Shown here: positions 1 to 64,000 of the stretch, piece after piece
How the letters are laid out: every line of letters begins with the position of its first letter
Position numbering within the stretch: position 1 is the first letter of the stretch
NCBI GenBank assembly: GCA_902612235.1
Contig: CACMCJ010000002.1
Coordinates: forward strand, 62,001 to 126,000
From: an uncultured Pelagibacteraceae bacterium
GTDB taxonomy: Bacteria > Pseudomonadota > Alphaproteobacteria > Pelagibacterales > Pelagibacteraceae
Direction: 5' to 3'
DNA: 64,000 bases
Notes under the pieces: generated by a model
Told to the model about the DNA's origin: nothing
Databases searched by the model: none
Seen by the model: the letters and a program-made list of their open reading frames with translations, nothing else
Program-made: the position numbers and the translations under genes

Positions 1-2
1 TG

Positions 3-155
3 GGATTGCTGATGTTAACAGAAACACTTTTTGCTCCAGTATGGGTATGGTTATTTCTCAATGAAATACCACCTTATAGTGTTTTAATTGGAGGATTTAT
101 AATTATTTTAGCAATAATCATTAACAGCTTTGATAAAAACAAACTTAAAGTTTAA
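3..155 (+). CDS. EamA/DMT-family transporter, C-terminal fragment (gene starts before window)
   Basis: Open frame from the window edge reads GLLMLTETLFAPVWVWLFLNEIPPYSVLIGGFIIILAIIINSFDKNKLKV*, typical of the EamA C-terminal repeat. Confidence 0.75.
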   Translation, partial: GLLMLTETLFAPVWVWLFLNEIPPYSVLIGGFIIILAIIINSFDKNKLKV

Positions 156-164
156 AATACATTT

Positions 165-872
165 GTGTCATTAAAAAAAATTTTTTTAAAAACAAATTTC
201 TCTTATAAAGTTTATCTTTATTATAATTTATATTTTAAACATAAAGCTTTCATTAATAGGCCCTATTACTCTCAGTGGGGTGAAGATTTATCAATTAAAG
301 AGTTTTTTCAAGAAAAAAAAAGTGGTATTTATTTTGACGTAGGTTGTTTTCATCCTTTCATGTATAGCAATACTTGTTTACTATTTAAGAAGGGTTGGCA
401 TGGAGTAAATATTGATATAAATCCGACCTCAATTGATTTGTTTAAAATTGCAAGGCCTAATGATTTTAATTTATGTACTACTATCAATGAGGAAAAAAAA
501 GAATTCAAGATGTATTATGATCATGCCTTTAGCCCTGTAAATACCTTAGACTATTCATATTATAATAATTTTAAAAATAAATATTTTAAAGAAGGCACAT
601 TTAAAACTGTTAAATCTAAATCTATAGAAGACATTTTAAAGCTTACAGAAATAAAACGTGTTGATTTCTTAAATATTGATGTGGAAGGTATGGATTTGAA
701 AATATTACAACAATTAATTCCGAGTAAGTTCAAGCCTGAATTAATTTCTATCGAAACACATAATGTGGATGGATCAAAAACCAACGATTGCGACAAAATA
801 TATGAATTTTTGAAAAATCATAAATTTGAAATATATAAAAAAGTTGGGCCATCAACGCTTTTTATGATTTAA
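165..872 (+). CDS. FkbM-family SAM-dependent methyltransferase (GTG start)
   Basis: YFDVGCFHP...NIDINP...FLNIDVEGMDLKIL motifs of FkbM methyltransferases. Confidence 0.8.
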   Translation: MSLKKIFLKTNFSYKVYLYYNLYFKHKAFINRPYYSQWGEDLSIKEFFQEKKSGIYFDVGCFHPFMYSNTCLLFKKGWHGVNIDINPTSIDLFKIARPNDFNLCTTINEEKKEFKMYYDHAFSPVNTLDYSYYNNFKNKYFKEGTFKTVKSKSIEDILKLTEIKRVDFLNIDVEGMDLKILQQLIPSKFKPELISIETHNVDGSKTNDCDKIYEFLKNHKFEIYKKVGPSTLFMI

Positions 873-940
873 TTTATTTCTACTTTTAAGGGTATTTATT
901 TAAGATTGACTTTTTTACTCTTTTATAAGAGAATCTCTTT

Positions 941-1015
941 GTAACGGGAGAGACCAATAAAATTGGCGCCGAAGGAGCAAATACCCTAAAAACTCTCAGG
1001 CAAAAGGACCGTTAC
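941..1015 (+). promoter_or_regulatory. Glycine riboswitch, aptamer 1
   Basis: P1 stem GTAACGG(941-947)/CCGTTAC(1009-1015) with glycine aptamer core GGGAGAGACC...GGCGCCGAAGGAGCAA...AACTCTCAGGCAAAAGGACC. Confidence 0.93.
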
Positions 1016-1020
1016 AGTAA

Positions 1021-1088
1021 TAACTCTGGAAAGAAGGCAATTGCCTCACCGAAGGATTAAATCTCTCAGGTAAAAAGACAGACAGGGA
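1021..1088 (+). promoter_or_regulatory. Glycine riboswitch, aptamer 2
   Basis: CTCTGGAAAG...CACCGAAGGATTAAATCTCTCAGGTAAAAAGACAGACAGGG directly after aptamer 1 and upstream of gcvT. Confidence 0.92.
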
Positions 1089-1104
1089 TGAAATTAGAGT
1101 TATT

Positions 1105-2199
1105 ATGGAAACACAAAAAACCGCCCTGTATCAATTGCACAAAAATCTTGGAGCAAAATTTGTACCATTTGCAGGTTACGAAATGCCAATTCAATATAAA
1201 GATGGCATTGTTAAAGAGCATATTTCAACAAGAACTCACGCAGGTTTTTTTGACGTTTCTCATATGGGACAATTATTCTTAGAAGGTGATGAAACTTTGA
1301 CGGAGGCACTTGAAAAAATAATTCCTTCTGATTTAAAAACATTGAAAATTAATCATTCAAAATATTCTTTTTTACTCAATAAAGATGGAGGTATTATTGA
1401 TGATTTGATAATAACAAAAACTAAAAAAGGATTTTCCATAATTTTAAATGCTGCCTGTAAAGATAATGATGTAAAACAAATCATACAATTTTTAGAAAAA
1501 AACCATAAATATCTTTTAACTAATGACTTATCCTTAATAGCTTTACAAGGTCCTAAAGCTGTTCAAATACTTGAGAGACTTTTACCTGGAGTTTCAAATT
1601 TAAAGTTTATGACAGGAAATAATTTTATATATGATTCAGAAAATTTATATATTACAAGATCAGGTTATACAGGTGAAGATGGTTTTGAAATTTCTATTCC
1701 AAATAAAAAAGTTGAAAAGCTAGTAAATTTTTTAATTTCAAATGATGTTAAACCAGTTGGTCTAGGAGCTAGAGATACGCTTAGGTTAGAGGCTGGTCTA
1801 TGTTTATATGGTCATGAATTAAATGAAAAAATAAACCCAGTTGAAGCAAATCTAAAATGGGCTATAGCAAAAAAAAGGAAAGAGGACGGTGGTTTCAATG
1901 GCTGGAGCAAAATAAAAAATTTATTAACTAAGGGGAGTGAGAAAATAAGAGTTGGTATCAAGCCTGAAGGAAAGGTAATAGCAAGAGAAAATACAAAGAT
2001 TTTTTCTTCTGATGACCTTGAAATAGGATTTGTTACTAGTGGAACTTTTGGACCAAGTGTAAACGCACCAGTGGCAATGGGATATCTCAAATCCGAATTC
2101 TCCAAAATTGGAACATCAATAAAACTTGAAATAAGGGGAAAAAAATACGGAGGTAAAGTTTCAGAGCTTCCATTTTATAAAAAAAGTTATGTTAAATAA
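1105..2199 (+). CDS. gcvT: Glycine cleavage system aminomethyltransferase (T protein)
   Basis: GcvT motifs HAGFFDVSHMGQ, SGYTGEDGFEI, GLGARDTLRLEAG; followed by gcvH and gcvP. Confidence 0.97.
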   Translation: METQKTALYQLHKNLGAKFVPFAGYEMPIQYKDGIVKEHISTRTHAGFFDVSHMGQLFLEGDETLTEALEKIIPSDLKTLKINHSKYSFLLNKDGGIIDDLIITKTKKGFSIILNAACKDNDVKQIIQFLEKNHKYLLTNDLSLIALQGPKAVQILERLLPGVSNLKFMTGNNFIYDSENLYITRSGYTGEDGFEISIPNKKVEKLVNFLISNDVKPVGLGARDTLRLEAGLCLYGHELNEKINPVEANLKWAIAKKRKEDGGFNGWSKIKNLLTKGSEKIRVGIKPEGKVIARENTKIFSSDDLEIGFVTSGTFGPSVNAPVAMGYLKSEFSKIGTSIKLEIRGKKYGGKVSELPFYKKSYVK

Positions 2200-2213
2200 A
2201 AGAGGGGTAAAAT

Positions 2214-2594
2214 ATGAGTGAAAAAAAGTTTTCAGAAAAACATGAATGGGTTTCGCTAGAAGGTGAAGTCGCTACAGTAGGTATTACAAAACACGCTACT
2301 GAATTGCTTGGAGATATAGTTTTTGTGGAAGTGCCTGATACAGGGAAGTCAGTAGAGAAAGAAGGTCAAGCAGCGGTTGTTGAGTCAACTAAAGCAGCAA
2401 GTGATGTTTACTCACCAATCTCAGGAGAAATTACTGAAGGAAACAAAGCTATAGTTGATGATCCAAGTAGCGTTAATAATGATCCTGAGGGAGCAAGTTG
2501 GTTTTTTAAATTAAAATTTAAGGATAAATCAGAGTTTGACTCATTAATGTCGAAAGATGAATACGATAAATTTTGTAAGGAGAATCCAAATTAA
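2214..2594 (+). CDS. gcvH: Glycine cleavage system H protein
   Basis: Lipoyl domain [19 protein letters not shown]; operon position. Confidence 0.97.
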
Positions 2595-5462
2595 ATGATT
2601 GACGATAATTCAAAAGAATTCATAAAAAGGCACATTGGGCCTTCATATGATGAGCAGTCAAAAATGCTTCAACACGTTGGATATAATTCACTTGAAGATT
2701 TAATGAAAAATACTGTTCCAGAAAAAATTTTATTAAAAAATGATCTTAATATAGATGAGCCATTGTCTGAAAATGATGCTTTAAAAAAATTAAAATCTAT
2801 ATCTAAAAAAAACAAAATTTTTAGAAACTTTATTGGCATGGGATACTATAATTCTATTACTCCAAATGTAATCTTGAGAAATATCTTAGAAAACCCAGGC
2901 TGGTATACTTCTTATACACCTTACCAACCTGAAGTAGCTCAAGGGCGTCTTGAAATGCTTTTAAATTTTCAACAAACAATAATTGATCTTACAGGAATGG
3001 ATATTGCTAACGCTTCTTTACTTGACGAAGCAACTGCTACAGCAGAAGCAGTCGGTTTATCTCAAAGATTAGATAAAACAAACGCAAAAACTATATTTAT
3101 TTCAAATAATTGCAACCCACAGACAATTGATCTTATTAAAACTCGTACAAAGCCTTTTGGATTAGAACTTATTATTGGTGATGAAAAAAAGGAGTTATCA
3201 AAGATTAATCAAGATATAATTTGTGGGGTTTTAGCTTATCCTGGTACTCTTGGTGAAATAATAGATCCAAGCGAAAGCATAAGTCAAATTCATAAAAAAA
3301 ATGGAAAAGCAATTTTAATATGTGATTTATTATCTTTAGCTAGGTTAAAAACTCCTGCAGAACTTGGCGCTGATATAGCTGTAGGTAGTGCTCAAAGGTT
3401 TGGGATTCCTATGGGCTATGGTGGGCCACATGCAGCGTTTTTTGCAACTAAAGAAGAATTTAAAAGATCAATGCCGGGTAGAATTATAGGTGTATCAAAA
3501 GACAGACATGGAAAAAAAGCATACAGACTTTCTTTACAAACAAGGGAACAACATATCAGACGAGATAAAGCTACTAGCAACATATGCACGGCTCAAGCAT
3601 TGTTAGCAATAATATCTGCAGCTTATGCTATTTATCATGGGCCTGATGGGATACTTAAAATAGCCAATAGAACTTCTAAATTAGCAAAATTATTTGCTGA
3701 TGAAATTAAAAAAAGTGGTTACCAAATTTTATCAGATCATTTTTTTGACACAGTAACCATTAAGACAAACGATAAGACAAAATCTATTTATCAAAAGGCC
3801 TTAAATGAAAATATTAATTTAAGAAAAGTTGATGATAAATATATATCGGTAGCATTTGATGAAGCAAAAAAACTAAATGATGTAAATATATTATTAAAAA
3901 TATTTGGAGTTTCTAGAATAATTAATCAAGATGTTAAAGTTGAGCTTAATAATCTTCCTAAAAATATCTTAAGAACATCGAAATATCTAACTCATCCTGT
4001 TTTCAATAAATATCATTCAGAAACAGAGATGCTGAGGTATTTAAAAAAACTTGAGGATTGTGATATAGCGCTTAATCGATCTATGATTGCTCTAGGTTCT
4101 TGCACTATGAAACTTAATGCAACAGCAGAGTTAATGCCTATTACTTGGAAAGAATTTTCTTTGCCTCATCCATTTGTACCAACAGACCAAATGGAAGGGT
4201 ATAAAATTTTATTTAATGACCTAATAAATGATTTAAAAGAAATTACAGGATATGACGCAGTTTCTTTACAACCAAATTCCGGTGCTCAAGGTGAGTACGC
4301 TGGGTTAATGACAATAAGAAAATTTCACGAAAGTAACGGCCAAGGTATTAGAGATGTTTGTTTAATTCCAAACTCAGCGCACGGAACAAATCCAGCAAGC
4401 GCTCAAATGAGTGGGATGAAAGTGGTTGTTGTAAACTGTGATGAAGAAGGTAACGTGGACCTTGAAGATTTGAAAAACAAAGCAGAAAAATATTCAAAAA
4501 ATTTAGCCGCTTTAATGGTTACTTACCCTTCCACTCATGGAGTATTCGAAGAAAAAATTATTGAAATTTGCGATGTAATTCACAAACATGGTGGCCAGGT
4601 ATATATGGATGGAGCAAATTTAAATGCTCTAGTTGGCATCGCAAAACCAGGAAAATTTGGGCCAGATGTCTGTCATATTAATTTACACAAAACATTTTGC
4701 ATACCACATGGCGGTGGAGGACCAGGAATGGGGCCAATTGCGTGCGCAAAACATTTAACTGATTTTCTTCCAACTCATGAAATAATAAAAGATGCAGGAC
4801 CAAAAAACGGAATGGGGGCTGTTTCGGCTGCACCGTGGGGAAGTTCAAGCATTTTACCTATATCTTGGATGTATATAAAGATGATGGGGGCTGAGGGTTT
4901 AAAAAAAGCTTCACAAATTTCAATTTTAAACGCAAATTATATTTCAAAGAAATTATCCAAAGATTACAAAGTTTTATATACTGGTAAAAACGGAAATGTA
5001 GCTCATGAGTGCATAATAGATATTAGACCTATTAAAGCTAGTTCAGGAATTTCAGAAGAGGATTTAGCTAAAAGGTTAATCGATTTTGGTTATCATGCCC
5101 CAACTATGTCTTGGCCGGTTGCAGGAACAATAATGATAGAGCCCACAGAAAGTGAAAATTTAGAAGAAATAGATAAGTTTTGTAATGCATTAATTAAAAT
5201 AAAAAAAGAAATTGATTTAGTAGAGTCATCAAAGTTTGATAAAATTGATAATCCATTAAAAAATGCTCCCCACACTTACATTGAATTAGCTTCAAATGAC
5301 TGGAGTCATAAATATACGCGAGAAGAAGCGGCTTTTCCAACCGAGTTTGTAAAAAATAATAAATATTGGCCACCGGTTGCAAGAGTTGACAATGTTTATG
5401 GAGATAGAAATCTTGTATGTTCTTGCCCATCTATGGATGAATATAAAGATGAAGCTGCTTAA
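2595..5462 (+). CDS. gcvP: Glycine dehydrogenase (decarboxylating), P protein
   Basis: 955 aa full-length GcvP; PLP motif HINLHKTFCIPHGGGGPGMGPI. Confidence 0.97.
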   Translation: MIDDNSKEFIKRHIGPSYDEQSKMLQHVGYNSLEDLMKNTVPEKILLKNDLNIDEPLSENDALKKLKSISKKNKIFRNFIGMGYYNSITPNVILRNILENPGWYTSYTPYQPEVAQGRLEMLLNFQQTIIDLTGMDIANASLLDEATATAEAVGLSQRLDKTNAKTIFISNNCNPQTIDLIKTRTKPFGLELIIGDEKKELSKINQDIICGVLAYPGTLGEIIDPSESISQIHKKNGKAILICDLLSLARLKTPAELGADIAVGSAQRFGIPMGYGGPHAAFFATKEEFKRSMPGRIIGVSKDRHGKKAYRLSLQTREQHIRRDKATSNICTAQALLAIISAAYAIYHGPDGILKIANRTSKLAKLFADEIKKSGYQILSDHFFDTVTIKTNDKTKSIYQKALNENINLRKVDDKYISVAFDEAKKLNDVNILLKIFGVSRIINQDVKVELNNLPKNILRTSKYLTHPVFNKYHSETEMLRYLKKLEDCDIALNRSMIALGSCTMKLNATAELMPITWKEFSLPHPFVPTDQMEGYKILFNDLINDLKEITGYDAVSLQPNSGAQGEYAGLMTIRKFHESNGQGIRDVCLIPNSAHGTNPASAQMSGMKVVVVNCDEEGNVDLEDLKNKAEKYSKNLAALMVTYPSTHGVFEEKIIEICDVIHKHGGQVYMDGANLNALVGIAKPGKFGPDVCHINLHKTFCIPHGGGGPGMGPIACAKHLTDFLPTHEIIKDAGPKNGMGAVSAAPWGSSSILPISWMYIKMMGAEGLKKASQISILNANYISKKLSKDYKVLYTGKNGNVAHECIIDIRPIKASSGISEEDLAKRLIDFGYHAPTMSWPVAGTIMIEPTESENLEEIDKFCNALIKIKKEIDLVESSKFDKIDNPLKNAPHTYIELASNDWSHKYTREEAAFPTEFVKNNKYWPPVARVDNVYGDRNLVCSCPSMDEYKDEAA

Positions 5463-5465
5463 TAA

Positions 5466-6692
5466 ATGAAAATAGCAGTAATTGGCTCTGGAATATCCGG
5501 ACTTTCTTCTGCATACTTTTTGTCAAAAAAATTTAAAGTTGATTTATATGAGAAAGCTGACCATTTTGGTGGACATTCTTTTACTTATGATATTAAAGAA
5601 AGTGATAAAATTGTACCCGTTGATCTAGGTTTTATTGTTTTTAATGAAGTAACTTACCCAAATCTAGTTAAATTTTTTAAAGATCTAAATGTTCCATATG
5701 AAAAAAGTGATATGTCTTTCTCTGTTTCAATTAAAAATACTGACATAGAATATAGTGGAAGTGGTATTAGTGGAATTTTTTCAAATAGAATTAATTTAGT
5801 AAATTTTAAATTTTTAATAATGATTAAAGAGATAATATCATTTTACAAAACTGCACCAAAAATACTTAAAAATAAGATAACAGAGCAAACTTTAGGGGAT
5901 TTTTTAAATAAAAAAAAACTTTCAGAATATTTTATAGAGTATCATATAATACCTATGGTTGCAGCTATATGGTCTATGCCGTTTGATAAAGCAAAAAAAA
6001 TGCCAATAAAATTTTTTTTAAACTTTTTTATTAATCACGGGTTATTTAAATTAAAAAATAGACCACAGTGGTATACAGTTACAAATAGAAGTAGAGCTTA
6101 TGTTAAAAAAGTTACTGATAAAATCAGCGGTGAAATATTTAAAAATTATAAAGTTAGCAAAATAATTAGAAGTGATGATAATATTCGAATTATGATCGGA
6201 AATGAGTTCATTGATTATGATCAAGTTATTTTAGCTTCACATGCTGATGAAAGTTTAAACATGCTGGAAAAACCAACCGCACAGGAAAAAAATATCTTAG
6301 GAAAATTCAAGTATGTTAAAAATGAAGCTATTTTACATACTGATGAAAGTCTAATGCCTCAAAAAAAAAGAGCATGGTCTAGCTGGAACTCTATTTCAGT
6401 CGAGAAAAGAACATGTATAACTTATTGGTTAAATAAACTTCAAAATTTAAAAACATCTAAAAACTATTTTTTAACATTAAATCCTATACATGATGTACAA
6501 GATAACCTAATTATAAAAAAAATAAATTTTTCCCATCCGTATTTAAACGCTGAGAATACGATTATTCAAAAAGATTTACACTTGATTCAGGGTAAAAAAA
6601 GGACCTGGTTTTGTGGAAGTTATTTTGGTTACGGTTTCCATGAAGATGGATTAAAATCATCAATTGAATTAGTAAATAATTTTCAAATTTAA
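5466..6692 (+). CDS. FAD/NAD(P)-binding flavin amine oxidase-like protein
   Basis: N-terminal MKIAVIGSGISGLSSAYFLSKKFKVDLYEKADHFGGHS; clustered with DUF1365 and cfa. Confidence 0.88.
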   Translation: MKIAVIGSGISGLSSAYFLSKKFKVDLYEKADHFGGHSFTYDIKESDKIVPVDLGFIVFNEVTYPNLVKFFKDLNVPYEKSDMSFSVSIKNTDIEYSGSGISGIFSNRINLVNFKFLIMIKEIISFYKTAPKILKNKITEQTLGDFLNKKKLSEYFIEYHIIPMVAAIWSMPFDKAKKMPIKFFLNFFINHGLFKLKNRPQWYTVTNRSRAYVKKVTDKISGEIFKNYKVSKIIRSDDNIRIMIGNEFIDYDQVILASHADESLNMLEKPTAQEKNILGKFKYVKNEAILHTDESLMPQKKRAWSSWNSISVEKRTCITYWLNKLQNLKTSKNYFLTLNPIHDVQDNLIIKKINFSHPYLNAENTIIQKDLHLIQGKKRTWFCGSYFGYGFHEDGLKSSIELVNNFQI

Positions 6693-7453
6693 TGAACTCT
6701 TGCATATATAATGGAGAAGTTACTCATACAAGATTTAAGCCTGTTAGGCATTTTCTAAAATATAAAACTTTTTCACTTTTAATCGATTTAGATGAAATTA
6801 ATTTTTTGGACAAATCAATAGGTATTTTTTCACATAATAAGTTTAATATTTTTAGCTTTTATGACAAAGATCATGGAGATCGAGATGGAGGTAGTTTGAA
6901 GAATTGGGTAATTTCAAATCTAAAAAAATTCCAGATAAAAGAAAATATAACAAACATTAAAGTGCTTTGTTATCCCAGAATACTCGGGTACGTTTTTAAT
7001 CCTTTGAGCATTTTTTATTGCTATGAAGAAGATAAATTAGTAGCAATTTTTTATGAAGTAAAAAATACTTTCAATGAACAGCATACGTATATTTTTAAAA
7101 TCAAGAACAACGAGCAAATTATTCAAAAATGTAGAAAAAAGTTTTATGTATCTCCGTTTATGGATATGAAAACTTTTTATAACTTTAAATTATCAAATCC
7201 AAATGACAAGCTATCAGTTTTTATAAAACAAACAGATGCCAATGGAACAATTTTAACTGCAACTCAAACGGGAGATAAAAAAGAATTTAGTTTTAAACAG
7301 TTAGCAATTAATTTTTTAAAGTATCCATTAATGACGATAAAAATTATTAGTTCGATACATTATGAAGCATTACTATTATGGAAAAAAGGGGCAAAATATA
7401 GACCTAGAGATAAAAAAATTATAAATAATATTAGTTATGAAAAGAATTTATGA
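6692..7453 (+). CDS. DUF1365 family protein
   Basis: YNGEVTHTRFKPVRHFLKYKTF... and YPRILGYVFNPLSIFYCY motifs typical of DUF1365. Confidence 0.88.
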   Translation: MNSCIYNGEVTHTRFKPVRHFLKYKTFSLLIDLDEINFLDKSIGIFSHNKFNIFSFYDKDHGDRDGGSLKNWVISNLKKFQIKENITNIKVLCYPRILGYVFNPLSIFYCYEEDKLVAIFYEVKNTFNEQHTYIFKIKNNEQIIQKCRKKFYVSPFMDMKTFYNFKLSNPNDKLSVFIKQTDANGTILTATQTGDKKEFSFKQLAINFLKYPLMTIKIISSIHYEALLLWKKGAKYRPRDKKIINNISYEKNL

Positions 7454-8631
7454 GTTTAACTAAAATAGCAGAAAAATTTGTCATTAATAAATTAAAAATT
7501 ATTAAAAATGGCAACTTAGAACTGATCAATTATGACGGGCAAGTATTTCAATTTGGTGATTTATCTAGTGCACTGAGTGCAGATATTAAAGTAGATAATC
7601 CAAAATTTTATTTGAATATTATTTTAGGTGGGAGCTCTGCACTGGGCGAGGCACATATGAATAAGGATTTTTACTCAAAAAATTTAACTAATCTAATTGA
7701 ATTAGCTGCAAGAAATATAAATCTGGTATATAAATTTTCAGGCAGTATAAAACTACAAACAATAAAAAATTTTTTTAAAAGATTATTTTCTTCAAATACT
7801 AAGTCCAAGAGTAAAAAAAATATTTCACAACATTATGATTTAGGAAATGAGTTTTTTTCTATATGGTTAGATAAAACTTTAACATATTCTAGTGCGATAT
7901 TTGGAGATAAAATTAACAATTTAGAAGACGCACAAAAAAATAAATATCAAAAACTTATTAATTTACTAAACTTTAAAAGTGGAGATAGAGTTTTAGAAAT
8001 AGGTTGTGGTTGGGGAGGATTCTCAGAATATCTAGCAAAGAAATATGAAGTACTCGTTGATTGTATAACTATTTCAAAAAAACAATATGAATATTCTAAA
8101 AAGAGAATATTTGAAAAAGGTTTGAATAATAAAGTTAACGTTAAATTTTTAGATTATAGAGATTTAAATAGTAAGTATGACAAAATAGCATCTATAGAAA
8201 TGATAGAAGCTGTAGGTGATAAATATCTAAATGATTATTTTAAAATTATTAAAAATTCTTTAAAACCTAATGGCAAAGCTGCTATTCAAGGCATTATAAT
8301 AAAAGATGATCTGTTTGAACGATATAAAAATAATGAAGATTTTATTCAAAAATTTATTTTTCCAGGTGGTTTTCTACCTTCGTTAGATTTAATTAAGAAT
8401 ATTTCAAAAAATAACCATTTAAAATTAGAAAAAATAAATTCATATTCAAATGACTATGCAATAACACTTTCAACTTGGAGAGATAATTTTTTGAGTACAT
8501 GGGACAAAATTGCACCTCTAGGTTTTGACGATTATTTTAAAAGAATGTGGGAATTTTACCTATCTTACTGTGAGGCTGGATTTAAAGCAAAAAATATAGA
8601 CTTGATTCAATTTTCTATGTCTAATAGATAA
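7450..8631 (+). CDS. cfa: Cyclopropane-fatty-acyl-phospholipid synthase family methyltransferase
   Basis: ISQHYDLGNEFFSIWLDKTLTYSSAIF, VLEIGCGWGGFSEYLA motifs. Confidence 0.9.
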   Translation: MSLTKIAEKFVINKLKIIKNGNLELINYDGQVFQFGDLSSALSADIKVDNPKFYLNIILGGSSALGEAHMNKDFYSKNLTNLIELAARNINLVYKFSGSIKLQTIKNFFKRLFSSNTKSKSKKNISQHYDLGNEFFSIWLDKTLTYSSAIFGDKINNLEDAQKNKYQKLINLLNFKSGDRVLEIGCGWGGFSEYLAKKYEVLVDCITISKKQYEYSKKRIFEKGLNNKVNVKFLDYRDLNSKYDKIASIEMIEAVGDKYLNDYFKIIKNSLKPNGKAAIQGIIIKDDLFERYKNNEDFIQKFIFPGGFLPSLDLIKNISKNNHLKLEKINSYSNDYAITLSTWRDNFLSTWDKIAPLGFDDYFKRMWEFYLSYCEAGFKAKNIDLIQFSMSNR

Positions 8632-8636
8632 TCGCA

Positions 8637-9161
8637 ATGAAAAAGATTTTTGGATTAATACTTTTAATTTTTTTAACTAACTGTGCAAGTAAAATGAAAC
8701 CAACAGATTTTAAAGATCAAAAACCGAGATTAATTATAGAAGATTTTTTATCGGGAAATGTAAAAGCCTGGGGAGTTTTACAAAATAGATCTGGTAAAGT
8801 TTTAAGACAATTTTCAGCTGATCTTAATGGTAATTGGAATGGTAAAGAATTAATACTAGACGAAAAATTTATGTGGTCAGATGGAGAGATTCAATCAAGA
8901 CAGTGGAAAATAAATAAATTAGATGAAAATAATTATACAGGCACAGCAGCTGATGTTGTTGGAACAGCAAAAGGCTATTCTTACGGTCCAGCTTTCAAAT
9001 TTGAATATGTTTTACTTGTTCCAGTCAAAGGTAAAGAGATGAAAATTACTTTTGATGACTGGATTTTCAAACAAGATGACAATATTGCTATAAATAGAGC
9101 TGTGATGAAAAAGTTTGGATTTAAAGTAGCTGAGTTAACTGTAGTGTTTGTAAAAAAATAA
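8637..9161 (+). CDS. DUF3833-family lipoprotein
   Basis: Lipobox LIFLTNCAS; position downstream of the FAD/DUF1365/Cfa genes; FDDWIF... motif. Confidence 0.8.
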   Translation: MKKIFGLILLIFLTNCASKMKPTDFKDQKPRLIIEDFLSGNVKAWGVLQNRSGKVLRQFSADLNGNWNGKELILDEKFMWSDGEIQSRQWKINKLDENNYTGTAADVVGTAKGYSYGPAFKFEYVLLVPVKGKEMKITFDDWIFKQDDNIAINRAVMKKFGFKVAELTVVFVKK

Positions 9162-9181
9162 ACAAAATAATATAATATTAT

Positions 9182-9631
9182 ATGTTAAATAAAATAAAAG
9201 ATTGGATGGTAGAAAGTGCAAATATTATGTTTGATGATTCTAAATCCGACCTTAGAAGCTTGCCAAAGACTGTAAGATTACAAATCTTAATAGTTTTGTC
9301 TTTCATATGGTCAACTGTTTTTAGTCTTTACGTGTTTAGCTTGACTACTTTTATATGGGGATGGGCCGGCGTTGTAATGGCACACATTGGATTAATTATA
9401 GCTGTTTATATAACGTTCAAATTTTTTCATAAAGCGCAAAAAGAACAAAAAAGTGTTTTTGAAACAGGTAATTACAATCCAGCTAAAATTTTTGTAGTTT
9501 TCTTCCTAGTTTTTTTTATATTTATATTTACCAAAGGTGTTGAAGTTCTCACTAAAACTAACTCTTATTCAATAAAGTATGATGGACCTAAAAAAACTAC
9601 CCTTGAAAGAATATTAGAGTTTGTAGATTAA
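9182..9631 (+). CDS. Conserved hypothetical membrane protein
   Basis: 149 aa ORF with three hydrophobic segments; tight spacing to sodB. Confidence 0.7.
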   Translation: MLNKIKDWMVESANIMFDDSKSDLRSLPKTVRLQILIVLSFIWSTVFSLYVFSLTTFIWGWAGVVMAHIGLIIAVYITFKFFHKAQKEQKSVFETGNYNPAKIFVVFFLVFFIFIFTKGVEVLTKTNSYSIKYDGPKKTTLERILEFVD

Positions 9632-9633
9632 AT

Positions 9634-10221
9634 ATGTTTGAACTACCAAAACTTGATTATAAAAAAGACGCTCTTTCACCCATAATGTCAGAGCAAACTC
9701 TTGATTTACATCATGGGAAGCATCATCAAACTTATATTACAAACCTAAATAATTTTATAAAAGATACTGAATTCGAAAATTTAAGTTTAGAAGACATTAT
9801 AAAAAAGACTTCATCAGATAAAAAAAAGTCTGGAATATTTAATAATGCAAGCCAACACTGGAACCACAATCTTTTTTGGAAATGCATGAAGCCCAAAGGA
9901 GGTGGAAAAATTCCGACTAAACTAGAAGAAAGAATAAAAAAAGATTTTGGAAGTTTTGCAAAATTTAAGGAAGAATTTATTAACGCTGGTATAACTCAGT
10001 TTGGTTCAGGATGGTGCTGGCTATCAATTGAAAATGGGAAATTAGTTGTGACTAAAACAGCAAATGCAGAAAATCCACTCATAAATAATATGAAACCTAT
10101 ACTAGGTTGTGATGTCTGGGAGCATTCTTATTATTTAGACTATAAAAATAAAAGACCCGCTTATTTAGAAAATTTTTTTGAGAAGTTAATTAATTGGGAA
10201 TTTGTCGAGTCTAACCTTTAA
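9634..10221 (+). CDS. sodB: Superoxide dismutase (Fe/Mn type)
   Basis: HHGKHHQTYITNLN, NNASQHWNHNLFW, CDVWEHSYYLDYKN motifs. Confidence 0.95.
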   Translation: MFELPKLDYKKDALSPIMSEQTLDLHHGKHHQTYITNLNNFIKDTEFENLSLEDIIKKTSSDKKKSGIFNNASQHWNHNLFWKCMKPKGGGKIPTKLEERIKKDFGSFAKFKEEFINAGITQFGSGWCWLSIENGKLVVTKTANAENPLINNMKPILGCDVWEHSYYLDYKNKRPAYLENFFEKLINWEFVESNL

Positions 10222-10237
10222 ATTTTCGATCTTTATA

Positions 10238-10357
10238 TTAAATAATTTTTCCTACTCCTAAAATTGCAGCTAAAATTACCAAAAGCCATATCAAGCCTTT
10301 TATCAAAAAAAAATAAAATCCTCCGATTAATAAGCTTTTGAAAATTTTTTTTTTCAT
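10238..10357 (-). CDS. Candidate 39-aa single-pass membrane small protein (not in supplied ORF track)
   Basis: Translation MKKKIFKSLLIGGFYFFLIKGLIWLLVILAAILGVGKII*; ATG overlaps the SDR stop codon (TAATG). Confidence 0.6.
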   Translation of the reverse strand: MKKKIFKSLLIGGFYFFLIKGLIWLLVILAAILGVGKII

Positions 10358-11109
10358 TAACGTTTAACAAGTTTATCAACTAAAAATAAATAAATTTTGT
10401 AGGGTAAGATTCTTAAAAACTTTAAGGTTAAGGTTAGTCCTTTTGGGAAATGAATTTCAAAGGCATTAGTTTTGACTAAACCTTTAAAAACTTTATCAGC
10501 AGCATAATCAACAGTTTTAAGAAAAGGCATAGGAAACTCATTTTTTTCAGTTAAGGCGGTTTTTATAAAGCCGGGTGATATAACAGACACCCTAACTCCA
10601 AACTTTTTAAAATCAAAATAAATACTTTCACAAAAATTTGTTAATGCAGCTTTAGACGGACCATAACCACTTGAATTAGGCAATCCTCTATAACCTGCTA
10701 TTGATGAAACAATAGAAATATGACCAGATTTTTTATTTTTAAAGTACTCTTCGACAGCTTTAACACAATCAATTACACCTAAAAAATTAACGTTTATTAC
10801 ATTTCTTATTTTTTCAGGATCAATTTTTTGTTCATCTTTTGGCTCATAGGTGCCACTTGAAAATAAACATAAATCTAAACTACCGAAATCATTCAAAATA
10901 TTTTTAAAAATATTATTTATTTGCTCCTGATCTGTTATATCTAACGGAAATGAGAAAATATTTTGATTTTTAGCCATATTTTCCAAAATTTCTTTTCTTC
11001 TGGCAGATACCGCAACCCTCCAACCCTCTGAGGCAAATTTTTCAGCTACAGCTTTTCCTATCCCGCTGCTAGCTCCAGTGATCCAAATTTTTTTCTGATT
11101 AATAGACAT
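10357..11109 (-). CDS. Short-chain dehydrogenase/reductase
   Basis: KIWITGASSGIGKAVAEKFA, SSGYGPSKAALTNF motifs. Confidence 0.93.
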   Translation of the reverse strand: MSINQKKIWITGASSGIGKAVAEKFASEGWRVAVSARRKEILENMAKNQNIFSFPLDITDQEQINNIFKNILNDFGSLDLCLFSSGTYEPKDEQKIDPEKIRNVINVNFLGVIDCVKAVEEYFKNKKSGHISIVSSIAGYRGLPNSSGYGPSKAALTNFCESIYFDFKKFGVRVSVISPGFIKTALTEKNEFPMPFLKTVDYAADKVFKGLVKTNAFEIHFPKGLTLTLKFLRILPYKIYLFLVDKLVKR

Positions 11110-11130
11110 AAATTAGTTATATATTACTTT

Positions 11131-11595
11131 ATGGAAAAAAATAAATATTTATCTCTTATCTTAATACTTTTAATTACGTTTTCTGCCTCGGCTATTGGTG
11201 GTTTTGCCACATCTTCCTTTAAAGAACCGTGGTATTCCGAATTAAATCTTCCTGCTTTCAATCCACCTAGCTGGGTTTTTGGTCCCGTTTGGACTTTGCT
11301 ATATTTCTTGATGTCAATATCGGTATGGTTAGTTTTGAATAAAACAGCTAACAAGAACATATTAATTATTTACTTGGTACATTTATTTTTTAATAGTCTC
11401 TGGAGTATAATTTTTTTCTATTTTCATAAAATTGGTTTAGCATTATTAGACTTAATGATAATTATAAGCTTTATTATATATTTAATGAAAATTTACTATA
11501 AAGAATATACATTAAGTTTCTACTTAATGATCCCTTACTTGCTTTGGTCAAGTTACGCTTTTGTATTAAATGTAAATATTTTGATATTGAACTAA
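11131..11595 (+). CDS. tspO: TspO/MBR family protein
   Basis: KEPWYSELNLPAFNPPSWVFGPVWTLLYFLM motif. Confidence 0.92.
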   Translation: MEKNKYLSLILILLITFSASAIGGFATSSFKEPWYSELNLPAFNPPSWVFGPVWTLLYFLMSISVWLVLNKTANKNILIIYLVHLFFNSLWSIIFFYFHKIGLALLDLMIIISFIIYLMKIYYKEYTLSFYLMIPYLLWSSYAFVLNVNILILN

Positions 11596-11596
11596 T

Positions 11597-11635
11597 AAAA
11601 AAAACCCTCTTAAAATAATTTAAGAGGGTTTTTAA
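11597..11635. terminator. Bidirectional intrinsic terminator between tspO and the OMP gene
   Basis: AAAAACCCTCTTA..TAAGAGGGTTTTT stem flanked by A- and T-tracts; convergent genes. Confidence 0.9.
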
Positions 11636-11656
11636 TTTTTAAAAATTGTAAAGTAA

Positions 11657-12328
11657 TTAGAAGTTAAAGCCTAATGCAAATGTCGCTAATGTTGCATCTA
11701 GGTCAGCTGTAACTTTGTTTCCTTTATCTGATGTTGTAGAATTTAGAGTTATTGTGTCATACGTTCTTTTCGTAGCTTCTACTTTGTAAAAACCGTTATT
11801 TCCGAAAGAATTTCTGTATCCAATTCCCCACATTTCTCCATCAATCGTAACTGAACCATAACTTCCAGCTGTTGTTACTGTGTCACTTTCAGTGGCATTT
11901 ACGTCCATTTCTAGTAAACCAGCTTTAACATATAAACCAGCGTGAATTGGTAATTCAGCATAGAAAGTGTTGTGGTTTTCTATTTCAGCGTTAGCTGATC
12001 TGTTACCATCTTGCGCTGACTCAGCAGAGTCATCAGTTCTTGTAATCGTTTTATTACTTACGTTTGCACTTCCAGGTATATGGTCAAAACCAACTGTAAA
12101 TCCATTGTCTAAGCTGTATTCAGCAAAGATTGAACTTATCATGGCATTGTTACCAGCGGAAGCAGATCTTAAAGATGAGTCCGCAGTACCGTCTTTATCT
12201 GCTTCAGTACCAGACGCATCAATAGAAGCTATCGATCCTGTAACACCAAGTCCGAATTGTCCTGCATTAGCTACAGAAAAACCAAAAGATGCTACGATCA
12301 ACGCTAAAATTGTAATTAATTTGTTCAT
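11657..12328 (-). CDS. Small outer-membrane beta-barrel-like protein
   Basis: Sec signal peptide MNKLITILALIVASFGFSVANA; alternating beta pattern, C-terminal aromatic (GFNF). Confidence 0.75.
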   Translation of the reverse strand: MNKLITILALIVASFGFSVANAGQFGLGVTGSIASIDASGTEADKDGTADSSLRSASAGNNAMISSIFAEYSLDNGFTVGFDHIPGSANVSNKTITRTDDSAESAQDGNRSANAEIENHNTFYAELPIHAGLYVKAGLLEMDVNATESDTVTTAGSYGSVTIDGEMWGIGYRNSFGNNGFYKVEATKRTYDTITLNSTTSDKGNKVTADLDATLATFALGFNF

Positions 12329-12525
12329 GAACTTTCCTTTGTTATTAATATTAATCGTCGATTAAGCATAACCAATTAAAGAAATTTGGCTAAATTGTCT
12401 AATAAAATCATACCTTAAAATAAGGCTTAAAATTCAAAAAATGGCTTAAAATATAGCTTTTTTTGTTGCTTTTCAGCAACACTAGGCGTTTAATTTCTTA
12501 CTTTTTAACCTTTATTTTATAAAGA

Positions 12526-14031
12526 TTAAAATATGGAGTTTTTCAGCTTTTTAATAACCTTGATTCTACGTCCTATCTGAATATTTAGCCCTTTTAAGTC
12601 TTTAGGTTTAAGTTTCTTTAAATTTTGCACAGTTTTCAGAAACCTTTCTGACTCTTTTTTAGTAATAATCTCTGATGTTAAAATTTTAAATTTTTTTATA
12701 TAATCTTCTCTCTTAAAAGGCCTTAAGCCACTAGGATGGGCATCTGCAACGTTTTTTTCCTGAGATATTCTTGAGCCATCTTTCATTTGAATTATAACTT
12801 TACCCCCAAAACATTTCTTTCTAAAATTTTTATTGTGATATTTCTTTGTCCATTTTTTATCTTCTCTAGTAACTATTTTATGCCAAAGATTGATAGTGCT
12901 TTTTCTTCTAGCCCTCTGAGGAGTATAAGATTTAATGTGATGCCATGATCCATCTTCTAATGCTACAGCAAATATATACATAATTGAATGATCTAGAGTT
13001 TCTCGACTTGCGTAGGGATCCATTTTTTGAGGATCATTAGCTCCTGTTCCTATAACATAATGAGTATGATGACTAGTTTCTATAATAATCTTTTTTATTT
13101 TTGACAAATCTTTGATTTTTTTGTTTAAACTAATAGCTAAATCTATGAGCGCTTGAGATTGATATTCAGCAGAATGCTCCTTAGTATATGTTTCTAAAAT
13201 AGCCCTTTTTGGCTCGTTAAGCCTTGGAAGAGGAACAACATATTTTTTTCCTGGTCCTGATAAAACATACGCAATAACACTATCTTCTCCCTCATAAATT
13301 GGGCTGGGAGCGCCTTCACCTCTCATACATCTATCTACTGCCTCAATAGCTAACTTTCCAGCGTGAGCTGGAGCAAACGCCTTCCAAGATGAAATTTCAC
13401 CTTTTCTTGATTGTCTTGTAGAAATAGTAGTATGTAATGCTTGTTGCACAGATTGATATATTGTTTCTGTATTTAATTTTAATAAACTTCCAACACCAGC
13501 TGCTACACTAGGTCCTAAATGAGCAATATGATCTATTTTATGTTCGTGAAGACATATGCCTTTTACCAAATTTACCTGAATTTCATACCCAGTAAGAATT
13601 CCTCTTATTAAATCAATACCATTGCAAGACTTCTGTTGAGCGACCGCTAATATAGCGGGTATATTATCTCCAGGGTGACTATAGTCTGCAGCTAAAAAGG
13701 TGTCATGATAATCTAATTCCCTAACAGCAGTGCCATTTGCCCAGGCTGCCCATTCACAAGCAACTTTCATTTTTGGACTTAAACCAAAAATATTTGCTCC
13801 GTCTTTTCTAGGATGAGCTAAAGCCATTTGTCTAGCTGAAACTACAGGTTTTCGATTGAATGAGGCAATAGCTACTGAAGCGTTATCAATAATTCTATTA
13901 ATAACCATCTCAACTGCTTCTTTATTAATTTTAGCTTTATCAGAGGCAATTTCTGCGATCTTCCAAGCTAATTGCTCTTTCTTTTTCAAATTAGCTTTTG
14001 AGGGATGAACTTTAACTGTAATATTTCTCAT
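12526..14031 (-). CDS. prpD: MmgE/PrpD family protein (2-methylcitrate dehydratase-like)
   Basis: [29 protein letters not shown] motif; adjacent to acnA. Confidence 0.85.
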
Positions 14032-16703
14032 TAATTAAGCATGTTACGCAAAACGTACTGAAGAATTCCACCATTTTTATAGTACTCTATTTCATTTTCA
14101 GTATCTATTCTACTTAAGGCTTGTATCTTTTTAATAGTACCATCCTTGTATTTAATTTCACAAGCAACTTCAGCTCTAGGTTTAATACCTTTCTCAATAT
14201 CTATTATGGTTATAAGTTCGGAGCCTGTAATTTTTAATTTTTTTCGATCAAAACCCTCTTTAAATTGTAGTGGTAAAACACCCATTCCGACTAAATTTGA
14301 TCTGTGAATTCGTTCAAAACTTTCAGCTAATACTGCTTTGATTCCCAACAATTTTGTTCCTTTAGCTGCCCAATCTCTTGATGATCCTGTTCCATATTCT
14401 TTTCCTGCAACAACAATTAAATCATTATTTCTTTTTTTGTATTCCATAGCAGCTTCGTAAACACTCATGACTTTACCATCAGGCTGTAAAGTGGTAAATC
14501 CTCCCTCAGTCCCGGGTGCCATCTCATTTCTAATTTTGATATTTCCAAAAGTTCCTCTCATCATCACTTCATGATTGCCTCTTCTTGCTCCATAAGAGTT
14601 GAAGTCTTGTTGCTGGATTTGGTGCTCCATAAAATAATCGCCTGTTGGACTATCTTTTTTAATACTTCCAGCAGGGGAAATATGGTCTGTGGTTACTGTA
14701 TCTCCCAATAATAGAAGTATTCTAGCGTCATTGATAGCTTTAAAGCCTTCAGGTTTATCTGGAAGATTGTCAAAAAAAGGTGGTCTCTTGACATAAGTGG
14801 AATTCTGTTCCCAGTTATAGATATCGCTATCAACTGTGATTATTTCTTTCCATTCTTTTGGCCCTTCTGAAACATTAGAGTATCTTTTTTTAAACATATC
14901 AGCATTTAATGAGGTAAGTATTATATCTTCAATTTCTTTATTGCTTGGCCATATATCTTTTAAGAAAACTTCTTTACCCTCTTTATCAATACCTAATGGG
15001 GATTTATATAAATCAAAATTCATATTTCCTGCTAGTGCATAAGCAACTACCAAGGGTGGAGATGCTAGGTAATTTGCTTTAACATCTGGATTAATTCTAC
15101 CTTCAAAATTTCTATTTCCGGATAATACTGAAACAGCGTATAAATCTTTTTTGTTAATCGCATCTGATATATTTTTATTAAGTGGACCAGAATTACCAAT
15201 GCATGTAGTGCAACCGTATCCAACTAGATTGAAACCTAATTCATCTAAATATTTACTTAAGCCAGCTTTTTCCAAGTAGTCAGTAACGACTTGAGAACCT
15301 GGGGCTAAAGAAGTTTTAACCCATGGTTTTACTTTTAATCCTTTCTCAGAAGCTTTTTTCGCTAAAAGCCCAGCCCCTATTAGAACACTCGGATTAGATG
15401 TATTAGTGCAAGACGTAATTGCTGCTATAACAATATCTCCATCCTTCAATTTAAAATCTGCTCCGTCAACATTTGATTCTAACGATTTTGTTCTTTTTAC
15501 ATTTTCTTTATAAACTTTTGCGAATGCGCTTGCTGCATCAGTTAATAGAACTTTGTCTTGTGGTCGTTTAGGCCCAGAAATACTCGTCACGACTGTACTC
15601 ACATCAAGTGAAACTGTATCTGTAAACTCTACATTAGAACTTGCCCACAATCCTTGCTCTTTGGAATATTTTTCTACCAAAGCTATAGTTGTTTCGTCTC
15701 TTCCAGAGAGTTTTAAATATTTCAATGATTCTTCATCGACAGGAAAAAAACCACAAGTAGCTCCGTACTCTGGTGCCATATTTGCAATAGTTGCTCTATC
15801 AGCTAAAGTCAAATTTTTAAGTCCTTCTCCATAAAATTCTACAAATTTTCCAACTACTCCTTTTTTTCTAAGCATTTCAACGATTGTTAAAACTAAATCG
15901 GTGGCTGTAGCTCCCTCTTTGAGTTTACCTTTTAATTCAACACCAATTACCTCTGGAATTAACATTGAAATGGGTTGTCCCAACATGGCTGCTTCGGCTT
16001 CAATCCCTCCGACTCCCCAACCTAATACGGATAAACCATTAACCATGGTTGTATGGCTATCTGTTCCAACTAACGTATCTGGATAAGCATATAATTCTTT
16101 TCCACTTTTAGAAGACCAAACAACTTTTGATAAATATTCTAAATTTACTTGATGGCAAATACCTGTTCCAGGAGGCACCACTCTGAAATTATCAAATGCT
16201 TTCTGACCCCATTTTAAGAAAGAATAACGCTCACCGTTTCTAGAAAATTCCCTCTCTACATTTTTATCAAATGATTTACCTGAAGCATATTCATCAACCA
16301 TTACGGAATGGTCGATAACTAAGTCTACAGTTGATAAAGGATTTATTTTTTCTGGATCTTTGTTTTTATTTTTAACAGCATCTCTCATTGCTGCTAAATC
16401 TGCTACAGCTGGAATTCCCGTATAATCTTGCATTAAAACTCTTGCAGGCCTAAAAGCAATTTCAGTGTTAGACTTTTTATTTTTTAGCCAATCTTTGATA
16501 GCAATAATTTGTTGCTTGTTTACAGTTAAATCATCCTCATACCTTAATAAATTTTCTAATAAAACTTTCAATGATTTAGGAAGTTTGGAGATGCCACTTA
16601 ATCCATTTTTCTCTGCCTTAATTAAATTAAAAATCTTATATTCTTTTCCTGATGATTTGATTACGTCTAAGGATTTAAAAGAATTTTTACTATTGAATTT
16701 CAT
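14031..16703 (-). CDS. acnA: Aconitate hydratase A
   Basis: 890 aa; [56 protein letters not shown] motifs. Confidence 0.97.
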
Positions 16704-16706
16704 GCG

Positions 16707-17297
16707 CTATACATAAAACAAAATTACACAAACGATAAGTAAAAAAGACATAATGTAATTGAAATTCTTAATAAACCTGTCGCTTGTGGCAAATTTTCTC
16801 ACATATTTACCCATCAAGCACCAACTACTTATCGAAAAAACTGCCATTAAAAAATATATAAAAGTAACAATTATCACATCTCTTATATAATTGTTGCTTG
16901 TATCAACAAATATAGATACTGCAGTCATCGCAACAACAACACTTTTTGGATTTATAAATTGAAATAAATACATTTCTAAAAATGTTATTGGGTTCTTAAT
17001 CTTATTTTCAAGATTCGTACTAGAAAATGAAATTTTATAAGCTAAATATACCAAAAAAATTGAACCCAAAATTTTAATTACTGATTGTAAATAATTGATT
17101 TTTTGAAAAATTAATACCAGGCCTAACTCCATCATCAATAGTAATGATGTCCAACCAAAAATTACGCCTAACATTAAAGGAATTGTTTTTTTAAAACCAA
17201 AGTTAAAACCAGAGTAAGCTGCGGATATATTATTTGGTCCCGGCGTAAATGCTGTAACAAATCCGAATAAAACTAAAGGCAATAAGTTTGATATCAT
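16707..17297 (-). CDS. LysE/RhtB family exporter
   Basis: FTPGPNNISAAYSGFNFGFKKTIP motif. Confidence 0.88.
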   Translation of the reverse strand: MISNLLPLVLFGFVTAFTPGPNNISAAYSGFNFGFKKTIPLMLGVIFGWTSLLLMMELGLVLIFQKINYLQSVIKILGSIFLVYLAYKISFSSTNLENKIKNPITFLEMYLFQFINPKSVVVAMTAVSIFVDTSNNYIRDVIIVTFIYFLMAVFSISSWCLMGKYVRKFATSDRFIKNFNYIMSFLLIVCVILFYV

Positions 17298-17372
17298 TTA
17301 ATAATTGTCTTTTTGCGTAAAAATAACGCATTAATTAAAAACGCTTAATCAATTATATACTAACATATTTTT

Positions 17373-17888
17373 ATGAATATAAATTTACTACTATCGTTAA
17401 TTTTATCAATAAGCGTGTCTATGACTACGGTTTTAGCTGATAAAAATATGATGATAGGATCTAAAGGTCTCCCAAAAGATGTAAATAGAGTTATTAAAGT
17501 TAAAATGTACGATAATTATTATGAACCAAAAAATTTCGATGTTAAATCGGGAGAGACAATTAAATTCGAGGTAGAAAATCTGGGAGGGCTAGTTCATGAA
17601 TTTAATATTGGGAACGCTATGATGCATAAAAAGCATCAACCAGAAATGCAAAGGATGGTCGATAATGAAATTTTGTTTGCAGATACATTAGATAGAGAAA
17701 AAATGAAAAAAATGTCCAAGATGGATAAAGCTATGGGACACTCACATAGTAATAGCGTGTTACTACAACCCAAAGAGAAGCAGGTTCTAATTTGGAAATT
17801 TGAAAATGCAATGGATCTTGAAATTGCCTGCAATGTACCAGGTCATTATGAAGTTGGAATGATCGCAACAGTGAATATCAAATATTAG
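17373..17888 (+). CDS. Periplasmic cupredoxin-domain protein
   Basis: Signal peptide; VHEFNIG ... CNVPGHYEVGM copper-site motif. Confidence 0.85.
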   Translation: MNINLLLSLILSISVSMTTVLADKNMMIGSKGLPKDVNRVIKVKMYDNYYEPKNFDVKSGETIKFEVENLGGLVHEFNIGNAMMHKKHQPEMQRMVDNEILFADTLDREKMKKMSKMDKAMGHSHSNSVLLQPKEKQVLIWKFENAMDLEIACNVPGHYEVGMIATVNIKY

Positions 17889-17893
17889 TTAAA

Positions 17894-18331
17894 TTAGTGA
17901 CAAGCTAAGTTGAATTTTTTTAGTCTCCAATAATTATATGGCCAAGGAGTTACAAATCCTACTACTAACATTATTGGTACAATCCACCATGTTAAAATAG
18001 CTCCTCCAGTTAAAAAATAGTCGGTAGCGTTCATCGCTATTTCCATACTAAGCATTGAAATTAAACTCATGCCTACTGCAGTTTTAAAAGCTAACTTTAG
18101 TTTAAAATTCTGTTTTAACAAAATTAAGGTTTCTAAAATTATACTTGTAATAATTCCATTAATTATTGCTAGGACCATAATTCCTAAAACAGGAAAAGGT
18201 ATTTCAGTTAATTGAAAAAATAAAATAGTTCCAAAATCTCCAATAGAACAGCCAAGTAAACACCAAAAAGTATTTTTTGCACTTCTCGTCCAAGTGTGCT
18301 TACAACTCCAATTAAATATTTCAGAACTCAT
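17894..18331 (-). CDS. DUF4396-like membrane protein
   Basis: TWTRSAKNTFWCLLGCSIGDFGTI and MEIAMNATDYFLTGG motifs. Confidence 0.65.
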   Translation of the reverse strand: MSSEIFNWSCKHTWTRSAKNTFWCLLGCSIGDFGTILFFQLTEIPFPVLGIMVLAIINGIITSIILETLILLKQNFKLKLAFKTAVGMSLISMLSMEIAMNATDYFLTGGAILTWWIVPIMLVVGFVTPWPYNYWRLKKFNLACH

Positions 18332-18666
18332 TAAGCTATATCTAAACCATTATCAGTTTTCTGAGATGGGTGCACTAGGACAACTTTTCCATCTTTCTCT
18401 ATTGCCCCTAGTATCAACACTTCAGATACAACGCCAGCAATATTTTTTTTTGGAAAATTACATACTCCGATTACTTGTTTTCCTACCAAATTTTCAGAGT
18501 TATAATAGTGAGTGATCTGAGCAGAGGATTGTTTAATTCCAATATCTTTTCCAAAGTCTACTTTTATTACTAATGAAGGTTTTCTAGCTTTCTCATTTTT
18601 TTTTACTTCCAATACAGTGCCAAGCTTAATCTGCACTTTTTTAAAATCATCATAATTTATTTCCAT
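18331..18666 (-). CDS. csaA: tRNA-binding domain protein (CsaA-like)
   Basis: KVQIKLGTVLEVKKNEKARKPSLVIKVDFGKDIGIKQSSAQIT; OB-fold CsaA pattern. Confidence 0.88.
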   Translation of the reverse strand: MEINYDDFKKVQIKLGTVLEVKKNEKARKPSLVIKVDFGKDIGIKQSSAQITHYYNSENLVGKQVIGVCNFPKKNIAGVVSEVLILGAIEKDGKVVLVHPSQKTDNGLDIA

Positions 18667-18687
18667 AACAATTCCTTTCTATAAACA

Positions 18688-18714
18688 AAAAAGGGGGCCG
18701 TAGCCCCCTTTTAA
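18688..18714 (-). terminator. Intrinsic terminator downstream of livK-like gene
   Basis: Stem AAGGGGGCTACGGCCCCCTT followed by a T-tract on the minus strand. Confidence 0.88.
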
Positions 18715-18732
18715 ATTAGTTAAGCAACTGAA

Positions 18733-19836
18733 TTATAATTGTTTATAATTTCCTTTGCTCCACTCATAAAATACATAACCTGGTAAGCTTACATCACCTT
18801 TTTTATCAAAGCTCAACTCACCAAGTACAGTTTTGAATTTACCTTTTTTCATAGCTTTCAAAACTTTTGCTCTGTCTACTGATCCTGCAGCTTTAGCAGC
18901 TTGTTCAAAAACTTGAAGTGCAGCATAAGAGTACAGTACGTATCCCTCTGGCTCTATTCCAGCAGCTTTAAACTTTTTAACTAGTGGTGCAGCCTCTGGG
19001 TTATTTCTAGGATCTGGACTGAAAGTCATTAAAGTACCTTCACCAGCGTCTCCAGTAATTTGCCAGTATTCAGCAGTTACTAATGCATCACCACTTATTA
19101 ATTTAGTGTTCATACCTTGGTCTCTCATTTGTCTAACTATTAAACCACCTTCAGTGTGGTAGCCGCCAAGATATACTGCATCAATATTATTGGATTTTAA
19201 TTTTGAAACTAATGCTGAGTAATCTTTCTCACCCGCAGTAAATGCTTCATACATTGTTTCCTTTAGTCCACCTTTATTCATATTTTTCTTAGTAGCGTCT
19301 GCTAAACCTTTTCCGTAAGCAGTCTTATCATGAATAATTGCAACTTTTTTACCTTTATATTCCTTTGCTAAAAAAGCACCAGCAACTTCACCTTGTTGAT
19401 CGTCTCTTCCGCAAACTCTAAATACATTAGGTCCACCTTCATCTGTGAAGGCTGGGTTAGTTGAAGCTGGTGAGACTTGAATAATACCTTCCTCTGTATA
19501 TACCTTAGAAGCTGGTATAGATGATCCTGAGCAGAAATGACCTGCTACATAAGTTACGCCTTGACCAGCAAATTTATTCGCTACGGCCACAGCTTGTTTT
19601 GGATCACAAGCATCATCACCAATTACTAATTTAACTTTTTCTCCTAATATGCCTCCCTTTGCATTAGTATCTTTAGCCCACATCTCAGCACCAGCTTTTA
19701 ACTGAGCACCAAAAGATGCATACTGACCACTCATAGGTCCTGCTGAAGCAACTATTATGTCTGCTTTTACAGTTATTGATCCTAATAAAAAGATTGAAGC
19801 GATTAATGTAAGAGATTTTTTCATTATTCTTAACAT
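18733..19836 (-). CDS. livK: Branched-chain amino acid-type ABC transporter substrate-binding protein
   Basis: Signal peptide, ASAGPMSGQYASFGAQLKAGAEM, linked to livHMGF. Confidence 0.93.
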   Translation of the reverse strand: MLRIMKKSLTLIASIFLLGSITVKADIIVASAGPMSGQYASFGAQLKAGAEMWAKDTNAKGGILGEKVKLVIGDDACDPKQAVAVANKFAGQGVTYVAGHFCSGSSIPASKVYTEEGIIQVSPASTNPAFTDEGGPNVFRVCGRDDQQGEVAGAFLAKEYKGKKVAIIHDKTAYGKGLADATKKNMNKGGLKETMYEAFTAGEKDYSALVSKLKSNNIDAVYLGGYHTEGGLIVRQMRDQGMNTKLISGDALVTAEYWQITGDAGEGTLMTFSPDPRNNPEAAPLVKKFKAAGIEPEGYVLYSYAALQVFEQAAKAAGSVDRAKVLKAMKKGKFKTVLGELSFDKKGDVSLPGYVFYEWSKGNYKQL

Positions 19837-19856
19837 ATGTTCCTCTTTTTTAGTTG

Positions 19857-19874
19857 TTAATTAATTAATTAATT
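19857..19874 (-). repeat. (TTAA)n leader repeat, 20 nt upstream of livK start
   Basis: TTAATTAATTAATTAATT read directly. Confidence 0.9.
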
Positions 19875-19920
19875 CCTTAATTGAACACTACATCTGCAAA
19901 CTTGTAAATATAGAAAAATG

Positions 19921-20640
19921 CTATTTTTTACCGCCACCTTCTAGGTATGCAGCTTGAATATCCTCATTTTTAAGTAGCTCTTGTCCTGAGCCCTCGAGTG
20001 TCACGCTCCCATTGACCAAAACATACCCTCTATCAGCAAGTTCAAGAGCTTTTTTTGCATTTTGCTCAACTAAAAAAATGGTCACTTTTTTTTCCTTATT
20101 AATATTTTTAATAGCGACAAATATTTGATTTACAAGTTTAGGTGCAATACCTAGTGAAGGCTCGTCTAGAAGAAGCATTTTTGGTCTAGCCATCAAAGCT
20201 CTACCAATTGCTAACATTTGTTGTTCTCCTCCAGAAAGAGTTCCGCCCCTTTGACCCAATCTATCTTTTAAAATAGGAAATAAATCATAAATATCTTTAA
20301 TATCCTTAGAATAATGAATTCCTTTATCATTAGATGAGGCCCCAAGTCTTAAGTTGTCCTCAACTGTCAATCTAGAAAAAATTCTTCTACCTTCTGGAAC
20401 TTGAGAAATTCCTAAATTTACTATGTCATGAGGTAAAAGACTCTCAATGTTTTTATCGTTAAAAACTATTTCACCAGCAGAAGCTTTATTGACTCCACTT
20501 ACTGTCATTAATAAAGTTGATTTACCTGCTCCATTCGAACCTATTAGAGCAACGATTTCTCCATTTTCAACTTTTACATTTACTCCCCTTAGAGCTTGTA
20601 TGTTACCATAAAATGTTTCTATGTTTGAAATTTTAAGCAT
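19921..20640 (-). CDS. livF: ABC transporter ATP-binding protein LivF
   Basis: Walker A GSNGAGKSTLL, signature LSGGEQQMLAIGRALM. Confidence 0.94.
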   Translation of the reverse strand: MLKISNIETFYGNIQALRGVNVKVENGEIVALIGSNGAGKSTLLMTVSGVNKASAGEIVFNDKNIESLLPHDIVNLGISQVPEGRRIFSRLTVEDNLRLGASSNDKGIHYSKDIKDIYDLFPILKDRLGQRGGTLSGGEQQMLAIGRALMARPKMLLLDEPSLGIAPKLVNQIFVAIKNINKEKKVTIFLVEQNAKKALELADRGYVLVNGSVTLEGSGQELLKNEDIQAAYLEGGGKK

Positions 20641-20642
20641 AA

Positions 20643-21437
20643 TTAATCGTCTGTTCCTAAATAAGCCTCAATTACTTCAGTACTTTTTTTCGTTTCTTGG
20701 GAAGTCCCCTCAAAGATTTTTTTTCCATAATTCAAAACTACAACATGGTCTGAGATTTCCATTACAACACTCATGTCATGCTCAATAAGAAGGATGCCGG
20801 TTTTCTTTTCATTTTTAATAAAAAGTAGAAGTTTATTTAAATCAGCAGACTCTTTAGCGTTTAACCCTGCTGCTGGTTCATCTAAACAAAGCAAATGTGG
20901 ATTTATACACATAGCTCTTACAATCTCCAATTTTCTCTGATCTCCGTACGGTAAGTCTCCTGCATCATCGTCGGCTCTTTTTGTAAGCCCAATAATATCT
21001 AGCCAGTATTTTGAAATCTCCATCGCTTCTTTTTCTTTTTTTACAAAAGAAGGAGAGTTAAATAAACCTAATAGGGTAAAACCAGAAGCGTCCATTAACT
21101 TGTTATGTTGTGCTACCATCATATTTTCTAAAACTGACATCTGTGGAAATAATCTAATATTTTGAAAAGTTCTTGCTACTCCTGCATTCTGGGCGATTCT
21201 AAAATCAGAAAATTTTCTCAAATTTAATCTTTCATTTTCTTTATTTAGATACATTGAACCTGCAGTTGCTCTATAAAAACCGGTTAAACAATTAAACACA
21301 GTTGTTTTGCCAGCTCCGTTGGGTCCAATAATTGATGTAATTTGATCTTTATTAGCTGAAAAAGTTAGATCGTCTATAGCTAACAGACCACCAAATTTCA
21401 TAGTTAAATTTTCTACATCAAGTAATTTTGAATTCAT
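20643..21437 (-). CDS. livG: ABC transporter ATP-binding protein LivG
   Basis: GPNGAGKTTVFNCLTGFY, ARTFQNIRLFPQMSVLENMMVA. Confidence 0.94.
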   Translation of the reverse strand: MNSKLLDVENLTMKFGGLLAIDDLTFSANKDQITSIIGPNGAGKTTVFNCLTGFYRATAGSMYLNKENERLNLRKFSDFRIAQNAGVARTFQNIRLFPQMSVLENMMVAQHNKLMDASGFTLLGLFNSPSFVKKEKEAMEISKYWLDIIGLTKRADDDAGDLPYGDQRKLEIVRAMCINPHLLCLDEPAAGLNAKESADLNKLLLFIKNEKKTGILLIEHDMSVVMEISDHVVVLNYGKKIFEGTSQETKKSTEVIEAYLGTDD

Positions 21438-21441
21438 ATGT

Positions 21442-22725
21442 TTAGTCCTTATTATTTAAAATTATTGTGGGTTTTCTAGTAGCTAATATTCCTCTTGGTC
21501 TAAAGATCATAATTAATACCATTGCTCCTCCAAATGCTATCATCCTATATGATTCAAAATCCCTAAATACTTCGATTAATCCAATTAAAAAAACTGTTGA
21601 AAGAACAACACCAGTTTGGGAACCCATTCCTCCTAAAACTACAATGGCTACTATTATAGCGGACTCAATAAACGTAAAACTTTCTGGGCTAATAAAAGCT
21701 TGTCTTGTAGCAAAAAAAGAACCAGCAAATCCACCAAACATTGCTCCAATTGCAAATGCCGTAAGTTTCGTATTTCTTGGATTGACGCCCAGTGATTTAC
21801 AAGCTATTTCGTCTTCTCTTAAAGCTTCCCATGCTCTGCCTATAGGCAATTTCCGTATCTTAATAGTAAAAAGATTTGTAATTAATGCTAATACCAAAAT
21901 AAGATAATATAGAAATATAATTCTTTGCATTGGATTGTATTCTAATCCAAAAAAAGTATGAAAGGTTTGTTCTCCTTCATCTGGAAAACTTTTAAAAGGT
22001 AATCCAAAAAAAGAGGGTCTAGGTATACCTGTTAAACCATCTGGACCTTTGGTTAATTCATACCAATTTAGCAATAAAATTCTAATCATTTCGCCGAATG
22101 CAAGCGTTACTATCGCGAGATAATCTCCTCTCAATCTTAAAACAGGAAAACCTAAAAGAACTCCAAACATTGCAGCAAATATTCCAGCAAGCGGCAAACA
22201 AATCCAGAAAGACCAACCAAAATGAATTGCAAACAAAGCGTAGGAATAAGCTCCCACTGCATAGAAAGCAACATATCCAAGGTCTAAAAGACCTGCGAGT
22301 CCAATTACAATATTTAAACCCCAGCCAAGCATAATGTAGGTCAACATCATGATTGCAATATCCATTAAATATCTATCTGTAAAAGGCAAAAAAGGAAAAA
22401 TTACTGAAAAAATAATTGCACTAATAGCGATTTGTGTTCCCTTGGTATCTAAAAAATTTCCTATTGATTTTCCAATGGTTGACTGGTTTCCAAGTTTTTG
22501 ATCTCTTTTAAAAACGTATAAATTTATTAAAAACCTCCCAATAGCACAGACCGCAACAATTAATATTACTATTAACCATTTTGGTTGTACTATAAGAATT
22601 TCATTTTTAGCAACTGTTCTTAGACCAACTATAGGCCCAAATAAAGCTAAAGCAATTAAACCTGTAAAGAGACTATCTTTTACCGAAAATTTTAAAAAAT
22701 TTTTTCTCATTTTAAACTTTTTCAA
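21442..22725 (-). CDS. livM: ABC transporter permease LivM
   Basis: GLAGLLDLGYVAFYAVGAYSYAL, RGDYLAIVTLAFGEMIRI. Confidence 0.94.
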   Translation of the reverse strand: MKKFKMRKNFLKFSVKDSLFTGLIALALFGPIVGLRTVAKNEILIVQPKWLIVILIVAVCAIGRFLINLYVFKRDQKLGNQSTIGKSIGNFLDTKGTQIAISAIIFSVIFPFLPFTDRYLMDIAIMMLTYIMLGWGLNIVIGLAGLLDLGYVAFYAVGAYSYALFAIHFGWSFWICLPLAGIFAAMFGVLLGFPVLRLRGDYLAIVTLAFGEMIRILLLNWYELTKGPDGLTGIPRPSFFGLPFKSFPDEGEQTFHTFFGLEYNPMQRIIFLYYLILVLALITNLFTIKIRKLPIGRAWEALREDEIACKSLGVNPRNTKLTAFAIGAMFGGFAGSFFATRQAFISPESFTFIESAIIVAIVVLGGMGSQTGVVLSTVFLIGLIEVFRDFESYRMIAFGGAMVLIMIFRPRGILATRKPTIILNNKD

Positions 22726-23629
22726 TATCCGGTTTACCTAAAAATCCTGTAGGGAAAAAAATTAAAACCACCACTAATACTGTAAATGCAGCAATATCTT
22801 TATATTCAATTGAAATGTACCCTGACCAAAATACTTCTATTAAACCTATTAGCAATCCACCAAGCATAGCGCCAGGAATCGACCCAATTCCACCGAGCAC
22901 TGCAGCGGTAAACGCTTTTATACCAGCAAGAAAACCAATATAAAAATCGATAACGCCGTAATACATTACAAACATCATGCCTGCGACAGAGGCAAGTGAA
23001 GAGCCAATTATAAACGTTATAGAAATAGTTCTATCAACGTTTATACCCATTAAAGCCGTCATAGTTCTATCTTGCTCACAAGCTCTTTGAGCTCTACCTA
23101 GTGCAGTTCGTGTTATGAGTATTGTAAAAATTGCCATTAAAAAAATAGTAACTAAAACAATAAAAATTTGTAAATAACTTAAAGAAACAGTGAATCCTGT
23201 ATCTTCCATAAATGTAAAGCCACCTTGTATAACTGGTTGCAAAGTTTTTATTCTCGCTCCTTGCGCAGCTTGAACATAATTTTGTAAAACAATCGACATT
23301 CCTAAAGCAGAAATCAATGGAGCCAATCTAAAAGACTTTCTTAAAGGCTTGTAAGCTAATTTTTCAACAGTCCAGCCATAACAAGCTGTAAAAACCATAG
23401 CTATCAAAAGTGTTAACAATAAAACAATTGGTAATGCAATACTCGTTAGTGCAAAAATAATAAAAGAAATTAAAGCTACAAATGCACCAACCATAAAGAT
23501 ATCGCCATGAGCAAAATTAATCATACCGATTATTCCATAGACCATGGTGTATCCAATTGCGATTAAACCATACACAGATCCTAAAGTTATTCCATTAATC
23601 AGCTGTTGTAAAAAATATGCTAGGTCCAT
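22712..23629 (-). CDS. livH: ABC transporter permease LivH
   Basis: GITLGSVYGLIAIGYTMVYGIIGMINFAHGDIFM. Confidence 0.94.
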   Translation of the reverse strand: MDLAYFLQQLINGITLGSVYGLIAIGYTMVYGIIGMINFAHGDIFMVGAFVALISFIIFALTSIALPIVLLLTLLIAMVFTACYGWTVEKLAYKPLRKSFRLAPLISALGMSIVLQNYVQAAQGARIKTLQPVIQGGFTFMEDTGFTVSLSYLQIFIVLVTIFLMAIFTILITRTALGRAQRACEQDRTMTALMGINVDRTISITFIIGSSLASVAGMMFVMYYGVIDFYIGFLAGIKAFTAAVLGGIGSIPGAMLGGLLIGLIEVFWSGYISIEYKDIAAFTVLVVVLIFFPTGFLGKPDIEKV

Positions 23630-23631
23630 TA

Positions 23632-24396
23632 TTAAGTTTTAAATTTTTTAAAAACACTATTTAAAACTTTTTGTTGAACTTTGTAAAATTTCTTTTTTTT
23701 TAATTCCTTAAGAACATAAGCGTTCGTACCTCTAGAAGTTTGAGATTCTAGTACAAGTTGTTTTAAAGATAATTTTTTTTTGTTTACCGCATCGAAAGAC
23801 AGAGCAAGGAAAAGATTTCTTATATATTCTTCAGCTTCTTTTCTTTTTATTCCCTTTGATATCAACCAATTACTTGTGTTCAAATATAAATGATAGTAAG
23901 GCGCCATAAAAGATGACGTACTCCAAAATCCTCTTGATAATTTTTCATTTTTAATCTCAATCGGACTGCCTAGATGACTAAAAAAACTTTTAACTTTTTT
24001 ATTTATCGGACAAATAATTATTGGTCCTTTTCTAGTTCCAATAAATGGAAGTGGAATCACTCTAGTTAAATTATTATTTTTTGTAAATTTTTTTAATTCT
24101 TTAATGTTTATTGTTGAAATAAAACTAATGATCTTTTTATTCCTCCTAAAATGAAGTTTACTTAGAATTTTTCTGCCAACTGATGGGGTAATAGCTAAAA
24201 AAATCCAATCAGATTTATCTACTAATTGTTGATTATTTTTTGAAATTGAAACTTTTTTAAATCTTTTACTCAACTTTTTTGCTAAGCTTTTGTTGCGAGG
24301 GGAAATATAAATTTTTTTTATTTTTAATTTAGACTTTGAAATCCCCTCAATAACAGAAGATGTAATATGGCCAGTTCCTAAAAAACCTATAATCAT
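23632..24396 (-). CDS. Divergent pyrroline-5-carboxylate reductase (ProC)-like protein
   Basis: N-terminal Rossmann MIIGFLGTGHITSSVIEGI; C-terminal LVLESQTSRGTNAYVLKEL resembling the ProC dimerisation domain. Confidence 0.75.
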   Translation of the reverse strand: MIIGFLGTGHITSSVIEGISKSKLKIKKIYISPRNKSLAKKLSKRFKKVSISKNNQQLVDKSDWIFLAITPSVGRKILSKLHFRRNKKIISFISTINIKELKKFTKNNNLTRVIPLPFIGTRKGPIIICPINKKVKSFFSHLGSPIEIKNEKLSRGFWSTSSFMAPYYHLYLNTSNWLISKGIKRKEAEEYIRNLFLALSFDAVNKKKLSLKQLVLESQTSRGTNAYVLKELKKKKFYKVQQKVLNSVFKKFKT

Positions 24397-24401
24397 GAAT
24401 T

Positions 24402-25484
24402 ATGCAGAATAACCAAGCTATACCCTTTAATAAAGAAAATTTTAAACAAATATTCTCTAAAGAATTTGCATTAGTTATAATTATATCTTTGCCAAGTGCA
24501 ATTATCGCAGAGTATTTCAATATACCATTAGCATGGTTTTTAGGCCCAATGATTGCAACCTCAATTGCTACTTTAGCTGGTTTAAATATAAAAATGCCAA
24601 AATTGGTTTTATCCTCAATACTAATTTTATTAGGTTTATATATAGGTAATTATATTGACAAAAGTTTATTTTCTCAAATTCACCAGTGGGCTTGGACGTC
24701 ATGTATAATGCTTGTTTATATTATTTTAAGCGTATTTATAGTATCGAAATATCTTCAAAAATTTTCGAAATACGAAGAAAAAACATCAATTTTTTCTGCC
24801 GCTCCAGGGGCACTAGGTCCGTTAATGATTTTAGCGGAAGATGAAAAAAAAACTGATTTGAGTCAAGTAGCAACTTCTCATTTGATAAGATTAATAATTA
24901 TAATTACAGTTTTTCCATTTATTGTAGATAGTTTTTACGAAACTCAAAGTATTGAGGTAGATTATAAAAACTTTGAAGATCAAAATCTCATTAATTTAAT
25001 TTTTCTAATTATATCTTCTTTAATTATTATATTGGTCTTCGATAAATTAAGAATTCCTGCAGCTTTATTATCAGGGACTTTATTTGCAAGTGGAATTTTA
25101 CAAATTTCTGAACTTGCAAGTTACAGATTGCCTCCCAATATCATTGACTATTGCTTGTTAATACTAGGTTCATCAGTTGGTTGTAGATTTGCAAATAAAA
25201 CATTTAATGAAATCGCACAAAATACTTTGCATAGTTTTATTGCAACATTTTTACTAGTAATTTTAGGTTTGTTAGCTGCGCTTGTTGCTAGTCTTGTAAT
25301 TGATAAAAATTTTTTTACATTACTTTTATCTTACTGCCCAGGGGGGATTTATGAAGTAGCAGTAATTGCAATATTTTTTAATTTGGATCCTGAATTTGTC
25401 TCTTTTCACCATATTATTAGATTGCTAATGATTTTATTTATTGTACCAATTATATTAAGATTTACGCAAAAAAACCTAATTTAA
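24402..25484 (+). CDS. AbrB-family (ammonia monooxygenase-associated) membrane protein/transporter
   Basis: PLAWFLGPMIATSIATLAG, CPGGIYEVAVIAIFFNLDPEFVSFHHIIRLL. Confidence 0.85.
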   Translation: MQNNQAIPFNKENFKQIFSKEFALVIIISLPSAIIAEYFNIPLAWFLGPMIATSIATLAGLNIKMPKLVLSSILILLGLYIGNYIDKSLFSQIHQWAWTSCIMLVYIILSVFIVSKYLQKFSKYEEKTSIFSAAPGALGPLMILAEDEKKTDLSQVATSHLIRLIIIITVFPFIVDSFYETQSIEVDYKNFEDQNLINLIFLIISSLIIILVFDKLRIPAALLSGTLFASGILQISELASYRLPPNIIDYCLLILGSSVGCRFANKTFNEIAQNTLHSFIATFLLVILGLLAALVASLVIDKNFFTLLLSYCPGGIYEVAVIAIFFNLDPEFVSFHHIIRLLMILFIVPIILRFTQKNLI

Positions 25485-25529
25485 TCAATCTTGTTTTGAC
25501 TCCTCCTTTTCAATAAGTTTAAATGCATT

Positions 25530-25916
25530 ATGTCTAATTTATTAGATCTACTAGCTAGATTTTTTATCTCTTCAGTGTTTTTACTGTCTGGTTACAACAA
25601 AATTTTTAATTTTGATCAAACTGTAAGTTGGATGGAAGGTTATGGTGTTCCCGGACTATTATTGTGGCCTACAATAATTTTAGAGATTATTTTGCCAATC
25701 TTAATAATCATTGGTTATAAAACTCAAATATCAGCAATTTTGTTGGCGATTTTTTCTATTACCACAGCAATTATATTTCACACAGATTTTGGTAATCAAA
25801 TGCAAATAGTTGCTTTCTTAAAAAATTTAGGATTAGCAGGTGGTTTTATTTTTATAGCATTAAACGGTCCAAAAGATTGGGCTGTAGATAGAACAAAAAA
25901 ATACGTTAGACTCTAG
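25530..25916 (+). CDS. DoxX family membrane protein
   Basis: LARFFISSVFLLSGYNKIFNF motif. Confidence 0.87.
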   Translation: MSNLLDLLARFFISSVFLLSGYNKIFNFDQTVSWMEGYGVPGLLLWPTIILEIILPILIIIGYKTQISAILLAIFSITTAIIFHTDFGNQMQIVAFLKNLGLAGGFIFIALNGPKDWAVDRTKKYVRL

Positions 25917-27417
25917 AGTTACCTTTTTTGAAATAACTGTTATAAATTTGCCAAATTAAAATCAATACGATAGTAATCATAATGCAAAGTGTCAATGGCC
26001 TGTTCCAAAGAAATGACCAGGAACCATCGCTTATTAATAATGACCTTCTTAAATTTTCCTCCATAAGCCCGCCTAGAACAAATGCTAATATTAATGGAGG
26101 CATTGGAAAATCATATAATCTAAGTATTGTAGCTATAACAGCTATTCCAATCATTAAAAAAATATCAAAATTATTAAAAGACATTAAATAAATTCCAGTA
26201 ACTGAAAAAAATAATATCATTGGTATTAAAAATGTTCTTGGTACAGCAAGAATTCTTGCAATATATGGAATTAATGGAAGATTGAGTATTAAAAGAACAA
26301 CCATCCCTATATACATTGACATGATAACAGACCAAAATATTTCTGGATTGGTTTCATATAATCTAGGACCTGGTTGAATACCGAAACCAAGTAATGCCCC
26401 AAGCATAACTGCGGTCGTACCACTTCCAGGAATTCCCAATGTAAGTAAAGGGACAAAAGACCCTGAACATGCTGCATTATTTGCAGTTTCAGGTGCAGAC
26501 AAACCTTGGACACTTCCTTTTCCAAATTTTTCTTTTTCCGCACTTTTAACAAAGTTCCTTTCCATCCCATAAGCTAAAAATGATGCAATTGTTGCGCCTG
26601 CTCCAGGTAATACTCCGATAATAAACCCTAAAATAGATGAACGAGGAATAGTCACAGCCATTTGTTTAGTTTCTTCTTTACTAACTTTGATAGAACCTAA
26701 GTCTGTTAAAGAAATTTGTTTTGCAGCTTTAGAAGGATCGTTCCCTTTTATAATTATAGTTAAAGCTTCGCTCATTGCAAAAGTTGCCATTACTACTAAA
26801 ACGAAACTTATACCATCAGAAAGATTCATATTATTAAACGTAAATCTTGGAATATCAGACAAAGTATCTTGACCAACAGATGCCAACATCAAACCTAATA
26901 CACACATCATCATAGCTTTTAAAAAATTTCCTTTAGAGGAAAAAGCTGCGACTGCAGTTAAACCGAGTATCATTAAACCAAAATAATCTGGTGATCTGAA
27001 AGATAAACTAACTTTAGACAAACTTGGTGCTGCAATTAATAAAAAAATTGCTGAAATCGTACCGCCGGCAAAAGAACTATAAGCTGCGATTGCTAAAGCT
27101 TTACCTGCTTTACCTTGTTGAGCCATAGGGTAACCATCAAATGATGTTGCTACAGTTCCGGGCACACCAGGTGCATTAATTAAAATTGAGGAAGTAGAAC
27201 CGCCAAAAACAGCTCCATAATAAACTCCTGCCATCAAAATAAGTCCTGTGGCAGGGTCAAATCCGTAAGTAATTGGTATCATTAAAGCGATCGCTGTCAT
27301 TGGGCCCAAACCAGGAAGCATTCCAATAATTGTTCCAGCAAAACATCCAATCATCACCATCATTAGATTTTGAAAAGATAAAGCAGTCTTTAATCCAATT
27401 AGTATCCCTTCAATCAT
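25906..27417 (-). CDS. tctA: Tripartite tricarboxylate transporter large permease TctA
   Basis: GTIIGMLPGLGPMTAIALMIPITYGFDPATGLILMAGVYYGA. Confidence 0.95.
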   Translation of the reverse strand: MIEGILIGLKTALSFQNLMMVMIGCFAGTIIGMLPGLGPMTAIALMIPITYGFDPATGLILMAGVYYGAVFGGSTSSILINAPGVPGTVATSFDGYPMAQQGKAGKALAIAAYSSFAGGTISAIFLLIAAPSLSKVSLSFRSPDYFGLMILGLTAVAAFSSKGNFLKAMMMCVLGLMLASVGQDTLSDIPRFTFNNMNLSDGISFVLVVMATFAMSEALTIIIKGNDPSKAAKQISLTDLGSIKVSKEETKQMAVTIPRSSILGFIIGVLPGAGATIASFLAYGMERNFVKSAEKEKFGKGSVQGLSAPETANNAACSGSFVPLLTLGIPGSGTTAVMLGALLGFGIQPGPRLYETNPEIFWSVIMSMYIGMVVLLILNLPLIPYIARILAVPRTFLIPMILFFSVTGIYLMSFNNFDIFLMIGIAVIATILRLYDFPMPPLILAFVLGGLMEENLRRSLLISDGSWSFLWNRPLTLCIMITIVLILIWQIYNSYFKKGNSRV

Positions 27418-27884
27418 CCCATTATTCCTATGTATTTTAATAACGGATCTCTAAGATAAACGGCTAAAACTCCATGTAAGAGGTACATAAAAATTGCAAC
27501 AAAAGGAAAAGAAAAAATTAATATAAATTTCCATCTTCTCTCACCCAAAAAATAATAAGAAAATACTAAAAATAAAGAAGTAGATAAAAAGAAACCAACT
27601 TTAAGTATCGTTGCACCATAAACAACCATAGTGAGCACTAGTAAGATTGTTTTTTTAAATTCTAAATATGTTGGATCAACTTCTACTGGTTTTTGATCTG
27701 GTAAAACAATTTTCAAACCGGAAAAAAACATTCCTGCATAACCTAAATAAATAGGAAAGGTTTTTGCATTAAAAGGAGCACCTTCATCGAAAGCAAAAAC
27801 TTGTATTTGATGAGCTGTATATAAATAAAATGCTGATAAAACAAAGAAGAGCAGCGAAATAATTTTTACTGAATTTATTTTCAC
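27414..27884 (-). CDS. tctB: Tripartite tricarboxylate transporter small permease TctB
   Basis: Four hydrophobic segments; between tctA and tctC. Confidence 0.87.
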   Translation of the reverse strand: MKINSVKIISLLFFVLSAFYLYTAHQIQVFAFDEGAPFNAKTFPIYLGYAGMFFSGLKIVLPDQKPVEVDPTYLEFKKTILLVLTMVVYGATILKVGFFLSTSLFLVFSYYFLGERRWKFILIFSFPFVAIFMYLLHGVLAVYLRDPLLKYIGIMG

Positions 27885-27907
27885 TGCTCTTCCTCTAAGT
27901 TAATTAA

Positions 27908-28888
27908 CTAGATAACACCTAGTTTTTTCATTAACTTTGTCATTTCTTTCGTTTGTTTCTTTAAGAAACTGTCGAATTTACTTCCTGGATTATAAATATT
28001 AACCCAAGCATTTCTTTTTCTAACTGTTTCCCATTCTGGAGTTTTTTGAACATCACCTAACATTTTAGCGATTTTCTTAACGTCTCCACTTGGCATACTC
28101 TTAGGAGCAAAGAAACCTCTCCAGTTAACAAACTGAACATCGTATCCTTGTTCTTTTAAAGTTGGAACTTCAGGAGCATCACCTACTCTTTCAGGAGCTG
28201 TAATACCAATAATTCTTACTTGGTCTCTAGCTCCCATAACCTCTCCCAAACCAGTTGAAAGAATTTGAGTTTCTCCAGATAAAAGTCCAGCTAAAGCTTT
28301 ACCGCCAGCATCGTAAGGTACGTACACTACGTTGTTAGGGTTTGCGCCAGCCTCTTGAAATGCAAGTGCACCAATTAAATGGTCCATGCTTCCTCGTACA
28401 GAACCACCGGCCATTTTAATTGACTTAGGATCTTTTTTATAAGCATCCACTACATCTTTAAAGTTTTTGTATGGTGAATTTTTAGCAACTGCGATTGCAC
28501 CGTAGTCACCAATTACACCAGCAATTGGCTTAACATCCTTATAAGATAATACACCAGATCCTTTTACATATCCTTTGTGTCTAGTGATTGATCTTAATAC
28601 TAAAGGTGTTGATTGAACTAATACTGTGCCTTCTGGCTTAGTATTAATTATATATGATAGAGCTTTTCCTCCACCACCGCCTGACATATTCTCATATGAA
28701 GCACTTTTTAAAAAACCAGCTTTAGTTAAAGCTTCACCAGTTCCTCTAGCAGTTCCATCCCAACCACCACCAGCGCCACCACCGATAATGAAGTGTAGTT
28801 TATCGATTGCGAAACTAGTTGAAGAGATTGAAGTTAAAAGAACAGTTGCGAAAACTAAGCTAATTAATTTTTTCAAATTATTAAACAT
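27908..28888 (-). CDS. tctC: Tripartite tricarboxylate transporter substrate-binding protein TctC
   Basis: HFIIGGGAGGGWDGTARGTGEAL, VPYDAGGKALAGLLSGE. Confidence 0.92.
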   Translation of the reverse strand: MFNNLKKLISLVFATVLLTSISSTSFAIDKLHFIIGGGAGGGWDGTARGTGEALTKAGFLKSASYENMSGGGGGKALSYIINTKPEGTVLVQSTPLVLRSITRHKGYVKGSGVLSYKDVKPIAGVIGDYGAIAVAKNSPYKNFKDVVDAYKKDPKSIKMAGGSVRGSMDHLIGALAFQEAGANPNNVVYVPYDAGGKALAGLLSGETQILSTGLGEVMGARDQVRIIGITAPERVGDAPEVPTLKEQGYDVQFVNWRGFFAPKSMPSGDVKKIAKMLGDVQKTPEWETVRKRNAWVNIYNPGSKFDSFLKKQTKEMTKLMKKLGVI

Positions 28889-28902
28889 ATTATTTTCCTC
28901 TG

Positions 28903-28917
28903 TTAATTAATTAATTA
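28903..28917 (-). repeat. (TTAA)n leader repeat, 14 nt upstream of tctC start
   Basis: TTAATTAATTAATTA read directly. Confidence 0.88.
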
Positions 28918-28936
28918 TTTTTAAGATTAAAAATGA

Positions 28937-28951
28937 ACTCTGGATCAGAGT
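28937..28951 (-). terminator. Possible weak terminator/hairpin between the csiD-like gene and tctC
   Basis: ACTCTG-GAT-CAGAGT perfect 6-bp stem; minus-strand transcript continues TTCATTTTTAA. Confidence 0.45.
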
Positions 28952-28960
28952 CAACTAGTC

Positions 28961-29857
28961 TTAATTGAAAAAAGTTCCTCTGATTCTAAGCAATTCTCTG
29001 CTCAAATTGGTGTTTTCTTTAAAAGGTTTCCTTCCATGTAACCAAAAATAATTATTAGAAAATATTGTTGATCCCACAGGTAGTGGAAATTCAATCTTAT
29101 TTTTACTCTCTTCTAAGCAATCAGATAGTTTTTGTAAAAATAAGCCTTGCTCCATATTTTTTGGCTCTGGAAATTGATCAATGTAAGAAATTATAGGTTT
29201 GCCGCTCTTATCTTTTGTAAAAACAGGATGTTCAACTTTATAATCTATATTTTTACTTTTAGGGGATCCCCAAGTAAAATTTTGTTGCCCTATAGGATTA
29301 TTGCTCAATTCATTTAAGTGCTCCCAATCATCTAAATGTAAAATGACACTCTCTCCGCCAGAAACTCCCTGTTCTTCCATTTTGGTCATTATTAACCAAT
29401 CTGTTTTTTCTTTTACGTAAGTGCCGTCTGTGTGAAGATCTAAATTAGTGTAGGCTTTTCTTAAATAGGAGTCGCTGCTATCTTGGTGTTTTACATAAAA
29501 TCTCGCGTAATATTTGCCGCTCATTGAGTCAAAGTTGGGATTGCCAACTAAATAAGCAAAACCTGTCGAAAGTTTTACGAGAAAGTCTTTATCAAATTTT
29601 TTATTATTAATTTCCGGTTCTAATATTACTGTACCCGTTTTTCTATCGTTTAATATATTAACTAAAGACCCGCTTAGCTTTCCCTCAAAGACTTCGTTTA
29701 CGCTTTTAGCTAAAGTAAATCTAGAGAATGGCTTATACTCTAAGGAAGTAATAGTATGTTTCTTAAAAGGGAAAATTAGCCTGTCTAATTCACTTTCTTT
29801 AATAATTATAACTTTTACTCTTTTAGAATTTTTATGATCTTTTATTTCTAAGCTCAT
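28961..29857 (-). CDS. glaH: CsiD/GlaH-family Fe(II)/2-oxoglutarate-dependent dioxygenase (glutarate 2-hydroxylase-like)
   Basis: PNFDSMSGKYYARFYVKHQDSSDSYLRKAYTNLDLHTDGTYV, VSGGESVILHLDDWEHL, SYIDQFPEPKNMEQGL, FWLHGRKPF..LSRELLRIRGTF closely parallel E. coli CsiD. Confidence 0.88.
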   Translation of the reverse strand: MSLEIKDHKNSKRVKVIIIKESELDRLIFPFKKHTITSLEYKPFSRFTLAKSVNEVFEGKLSGSLVNILNDRKTGTVILEPEINNKKFDKDFLVKLSTGFAYLVGNPNFDSMSGKYYARFYVKHQDSSDSYLRKAYTNLDLHTDGTYVKEKTDWLIMTKMEEQGVSGGESVILHLDDWEHLNELSNNPIGQQNFTWGSPKSKNIDYKVEHPVFTKDKSGKPIISYIDQFPEPKNMEQGLFLQKLSDCLEESKNKIEFPLPVGSTIFSNNYFWLHGRKPFKENTNLSRELLRIRGTFFN

Positions 29858-30192
29858 ATGCTATTTAAAACTGATAAAAGTATAGCAGAAACTATGGTTG
29901 GGAGTACTAAGTTTTTTTTAGAAATCATGAAAATAATTATACAAATTATTAGCACTACAATCCTTATAAAAAGGTCAGAGTCAGCAAGTACTCCTGCTGG
30001 AAAGACAATCATTCTGCCTAGCAGCGCGGCTAACGTAGCGTAAGCCACACAATTAAACCACTCAAAAACTTTTGATTTAACGCTTACTTTTTTTGAAGTA
30101 ATAGCTCCCATAAAACGAGAGATAAACGTTGCTAAAGATGTTGCAATAATTGCTAATATAATTATTTGGCTACTTGCCATTTTTTCCTCCAA
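29854..30192 (-). CDS. azlD: AzlD family amino acid exporter subunit
   Basis: 112 aa, four hydrophobic segments, overlaps azlC. Confidence 0.85.
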   Translation of the reverse strand: MEEKMASSQIIILAIIATSLATFISRFMGAITSKKVSVKSKVFEWFNCVAYATLAALLGRMIVFPAGVLADSDLFIRIVVLIICIIIFMISKKNLVLPTIVSAILLSVLNSI

Positions 30193-30874
30193 TTAAAAAA
30201 GCTAAAGTTCCCGCAATAACTCCTGCAAACAACAATGCCCACTCACTTGAAACTGTATAAATTAATGGACCTAGTATTGTTCCTCCAAAAACTGCACTAG
30301 TAATACTTAAATTTTTCATGGCACCTATCATCATACAAAAGAAATAAACTGGGTTTACGATTGCTAAACCGATCAACATGTCTTTGTTTAAATAATCAGC
30401 TGAAAGATAACCTACCACTGTCATTAATATTGCAGTGGTCCAGGTACCAATACCTATACCTATCCAAAAATCTATTCTGTATTTTTTATCTATTTTTTGG
30501 TAACCGTCTTTTGCAATCAACCAAGACGTAACAGCTAAAAAATGACAGGATAAAAAATATTTCCATTTTGGTTGTTTCTTATGTTCAAGCAAAGGAAATA
30601 GTGAAACTGTCATTGGATAAAGTCTAAAATTCACTAACCAAACTGCTATAAATATATTTATTATTGATGCGCCAACTAATAAAGACTCTGCCATTACTAA
30701 TTGACCTGGCAATGCATAAGTAAATAAACTTGATGCAGCACTTTGTTGTAAGTTAAAACCAGCATCTTTTAGTAACGCACCTAAAGCTATAAAACATGCT
30801 GCTAGAGGTATTGCTGGACTTTTAGAACCTTTAAGAGCTTTTAAACCTTGAAAAAAAATTTTAAAATTTATCAT
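30170..30874 (-). CDS. azlC: AzlC family amino acid exporter
   Basis: ALGALLKDAGFNLQQSAASSLFTYALPGQLVMAE motif. Confidence 0.88.
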   Translation of the reverse strand: MINFKIFFQGLKALKGSKSPAIPLAACFIALGALLKDAGFNLQQSAASSLFTYALPGQLVMAESLLVGASIINIFIAVWLVNFRLYPMTVSLFPLLEHKKQPKWKYFLSCHFLAVTSWLIAKDGYQKIDKKYRIDFWIGIGIGTWTTAILMTVVGYLSADYLNKDMLIGLAIVNPVYFFCMMIGAMKNLSITSAVFGGTILGPLIYTVSSEWALLFAGVIAGTLAFLIGGKNGK

Positions 30875-31656
30875 CCACCAAGGAATAATCTCCCTACATC
30901 TGGATTTTTTAAAAGATCATCACCTTTACCTGCGATAGCGGTTTGTCCTGAAACTAATACATAGCCAATGTCAGCAAATTCTAATCCTTTTTTAGCATTT
31001 TGCTCCACGAGTATAATTGTTTTCTTTTCAACTTTTTGAAGATCCTCTAAAATTTCAAAAACCATGCTTATATATTTTGGCTCTAAACCAATTGACGGCT
31101 CATCTACTAATAATACTGATGGTTTCATTACTAAAGCTCTAGAGATTTCTAGTAATCTTCTTTCACCCCCAGATAAAACTTTTGCAGGCTGGTTTCTTCT
31201 ATTTCTTAATCTTTCATACTTTTCAAAAATTCTTTCTGCTTCTTCATAGGCTTCGTCTTGTTTGTCTTTAATATAGCCACCCATTAAAAGATTTTCCTCA
31301 ACTGTCATATCTGGAAAAACCGAATTATCTTGTAAGATATAAGCGATACCTACTTTGCTTAATTTTTGAGCTGGAGTTAATTTAGTTATTTCATTTCCCT
31401 CCAGTTCAATTTTTCCATCAAAAATATTTGTAAAACCATAAATAGAGTGAAGTATTGTAGATTTACCTGCTCCGTTAGGCCCTATTAAACATAATGATTG
31501 AGCCTTACTCACTGTTAAATCAAAATTATGTAGGATTTCCATTTTTCCATAGCCAGCATTTAAACCTCTAATGGTTAGGTGGACATCATTAGGAGATAAT
31601 TTGTTTAAATCTTCTAAAACAGGCGCTTTACCTAAAACATCATATTGATTTGCCAT
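30871..31656 (-). CDS. livF: Liv-type ABC transporter ATP-binding protein (LivF-like)
   Basis: GPNGAGKSTILHSIYGF, LSGGERRLLEISRALV. Confidence 0.92.
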   Translation of the reverse strand: MANQYDVLGKAPVLEDLNKLSPNDVHLTIRGLNAGYGKMEILHNFDLTVSKAQSLCLIGPNGAGKSTILHSIYGFTNIFDGKIELEGNEITKLTPAQKLSKVGIAYILQDNSVFPDMTVEENLLMGGYIKDKQDEAYEEAERIFEKYERLRNRRNQPAKVLSGGERRLLEISRALVMKPSVLLVDEPSIGLEPKYISMVFEILEDLQKVEKKTIILVEQNAKKGLEFADIGYVLVSGQTAIAGKGDDLLKNPDVGRLFLGG

Positions 31657-32390
31657 TACTGTGCTCCCAAATAAGCATCAACAACACGCTTATCATTTTT
31701 AATTTGATCAGGTGAACCCTCTGCTAACATTTTGCCGTGTGCTAAACAGAAAATTTTTTGCGCTAAACTCATAATCACTTTCATATTGTGCTCTATTACT
31801 AATAAAGTTATTCCATAATCTTTGTTTATTTTAATCAACCTATCAATTATCCCATTAATCAAAGTTGGGTTAATTCCAGCTGTAGGCTCATCTAATAAAA
31901 GCATTTTAGGCTCATTCATTAATGCCATTGCCAATTCAAGTAATTTTTGCTGTCCGAATGAAAGATCTCCTGCCCTTAAATTTCTTTTTTGATAAAGACC
32001 AACAAAGTTTAGTAAATTTTCTGCTTTCTCAGTAAGCTCAGCAGGTACTTTAGCAAAGATAAATCCTGAGTCACTAGCTTTATGGCTAATGAGCATATTC
32101 TCTACACAATTAAGTTTTGAATAAATTCTTGTTTGTTGAAAAGTTCTTAGCAAACCAAGTTTAGCTACCGCAGGAACAGGCATTTGAGAAACTTCTGTAT
32201 TATCAAAAACAATTGAACCTTGATCGATAGGATGTGTTCCTACAATTGAGTTAAATAAAGTTGTCTTACCAGAACCGTTTGGTCCTATTAAACCAACTAT
32301 TGATCCCTGCTCTACCGAAACAGAAATATCTACGTTAGCCTGCACACCGCCAAAAGATTTACTTACATTTTTGACTTCTAAAATACTCAT
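31656..32390 (-). CDS. livG: Liv-type ABC transporter ATP-binding protein (LivG-like)
   Basis: GPNGSGKTTLFNSIVGT, LRTFQQTRIYSKLNCVENMLI. Confidence 0.92.
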   Translation of the reverse strand: MSILEVKNVSKSFGGVQANVDISVSVEQGSIVGLIGPNGSGKTTLFNSIVGTHPIDQGSIVFDNTEVSQMPVPAVAKLGLLRTFQQTRIYSKLNCVENMLISHKASDSGFIFAKVPAELTEKAENLLNFVGLYQKRNLRAGDLSFGQQKLLELAMALMNEPKMLLLDEPTAGINPTLINGIIDRLIKINKDYGITLLVIEHNMKVIMSLAQKIFCLAHGKMLAEGSPDQIKNDKRVVDAYLGAQ

Positions 32391-33451
32391 TTTAATTCTA
32401 CCTGTGCTTTCCGATCTTTATCATCGATTACTTCACCGAATCTTTCAGGATATTTTTCTCTTAACCAACCCATCAATCCCTCTGGGAAATAGACTACAAT
32501 CACAACAATTAAAACCCCTAGCGCAACATATTGCCAACCCAATATTAATGTCCAAAGACCTTCTTTAAAAAAATGAAATAAAGTTGCGCCAATTACTGGT
32601 CCCCATAAAGTTCCTTTACCTCCAAGAATTGCCATAAGAACCATGAATACTCCCATCTCTCTTCCGTCAAACGCTACATCTGTTGAGTCAATATATCCAA
32701 TTAGTCCACCCATAATTCCACCAGCAAGACCACAGAAAAATGCAGAAACCATCCAACCTACAATTTTATATTTCATTGTTTGAATACCCATTGCTTCAGC
32801 TTTATCTTCATTATCTCTTATCGCATTTAAAATTAATCTGAATCTTGAACCGTAAATATATTTAACAAAAACAAATGTTCCGATTAATAACGCAAAACTT
32901 AAAAAGTAAAAAAACTTACCTCTGGCTTCAACATCAACTATTTCTGCGGGGAAAGGCGGTGTAGTGAAACCTTGTCCAGCTCCAATAATTTCTATTCCTC
33001 CGGCAATTTCACCTGCTGCAATTCCAAGACCCAAAGTACAAATTGCAAAATAATGACCTCTCAAACCTAAAATTGCATAACCTATAGCGCCAGCGACGAT
33101 TGCTGGAACAATTGCTGAAACTAATAATCCGACACCAATACCTTGAAAATATTGTGCGGTAGTATGCACGAATGTTTTTTCACCGCCACTTTCCGTCCAT
33201 TCTGCTAATGGGAAAAACATCCCCACCTGAACTGAAGCGGTTAAATACATTCCTAGACCATAGAAAAGAATGTTTCCAAAACTATTGTAACCCATTTCTC
33301 CGCCCTGTAAGTTCCAAGTCATCGCCAGAACGATCAAAACACAAAGATATGTAAGTTGAACTTTAAAAGCAGAAAATAAATAGGGTGCAGCTAGACCTAA
33401 GATGATTAGGCCAGAGTATAAGATTAAATCCTTTTGTTTTATATTACCCAT
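32387..33451 (-). CDS. livM: Liv-type ABC transporter permease (LivM-like)
   Basis: LRGHYFAICTLGLGIAAGEIAGG; operon position. Confidence 0.91.
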   Translation of the reverse strand: MGNIKQKDLILYSGLIILGLAAPYLFSAFKVQLTYLCVLIVLAMTWNLQGGEMGYNSFGNILFYGLGMYLTASVQVGMFFPLAEWTESGGEKTFVHTTAQYFQGIGVGLLVSAIVPAIVAGAIGYAILGLRGHYFAICTLGLGIAAGEIAGGIEIIGAGQGFTTPPFPAEIVDVEARGKFFYFLSFALLIGTFVFVKYIYGSRFRLILNAIRDNEDKAEAMGIQTMKYKIVGWMVSAFFCGLAGGIMGGLIGYIDSTDVAFDGREMGVFMVLMAILGGKGTLWGPVIGATLFHFFKEGLWTLILGWQYVALGVLIVVIVVYFPEGLMGWLREKYPERFGEVIDDKDRKAQVELK

Positions 33452-34345
33452 TTATTTTAAATACTCCCTTTTCTTTGAAAGTTTAAATCTTCTATAAACT
33501 AGTATGAAGACTAGCAGCATAAATACTGCGCCAATTCTAAATTCTGTTCCTAAAATATAATCTGCAAACTCTTCAAACAATCCTAATCCCATACCCGAAA
33601 GTGCTACTGCTGGTAAATTTCCAAGACCTGCAACAATAACTATCATGAAAGATCTGACTGTATATGGAAGTCCTACATAGGGATGTAAAGTAAGAGTGAT
33701 AGAAATTAAAGCTCCTGCAATCCCACATAATGCAGCATTTATACCAAACGTTGCAGCGTAAACTTTTTCAGTGTCTACACCTAAAATTTTTGCAGCTCTT
33801 GCATTTTGTGCAGTAGCTCTTATCGCTCGTCCTAGTCTAGATTTTTTCATGTAAACAACCAAAGCAACTGCATATAAAACACTTATAAAAGCAGAAAATA
33901 TTTTTGAATTAGGTAAAGTCACTGAATTATCAAATAGCATTGTTGTCCCATATTCAGACTGTGCAACAACAACGTCTGCACCAAAAATAAAATTCATTAA
34001 TTGTTGAAACACAATTGCGATACCGAAAGTTGCTAAAATTGAAATAAATAAATCGCGGTCTACAACTTTATTAATTACTAATTTATAAAGTGCCCAGCCA
34101 ACAAAATACATTATGATTGGGGAAACAATTACTCCCCAAGCTGGATGAATTCCAGCAAGATACATAGTGTATGCAATATAACCTCCAAGAATAACTAAAT
34201 CACCTTGAGCAATATTAATTATGTTCATTACTCCCCACTGAAGAGCCATGCCGTATGCAATTAAAGCAAATAAGATACCTAAAAGAATTCCGTCCAAAGA
34301 TGCTTGGACCATTAACATTGGAGCTTTAAAAATTAGAAAGTCCAT
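33452..34345 (-). CDS. livH: Liv-type ABC transporter permease (LivH-like)
   Basis: SLDGILLGILFALIAYGMALQWGVMNIINIAQGDLVILGGY. Confidence 0.92.
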   Translation of the reverse strand: MDFLIFKAPMLMVQASLDGILLGILFALIAYGMALQWGVMNIINIAQGDLVILGGYIAYTMYLAGIHPAWGVIVSPIIMYFVGWALYKLVINKVVDRDLFISILATFGIAIVFQQLMNFIFGADVVVAQSEYGTTMLFDNSVTLPNSKIFSAFISVLYAVALVVYMKKSRLGRAIRATAQNARAAKILGVDTEKVYAATFGINAALCGIAGALISITLTLHPYVGLPYTVRSFMIVIVAGLGNLPAVALSGMGLGLFEEFADYILGTEFRIGAVFMLLVFILVYRRFKLSKKREYLK

Positions 34346-34366
34346 AAAATTTCAAATTTATAAAAG

Positions 34367-34395
34367 AAAAGCCCCTAGAAAACTAGGGGCTTTTT
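34367..34395 (-). terminator. Intrinsic terminator/attenuator between substrate-binding gene and livH
   Basis: AAAAGCCCCTAG..CTAGGGGCTTTTT stem; lies inside the operon. Confidence 0.88.
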
Positions 34396-34413
34396 CAAAT
34401 TATTTATAAGTTA

Positions 34414-35655
34414 TTAGCTTCTTTCAGACCACTTAGGGATTGGGTGGTAGAATTTATCTGATGCCCACTTAGTCGGAGCAACAACTTTATTCTCACACGT
34501 ATCACCTTTACATCTTACTTGGAACAAGATCATTGGTTTGGCAACGTTTTGACCACCAGGACCAAATTTAATGTTTCCATAGAAAGTTTGCATTTCAGTA
34601 GTTTTAAGAGCATCTCTTACTTTATCTCTATCAAAAGAATTTGCTCTTTCGAAAGCATCTTTAAACACTAGTAAAGCAGCAGATGATTCAGCTGATTGGT
34701 ATGGTGGAGCATAACCAAACTCTTTTTTAAAGTCTTTGTCATACTTTTTACCTGAACCAAAAAACTTATCTTTGTAGCTTAAGTTTTTATGCCACTGAGA
34801 AGCACACAATGCGTATTCTGATTTCTTTCCATGTTGTTTAGAAAGTTTTGCGGCATCACAATGTGTCATCGCTAACATGGGTACATCAACTTTCATTTCA
34901 GATATTTGTCTGATTGCAGTTAATGCGCCTTTAGTGTGACCAGATACAACAAGTACATCAGGCTTTGTTGCTTTTACTTTAGCTAATGTAGCAGCCATAT
35001 CATTTAACTCTTTTGGCAATTTGTCATCAATAATGATTTCAGATCCAGTTCTTTTTGCAGCATCTAAAATACCAAGTCTCACGTCTTGTGAGAAGGCATC
35101 TTGTTCAAATGCTTGTGCAATTTTAACTGGCTTACCACCATTTTTTTCGACAGCAAGATCGATAGCTACTTCAAGGTATTGGTTTGCTGGTGATAACACC
35201 GCGAACAAGTATTTATATCCTTTTGTAAATAATGATCTTGATGCACCATTCGCTTCAACCATAGGAATTTTATATTTCTCGGTTACTGGTGCAATGGCTT
35301 TCGTCAAACCTGAGCTGTATGGCCCAAGCATGTAATGAACGCCATCTTGTTTAATTAATCTTTCAGCTAATTGAGCGGCTCTTTTAGGATTTGACTCATC
35401 ATCATAATAGATAATTTCAAATTTATAAGATTTTCCTCCAACTTTTACACCACCCATTTTGTTAATTCTTTCAACGGCCATGTTGTAACCGTTTTGAGTG
35501 TGTACCCCATTAGAAGAATATTTTCCTGTAAGAGATATCGCTGAACCTAAAACAATATATTCGCCTTCAACTTTTGCAAAAGAAGAAGAGATACTTGCTA
35601 TTGTTAAAGCGATAGCTGAAATAAATATAGTAAATATTTTTACTAGTTTATTCAT
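34414..35655 (-). CDS. livK: Liv-type ABC transporter substrate-binding protein
   Basis: Signal peptide; LGSAISLTGKYSSNGVHTQNGYNMAVERIN. Confidence 0.92.
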   Translation of the reverse strand: MNKLVKIFTIFISAIALTIASISSSFAKVEGEYIVLGSAISLTGKYSSNGVHTQNGYNMAVERINKMGGVKVGGKSYKFEIIYYDDESNPKRAAQLAERLIKQDGVHYMLGPYSSGLTKAIAPVTEKYKIPMVEANGASRSLFTKGYKYLFAVLSPANQYLEVAIDLAVEKNGGKPVKIAQAFEQDAFSQDVRLGILDAAKRTGSEIIIDDKLPKELNDMAATLAKVKATKPDVLVVSGHTKGALTAIRQISEMKVDVPMLAMTHCDAAKLSKQHGKKSEYALCASQWHKNLSYKDKFFGSGKKYDKDFKKEFGYAPPYQSAESSAALLVFKDAFERANSFDRDKVRDALKTTEMQTFYGNIKFGPGGQNVAKPMILFQVRCKGDTCENKVVAPTKWASDKFYHPIPKWSERS

Positions 35656-35668
35656 TAGTTCCCCTTTG

Positions 35669-35686
35669 TTAATTAATTAATTAATT
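35669..35686 (-). repeat. (TTAA)n leader repeat, 13 nt upstream of the substrate-binding gene
   Basis: TTAATTAATTAATTAATT read directly, same 18-mer as at 19857-19874. Confidence 0.9.
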
Positions 35687-35735
35687 TTTAAATATTTAAA
35701 CAAGAAATTAAGATTAAAACAACAGTTAGAATAAT

Positions 35736-36350
35736 TTAAAAACTTTGTGTCACAGCAACATATATAGCTATTATTATTAATACACACGCTGAGATTGTAT
35801 TTAATATTTTTGGATTATCTTTTAACCAAATCGAAACCTTGTTCGCCGCAAAAGCATAAATCATCAAAGTTAAAAAATCCAAAACTATGTAAGTAATTAT
35901 TAATATTAAAAATTGAGCAGTATAGTTTGTAGTAAAATCAATAAACGAGGTAAAAATTGTTCCAAAAAATATAATTGATTTTGGACTAAGACCTGCAACG
36001 AGAAAACCATCTCTGTAGAAAGAAAAAATAGACTTCAAATTTTTATTTCCAGAATTTATTATTTTAGCTCTCGACGTGTAAGTGTCGTAAGCCAAATAAA
36101 TAATGTATAGAATTCCAGCCCATTTTAATGCTTGAAGTATATTAGAATTATCACTCAGAAAAGTTCCTATGAAAAATACAACTAAAATACCTTGACATAG
36201 ATTGGCAGATATATCGCCAAAAGCCGTCCAAACAGACTTTTTGACTCCATAATTCAAAGTATGCGAAACAATTACTACACGTGGTGGCCCTGGAGTGATG
36301 AATAAAAATAAAATTATTTGTAAAAAAATAAAAAAATCGTTTGGAAACAT
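35736..36350 (-). CDS. LysE/RhtB family exporter
   Basis: FITPGPPRVVIVSHTLNYGVKKSVWTAFGDI. Confidence 0.85.
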   Translation of the reverse strand: MFPNDFFIFLQIILFLFITPGPPRVVIVSHTLNYGVKKSVWTAFGDISANLCQGILVVFFIGTFLSDNSNILQALKWAGILYIIYLAYDTYTSRAKIINSGNKNLKSIFSFYRDGFLVAGLSPKSIIFFGTIFTSFIDFTTNYTAQFLILIITYIVLDFLTLMIYAFAANKVSIWLKDNPKILNTISACVLIIIAIYVAVTQSF

Positions 36351-36375
36351 TAGAAAAGTAACTATATAGAAAATT

Positions 36376-36672
36376 ATGAAGAAAAGAAGTTTAATTCCTC
36401 AAACAAGAGTTAAAAACCCAGAGCCTAAAGAAAAAGATGACAATTGGGTTATTTGGGCTGCATGGGCAGATCGTATTACTTTTGAGGAAATAAGAGAGAA
36501 AACCGGAAAAACAGAATCAGATGTAATTAAATTAATGAGAAAGACCTTAAGGCCGGGTTCTTTTAGGCTTTGGAGAAAAAGAGTTCATAACACAAGTATT
36601 AAACATAGAAAAAAATTTAAACTTGGGCGAAAAAAGCTCAGGGAAAAAATTAAAATTACTGATATATATTAA
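36376..36672 (+). CDS. TIGR03643/DUF2805 family small protein
   Basis: NWVIWAAWADRITFEEIREKTGKTESDVIKLMRKTLRPGSFRLWRKRV. Confidence 0.85.
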   Translation: MKKRSLIPQTRVKNPEPKEKDDNWVIWAAWADRITFEEIREKTGKTESDVIKLMRKTLRPGSFRLWRKRVHNTSIKHRKKFKLGRKKLREKIKITDIY

Positions 36673-36674
36673 TT

Positions 36675-36932
36675 ATGAAAAAAGTCACAATGTACACTGG
36701 GGATCCTTGTTCATTTTGTGAAGCCGCAAAAGCTTTACTAAAAACAAAAAATGTTGAAATTGAAGAATTAGATATATGGAAAGATCCAGCTAAAGCAAAA
36801 GAAATGTTACAACGAACTAACGGTGCAAGAACTATTCCTCAAATATTTATAGGTGATCATTACATTGGTGGAAATGATAAGCTCCAAGAAGCAAATAAAA
36901 GCGGTGAATTAGATAAACTTTTAACGTCTTAA
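36675..36932 (+). CDS. grxC: Glutaredoxin 3
   Basis: TGDPCSFCEAAKALL, ARTIPQIFIGDHYIGGNDKL. Confidence 0.93.
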   Translation: MKKVTMYTGDPCSFCEAAKALLKTKNVEIEELDIWKDPAKAKEMLQRTNGARTIPQIFIGDHYIGGNDKLQEANKSGELDKLLTS

Positions 36933-37387
36933 TGAGAAGGAATTTTTTAAAGATAATAGGAATATCAATAATTTCATCTATATTACTTCCTTTTAATTTT
37001 ATCTCAGCAGCAACTAAAAAACTCTTCAATAAAAATTTAACAGATGAACAAAAAAATATAATGTTTAATGAGGGAACAGAAAGACCTTTTTCTAGTGAGT
37101 TGAACAAAGAGAATAGAAAAGGATTTTATCATTGTGCTAATTGCGGAGCTAAACTTTTTGCCTCTACTGCTAAATTTGATAGTGGAACTGGTTGGCCATC
37201 TTTTTCTGAGGCTCTACCAGGAGCATTTAAAACGAAAGTAGATCGTAAATTCGGAATAGTAAGAACAGAATACCATTGTGCAAAATGTGGTGTACACCAT
37301 GGTCACGTGTTTAATGATGGACCAAGCACTACTGGAAAAAGATTTTGCAACAACGGTCTTTGTTTAATTTTTAAACCTTCAAATTAA
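36932..37387 (+). CDS. msrB: Peptide-methionine (R)-S-oxide reductase with Tat-like signal peptide
   Basis: N-term MRRNFLKIIGISIISSILLPFNFISAA; GTGWPSF, HCAKCGVHHGHVFNDGPSTTGKRFCNNGL. Confidence 0.92.
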   Translation: MRRNFLKIIGISIISSILLPFNFISAATKKLFNKNLTDEQKNIMFNEGTERPFSSELNKENRKGFYHCANCGAKLFASTAKFDSGTGWPSFSEALPGAFKTKVDRKFGIVRTEYHCAKCGVHHGHVFNDGPSTTGKRFCNNGLCLIFKPSN

Positions 37388-38276
37388 TATCTTTTAAAGT
37401 TGGCATTGAGTCCCCTGCACCTAATTTTGTAGTAGAAAATCCAGCAACTTTGTTAGCTATTTCTAGACACTCTTTTATTTTTTTTCCTTTTAGCAATGCA
37501 AAAGCAAACCCTCCGTTAAAGGCATCTCCTGCACCAGTAGTATCTAATGCTTTATCCGCGCTTGCTTTTAAATAAATTTCTTCTTTACCGTCTGAATAAA
37601 ATAATCCTTTTTCACCTAAAGTGATTATTACCTTTTTTATTCCCATATCTGTTAGTTTTTTTGCGCATACTTTTGCATCATTTTCATTATTAATTTTAAT
37701 CCCAGTATAAAACTCTGCTTCAGTTTCATTAGGTGTGAAATAGTCAATTAAATTAAAAAAATCACTACTAAGTTTACATGCTGGAGCAGGATTTAATATG
37801 TTTATTAGTCCATATTCTTTTGCAGCTTTTAAACAATGTAAAGTAACTTCTATTTGTATCTCTAGTTGAGTTAAAAATATTTTTGATTGTTTGATTAATT
37901 TTGTATCTATTTCTTTTATTGTTAAACTTGAAGGAGCGCCTCTTACAACTGTAATCGCATTTTTTCCAGTGTTTTTATCTACATGAATACCCGCAACTCC
38001 TGTTTTGTGCTCATTAGAGATGATAATATTTGAGGTATTAATATTATTTTTTTTAAGTTTATCAATCGCAAGTTTACCGTAATCATCATTACCTAATTTT
38101 GAGATAAAATTTACCTTTCCACCTAGTCTCGCGATTGCTATTGCTTGATTACATCCTTTTCCACCTGGTCCGATATTGTAACTATCGCCTAAAATTGTTT
38201 CTCCAGTGTTTGGAATTTTAGGTCCAGAAAAACTTATATCAGCAACAAAAATTCCTAGTACTGTAATTTCATTCAT
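37371..38276 (-). CDS. rbsK: Ribokinase (PfkB family)
   Basis: GPGGKGCNQAIAIARLGGKV, DTTGAGDAFNGGFAFAL. Confidence 0.92.
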   Translation of the reverse strand: MNEITVLGIFVADISFSGPKIPNTGETILGDSYNIGPGGKGCNQAIAIARLGGKVNFISKLGNDDYGKLAIDKLKKNNINTSNIIISNEHKTGVAGIHVDKNTGKNAITVVRGAPSSLTIKEIDTKLIKQSKIFLTQLEIQIEVTLHCLKAAKEYGLINILNPAPACKLSSDFFNLIDYFTPNETEAEFYTGIKINNENDAKVCAKKLTDMGIKKVIITLGEKGLFYSDGKEEIYLKASADKALDTTGAGDAFNGGFAFALLKGKKIKECLEIANKVAGFSTTKLGAGDSMPTLKDINLKV

Positions 38277-38992
38277 TAACCAAGCTTAGCGAGAATTGGA
38301 AAGTTCGTCAAAATATAATAACTAATGACTTGAATATAATTTGTAGCAATCAAAATACCTGTAATTAAAAGAATAGCTCCACCAGATTTTGTTATAGTTC
38401 CATAATATTTTCCAAAACCTTTTTTAGTATTTAAAAATCTACTCATGAAGTAACCAGACAAAATAAATGGAATAGCTAGTCCTAAAGAGTAAAAAGATAA
38501 TAATAAAATTCCTTTAATAATTGTAGCTTCAGTTGCAGATAAAGCAATTATAGATCCTAAAACTGGGCCGATACATGGCGTCCACCCAAATGCAAAAGCT
38601 GCACCAACTATAAAAGGAAATGCATAATTATCTTTATAATTTGAATTAGTTTGAATTCTTTTTTCAGTATTTAAAAAAGAGAAATTTAAAAAACCTAACA
38701 TTTGTAATGAAAAGATAATAATTATTAGTCCTGCGACTATCCTTAATTCATTGGAGAAGAAAAGAAGAACGTTTCCTATTGCTGAGGCTGCTGCTCCTAG
38801 TATTATAAAAACAAATGAGAAGCCTAATGAAAAAAGAATAGTTTTAATTAGAACACTTGATTTATCTTTATCTATTTCTCCTAAATCTTTTCCAGTAATA
38901 TAAGAAATGTAACCAGGGATTATTGGAAGGACACAAGGTGTAAGAAAACTTATAAATCCAGCCCCAAAAGCTAAAGCAAATTTAATGATCAT
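38276..38992 (-). CDS. ccdA: Cytochrome c biogenesis protein CcdA-like thiol electron transporter
   Basis: GFISFLTPCVLPIIPGYISYITG, FGWTPCIGPVLGSI. Confidence 0.93.
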   Translation of the reverse strand: MIIKFALAFGAGFISFLTPCVLPIIPGYISYITGKDLGEIDKDKSSVLIKTILFSLGFSFVFIILGAAASAIGNVLLFFSNELRIVAGLIIIIFSLQMLGFLNFSFLNTEKRIQTNSNYKDNYAFPFIVGAAFAFGWTPCIGPVLGSIIALSATEATIIKGILLLSFYSLGLAIPFILSGYFMSRFLNTKKGFGKYYGTITKSGGAILLITGILIATNYIQVISYYILTNFPILAKLG

Positions 38993-39042
38993 ATAAACTT
39001 TATATTTGCCTTTGAACTTTACCGCAATTACAATATTGGCTC

Positions 39043-39387
39043 ATGATAATCAAATACATAGGCTTTTTATTTACACTTTTGTGGTCCTATTCTTTTATAA
39101 AATCTCAAAGTATTTTTAAAAAGGGTTCTGGAATTTTAATAACATTATTCGTAACTAATGTTTCATGGATTACTTTAATAGCTGCCTGTTTTTATGGGTT
39201 GAAAAATTTTAGTATTTATCAAACTATTCTAGGTATTATTTTAATCATTATTTTGGTCAATTTAGCATTTGCTAGAGTAAATCTTTTTATTAACTCAAAA
39301 ATAAATAACAAAAGCAAATTACTTAAAATAAAAACTTTTATAGAGTACTTGATAATTTTTGTAATTGTTTATTATATTTTTAATTAA
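39043..39387 (+). CDS. Hypothetical membrane protein
   Basis: 114 aa ORF with several hydrophobic segments, convergent with phosphatase. Confidence 0.6.
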   Translation: MIIKYIGFLFTLLWSYSFIKSQSIFKKGSGILITLFVTNVSWITLIAACFYGLKNFSIYQTILGIILIIILVNLAFARVNLFINSKINNKSKLLKIKTFIEYLIIFVIVYYIFN

Positions 39388-39950
39388 AATGTATTAATTG
39401 TTGTCAAAACATTTAAGTCTTTATCAGTAATAACTAATTCTCCAGAGCTGGCTGCAACGCCAGTAATTGCTAAAATTACAACATAATGTGTTACTAAGAT
39501 TAAATTCTTTCCGTTTCCATCCCAGTTTTTAATAAATGTTTTTAATTTTTTAATTTGTTCTTCTTCTTTTTTGTCATATGGAGGACTGAAAGTTGAATTT
39601 AATGCTGAAAATTCCTTATAATATTTGAATGCATGTTTAGCGGTATCTTTACACCTACACCATTGACTTGATAAAACCTGATCTATCTCAATGTTGTTTT
39701 CTTTAAAAAGAGACCCTATTTTCTTAGACTGGTTAACGCCTATCTGATTAAGATTTCTTTGAGTTTTACAGTCATCAATTTTAAAACCATCAGGATCACC
39801 TCTTCCCGGTGCTAAAGCATGACGAATAAAAATAATTTTGTCTCCATTTTTCGCTGTTTTCCAGTTTATTTCTTCTGAACAAGCGTTATTAAAAAATATA
39901 AGTATGGAAAATGTTGTGAGGAGTATATGGGGAACTATGGTTCTTATCAT
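39384..39950 (-). CDS. Histidine phosphatase family protein (exported)
   Basis: IIFIRHALAPGRGDPDGFKIDDCKTQRNLNQIG, LSSQWCRCKDTA. Confidence 0.87.
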   Translation of the reverse strand: MIRTIVPHILLTTFSILIFFNNACSEEINWKTAKNGDKIIFIRHALAPGRGDPDGFKIDDCKTQRNLNQIGVNQSKKIGSLFKENNIEIDQVLSSQWCRCKDTAKHAFKYYKEFSALNSTFSPPYDKKEEEQIKKLKTFIKNWDGNGKNLILVTHYVVILAITGVAASSGELVITDKDLNVLTTINTF

Positions 39951-40070
39951 GGTGGATGAAAAGAAAGTTTTACAAATTTATGTTGCCTTGGTCTAGTGGA
40001 CATGGCAAATTAAAATTTAAACTTTTGATTAGTTGTATTCAAAACACTTTTAAAGTGAGTTAATAACTTT

Positions 40071-40448
40071 TCAACTTTTAGGTTTAAAAACTAAGCACAC
40101 GCCATTGTTGCAATAACGCTTTCCAGTGGGTTTTGGTCCGTCATCGAATACATGACCATGATGTCCTCCACATTTTTTACAATGATATTCAGTCCTGGGA
40201 TAACCTAAGTGTGTATCAGTTTTTTCTTCAAATACATTTGGTAGAGATTCGTAAAATGAAGGCCATCCAGAACCACTTTCATATTTAGTTGTCGACTCAA
40301 AAAGTTTTATGCCACAACCAACACAGTGATACGAACCCTCTCTTTTCTCTCTATTAAGCGGACTGCTACCAGGTGGTTCTGTTCCCTCTTGTTTTAAAAC
40401 ATAATTTTGTTCTGGTGTTAAATTTGAGTCCCAATTTTTATTATTCAT
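40071..40448 (-). CDS. msrB: Peptide-methionine (R)-S-oxide reductase (cytoplasmic)
   Basis: [42 protein letters not shown]; no signal peptide. Confidence 0.94.
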
Positions 40449-41016
40449 CTTTCACTTTTTCATCAACACCATAAGGTTTAAAATTACCTTTATTCTCAAG
40501 CTTAACTACTTTAGCAGGAATTCCTACCATCGTTGCGTTTTCAGGGACGTCTTTGACGACAACTGCATTTGCTGCAATTCTCGAATTACTTCCAACATTA
40601 ACGGGACCAATTATTTGAGCTCCTGAACCAATAACAACTTTGTTGCCAATTGTTGGATGTCTTTTTTCTTTGCGTTGTTTCTCACTATCTATACTTGGGG
40701 AGCTTCCACCTAAAGTAACTGCGTGATAAATTGTTACATCATCTCCAATCTCAGATGTTTCGCCAATAACAACTCCCATACCATGATCTATAAATAAATT
40801 TTTACCAATCTTAGCCCCTGGGTGTATTTCAATTCCTGTAAAAAATCTTACTGTTTGAGAAATAATTCTTGCAATTAAATCGAACCCTGCCTTGTAAAAG
40901 AAATTAGCAAACGAGTGAAAAAAAACTGCTTTAACCCCAGGATATGTGAGAACAATGCTAACTAATGATTTTGCCGCAGGGTCTCTTTTTTTTATAGATT
41001 CTAAATAATTGATCAT
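40441..41016 (-). CDS. cysE: Serine O-acetyltransferase (start placed at [17 protein letters not shown] rather than the ORF-track start 41073)
   Basis: Hexapeptide repeats [31 protein letters not shown]-terminal KKRDPAAKS typical of short CysE. Confidence 0.9.
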
Positions 41017-41071
41017 ACTGTGTATATAATGACTACTTGAAAAATTTAAAGAAGAATATATACAGAACGTC

Positions 41072-41464
41072 ATGAGTAATTCATTTCATTTAGCCATACC
41101 TGCTGGAGATTTAAAAAAAGCAGAGGATTTTTACACGAAAATTCTAGGGTGTAAAACTGGAAATAGAGAAGCCGGCAAATGGGTGGATGTTGATTTTTGG
41201 GGAAATGAACTAACATTACACCAAACATCAATGAAGCTTCCTAGAGAAAGACATGATGTAGATATGGGTAAGGTTCCAGTCCCTCATTTTGGCGTTCATT
41301 TAAAAAAAGAAGTTTTCAAAAAAATCAAATCAAACATTGAGGCTAATAACATAAACTATGTAGATAAGCCTTATACAAGGTTTGAGGGAACAAAGTTTGA
41401 GCAAAATACATTTTTTATCGAAGATCCTAATGGAAATGTATTAGAGCTCAAAACATTTGATTAA
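41072..41464 (+). CDS. VOC (glyoxalase/bleomycin resistance) family protein
   Basis: [39 protein letters not shown]. Confidence 0.9.
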
Positions 41465-41538
41465 ACCACAACTTTTGCACTATTTACATATCAGATTATC
41501 TTGACGTATCATTCTCATCTATTTAAAAATTAATATCT

Positions 41539-43971
41539 ATGAAATCGAAAACTAAAGTGGTTGTAATTGGTGGAGGCGTAGTTGGTGTAAGCACACTATA
41601 TCACTTAGCCAAAAAAGGTTGGTCTGATGTTGTTTTAGTTGAACGAAAAGAACTTACATCTGGTTCAACATGGCATGCAGCCGGCCTATTACCGCTTTTT
41701 AATATGAGTTATTCAGTTGGTCAACTTCATAGATATGCGGTTCAACTTTATAAATCTTTAGAAAAAGAAACTGGAAAAAATGTAGGCTTTAGTGTCGTGT
41801 CGAATATTCGTTTGGCGCAAACTCAGGATAGAATGGATGAGTATCATCAATATGCCGGCGTAGCTAAAACAATTGGCGTAGATGTAAAATTTTTAAAACC
41901 CGAACAGGTAAAAGAAATTTGGCCCCTGTGTAATACTGAAGGTTTAGTTGGTGCAATTCAACATCCAGAGGATGGATATATACAACCGGCTGATTTAACT
42001 CAAGCAATGGCAACTGGAGCCAGAAATAAAGGGGCAGAAATTTATAGAAACACAACAGTTACAGGAATAAAGCAAACAAAAGACGGTTGGATAGTACAAA
42101 CTGACAAAGGTGAAATTTCTTGTGAACATGTGGTTTCTTGTAGTGGAAACTTTGCAAGGAAAACTGGTCGTATGGTTGGATTAGAAATACCCGTCATGCC
42201 AGTAGAACACCAATACATAGTTACTGAACCACATCCTGAAATTCAAAAAAGAAAAAAAGATGGAAAACCTGAAATGGGAGTTTTAAGAGACAGCGACAAC
42301 TCTTGGTATATGAGAGAAGAGGCAGGAGGATTGTTGTTAGGACCTTACGAAAAGGGAGCGCCTTGTTGTTATGTTGATGGTCCATCTAAAGATAGCGAGT
42401 ATGAATTGTTTCAAGAGGATTTGGATAGATTGGCTCCACATATAGAGGGAGCAATAAAAAGAGTGCCAGCATTTGGAGAAGTTGGTGTGAAGAAAGTTTA
42501 TAATGGAGCAATAGCTTACACACCTGATGGAAATCCAATCGTCGGGCCTGCTTGGGGTTTAAAAAACTTTTGGATAAATGAAGGACACAGTTTTGGAATT
42601 ACAGCAGCAGGTGGCGCAGGATGGCAATTAGCTGAATGGATAATAGATGGAGAACCAACAATAGATATGTTGGGTGTAGAACCAAGAAGATACGGTGCAT
42701 ACGTTACAAAATCTTATCTTAAAGCTAAAAATGAGGAAGCTTACGCAAATGTGTTTACTGTTCACTACCCAGATGAAGAGCGTGAAGCTGGTCGACCATT
42801 AAGACAAGCGCCTTGTTATGATAGATTAAAAAAACTTGGAGCTGTTTTTGGTCAAAAATTTGGATGGGAAAGAGCAAACTTTTTTGCAGAAAAAGGAGAG
42901 AAACAAGAAGATGACTGGTCATTTAGAAGATCTAAATGGTTTAAAAATGTTGAGCGTGAATGTAAAAATGTTAAAGAAAATGTCGGACTGCTAGACATGA
43001 CAGCATTTGGAAAATGTAGAATCAAAGGTCCTGGAGCTGAAGAGTTTTTAGACAAATTAGTTGCTAATAAATTACCAAAAAAAATAGGAAGAATTAATCT
43101 TTGTCACGCATTAAATACAAAAGGTGGGGTTCATTCAGAGTTTACCATAATGAGAGAAGCTGAAGATAGTTTTTATTTAGTTTCTGCTGGCGCATATCAA
43201 AGACTTGATCATGATTGGATACATAAATGGATGCCAGATGATGGTACTGTTCAATATGAAAATTTAACAAACAGCATGGGAGTATTAGTGGTAACCGGCC
43301 CTAAAGCAAGACAGTTAATGCAAAAGGTTTCAAGATCAGATTTTTCTAATGAGAGATTTAAATGGTTAAGTGCTCAAAATATTAATATTGGATTAGCGCC
43401 TTGTAATGCTATGAGAGTAAACTTTGTAGGTGAATTAGGATGGGAGTTGCATCACCCAATTGAGTATCAAAATCATATTTTCGATCAACTGATCGAGGCC
43501 GGAAAAGAGTTCGGTATTAAGCCTTATGGTATAAGAGCTATGAATAGTTTGAGAGTTGAGAAATCCTACAAACTAGTGGGTACAGAATTATCAATTGAAT
43601 ATTCTCCTTATGAGTCTGGTTTAGATAGATTTATTCATCCTAATAAGGGAGATTTTATAGGTCGTGCGGCATTAGACAAATGGAGAGCAAAAGGCTTTTC
43701 AAATAAATTGGTAACTATGGAGATACATGGTGTTACAGATGCCGATGTTTTAGGAAATAATCCAATTTACGATAATGGATCAGTAGTTGGAAGAGCTACA
43801 GGTGGTGATTTTGGATTTAGATTAAATAAATCGATAGCTTTAGGAATGGTTAAGCCTGAGCTAGCAAAAGTAGGAAAAAAATTAAAAATTGATATTCTTG
43901 GTAAAATGCATGAGGCTTCTATAGTAGAAGACTCTCCTTACGATGCCGAAAATAAATTACTCAGAGCCTAA
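41539..43971 (+). CDS. Dimethylglycine/sarcosine dehydrogenase-like FAD oxidoreductase fused to a GcvT-like folate domain
   Basis: [45 protein letters not shown]-terminal aminomethyltransferase domain; adjacent ETF genes. Confidence 0.9.
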
Positions 43972-44720
43972 TGAAAATCTTAGTAGCAGTTAAAAGAGTT
44001 ATTGATTACAACGTTCAAATTAGAGTTAAAGAGGACGGCTCTGGTGTCCATACAGATAATGTAAAAATGTCAACTAATCCACCCGATGATAATGCTGTGG
44101 AAGAGTCGGTAAAACTTAAAGAGTCCGGCAAAGTAAAAGAAGTTGTGGCTATTTCAATTGGTGAAGATAAAGCACAAGAAACAATAAGAAAAGCCCTAGC
44201 AGTTGGTGCTGATAAAGGAATTCATGTTAAAGCTGATAACTACATAGAGCCTTTAGGGATAGCAAAAATATTAAAAAAAATTGTAGAAAAAGAAAAACCG
44301 GACATGGTTTTTTTGGGTAAACAAGCTATTGATGATGATTGTAATCAAACTGGTCAAATGTTAGCTGCAATGCTTAATTGGCCTCAAGCTACTTTTACTT
44401 CTAAAGTAAATTTAAAAGATAAGTCTGTTGAGATAGTTAGAGAAATTGATGAAGGATTAGAAACAATTGAGGTGAATTTACCAGCTGTAGTTTCTTGTGA
44501 TTTAAGATTAAACGAACCAAGGTTTGCATCCTTACCGAATATCATGAAAGCAAAAAAGAAACCAATGGAACAAATAAATGCTAAAGATTTAAGAGTAGAT
44601 CTTACAAATAGAATTCAGCAAATAAAAGTCGAAGAACCACCTAAAAGAAAAGCAGGAATTAAAGTTGCAAACGTTGCTGAGTTAGTAAGTAAACTTAAAA
44701 ATGAGGCTAAGGTATTATAA
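43971..44720 (+). CDS. etfB: Electron transfer flavoprotein beta subunit
   Basis: [42 protein letters not shown]. Confidence 0.96.
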
Positions 44721-45673
44721 TGTCAGTATTATTAATTGCAGAACATGATAATTCAAAATTAAAACCATTTACTCTAAATGCTATTACAGCAGCATCGAAA
44801 ATTGATAGTGATGTTCATGTTTTAGTAGCTGGAGCAAATTGTGAAAATGTTACAAAAGAAGTGGCGAGTGTTCCGCTTGTTAAAAAAGTTTTATGGTGTG
44901 ACTCGCCAAATTATCAAAATTATTTACCTGAAAATTTAGCACCTTTAGTAACAAAGACTGCTGAAAAATATGATCACATTGTAGCATCTGCAAATACATT
45001 TGGAAAAAATTTTATGCCAAGAGTAGCTGCTGCGTTAGATATTTCACAAGTAAGTGATATCATTAAAGTATCAAGTCCTGATACTTTTATTAGACCTATT
45101 TATGCTGGGAATGCTTTTGCTACAGTTAAAAGCAATGACAAAAAGAAGTGCGTAACAATAAGACCAACTTCTTTTGACCCTGCTGAAAAAAATGGCGGCT
45201 CTGCGCAAGTTGAAAAAATTGAAGCTGTTGATGTGCCAAATACATCAAAATTTATTAAAAGAGAGGAAACAAAATCTGAAAGACCTGAACTTGGTACAGC
45301 AAGAATAGTTGTGTCAGGTGGCAGAGGTTTAGAAAGTGGAGAAAATTTTAAATTGATTACAGATATCGCTGATAAGCTCAACGCTGCTGTTGGTGCATCA
45401 CGAGCGGCTGTCGATGCAGGTTACATAAGTAATGATCATCAAGTTGGGCAAACAGGTAAAGTTGTAGTGCCTGACTTATATATAGCTGTGGGAATCTCTG
45501 GAGCAATTCAACACTTAGCTGGAATGAAAGAGAGTAAAATAATTGTCGCAATTAACAAAGATGGAGAAGCTCCAATTTTTAGTGTTGCAGATTATGGATT
45601 AGAAGCAGATTTATTTAAAGCTCTTCCTGAGTTTTTAGCAGAGTTGAACAAACTGAATACTATCCAAAAATAA
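44720..45673 (+). CDS. etfA: Electron transfer flavoprotein alpha subunit
   Basis: [62 protein letters not shown]. Confidence 0.96.
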
Positions 45674-45694
45674 TTAGTTTGATATAGTCTTTTC

Positions 45695-47302
45695 ATGGCA
45701 AGAGAAGCAATGGAATATGATGTGGTTATCGTTGGTGCAGGACCAGCAGGATTAACCACTGCAATCAAACTTAAACAACTCGACGCGAATTTAAGTGTTT
45801 GCATACTTGAAAAAGGTTCTGAAGTTGGAGCTCATATTTTAAGTGGAAATGTATTTGAAACTAAGGCTCTTGATGAACTAATTCCCAATTGGAAAAATGA
45901 AAATGCTCCAATTAAAACAAAAGTATCTAAGGAAAAGTTTCTATTTTTAGGTAAAAAATCATCTTTAAGTTGGCCAACTTGGCTTTTGCCAGCAGTACAA
46001 AAAAATCATAAAAATTATATAATAAGTCTTGCAAATTTATGTCGTTGGTTGGCAGAACAGGCTGAAAAATTGGGTGTAGAAATTTTTCCAGGTTTTCCAG
46101 CAAGTGAGGTTCTTTATAACGATGATGGATCTGTAAAAGGTGTGGCTACATTAGATATGGGCTTAGACAAAGAGGGTAATAAAAAAGATACCTATCAAGA
46201 AGGTATGGAATTACACGCTAAAGTTACAGTTTTCTCAGAGGGATGCAGAGGACATTTGGGAAAACAATTAATAAAAAAATTTAATTTAGATGAAGGTAAA
46301 AATCCACAGCAATACGGTATTGGACTTAAAGAAATTTGGGAAGTTAGTGAACAACAACATCAAAAAGGTTTAGTTATGCATACAGCAGGCTGGCCATTAG
46401 ATAGCAAAACTTACGGTGGTAGTTTTATTTATCACGCAGAAAATAGACAAATATATTTAGGTTATGTAATAGGTTTAGACTACCAAAATCCTTATCTTTC
46501 TCCTTTTGATGAGTTTCAAAGATTTAAAACTCACCCGGCTATAAGAAAAATGTTTGAGGGTGGTAAAAGAATTTCTTTCGGTGCAAGAGCTTTGATTGAA
46601 GGTGGAATTCAAAGTTTACCTAAAATGTATATGCCTGGAGCATTGTTAATAGGTTGTGATGCTGGAACTTTAAATATGCCAAAAATAAAAGGCTCCCACA
46701 CTGCCATGAAAAGTGGGATAGTTGCTGCAGAAGCGATTGTAGAAAGCATCAAAAATAAAGCTGATCTTTCAATTTATGAAAAAAAATTTAAAGACAGCTG
46801 GGCATATAAAGAATTACATGCAGCTAGAAATGTTAAACCAAGTTTTAGTTGGGGATTGATATTGGGCATAATTTTTACAGGCATTGATCAAATTTTATTT
46901 AAAGGAAAATTGCCATTCACTTTAAAACATAAACATGCAGACCATGAGTCTTTAAAACCTGCAAGTCAAATGCCTAAAATAGAATACCCAAAACCAGATG
47001 GTAAGCTTACATTTGACAAAACAAGCTCTGTATATTTGACAGGAACTAACCATACTGAAAATCAACCTGTCCATTTAAGGTTAAAAGATCCAGGTTTGCC
47101 TATTAGTTACACGCTTAAAGAGTACGATGAGCCAGCCCAAAGATATTGTCCAGTAGGGGTTTATGAGATTCAAAAGGAAAAATTCGTTATAAACTCTCAA
47201 AATTGTATTCACTGTAAAACTTGTGATATCAAAGAACCTTCCCAGAATATTACCTGGGTTTGCCCTGAGGGTGGTGGCGGTCCTAAGTATGGCAATATGT
47301 AA
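45695..47302 (+). CDS. Electron transfer flavoprotein-ubiquinone oxidoreductase
   Basis: VVIVGAGPAGLTTAIKLKQL; C-terminal 4Fe-4S region CIHCKTCDIKEPSQNITWVCPEGGGGPKY. Confidence 0.96.
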   Translation: MAREAMEYDVVIVGAGPAGLTTAIKLKQLDANLSVCILEKGSEVGAHILSGNVFETKALDELIPNWKNENAPIKTKVSKEKFLFLGKKSSLSWPTWLLPAVQKNHKNYIISLANLCRWLAEQAEKLGVEIFPGFPASEVLYNDDGSVKGVATLDMGLDKEGNKKDTYQEGMELHAKVTVFSEGCRGHLGKQLIKKFNLDEGKNPQQYGIGLKEIWEVSEQQHQKGLVMHTAGWPLDSKTYGGSFIYHAENRQIYLGYVIGLDYQNPYLSPFDEFQRFKTHPAIRKMFEGGKRISFGARALIEGGIQSLPKMYMPGALLIGCDAGTLNMPKIKGSHTAMKSGIVAAEAIVESIKNKADLSIYEKKFKDSWAYKELHAARNVKPSFSWGLILGIIFTGIDQILFKGKLPFTLKHKHADHESLKPASQMPKIEYPKPDGKLTFDKTSSVYLTGTNHTENQPVHLRLKDPGLPISYTLKEYDEPAQRYCPVGVYEIQKEKFVINSQNCIHCKTCDIKEPSQNITWVCPEGGGGPKYGNM

Positions 47303-47348
47303 AAAGCCTATTGCTTTTGTCTCCAGGAAAGCATAATGGCTTTCCACA

Positions 47349-48671
47349 ATGTATAAAATTATAAAAAATTCTTGGGCTCTCTTTACCGGATTTAGTATCA
47401 TTATTATTTCACATGGATTTCAAGGAAATCTCTTAGGTATTAGGTCAGTAATAGAAGATTTTAATTTTATCGCCACAGGAACAATGATGTCAGGTTATTT
47501 TATAGGTTTTTTTGTGGGCGCTAATGTAATTCCAAAACTTGTAACTAAAGTTGGACATATAAGAGTTTTTGCAGCCTTTGCTTCCATGGCATCTTTAAGC
47601 TCTTTAGTCCATGTTGTTTTTGTCGATCCAGTAGTTTGGGTTTTAGCAAGATTTTTAACAGGTTTTAGTATGATTGGTATTTTTGTAATAGTTGAAAGTT
47701 GGTTAAACGACAGAGCTAATAATAAGACACGTGGAAAAGTATTGTCCTTGTACATGTTAATAACATATGTGGGTATGGCTTTAGGAAATTTATTATTAAA
47801 TATTAGTTCTCCTAAAAATTATGAACCTTTCATTTTAATTTCTTTATTATTTTCAATCGCATTGGTCCCTATACTTTTAACAAAAAGAAAGCCCCCAAAA
47901 TTTAAAAAAACTAGTTCAATAAACATCAAAGAACTTTTTAAAATTTCTCCCTTTGGAACAATCTCAATGTTTTGTACTGGATTTATTTTCGCGCCAATAT
48001 TTACTCTTTTATCAGTTTACGCAGTAACAATGAAATTATCAATTTTTGAAACTTCTCTTTTGCTTGTAGGGGTAATGTTAGCTGGAGCTTTATTTCAATG
48101 GCCTATTGGATCAATATCTGACAAATATGATAGAAGAATAATTATTATTGTTTCTTCTTTGGCAGCTTGTTTTTTTTCTATTATGGCAATTTTTGTATCT
48201 GGTACAGGAGCTTCATTGCCGAATTTATTTTTGGAAACAACGGTAAGTTTTAACTACTTTTCTACGGTTATGGATAAAACCAAATTATTTTTATTTATAA
48301 TATTATTAGCTGGTGTCACTCTTCCACTTTTTTCACTTAATCTTGCTTTAGTTAATGATCAAATTCCTAAGGAAAAGTTCGTCGCTGCAGGAGGTGGTTT
48401 AAATATAATTTTTGGACTTGGGGCTATAGCGGGACCGATTATTTGTTCTTCATTTATGAAAATTCTTGGGCCTAATGGATTCTTTGTTCATTTAATAATT
48501 TTTTTAATTGCAATTATAGCATTTGGCTTTTACAGACTAAGTCAAAGACAACATGAAGAAAATCCAGAGTCTACTTTTACTCCACTTCCTACAAGTATTA
48601 CTCCCTTAGGAATTGAGTTAGACCCTGATACTGGTGTAGATTTATCTAATACATCGAATGATAAAAAATAG
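47349..48671 (+). CDS. MFS transporter
   Basis: 12-TM-like 440 aa; ESWLNDRANNKTRGKVLSLYM, SDKYDRR motifs. Confidence 0.85.
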   Translation: MYKIIKNSWALFTGFSIIIISHGFQGNLLGIRSVIEDFNFIATGTMMSGYFIGFFVGANVIPKLVTKVGHIRVFAAFASMASLSSLVHVVFVDPVVWVLARFLTGFSMIGIFVIVESWLNDRANNKTRGKVLSLYMLITYVGMALGNLLLNISSPKNYEPFILISLLFSIALVPILLTKRKPPKFKKTSSINIKELFKISPFGTISMFCTGFIFAPIFTLLSVYAVTMKLSIFETSLLLVGVMLAGALFQWPIGSISDKYDRRIIIIVSSLAACFFSIMAIFVSGTGASLPNLFLETTVSFNYFSTVMDKTKLFLFIILLAGVTLPLFSLNLALVNDQIPKEKFVAAGGGLNIIFGLGAIAGPIICSSFMKILGPNGFFVHLIIFLIAIIAFGFYRLSQRQHEENPESTFTPLPTSITPLGIELDPDTGVDLSNTSNDKK

Positions 48672-49545
48672 TTCAGCAATAATAATTGTGTTAATTGCCG
48701 GATTACTTTGGTCATTTGGTCCACTTGTAGTTAGAAATATAGATAATGCTGAACAGATACCTTGGCAGTATCTTTTTTTTAGAGGATCAGTAATATTTCT
48801 AGTTCTAAATATTTACCTTTTTCTTGTAGAGGGATCACGATTTACAAAAAATTATTACAAAATAGGTTTGTCAGGATTTATTGGTGGTATAAGTCTTGGT
48901 GTTGCAAATATTACTTTTATTTTATCATTAACATCAACTACAGCAGCAGTTACTATGCTTAGTATAGCCGCGATGCCTTTTATGGCTGCATTAATTGCAT
49001 ATTTTTTTTTAAAAGAAAAAATTTCTAGAACCACTTTATTTTCAATTATTATAGCTGCTCTTGGAATAATCTTCATTTCGCTCGATGCCAAAGGTGAAAA
49101 ATCACTATTTGGTTTAGTAAATGGATTATTATCAGGTTTAGGATTTGCAGGATTTACAGTTTCACTGAGGTGGCGAAAAGAAACACCGAAATTTACAACG
49201 GTAGCAGTTGCAGGAATTTTCTGTGCGCTATTTTCTGTTATTGTTTTATTTTTTTCTGAAAAAGATCTACTTATCTCAATTAAGAATACTTCATTATCAA
49301 CATTGCATGGTTTCTTAGTATGCACGGGTATTATTTTATACGCATCTAAATCGAAATTTTTACCTGCAGCGGACCTAACATTGCTTTCTTTAACTGAGGT
49401 CTTGGGTGGTATATTTTGGGTTTGGATACCAATTTTTGGAATTAATGAAGTGCCTAATTTCAATACTATAATTGGAGGTATTATTATAACTATTGCGATT
49501 ATCTTTTACGGGTATAATGCCAAAAGTAAATTAGTAAAATATTAA
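48658..49545 (+). CDS. EamA/DMT-family transporter
   Basis: LLWSFGPLVVRNID, SLTEVLGGIFWVWIP; 10-TM-like. Confidence 0.87.
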   Translation: MIKNSSAIIIVLIAGLLWSFGPLVVRNIDNAEQIPWQYLFFRGSVIFLVLNIYLFLVEGSRFTKNYYKIGLSGFIGGISLGVANITFILSLTSTTAAVTMLSIAAMPFMAALIAYFFLKEKISRTTLFSIIIAALGIIFISLDAKGEKSLFGLVNGLLSGLGFAGFTVSLRWRKETPKFTTVAVAGIFCALFSVIVLFFSEKDLLISIKNTSLSTLHGFLVCTGIILYASKSKFLPAADLTLLSLTEVLGGIFWVWIPIFGINEVPNFNTIIGGIIITIAIIFYGYNAKSKLVKY

Positions 49546-50166
49546 CTAAATTAAAGTTAGTTTCATAAAGGTTTCATAAATAACATAAACTACTATCACG
49601 GACATAAACGTAATTATAAAAAGATTTATATATTTCCATGTTTTTGTTTTTTTTATCAGCTTTGCAAAAATACTAGACATGTAACCTAATAAATAAAAAA
49701 AAATTATTGATGTTAGAGAAGCGCCTGAGGCAAAAATAAGTTTATCAGATATTGAAAAGTTTTTAGATAAATTGCCCAAAATAAAAACTGTATCAGAGTA
49801 AACATGAGGGTTGAGATAAGTAAATCCTAAAGTTTTTATTATTACTTCTTTAAATCTTTTAGATTTTTTTTTATCTTCGATTTTAAAGCTTTTATTAAAA
49901 TCAACCACTTTATTTTTAACAAAATTTATTAAAAATAATACTAAAAGGACATTTAAAATTACTTCTAATTCTAAAGGTATGGAGTCAAAAATAGAATATA
50001 CAAAAACCCCAAAAAAAATCAAAAAAATATCTGACACCGCACATATTGATGTAACGATAAATATAAAATTTTTTTTTAGACCTTGTTCAATTACAAAAAG
50101 ATTTTGAGGTCCAATAGCTAATATTAAACTTGCACTCGTTAACAAACCAAGAATGAAATTTTCCAT
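49546..50166 (-). CDS. LysE/ArgO family amino acid exporter
   Basis: LILAIGPQNLFVIEQGLKKN motif. Confidence 0.87.
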   Translation of the reverse strand: MENFILGLLTSASLILAIGPQNLFVIEQGLKKNFIFIVTSICAVSDIFLIFFGVFVYSIFDSIPLELEVILNVLLVLFLINFVKNKVVDFNKSFKIEDKKKSKRFKEVIIKTLGFTYLNPHVYSDTVFILGNLSKNFSISDKLIFASGASLTSIIFFYLLGYMSSIFAKLIKKTKTWKYINLFIITFMSVIVVYVIYETFMKLTLI

Positions 50167-50687
50167 TAGAGACTGGCAATATCTTTTAGACGCTCTATAA
50201 AATAACTTTCAAAAGACCTATTGCATGTAATAATATATTTATCTTTCAAATTGAAAATTGAACACTCAATTCTGGCAATTAGTGTCTGAGCCATTGAATT
50301 AAGTGGAAATTTTTTTGGACGTAAATCAAATTGAGTTAATTTATTCAAAAACTGGTCTTTATTTTTTCCAATTACCTCAAAATAAACTTGGCCGTAGGAA
50401 TAATCTGTTGCGAGGATTTCATCTACTTTATTTAGTTTGGAAATATTTATTAAAATATTATTATATTCTTGTTTCTCCAAATATAACAAATTCCACTGAT
50501 CAAATGAACTTTTGGCAAATAAATATTTATCAGTATTTGTTACTTCAAGATTTTTTGAGGGTGGTGATACTGATAAATTTTCTTTAATTATTTTATTAAA
50601 ATTTTCCCTGCCATCTCCCCTGATTAATATTTGCTGAAAATTTTTTTGATAAATATCTAAACCATCGAGAGTCACTACTTTATTCAT
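50166..50687 (-). CDS. soxG: Sarcosine oxidase gamma subunit
   Basis: Position after soxA; SSFDQWNLL and weak SoxG similarity. Confidence 0.75.
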   Translation of the reverse strand: MNKVVTLDGLDIYQKNFQQILIRGDGRENFNKIIKENLSVSPPSKNLEVTNTDKYLFAKSSFDQWNLLYLEKQEYNNILINISKLNKVDEILATDYSYGQVYFEVIGKNKDQFLNKLTQFDLRPKKFPLNSMAQTLIARIECSIFNLKDKYIITCNRSFESYFIERLKDIASL

Positions 50688-53668
50688 GAAATTAGCCTTT
50701 TGTTTTCCGGATCAATAAAAATTGGTTTAACTATTTCAACAGGAATATTTTTTATTCCACTTGGGGTTGATACAAATAATGTTTTACCAATTAGTTTGTT
50801 GCCTCCTTTGATCATTGCCATTGAAATGCAATGATTTAAATTTGGACTATAATAACTAGATGAAATATGTCCTAAATATTCTATTGGAGTTTTAATTTGT
50901 TTTGGTAAATTTTCACACTCAACAATATGTTGCCCTTCATCTATTAGTTGGGATTTATCTAACGGAACTACACCCACTAATTGTTTTCTATCTTCTCGTG
51001 CTGTATCACTTCTTTTCAAAGATCTTTTTCCAATAAAATCTTTTTTATTTTTACCAATCATCCAATTAAAATTAATATCTACAGGAGTTACTGTTCCATC
51101 AGTTTCTTGACCAATAACTACGTAACCCTTCTCGGCTCTCAATAAATGCATAGTTTCTGTTCCGTAAGGCACTAAATTAAATTCTTTGCCATGTTTAAAA
51201 ATTGTTTCCCATAATTCTAAAGCATGTTCGGGTGAAATATAAATTTCATATCCAAGCTCACCTGTAAAACTTGCTCTCATTATTCTAACCTGTGTGTTTT
51301 TGTAGTTAAAACTCTTAAATGTCATGAAGGGAAATTTTTCATTACTAAAATCAATTTCTGTAAAAATCTGACTAATTATCTCTCTAGTTTTTGGTCCACT
51401 TATATTAAATGTTGTAAATTGCTCAGTAATTGAATTTAAGTATACTTGTAAATGGGGCCATTCTGTTTGAAGAAATTCTTCCATATGAGCGAGAACTTTT
51501 GGTGCTCCACTCGAAGTGGTGGTAGCTATAAAATGTTTATCGCTTATCTTGCAGATAATTCCATCATCCATAATCATACCATCTTCACCTAACATAAGAG
51601 CGTATCTTGATGTCATTGGTCTCATTTTTGTAAATGCATTCGTATACATAAGGTTCATAAATTCTAAGGCGTCTTTACCCTTTATTTCAATTTTGCCAAG
51701 TGTACTTCCATCTAATATTCCAGCTGTCTTACGTGTTTGTTTTGACTCTCTCTGAACTGCCTGATGCATTGTTTCATCTTCATGTTTTTTATAATACCAA
51801 GGTCTTTTCCATTGCCCAACATCTTCAAAAACGGCATGATTTTTTACGTGCCAATTATGTATTGGAGTTTTTCTCTCTGGATCATAAAATTCATAGGTGC
51901 TTCTACCTGCTATTGCTGCAAAGCTTAATGGAGCATATGGGGGTCTATATGTTGTTGTACCTATTTCTGAAATTTTTTTATTTAAAAGCTTGGATACTAT
52001 ACCTAATGAGTTAATACTACTTATTTTACCTTGATCAGTTCCCATGCTATTTGTTGTGTATCTTTTAAGATGTTCAATTCGATCATACCCTTCATCGATA
52101 GCTTGTGTTAAGTCTTTTGTAGTTACATCATTATGTAAATCAATAAAAGATTTTGACCAATTTGATTTTTTATCATTTTTTGTTTCCCACAATTCTGTAA
52201 TTGAATAATCATCTTCAACATTTATTTCTATTTTAGCAACGTATTTATTTATATTTAGAAATGATAATTTTTCTTCAACTTCTTCAAAAATTTTGTGAAA
52301 ATTGTAATTACCACTAACTGATCCTAAAGTAATTGTATTTTGAAAAGCAGTGTTTGGTTTGAATGTAATGATTTTTTCATCCCATTTTACTAATCCTTTA
52401 GATTGAGTGAATAAATGAATATCAGGATTTAAACCCCCTGAGATGCACAGCATCGATGAATTAATTGAAATTATCGAATTATTTGTTCTTATTCTAACTT
52501 TTTCAACTTCTTTATTCCCTTGGCACCCTTCTACCTCAGCCTCTGGAAAAAATTGTATATCGTGATTTTTCAAGTAATCTTTTAATTCATCTTCTATATC
52601 CTCTTTTTTTCTTGCGTCTATATATGCAAGAGGTTTACATCTTTGTTGGATAAGTGACTTAACTAAACTAAATGTTGAAGAATTATTAGTGAAGATCACT
52701 GGGTTTTTCTCAGGTACTACTCCATATCTGTGAATATATTTTTCAAACGAAGATGCAAGCATTACTCCAGGCAAATCATTGTTTCTAAAAGAAATAAATC
52801 TTTCTATATGACCATTCGCCAAGATCGTATTAGTTGTTCTAATTTTATGTAGTATAAGTTCAGATTTGTCTAAATCTATTTTTTTACCTACAAATTTATC
52901 TTCTAAAGCTATTAAATGATTAGTAAAATTATAACTTGTAACAAGAGTATTTTTTAAAATTTTTATATTGTTTGATTTTAAAATTAATTTTTCAGTTTCA
53001 TTTATCCAGTCAGTTGTTTTTTTTCCGTCGATACTATCTACTTTGTTTGAGTTTTTAAGTATCCCGCCTAAATAACTATCTTGCTCAACAAGAAGAACGT
53101 CATAGTTAGTATCAATCAGTTTTCTAGCTGCAATTAAACCGCTTAATCCACCACCAACAATAAGAATGTCTACATTATGATTTTGATGAATACTTTTTGA
53201 TCTAAAGTTATTTGGAGGCTTACCTAGACCAGCTGTACGTCTTATTAATGGCTCATAAATTTTTTTCCAAAATCCCCTGGGACCCATAAAAGTTTTATAA
53301 TAAAAACCCGCAGAAAAAATAGGTGATAAAAGGTTATTTATTGAACCTACATCAAAAGCGAGTGATGGCCATCTATTTTGGCTGCTTATATTAATGCCAT
53401 CATATACTCGTTTAATTGTTGCTCTAGTATTTGGTTCATTATGTTCATTTAAAATTTGGACTAAAGCATTGGGCTCCTCTATCCCGCAAGTGTAAATACC
53501 TCTTGGTCGATGGTATTTAAAACTTCTGCCAATTAATTTTATCTTATTCCTGATTAATGCAGAGGCAATAGTATCTCCCTCAAAAGCATCATAAGATTTT
53601 CCGTCAAAAAATATTTTGATTTTTTTATTGGTGATATAATTACAATTACTGTTTTCAATAGATGACAT
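50684..53668 (-). CDS. soxA: Sarcosine oxidase alpha subunit
   Basis: 994 aa; SFKYHRPRGIYTCGIEEPNALVQI, ILIVGGGLSGLIAARKL; C-terminal GcvT-like domain. Confidence 0.95.
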   Translation of the reverse strand: MSSIENSNCNYITNKKIKIFFDGKSYDAFEGDTIASALIRNKIKLIGRSFKYHRPRGIYTCGIEEPNALVQILNEHNEPNTRATIKRVYDGINISSQNRWPSLAFDVGSINNLLSPIFSAGFYYKTFMGPRGFWKKIYEPLIRRTAGLGKPPNNFRSKSIHQNHNVDILIVGGGLSGLIAARKLIDTNYDVLLVEQDSYLGGILKNSNKVDSIDGKKTTDWINETEKLILKSNNIKILKNTLVTSYNFTNHLIALEDKFVGKKIDLDKSELILHKIRTTNTILANGHIERFISFRNNDLPGVMLASSFEKYIHRYGVVPEKNPVIFTNNSSTFSLVKSLIQQRCKPLAYIDARKKEDIEDELKDYLKNHDIQFFPEAEVEGCQGNKEVEKVRIRTNNSIISINSSMLCISGGLNPDIHLFTQSKGLVKWDEKIITFKPNTAFQNTITLGSVSGNYNFHKIFEEVEEKLSFLNINKYVAKIEINVEDDYSITELWETKNDKKSNWSKSFIDLHNDVTTKDLTQAIDEGYDRIEHLKRYTTNSMGTDQGKISSINSLGIVSKLLNKKISEIGTTTYRPPYAPLSFAAIAGRSTYEFYDPERKTPIHNWHVKNHAVFEDVGQWKRPWYYKKHEDETMHQAVQRESKQTRKTAGILDGSTLGKIEIKGKDALEFMNLMYTNAFTKMRPMTSRYALMLGEDGMIMDDGIICKISDKHFIATTTSSGAPKVLAHMEEFLQTEWPHLQVYLNSITEQFTTFNISGPKTREIISQIFTEIDFSNEKFPFMTFKSFNYKNTQVRIMRASFTGELGYEIYISPEHALELWETIFKHGKEFNLVPYGTETMHLLRAEKGYVVIGQETDGTVTPVDINFNWMIGKNKKDFIGKRSLKRSDTAREDRKQLVGVVPLDKSQLIDEGQHIVECENLPKQIKTPIEYLGHISSSYYSPNLNHCISMAMIKGGNKLIGKTLFVSTPSGIKNIPVEIVKPIFIDPENKRLIS

Positions 53669-53671
53669 AAT

Positions 53672-54022
53672 TTATTTTTTTACCGCAAAGTTTCCTGACC
53701 CAACGATTGGTTCGCCGGATGGTGATTTAAGTGTTGTTTGAAACTCACTTATTTCAGGTCTTCTATCAGATAATTTATAAATTTTTAAAATTGTATCAGT
53801 TGAAGTATCGCGAACTGCATTGAACCATTTTTTACAACCATGTGTATGGACCCAGCGCTCATAAAAAATTCCTTTAGGATTAGAACGAAAGAACACATAT
53901 TGTCCCCACTCTTTATCACTTAAAGAATCTGGATCTTTTGGTCTTACTACATGGGCTTCTCCCCCGTTGGTAAACTCAGATTGCTCTCGTTCTCCACAAT
54001 AAGGACAATTTATTAAAATCAT
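53672..54022 (-). CDS. soxD: Sarcosine oxidase delta subunit
   Basis: ILINCPYCGEREQSEF..GGEAHVVRP; Zn-binding SoxD family. Confidence 0.94.
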   Translation of the reverse strand: MILINCPYCGEREQSEFTNGGEAHVVRPKDPDSLSDKEWGQYVFFRSNPKGIFYERWVHTHGCKKWFNAVRDTSTDTILKIYKLSDRRPEISEFQTTLKSPSGEPIVGSGNFAVKK

Positions 54023-54024
54023 AA

Positions 54025-55275
54025 CTAATGGGCTACAGCGGCAGCACCGTGTTCATCGATTAATCTTCCGTCGGAGAATCTTTCTAAATTAAAAGCTTCA
54101 TTAATTTTATGAGGTTCATCTTTAGCTATAGTGTGAGCAAAAACATTTGCGCTTCCAGGAGTTGCTTTAAATCCACCTGTTCCCCAACCACAATTAAAAT
54201 ATAAACCTTTAACTTCACACTTACTTATTATTGGGCTTGCATCTGGACAGATATCAACTATCCCTCCCCATTGACGTAACATTTTCATTTTTCCAAAAAT
54301 AGGATAAAGTTCGACTATAGCTCTAACTGTTTCTTCAATTACATCATAACCACCTCTTTGAGTAAATGAATTGTAACCATCCGTCCCTGCGCCTATAACT
54401 AATTCTCCTTTATCTGATTGACTTACATAAGCGTGGACTGCGTTTGACATAACAACAGTATTGATTACAGGTTTGATCGGTTCAGAAACTAGGGCTTGCA
54501 AGGGTCTACTTTGTAAAGGCAAACGGACTCCTGCTGTTTGTGCAAGCACACTAGTATGGCCCGAAGCAACAATTGCAACTTTGCTAGCTTTAATTAAACC
54601 TTTGGATGTTTCAACTCCTTCTACTTTGTAATTATCTGTTTTGATGCTCTTAACCTCACAATTTTGAATTATATCTACTCCCATTTCATTTGATCTTAAC
54701 GCATAACCCCACGCTACAGCATCATGCCTAGCAACTCCTCCTCTTGGCTGGAAAGCAGCACCTAGAACAGGGTATCTTAAATTTTCAGTATTCATAATTG
54801 GCACGAGTTCTTTAATTTCTTTTGCATCTAACCATTTAGTATCGAGTCCATTTAATCTATTAGCGCTTATTCTTCTTTTCATTTCTTTAATATCATGCTC
54901 ATTATGCGCTAAGTTCATTACTCCTCTTTGGCTAAACATCATATTAAAGTTTAAATCTTCTGATAAATTTTCCCATAATTTTACTGAATGATCATAAAGA
55001 TGAGCACTTTCATTCCAAAGATAATTAGATCTAATTATTGTTGTGTTTCGTCCAGTGTTTCCTCCACCGAGCCAACCTTTTTCTATTACTGCGATATTTT
55101 TAAAACCATGTTCTTTAGCTAAATAATAAGCAGTGCCTAGTCCGTGACCTCCACCCCCAACTATTATAACATCGTAACCTTTTTTAGGATCTGGACTTTC
55201 CCACATCTTTTGCCAATTTTCATTATTGGTAAAAGCGTTTTTTATTAGGCTTAAAAATGAATATTTTTTCTTCAC
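54025..55275 (-). CDS. soxB: Sarcosine oxidase beta subunit
   Basis: [39 protein letters not shown]. Confidence 0.96.
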
Positions 55276-55377
55276 AACTCAAATTAGCAAAAAAGTAGAA
55301 AATAACAAAATAATTCCAACGCTAAAAGGTATCAGGATTTTTTAGAATTAACCTGTAAATTCAACATTTTATACAAC

Positions 55378-55405
55378 TTGACAATTAATGTTAAAGGTCC
55401 ATAAT
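55378..55405 (+). promoter_or_regulatory. Putative sigma70-type promoter for metY leader
   Basis: TTGACA (55378-55383), 16-nt spacer, CATAAT (55400-55405); SAM-II aptamer begins about 9 nt downstream. Confidence 0.65.
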
Positions 55406-55413
55406 CAAAATAT

Positions 55414-55466
55414 AGCGCTGATTTAAGTCAAATTGCTGAGCGCTTTAAAAATCCAGCTAAAGCGAT
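55414..55466 (+). promoter_or_regulatory. SAM-II riboswitch aptamer
   Basis: AGCGCTGATTTAA..TTGCTGAGCGCT..AAAAATCCAGCTAAAG; P1 AGCGCT/AGCGCT (55414-55419/55439-55444), matches the SAM-II pattern as I know it. Confidence 0.9.
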
Positions 55467-55477
55467 AAAGTCTTTAG

Positions 55478-55506
55478 ACCACCGCTTTAGCCGGTGGTTT
55501 TTTTTT
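55478..55506 (+). terminator. Intrinsic terminator of the SAM-II expression platform
   Basis: ACCACCG-CTTTAGC-CGGTGGT followed by TTTTTTTT. Confidence 0.93.
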
Positions 55507-55528
55507 GAATATCTCTCAAATTAAAACT

Positions 55529-55583
55529 AGGCATTTGAACTATATTGTACGCCTGACATATCGTCGAAGTACTAAAAAAGGAG
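55529..55583 (+). promoter_or_regulatory. SAM-V riboswitch overlapping metY ribosome-binding site
   Basis: AGGCATTTGAACTATATTGTACGCCTGACATA..AAGTACTAAAAAAGGAG; P1 AGGC/GCCT; GGAG at 55580-55583, ATG at 55590. Confidence 0.9.
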
Positions 55584-55589
55584 AGAAAA

Positions 55590-56882
55590 ATGAGTAAAAT
55601 AAAACATCCAGAAACAATTGGTTTACATGGAGGTGAATATAGGAGTGATCCTGCAACAACTTCTGTAGCTGTTCCAATTTATCAAACTACATCATATCAA
55701 TTTAAAAATGCAGAAACAGCTGCAAATTTATTTGGATTAAAAGAATTTGGAAACATTTACACAAGAATAATGAATCCAACTTGTGATGTATTAGAAAAAA
55801 GAGTAGCCGCATTAGAAGGAGGTATGGCTGCAGTTGCAGTTGGATCTGGTCAAGCAGCTTCCGCATTTTGTATCCAAAACGTTTGTCAAGCTGGGGATAA
55901 TATTGTTTCCTCGACTGATTTATATGGTGGAACAGTTAATCTTTTCAAAAATACTTTAAGGATGCAAGGTATAGAAGTAAGATTTGCTGACCCTGCAGAT
56001 CCAAAAAACTTTGAAAAATTAACCGATGAAAAAACAAGAGCTTATTACGGTGAGTCTTGCCCAAACCCTTACTTAAGAGTTTTTCCAATTAAGGAAGTTG
56101 CAGACATCGGTAAAAAACATGGTATCCCATTAATTATCGATAACACTGCAGCACCTGTAATTTGTAAACCTTTAGAGCATGGAGCGGCAATAGTCATGCA
56201 CTCTCTGACAAAATATATTGCTGGTCATGGAACATCGATAGGTGGAATAATAGTTGATAGTGGAACTTTTGATTGGGTAAAAAATCCAAAGAGACAACCT
56301 CTGTTTAATGAACCTGATCCAAGTTACAATGGAGCAGTATGGGGAAGAGATGTTCCAAAATTAACCGGTGCTAATATACCTTTTGCGATAAGAGCTCGAG
56401 TAGTTTTACTTCGAGACTTAGGTGCTCCTTTATCACCTTTTAATGCATTTCAGATTATACAAGGACTAGAAACTGTTGCATTAAGAATGAAACAACACTG
56501 CTCTAACGCTGAAAAAGTGGTTAAGTTTCTTGAGTCACAAAAAAAAGTGAAGAATGTAATTTATCCTACTAATCACCAAGGTGAGATCAGGGAAAGAGCA
56601 AAAAGATATATGAAAGGTGGCTACGGATCTTTAGTGGGAATGGATCTGGGCAGTAAGGAAGCTGGAGCAAAGTTTATAGATAACTTAAAGTTGCTTTATC
56701 ACGTAGCAAATATTGGTGATGCAAGAAGTTTAGCTATTCACCCAGCATCAACAACACATAGTCAATTAAATGATAAACAGTTGGCTGAAGCCGGTGTAAC
56801 ACCAGGATATGTAAGATTGTCAATTGGTATTGAACATCCTGATGATATCATTGCAGATATTGAGCAAGCATTAGCAGCTTAA
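55590..56882 (+). CDS. metY: O-acetylhomoserine sulfhydrylase (Cys/Met metabolism PLP enzyme)
   Basis: SVAVPIYQTTSYQFKNAETAANLFGLKEFGNIYTRIMNPT, HSLTKYIAGHG; SAM-responsive leader. Confidence 0.93.
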   Translation: MSKIKHPETIGLHGGEYRSDPATTSVAVPIYQTTSYQFKNAETAANLFGLKEFGNIYTRIMNPTCDVLEKRVAALEGGMAAVAVGSGQAASAFCIQNVCQAGDNIVSSTDLYGGTVNLFKNTLRMQGIEVRFADPADPKNFEKLTDEKTRAYYGESCPNPYLRVFPIKEVADIGKKHGIPLIIDNTAAPVICKPLEHGAAIVMHSLTKYIAGHGTSIGGIIVDSGTFDWVKNPKRQPLFNEPDPSYNGAVWGRDVPKLTGANIPFAIRARVVLLRDLGAPLSPFNAFQIIQGLETVALRMKQHCSNAEKVVKFLESQKKVKNVIYPTNHQGEIRERAKRYMKGGYGSLVGMDLGSKEAGAKFIDNLKLLYHVANIGDARSLAIHPASTTHSQLNDKQLAEAGVTPGYVRLSIGIEHPDDIIADIEQALAA

Positions 56883-56891
56883 ATAAATTAA

Positions 56892-56920
56892 AAGCCTCAC
56901 CTTTTTTCTAGGTGGGGCTT
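56892..56920. terminator. Probable terminator between convergent metY and lipoprotein gene
   Basis: AAGCCTCACC...GGTGGGGCTT 10-bp stem with one G.U; short T-tracts. Confidence 0.7.
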
Positions 56921-56928
56921 AAAATAAA

Positions 56929-57363
56929 TTATCTTCTTTTATGGATATCTGAATTTCTAGCTAAGTCCTCTATTTTAGAAGATTTTATTTTATGGATATC
57001 TGAATTTCTAGCTAAGTCCTCTATTTTAGAAGATTTTATAATTTTTTGTTTTATAACCTTATTTTTAGTTTGAGAAATATTTTCTTTTATCGCAGAACAT
57101 ATTTTTGAGTTTGTGGACTCTAAAAACTTCACACATTTTTCTTTTTTATTTTCTGGGTTGAATTCTTTCATATAATCTAAAGCATGTTCAGACGGAGATT
57201 TTCCAGTTTGTTTTTTTACACCATAACTTACCGCAGATGATAAAGCTGACTGCGTAAGTTTTCCTCCGCTTGATGTTGACGCCGGACCAAGAAACGCTAC
57301 TGTTTCAACACCACAATTGGTTAAAAATAAAAATGTTAATAATAAACCTAAAATTTTACTCAT
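56929..57363 (-). CDS. Small lipoprotein of unknown function with C-terminal 17-aa tandem repeat
   Basis: Lipobox LLLTFLFLTNCG; C-term IKSSKIEDLARNSDIHK x2. Confidence 0.75.
   Translation of the reverse strand: MSKILGLLLTFLFLTNCGVETVAFLGPASTSSGGKLTQSALSSAVSYGVKKQTGKSPSEHALDYMKEFNPENKKEKCVKFLESTNSKICSAIKENISQTKNKVIKQKIIKSSKIEDLARNSDIHKIKSSKIEDLARNSDIHKRR
56937..57039. repeat. Perfect 51-bp tandem direct repeat, two copies
   Basis: TTTTATGGATATCTGAATTTCTAGCTAAGTCCTCTATTTTAGAAGATTTTA at 56937 and again at 56988. Confidence 0.97.
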
Positions 57364-57470
57364 ATTTCCCCGGTCTGCTTATACATTGATTTGTGAATTT
57401 AAAAACAAATGACTGCATCAAATTGAGTTTATCAACATTTTTTTTCAATCAATAATTGCAGGAATTAACT

Positions 57471-58418
57471 TTAGAGAGTGCGAATTGGTTTATTTTCTAA
57501 ACAAGATTCCAAATTTTCTATCATTTGATTATAAAATTTAGAGTAATTTTCTGCAGTTACGTATCCAATATGGGGTAAAAGTAATGCATTAGAGAGAAAT
57601 CTAAGTTTATGGTCTTGTGGAAGAGGTTCTTTATCATAAACGTCTAATCCCGCGCCAGCTATAGACTCATCTTTTAATGCTTGTATCAAATCATTCTCAT
57701 GAATAATGCTTCCGCGAGAAGTGTTAATTAAAAAAGAAGTCTTTTTCATTATTTTAAATTCATGTTTTGTAATTAAATTTTTATACCTATCTCCCGGCAC
57801 TACGTGTATTGAAACTATGTCAGAATTTTTTAACAAATCTTCTTTACCCATTGGAAGAACACCTATTTCATTAGCATGTGATAAATTTAGATTTTCACTC
57901 CATGCACAAACTTCCATACCAAATGATTTTGCAATTTTCGCTACTTGAGACCCAATTTTACCAAGTCCTATCAATCCTAAAAGTTTCCCTTTTAATTCAA
58001 ATCCTATTGTTGACTGCCAATAGCCTTGGAACATGTTGTCAATTTCTTGTTTCATATTTCTAATTAAGCCCAAAATCAAAGCCCAGGTGACTTCTGCAGC
58101 TGGGTTAGAGTTAATTTCAGTTCCACAAACTAAAATATTTTTTTTTCTTGCACTTTCAAGATCAATAGCATTATTTCGCATTCCAGACGTCATCAAATAT
58201 TTTAACTTGGGTAATGTATTAATTAATGATTTTGTAAATGGAGTTCTTTCTCTCATAATAAAAATAGCTTCAAAATCTTCTAAAGCTAATATTGCTTCAT
58301 TTTCATTTGCGAAAGTTTCATTAAAAATTTTAAATTCAAATTTATCTTTATATTTTTCAACATCAATGATTTGTTTAAAAACATCTTGATAATCATCTAA
58401 TACTGCAACTTTAATCAT
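57471..58418 (-). CDS. D-isomer-specific 2-hydroxyacid dehydrogenase
   Basis: GLIGLGKIGSQVAKIAKSFGMEV, LINTSRGSIIHENDLIQAL, AGLDVYDKEPLP. Confidence 0.93.
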   Translation of the reverse strand: MIKVAVLDDYQDVFKQIIDVEKYKDKFEFKIFNETFANENEAILALEDFEAIFIMRERTPFTKSLINTLPKLKYLMTSGMRNNAIDLESARKKNILVCGTEINSNPAAEVTWALILGLIRNMKQEIDNMFQGYWQSTIGFELKGKLLGLIGLGKIGSQVAKIAKSFGMEVCAWSENLNLSHANEIGVLPMGKEDLLKNSDIVSIHVVPGDRYKNLITKHEFKIMKKTSFLINTSRGSIIHENDLIQALKDESIAGAGLDVYDKEPLPQDHKLRFLSNALLLPHIGYVTAENYSKFYNQMIENLESCLENKPIRTL

Positions 58419-59305
58419 AGGGTTTTTCTATTTGATAAATAGATACCAGAAATTATAAAAGTTGCTCCAATAAAATGATAAAATTGAAATTTTTCTTCAA
58501 AGATTAGTATTGCCATCAATGCACTGAAAAGTGGCATTAGCTGAATAAACATAGATGATCTGTTGGGTCCTATGAGTTCAATAGCTTTCTGCCAACAATA
58601 ATATGCTGCAATAGCGGGAAAGATAACTACATAAATTAAAATAAAGATAAAAGCTTTATTTATTTTTACGTCTAATCCGATGGATTGTTCATATAGAAAT
58701 TGTGGAAACAAAAATATTAATCCTACGGTAACCATTATTTGAATTAAAGAAAATTGAGACAATTCAAGCTTACTTTTTTTAAGTAAAGTTGAATACAACG
58801 ACCAACTCAAAACACAAACTAGCATCCATATGTCACCTTTATTAAAACTTAAAGAAATTATTTTTTGAATGTCAGCATTAGAAATTATTGTTCCTACTCC
58901 AAATATTGATAAGATTAACCCAGAAATTTGAAAAATATTTGTTTTTTCAATATTCATAATTGATGAAAAAATAATTATCGTTGGAGGGATTGCAGCTAAC
59001 ATTAAAACTGCGTTTATTACTTGCGTGTAGTTCAATGCAAAATAGACGACTGAATTAAAAGTGCTGATTGTTAATATTCCCATAACACTTATTACCAAAA
59101 AGTTTTCTTTAATATAGTTTCTCTTGGCTAAAATTTCCTTAACTGTAAGAGGTATCAATATAAACCATACCATGACCCATCTAAAAAAATTTAAAGTTAA
59201 TGGTGGGACTTCAAATAAAGTTGCAAATTTGCCAATAATAAAATTTCCTGACCAAAATAAAGCTGCTAAAGTTAGGAAAGTATAAGCTATATAATTTTTT
59301 GACAA
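58415..59305 (-). CDS. EamA/DMT-family transporter
   Basis: ALFWSGNFIIGKFATLFEVPPLTLNFFRWVM; 10-TM-like. Confidence 0.9.
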   Translation of the reverse strand: MSKNYIAYTFLTLAALFWSGNFIIGKFATLFEVPPLTLNFFRWVMVWFILIPLTVKEILAKRNYIKENFLVISVMGILTISTFNSVVYFALNYTQVINAVLMLAAIPPTIIIFSSIMNIEKTNIFQISGLILSIFGVGTIISNADIQKIISLSFNKGDIWMLVCVLSWSLYSTLLKKSKLELSQFSLIQIMVTVGLIFLFPQFLYEQSIGLDVKINKAFIFILIYVVIFPAIAAYYCWQKAIELIGPNRSSMFIQLMPLFSALMAILIFEEKFQFYHFIGATFIISGIYLSNRKTL

Positions 59306-59312
59306 ATAATAC

Positions 59313-60575
59313 CTAATTAAATCTTTTTGAGCTGTATGGAGATAAATCTAAATTTGTTTTCTCCTCAGCAATTATTCCAGAAACTATTTTGCCCGTAACA
59401 GCTCCTAAAGTCCAGCCTAAATGATGATGGCCAAATGCATAAATTATATTTTTATTTTTTAATGAAGGTCCAATGATCGGCAAAAAATCTGGAAGAGTAG
59501 GCCTAAAACCTAACCATTCATCTTCATGATTACCTAATTGAGGTAAAAGCTCTTTTGCACATTTGATTATATATTCAATTCTTTTTTTAGATGGAGGGTT
59601 TTTTAAACCTCCTAATTCAACAGTGCCAACTGCTCTTAGCCCTTGGTTCATGGGTGTCATACCAAATCCTCTATCTAAAAATATAACAGGTCGTGAAATT
59701 AAATCATCCATGCCTTTAAAATGAACATGATAACCTCTTTCTGTATCTAAAGGAATATTTTCTCCTAATTGTTCAGTAAATTTTTTTGAAAATGCTCCTG
59801 AAGCTATGACTGATTTTTCAAATTCGTATAATTTATTATCTGATTGAATAATCGTTTTATTTTCATTTTTTTGTTCCACATATGTAATATTTTCTTGAAT
59901 AAACTTTCCTCCTTTATTCAAAAATAGTTTGAATATTTTTTTGAGGATTCCATGGGGATCTCTTGCGTGCATAGCGCTCTCATAGATAACCCCCGCGTCA
60001 AATACAGGCTTTAAATTTGGCTCTAATTCTAAAACTTCTTTTTGACTTAAAAGTTTTTGTTCAATACCTAAATCATTTCTTACCTTGATTTCTAGTTGTC
60101 TACTTTTTAAATTTTTATTAGTCCAAATATAAATTATTCCCTTTTTTTCAACTAAAGAACTTATATCAATTTCTTTAAAAATTTCTTCATAAGCATCGTT
60201 AGATAAATTTAATATTTGATGCATATACTTCGCGGTATGAAGCATTGACTCTTTGTTAAAATTTTTTAAATAACTTACAAACCAGGGAATTAATTTATGT
60301 ACATAATTCCATTTTAGAGCTAATGGACCGTATGAACTTAAAAGCATTTTAGGAACATCATATAAAATATCTGTTCGATTAAACTGTAAAACGGCATAAG
60401 GAGAAAAATGGCCAGCGTTACCATACGATGCCGCTTTAAATTCTTGAGAGAGAGGATCGTGTCTATCAAATATAGTTACTGGGATACCTTTTTTTATCAA
60501 TTGAAGACCTGTACAAACCCCTTGGATACCAGAACCAATAATACCTACAGATTTACATTTATATTTTTCCATCAA
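59313..60575 (-). CDS. D-amino-acid dehydrogenase (DadA-like) FAD oxidoreductase
   Basis: SVGIIGSGIQGVCTGLQLIKKG, FRPTLPDFLPIIGPS, GHHHLGWTLGAVTGKIVS. Confidence 0.9.
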   Translation of the reverse strand: MMEKYKCKSVGIIGSGIQGVCTGLQLIKKGIPVTIFDRHDPLSQEFKAASYGNAGHFSPYAVLQFNRTDILYDVPKMLLSSYGPLALKWNYVHKLIPWFVSYLKNFNKESMLHTAKYMHQILNLSNDAYEEIFKEIDISSLVEKKGIIYIWTNKNLKSRQLEIKVRNDLGIEQKLLSQKEVLELEPNLKPVFDAGVIYESAMHARDPHGILKKIFKLFLNKGGKFIQENITYVEQKNENKTIIQSDNKLYEFEKSVIASGAFSKKFTEQLGENIPLDTERGYHVHFKGMDDLISRPVIFLDRGFGMTPMNQGLRAVGTVELGGLKNPPSKKRIEYIIKCAKELLPQLGNHEDEWLGFRPTLPDFLPIIGPSLKNKNIIYAFGHHHLGWTLGAVTGKIVSGIIAEEKTNLDLSPYSSKRFN

Positions 60576-60618
60576 GAAATTTATAATGCAAAGGATAAGA
60601 AATTAGTAGTGCGGTAGA

Positions 60619-61080
60619 TTATGCTAGTGCTTCTGTATCTTTATTAACTACAGTCTCAGGTTGTTCAGAGTCTTTAGATTTTTTATCTTCTTTTGACTTA
60701 CTGAATAAAAAATCAGCCGAAAGCTTAGATTTTGAAATATTAGATTTTTTTATGTAGCCATCAATGTCTGCACCATTTTCAGTTTTAAGATTATTAGCAA
60801 ACTCTATATCTCCTTTAACAGTGCCGGTGCTTCCGATGACAATATCATCCCCAGAAATTTTACCGTCCATGTGTCCATGAATTTCTACATGGTCTCCCTC
60901 TATTGAGCCTGTAATAGAACCAGTTTCTCTGACAATGATTTCTCTTGAAATAACTGGTCCTTTAACTAATCCTGCAATATCAATTGCTCCTGAACTATTG
61001 ATTGTTCCTTCTATACTAACAGTCTCACTTATTAGAGATCTTTCTGAGTCTTTAAGTTTATTTTTTTTATCACCAAACAT
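60619..61080 (-). CDS. Bactofilin (polymer-forming cytoskeletal) family protein
   Basis: ISETVSIEGTINSSGAIDIAGLVKGPV...VIGSTGTVKGDIEF beta-helical repeat pattern. Confidence 0.9.
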   Translation of the reverse strand: MFGDKKNKLKDSERSLISETVSIEGTINSSGAIDIAGLVKGPVISREIIVRETGSITGSIEGDHVEIHGHMDGKISGDDIVIGSTGTVKGDIEFANNLKTENGADIDGYIKKSNISKSKLSADFLFSKSKEDKKSKDSEQPETVVNKDTEALA

Positions 61081-61167
61081 ATTAAAATTATTACTAACTA
61101 ATCATCTAAAGGGTTAATTGACAAGAACTATTTGAAAAAAAAATTAGACCATTATAGGTTTTTTTTT

Positions 61168-62292
61168 CTAGTTTACAGGACTGTCTTTATATACTCTACA
61201 TGACATTACTATACCTAAACCTAACATAATTGCCATCATTGAGGATCCGCCATATGACATAATTGGTAATGGAGAACCAACAATAGGTAATAAACCGAGT
61301 ACCATCCCCATATTAACCACAACATAAACAAAAAAAGCAGAGGCAAAACTATAACAGTAAAGCTTTCCAAAATTACTTCGAGTGACATTACCTGCTTTAA
61401 TTATTCTTAAAATTATAATGCCGTATAAAACTAATATAAAGATTGACCCAAAAAAACCAAACTCTTCAGAAAATAAAGTAAATATAAAATCGGTATGTTT
61501 TTCTGGTAAATAATCTAGATAACTTTGTGAACCATTTAAGAAACCCTTGCCAAATAGTCCTCCAGACCCTATAGCAATTTTAGATTGAATTATTTGATAT
61601 CCGGCGCCCAAAGGATCTTTTTCTGGGTTTAAAAAAGTTAATATTCTAGCTTTTTGATAAGGTTTCAAAAAAGAAATAGCTACTGGTAGAAGCGTAATGA
61701 AAAGTAAAGTAGCATAAGTAAAAAACTTTGCTCTTACACCTGCTAACCAAGCTACTATTAGACCACCTGCAGCTATTAATAAAGCTGTTCCAAGATCAGG
61801 CTGCATAATCACCAAAAGTACCGGGGCTACAAGAACAACGATAGGAAGGAAAAGAAATTTAAGTTTATTTATGTTCTCAATAGAAATACGGTGATAATAT
61901 TTAGCAAGAAAAAGTATTAACCCAATTTTCATCAATTCAGAAGGTTGAAGATTCATAAAATAAAGATTTAACCATCTCTGTGAACCAGAAGACGTAAGTC
62001 CAAAATACTTTACACATATAAGTAAAATAAAAAAAATTGTATAAATCAAGTAACTAGTGCTATGCCAAAATCTTATTTGAATAAAAGATAAAATGAAAAA
62101 CATGATAAAAAAAATTGAAAATCTTACAATATGACTTTCCGTATGGTACTTAAATTCACCTCCGTCTGTAGAATACATTGCAAACATACTTGTTATTCCT
62201 AAAATTAAAATAGAGAAAACTAAAATGTAATCTATTGAAAAAATTTTATCTCTAAAACTTAAGGACGATTGAATAGATCTTGGTTGAAACAT
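61168..62292 (-). CDS. rodA: Rod-shape-determining protein RodA
   Basis: MQPDLGTALLIAAGGLIVAWLAG, LPEKHTDFIFTLFSEEFGF, LPIMSYGGSSMMAIMLGLGIVMS. Confidence 0.95.
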   Translation of the reverse strand: MFQPRSIQSSLSFRDKIFSIDYILVFSILILGITSMFAMYSTDGGEFKYHTESHIVRFSIFFIMFFILSFIQIRFWHSTSYLIYTIFFILLICVKYFGLTSSGSQRWLNLYFMNLQPSELMKIGLILFLAKYYHRISIENINKLKFLFLPIVVLVAPVLLVIMQPDLGTALLIAAGGLIVAWLAGVRAKFFTYATLLFITLLPVAISFLKPYQKARILTFLNPEKDPLGAGYQIIQSKIAIGSGGLFGKGFLNGSQSYLDYLPEKHTDFIFTLFSEEFGFFGSIFILVLYGIIILRIIKAGNVTRSNFGKLYCYSFASAFFVYVVVNMGMVLGLLPIVGSPLPIMSYGGSSMMAIMLGLGIVMSCRVYKDSPVN

Positions 62293-64000
62293 TAGATAGA
62301 GTCTCCTTGTAAATTATTCACAGATTGTCTTAAACTATGTCTTTCTAATACTTTTTTTATAACTTTTTTTGCAATTGGCGCGGCTGCTTTACTGCCAGAG
62401 CCTCCATGTTCAACAACAACACTAATAGCATATTTTGGATCTTTGTAAGGTGCAAAAGCTACAAATAATGCGTGGTCTCTGCTTTTATAATCTAAGCTTT
62501 CTTGTTTAACTTCTGCCTCTCTCTGCTCTTCAGTAAATTTTTTAATTTGAGATGAACCTGTTTTACCAGCAAATGTAAATTTACTATCCTCCAGTCTTGA
62601 ACCATATGAAGTTCCACCGGGTTCGTTAGAAGAAGAAAACATCGCATCTTGAATGATCTTTATATTTTCTTGATTATTAAACAGTGGTTTTAAATCAAAA
62701 TTTGACACTAATAATTCTGCAGGTAATGGTTCATTTGGATTTTCATTTTTAAATTTAAGATACTCTTTGAGACTATTTTTTTCTTTATCAAATATAATTC
62801 TTGGCTTTATTTCAAATCCCCCATTAGCAATTTGTGCTGTCATTAAACACAATTGAATTGGCGTGCTTAAAAAGTACCCTTGGCCAATCCCAGAGTGTAA
62901 TGTTTCTCCTAGATACCAATTTTGTCCTAAATATTTTTTTTTCCATGAAGTATTTGGAACTACACCTGAACGCTCTTCAATAAAATCATTTAAAACTTTC
63001 TTTCCAAGTCCAAATTTTTTTGCAGTAATAGACAATCTGTCAACACCTAACCTTCTTGCAACTTCATAAAAATATACATCACAAGATCGTTTTATACCTG
63101 ATCTCATATTCATAACCCCGTGACCCTTTTTTTTCCAACAATGAAATTTTTCACCAAACATTTCAATTTTACCGTTACATTCAACTCTATTAGAAGGTGT
63201 TATGATCTTATTTTCTAATGCGCTGAGAGCAACAATGGTTTTTATAGTTGATCCAGGAGGATACAGCCCAGATAATGCTTTATTAGTTAATGGTTTTTTT
63301 TCGTTCTTAATTAAATTTTGCCAATAATTTTTTTCAACTCCGTGAACAAAAGCATTTGGATCATAAGAGGGCGATGAAACCATTGAAACTATATCTCCGT
63401 TGTAAATATCCATTACACAAACAGAAGCTGCTGTATCACCCAATATTTCTGTTACATATTTTTGCACTTCAAGATCTAGTGTAGTTTTAAAATTTTGACC
63501 AGCTTTGCCAGGGTCAACTTTAATTTGTTTAATTCTTTTACCAAAAGCATTAACTTCATACCTTTGGAATCCTACTTCACCAATAATTTTTTCATCTAAT
63601 CTTCTTTCTAATCCAGTTTTACCTACAGCCATACCTGGAACTGACATTTCTTTTAAATACTTTTTATTTTTTAAATCTTTTGCGCTGGCCTGTGAAACGT
63701 ATCCCAAAGCATGCACTGAAGAATTATCTTCATATTTTCTGGCAATTGAAACAATTGGCTCAATCCCTTGCAGTTCATGTAAAAATAAATTTATTCGTGA
63801 AAATTCAGACCAATTTAAATTATCAGAGATAATAACTGGTTCCCATGGTTTTTGTTTTGCAATTTTTTTCTTAAGAAAAAAAATTTTTTTATCACTTAAA
63901 TTTAAAATTGTTTTTAATCTAAAGAAGACTTCTTCAATACTTTGAGTATTTTCTGGTATCAAATGTATTTGATAAACTTGTCTATTTGATGCAATATCTA
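62292..64000 (-). CDS. mrdA: Penicillin-binding protein 2 (5' end beyond window)
   Basis: Frame stays open to the window edge (..DIASNRQVYQIHLIPENT); GLYPPGSTIKTIVAL, AGKTGSSQ motifs. Confidence 0.95.
   Translation of the reverse strand, partial: DIASNRQVYQIHLIPENTQSIEEVFFRLKTILNLSDKKIFFLKKKIAKQKPWEPVIISDNLNWSEFSRINLFLHELQGIEPIVSIARKYEDNSSVHALGYVSQASAKDLKNKKYLKEMSVPGMAVGKTGLERRLDEKIIGEVGFQRYEVNAFGKRIKQIKVDPGKAGQNFKTTLDLEVQKYVTEILGDTAASVCVMDIYNGDIVSMVSSPSYDPNAFVHGVEKNYWQNLIKNEKKPLTNKALSGLYPPGSTIKTIVALSALENKIITPSNRVECNGKIEMFGEKFHCWKKKGHGVMNMRSGIKRSCDVYFYEVARRLGVDRLSITAKKFGLGKKVLNDFIEERSGVVPNTSWKKKYLGQNWYLGETLHSGIGQGYFLSTPIQLCLMTAQIANGGFEIKPRIIFDKEKNSLKEYLKFKNENPNEPLPAELLVSNFDLKPLFNNQENIKIIQDAMFSSSNEPGGTSYGSRLEDSKFTFAGKTGSSQIKKFTEEQREAEVKQESLDYKSRDHALFVAFAPYKDPKYAISVVVEHGGSGSKAAAPIAKKVIKKVLERHSLRQSVNNLQGDSI

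Follow-up and report, generated by a model that had tools for sequence, protein, structure and literature searches.

A probable antiterminator formed by the SAM-II ligand-binding strand in the tandem SAM-II/SAM-V leader of metY in SAR11 bacteria

According to our analysis the metY leader of a SAR11 (Pelagibacter-type) genome, known as 965 kb in 26 contigs and examined here within a window of 64,000 nucleotides (the whole stretch of DNA that was analysed), is a bi-mechanism SAM-II/SAM-V tandem in which the 3' strand of SAM-II P2 doubles as an antiterminator and becomes locked after read-through; we give this reading a probability of about 0.8. The sequence elements, their conservation and their predicted energetics are documented here.

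Organisation of the metY leader

On the forward strand, a promoter-like TTGACA/CATAAT pair, a SAM-II-type aptamer, an intrinsic terminator and SAM-V follow each other 5' of metY (Table 1). The first-pass annotation had described two SAM aptamer classes in series, a terminator and metY, and all of its coordinates and features were verified. The promoter call comes from a consensus scan, and a consensus match alone is no evidence of function; the RNA start that it implies would lie at about 55412, immediately 5' of P1. SAM-II, an intrinsic terminator and SAM-V at the ribosome-binding site in one transcript make up the bi-mechanism tandem layout as defined in PMC9481103, and the window leader is a new member of this known class. 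That such tandems had been reported already, as was remarked from the start, is confirmed by the literature: 120 and later 149 cases were listed, in which SAM-II is taken to act on transcription and SAM-V on translation (PMC9481103).

The complementarity on which our reading turns is exact, since GCTAAAGCG (55456-55464) and CGCTTTAGC (55483-55491) were confirmed as reverse complements by reading the coordinates. The second strand had been placed on the 5' arm and loop of the terminator, which stands for the whole 7-nt loop, and for the 5' arm in its top two pairs only (55483-55484). Neither sequence has a further copy in the 64-kb window, where shuffles expect 0.14-0.21 per 64 kb. The GUC-UUUA-GAC spacer hairpin is found in some relatives only.

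Table 1. Features of the metY leader and gene (window positions)
Feature	Position	Strand	Details
Sigma-70-type promoter (consensus match)	55378..55405	+	TTGACA 55378-55383, 16 nt, CATAAT 55400-55405; 11/12 consensus matches
SAM-II-type aptamer	55412..55464	+	Rfam RF00521, 25.2 bits (sub-threshold), match 55405-55481
SAM-II P1	55414-55419 with 55439-55444	+	Covaries among relatives
SAM-II P2	UUGC 55433-55436 with GCUAAAG 55456-55462	+	
AAAAAUCC	55447..55454	+	Outer antiterminator extension; predicted partners 55494 and 55496-55502 (fold)
GCUAAAGCG	55456..55464	+	SAM-II P2 3' strand, also the putative antiterminator 5' strand
Spacer hairpin GUC-UUUA-GAC	55470..55479	+	Within the antiterminator fold; would sequester the base of the terminator 5' arm
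Intrinsic terminator	55476..55506	+	Hairpin 55476-55500; core ACCACCG 55478-55484 with CGGUGGU 55492-55498; nine U (9-T tract) 55498-55506
CGCUUUAGC	55483..55491	+	Putative antiterminator 3' strand; terminator loop and top of 5' arm
SAM-V aptamer	55520..55586	+	Overlaps Shine-Dalgarno AAGGAG; Rfam RF01826, 68.7 bits, cut-off 41
metY, O-acetylhomoserine (thiol)-lyase, 430 aa	55590..56882	+	TIGR01326, 568.5 bits, cut-off 495.1

Elsewhere on the same stretch we observed a glycine riboswitch aptamer (935-1021, forward strand; 73 bits, cut-off 32) and, 3' of metY, a direct repeat of about 54 bp (56930-57040) inside a small reverse-strand gene (56929-57363), which encodes IKSSKIEDLARNSDIHK twice and whose product has no NCBIfam match.

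Identity of the two aptamers

In the covariance-model search that had been proposed as a check, SAM-V came out as a clear Rfam match above the curated cut-off (Table 1), and the two GUAC copies noted earlier (GTAC in the DNA, 55547-55550 and 55569-55572) are present and mutually paired in the SAM-V model. The window element is like the metY SAM-V with a crystal structure (RF01826; PMC6061858) in fold by covariance model, in position at the ribosome-binding site and in gene, and SAM binding is published for the SAM-V of metY and bhmT. In part of genus g1 (L061, L067, L085, L090, L095 and others) a strong hairpin between SAM-V and metY captures the SAM-V Shine-Dalgarno sequence, with -18.2 kcal/mol in one example, and a conserved 15-codon ORF (MNETIRETVRGKING) overlaps the metY start in another frame.

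The same check went against the SAM-II element, whose match to RF00521 stays below the cut-off (25.2 vs 36 bits), although this cut-off is a search criterion and no structural definition. The SAM-II of HTCC1062 bhmT, whose SAM binding is published, scores 15.5 bits with this model, and not one of the 147 Pelagibacteraceae genomes searched holds an RF00521 match above the cut-off, so the Rfam threshold excludes the marine group. By manual count the window aptamer equals that of bhmT at 46 of 52 positions; GAUUU, AAAUUGC and GCUAAAG are present, and all ligand contacts listed in PMC11508383 (in bhmT numbering U10, U11, A20, U21, U22, U46, A47 and A49) are retained. By analogy with this relative, the window copy should bind SAM.

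Among relatives P1 is paired in all 113 leaders and shows two-sided changes, with pair 6 being U-A in 52, C-G in 36 and U-G in 25, and pair 3 being C-G in 107 and U-A in 4. The outer P2 extension of SAM-II usually consists of about five G-C-rich pairs; in the window no more than three weak pairs (GUC with GAU) can be drawn by eye, and GCG occupies the extension site.

Conservation of the complement

Leaders were gathered from metY neighbours, from SAM-V and SAM-II matches and from patterns, and since they share descent the counts given below are not independent. In 116 of 136 SAR11 SAM-II leaders with a terminator, GCUAAANNN can form at least eight of nine pairs with the sequence downstream. 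Within the terminator family of the window each of the nine antiterminator pairs is formable in 94-97 of 98 unique leaders, across a spacer of 6-15 nt. Six bases of the terminator loop stay the same in 94 or more of these 98, and the last loop base (C in 56, U in 40, A in 2, G in none) is mostly C or U, both of which pair with the aptamer G. Conservation of the complement in homologous leaders had been fixed beforehand as a test able to refute the antiterminator, and the complement is indeed kept; the covariation that was sought along with it is not seen, as SAR11 leaders show one-sided and wobble changes only in the 9-bp helix, because the aptamer strand hardly varies. About ten leaders carry a mismatch in the complement, and four tandem leaders with a terminator (L115, L117, L121 and L289, from other SAR11 genera) have no complement to GCUAAA. 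The terminators of these four are of an ACCGCC...GGCGGU type (GCC/GGC-type).

Sequences flanking the aptamer strand follow the terminator as well. GCG follows GCUAAA in 111 of 136 terminator-bearing leaders versus none of 67 without a terminator, and an AAAUCC-type sequence stands just 5' in 87 of the 99 leaders that share the window's terminator type, in 0 of 16 with other terminator types and in 0 of 67 that are terminator-less. We considered that the hairpin may be just a common SAR11 terminator and rejected this, as a search pattern with an unconstrained loop retrieved 20 CCACC...GGTGG terminators among 41 relatives, and 19 of these terminators carry a GCTTTAG[CTA]C loop and are this SAM-II-linked element. 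The element was looked for in viral contigs and not found there.

Predicted folding of the leader

Folding, in a model that omits pseudoknots and ligand, predicts a bistable switch in the window leader: -13.0 kcal/mol for the antiterminator and -12.0 for the terminator. As the transcript grows, the antiterminator attains a probability of about 1.0 once 55492 is reached, ahead of the 3' arm of the terminator, and it still holds 0.97, against 0.02 for the terminator, when the U-tract is complete. When GCUAAAG is withheld, which mimics SAM, the terminator rises to 0.94, and results are similar at 15 and 25 C. In the predicted fold AAAUCC faces the 3' arm and U-tract of the terminator, a pairing that probably extends the antiterminator helix. 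A competing hairpin of the P1 3' arm with the SAM-II strand (55441-55447 with 55458-55464) dominates short nascent window RNAs, with a probability up to 0.85; it was set aside as a local feature that the P1 3' arm of bhmT does not keep.

Among 115 unique platforms, a nascent antiterminator dominates in a fraction of 0.96; this falls to 0.17 when the loop alone is shuffled, but only to 0.87 when the spacer is shuffled. Swapping GCG for the flank of terminator-less aptamers gave a modest drop, from 0.96 to 0.82 of leaders with a predicted antiterminator. The antiterminator is favoured in 131 of 136 leaders when nascent and in 89 of 136 at the end of the U-tract, so that in about a third of leaders the switch would need to be kinetic.

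Discussion

The antiterminator, which the first-pass annotation had offered as its own reading, finds support in pairs formable in nearly all leaders of the family, in a loop specific to SAM-II-linked terminators and in a folding switch, and we infer from them SAM-dependent termination with a one-time SAM-II decision. At low SAM, GCUAAAGCG would pair with CGCUUUAGC as the latter exits the polymerase instead of closing the SAM-II pseudoknot, and the upstream AAAUCC would pair with the terminator 3' arm and the U-tract, so that the terminator would be blocked and metY transcribed. At high SAM, GCUAAAG would be held in the pseudoknot, the terminator would fold and transcription would stop. The read-through mRNA would keep the antiterminator fold, so that SAM-II would act once, during transcription, and SAM-V at the ribosome-binding site would be the remaining SAM control. 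It is thus probable that the SAM-II decision is made once and then locked, with SAM-V continuing the control.

It may be argued that the terminator is constitutive, as in simple attenuation, that its loop complement was inherited without function and that SAM-V is the sole regulator. The stronger SAM-V match beside a sub-threshold SAM-II and the terminators of L115, L117, L121 and L289, which have no complement, would agree with this; yet the loop of a constitutive terminator needs no conservation, and six loop bases are kept in 94 or more of 98 leaders, the same complement recurs on another stem in a second terminator family, and bhmT transcript levels go up under sulfur limitation in HTCC1062. 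We therefore see simple attenuation as unlikely. Action in trans appears to us rather more doubtful still: the terminated leader of about 95 nt would be a small RNA or a protein binder, its loop and AAAUCC would act in trans and CUUUAG would be the contact site. SAM-II leaders of Sinorhizobium meliloti are indeed known to be released as sRNAs, and the loop is unusually conserved, but such action does not account for a loop that matches its own aptamer strand, for the same match at metX on another stem, or for GCG following GCUAAA solely where there is a terminator.

A reversed logic, in which GCUAAAG docks in a kissing-like manner on the intact terminator loop, stabilises the terminator without SAM and lets SAM turn the gene on, would fit a complement that spans the entire loop yet just two stem pairs. 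We hold it as very improbable, as prediction has the 9-bp helix in place before the 3' arm of the terminator emerges (probability about 1.0 at 55492), retaining the five lower terminator pairs would by geometry leave 2 nt across a 9-bp helix, the pairing of AAAUCC with the U-tract also disfavours termination, and genes of this set rise when sulfur is limiting.

The antiterminator reading can be compared with the tandem of 'Pelagibacter ubique' HTCC1062 bhmT (Poiata et al. 2009, as cited in PMC5069961 and PMC9481103; Feng et al. 2024, PMC11508383), which has the same order of SAM-II, intrinsic terminator and SAM-V at the ribosome-binding site. Both leaders share the GCUAAAGCG/CGCUUUAG complement (L019 for bhmT) along with the largely identical aptamers (46/52); the gene differs, and the terminator top pair is intact in the window and broken in bhmT. 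In the work of Feng et al. (2024, PMC11508383) SAM-II by itself responds to SAM but is silent in the full-length bhmT tandem; the linker was implicated and the cause called puzzling. We recovered the bhmT locus with a numbering that agrees with three published primers, and on this scale GCUAAAGCG spans nt 44-52 and CGCUUUAG spans nt 66-73. To free nt 44-50, folding predicts a cost of 0.8 kcal/mol for the truncate and 10.2 for the full RNA, and with a primer site blocked in the full RNA it becomes 6.1 (primer 3), 9.6 (primer 2) or 8.9 (primer 1) kcal/mol. By our estimate the ligand can pay about 4.7 kcal/mol (1.2 uM aptamer, a value quoted in PMC5069961, and 2.5 mM SAM), so that the full RNA would be silent and primer 3 would rescue it in part; the rescue of SAM-II reported for primer 2 is not explained by these energies. 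Over 96 GCG-type leaders the median freeing cost is 0.8 kcal/mol for the aptamer alone and 7.2 for the read-through leader. The predicted locking of the SAM-II strand in read-through RNA would fit most of the published 'linker-mediated inactivation'.

Transcriptional SAM-II riboswitches are also known from other Alphaproteobacteria (Corbino et al. 2005, PMC1273637; S. meliloti metZ, PMC9373788), where, by prediction for 26 loci, the 3' strand of the aptamer likewise competes with the 5' half of an intrinsic terminator. In these predictions the terminator 5' arm is engaged by the outer P2b strand AGGUCGG (mean probability 0.63, against 0.13 for GCUAAA), whereas in SAR11 the predicted contact is between the terminator loop and the ligand-binding core GCUAAA (mean nascent probability 0.92). 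On these predictions the SAR11 antiterminator is a shifted variant, with the contact moved to the ligand-binding core and the terminator loop. The pairing is not stated in the literature that we searched, which did not extend to the original 2009 SAM-V paper, where it may be discussed.

A second terminator family is found at metX, with a GCCCAG...CUGGGC stem whose top holds UUUAGC or UUAGC, complementary to GCUAAA. The 52-nt metX SAM-II RNA is a model in structural work (its sequence is quoted in PMC8494917) and a 'rare translational SAM-II' in PMC6061858. We found this exact RNA in the metX leader of a SAR11 genome (L159, G094), where an intrinsic terminator GCCCAG(UUUAG)CUGGGC with nine U lies within a few nucleotides 3' of SAM-II and UUUAGC complements GCUAAA. 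The same terminator stands at metX in 64 of 197 genomes, and the arrangement is listed also for L165, L167, L169, L177 and L305. It suggests that metX SAM-II works by termination and not only by hiding of the ribosome-binding site.

Other SAR11 leaders are organised differently. Genus g4, HTCC1062 included, has a SAM-II-like core 25-40 nt 5' of SAM-V with no terminator in between (most of L003-L032, L213 and L214, the latter at 732.4-733.2 kb in HTCC1062), so some SAM-II/SAM-V tandems have none. HTCC1062 metY (L213) is of this kind, unlike the window leader. In g4 the CCGAUUU of SAM-II is often complementary to an AAAUCGG just 5' of SAM-V. In the SAM-II-like elements L252-L258, GCUAAAGGAGG runs straight into the Shine-Dalgarno sequence and start codon, and for this reason they are probably translational.

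Taken as a whole, a platform specific for SAR11, in which the ligand strand contacts the loop and its flank the U-tract, SAM-II is locked after a one-time decision, the inert tandem SAM-II is explained and the metX RNA is natively transcriptional, is a picture towards which we lean with moderate confidence. The metX side result bears on the interpretation of a much-used SAM-II structure. The conserved complement offers a concrete and mutable explanation for the inert SAM-II of the full-length tandem, and suggests that the tandem is better studied as it is transcribed than as refolded full-length RNA. What an abundant and streamlined ocean bacterium would have built here, in about 175 nt, is a two-level gene switch.
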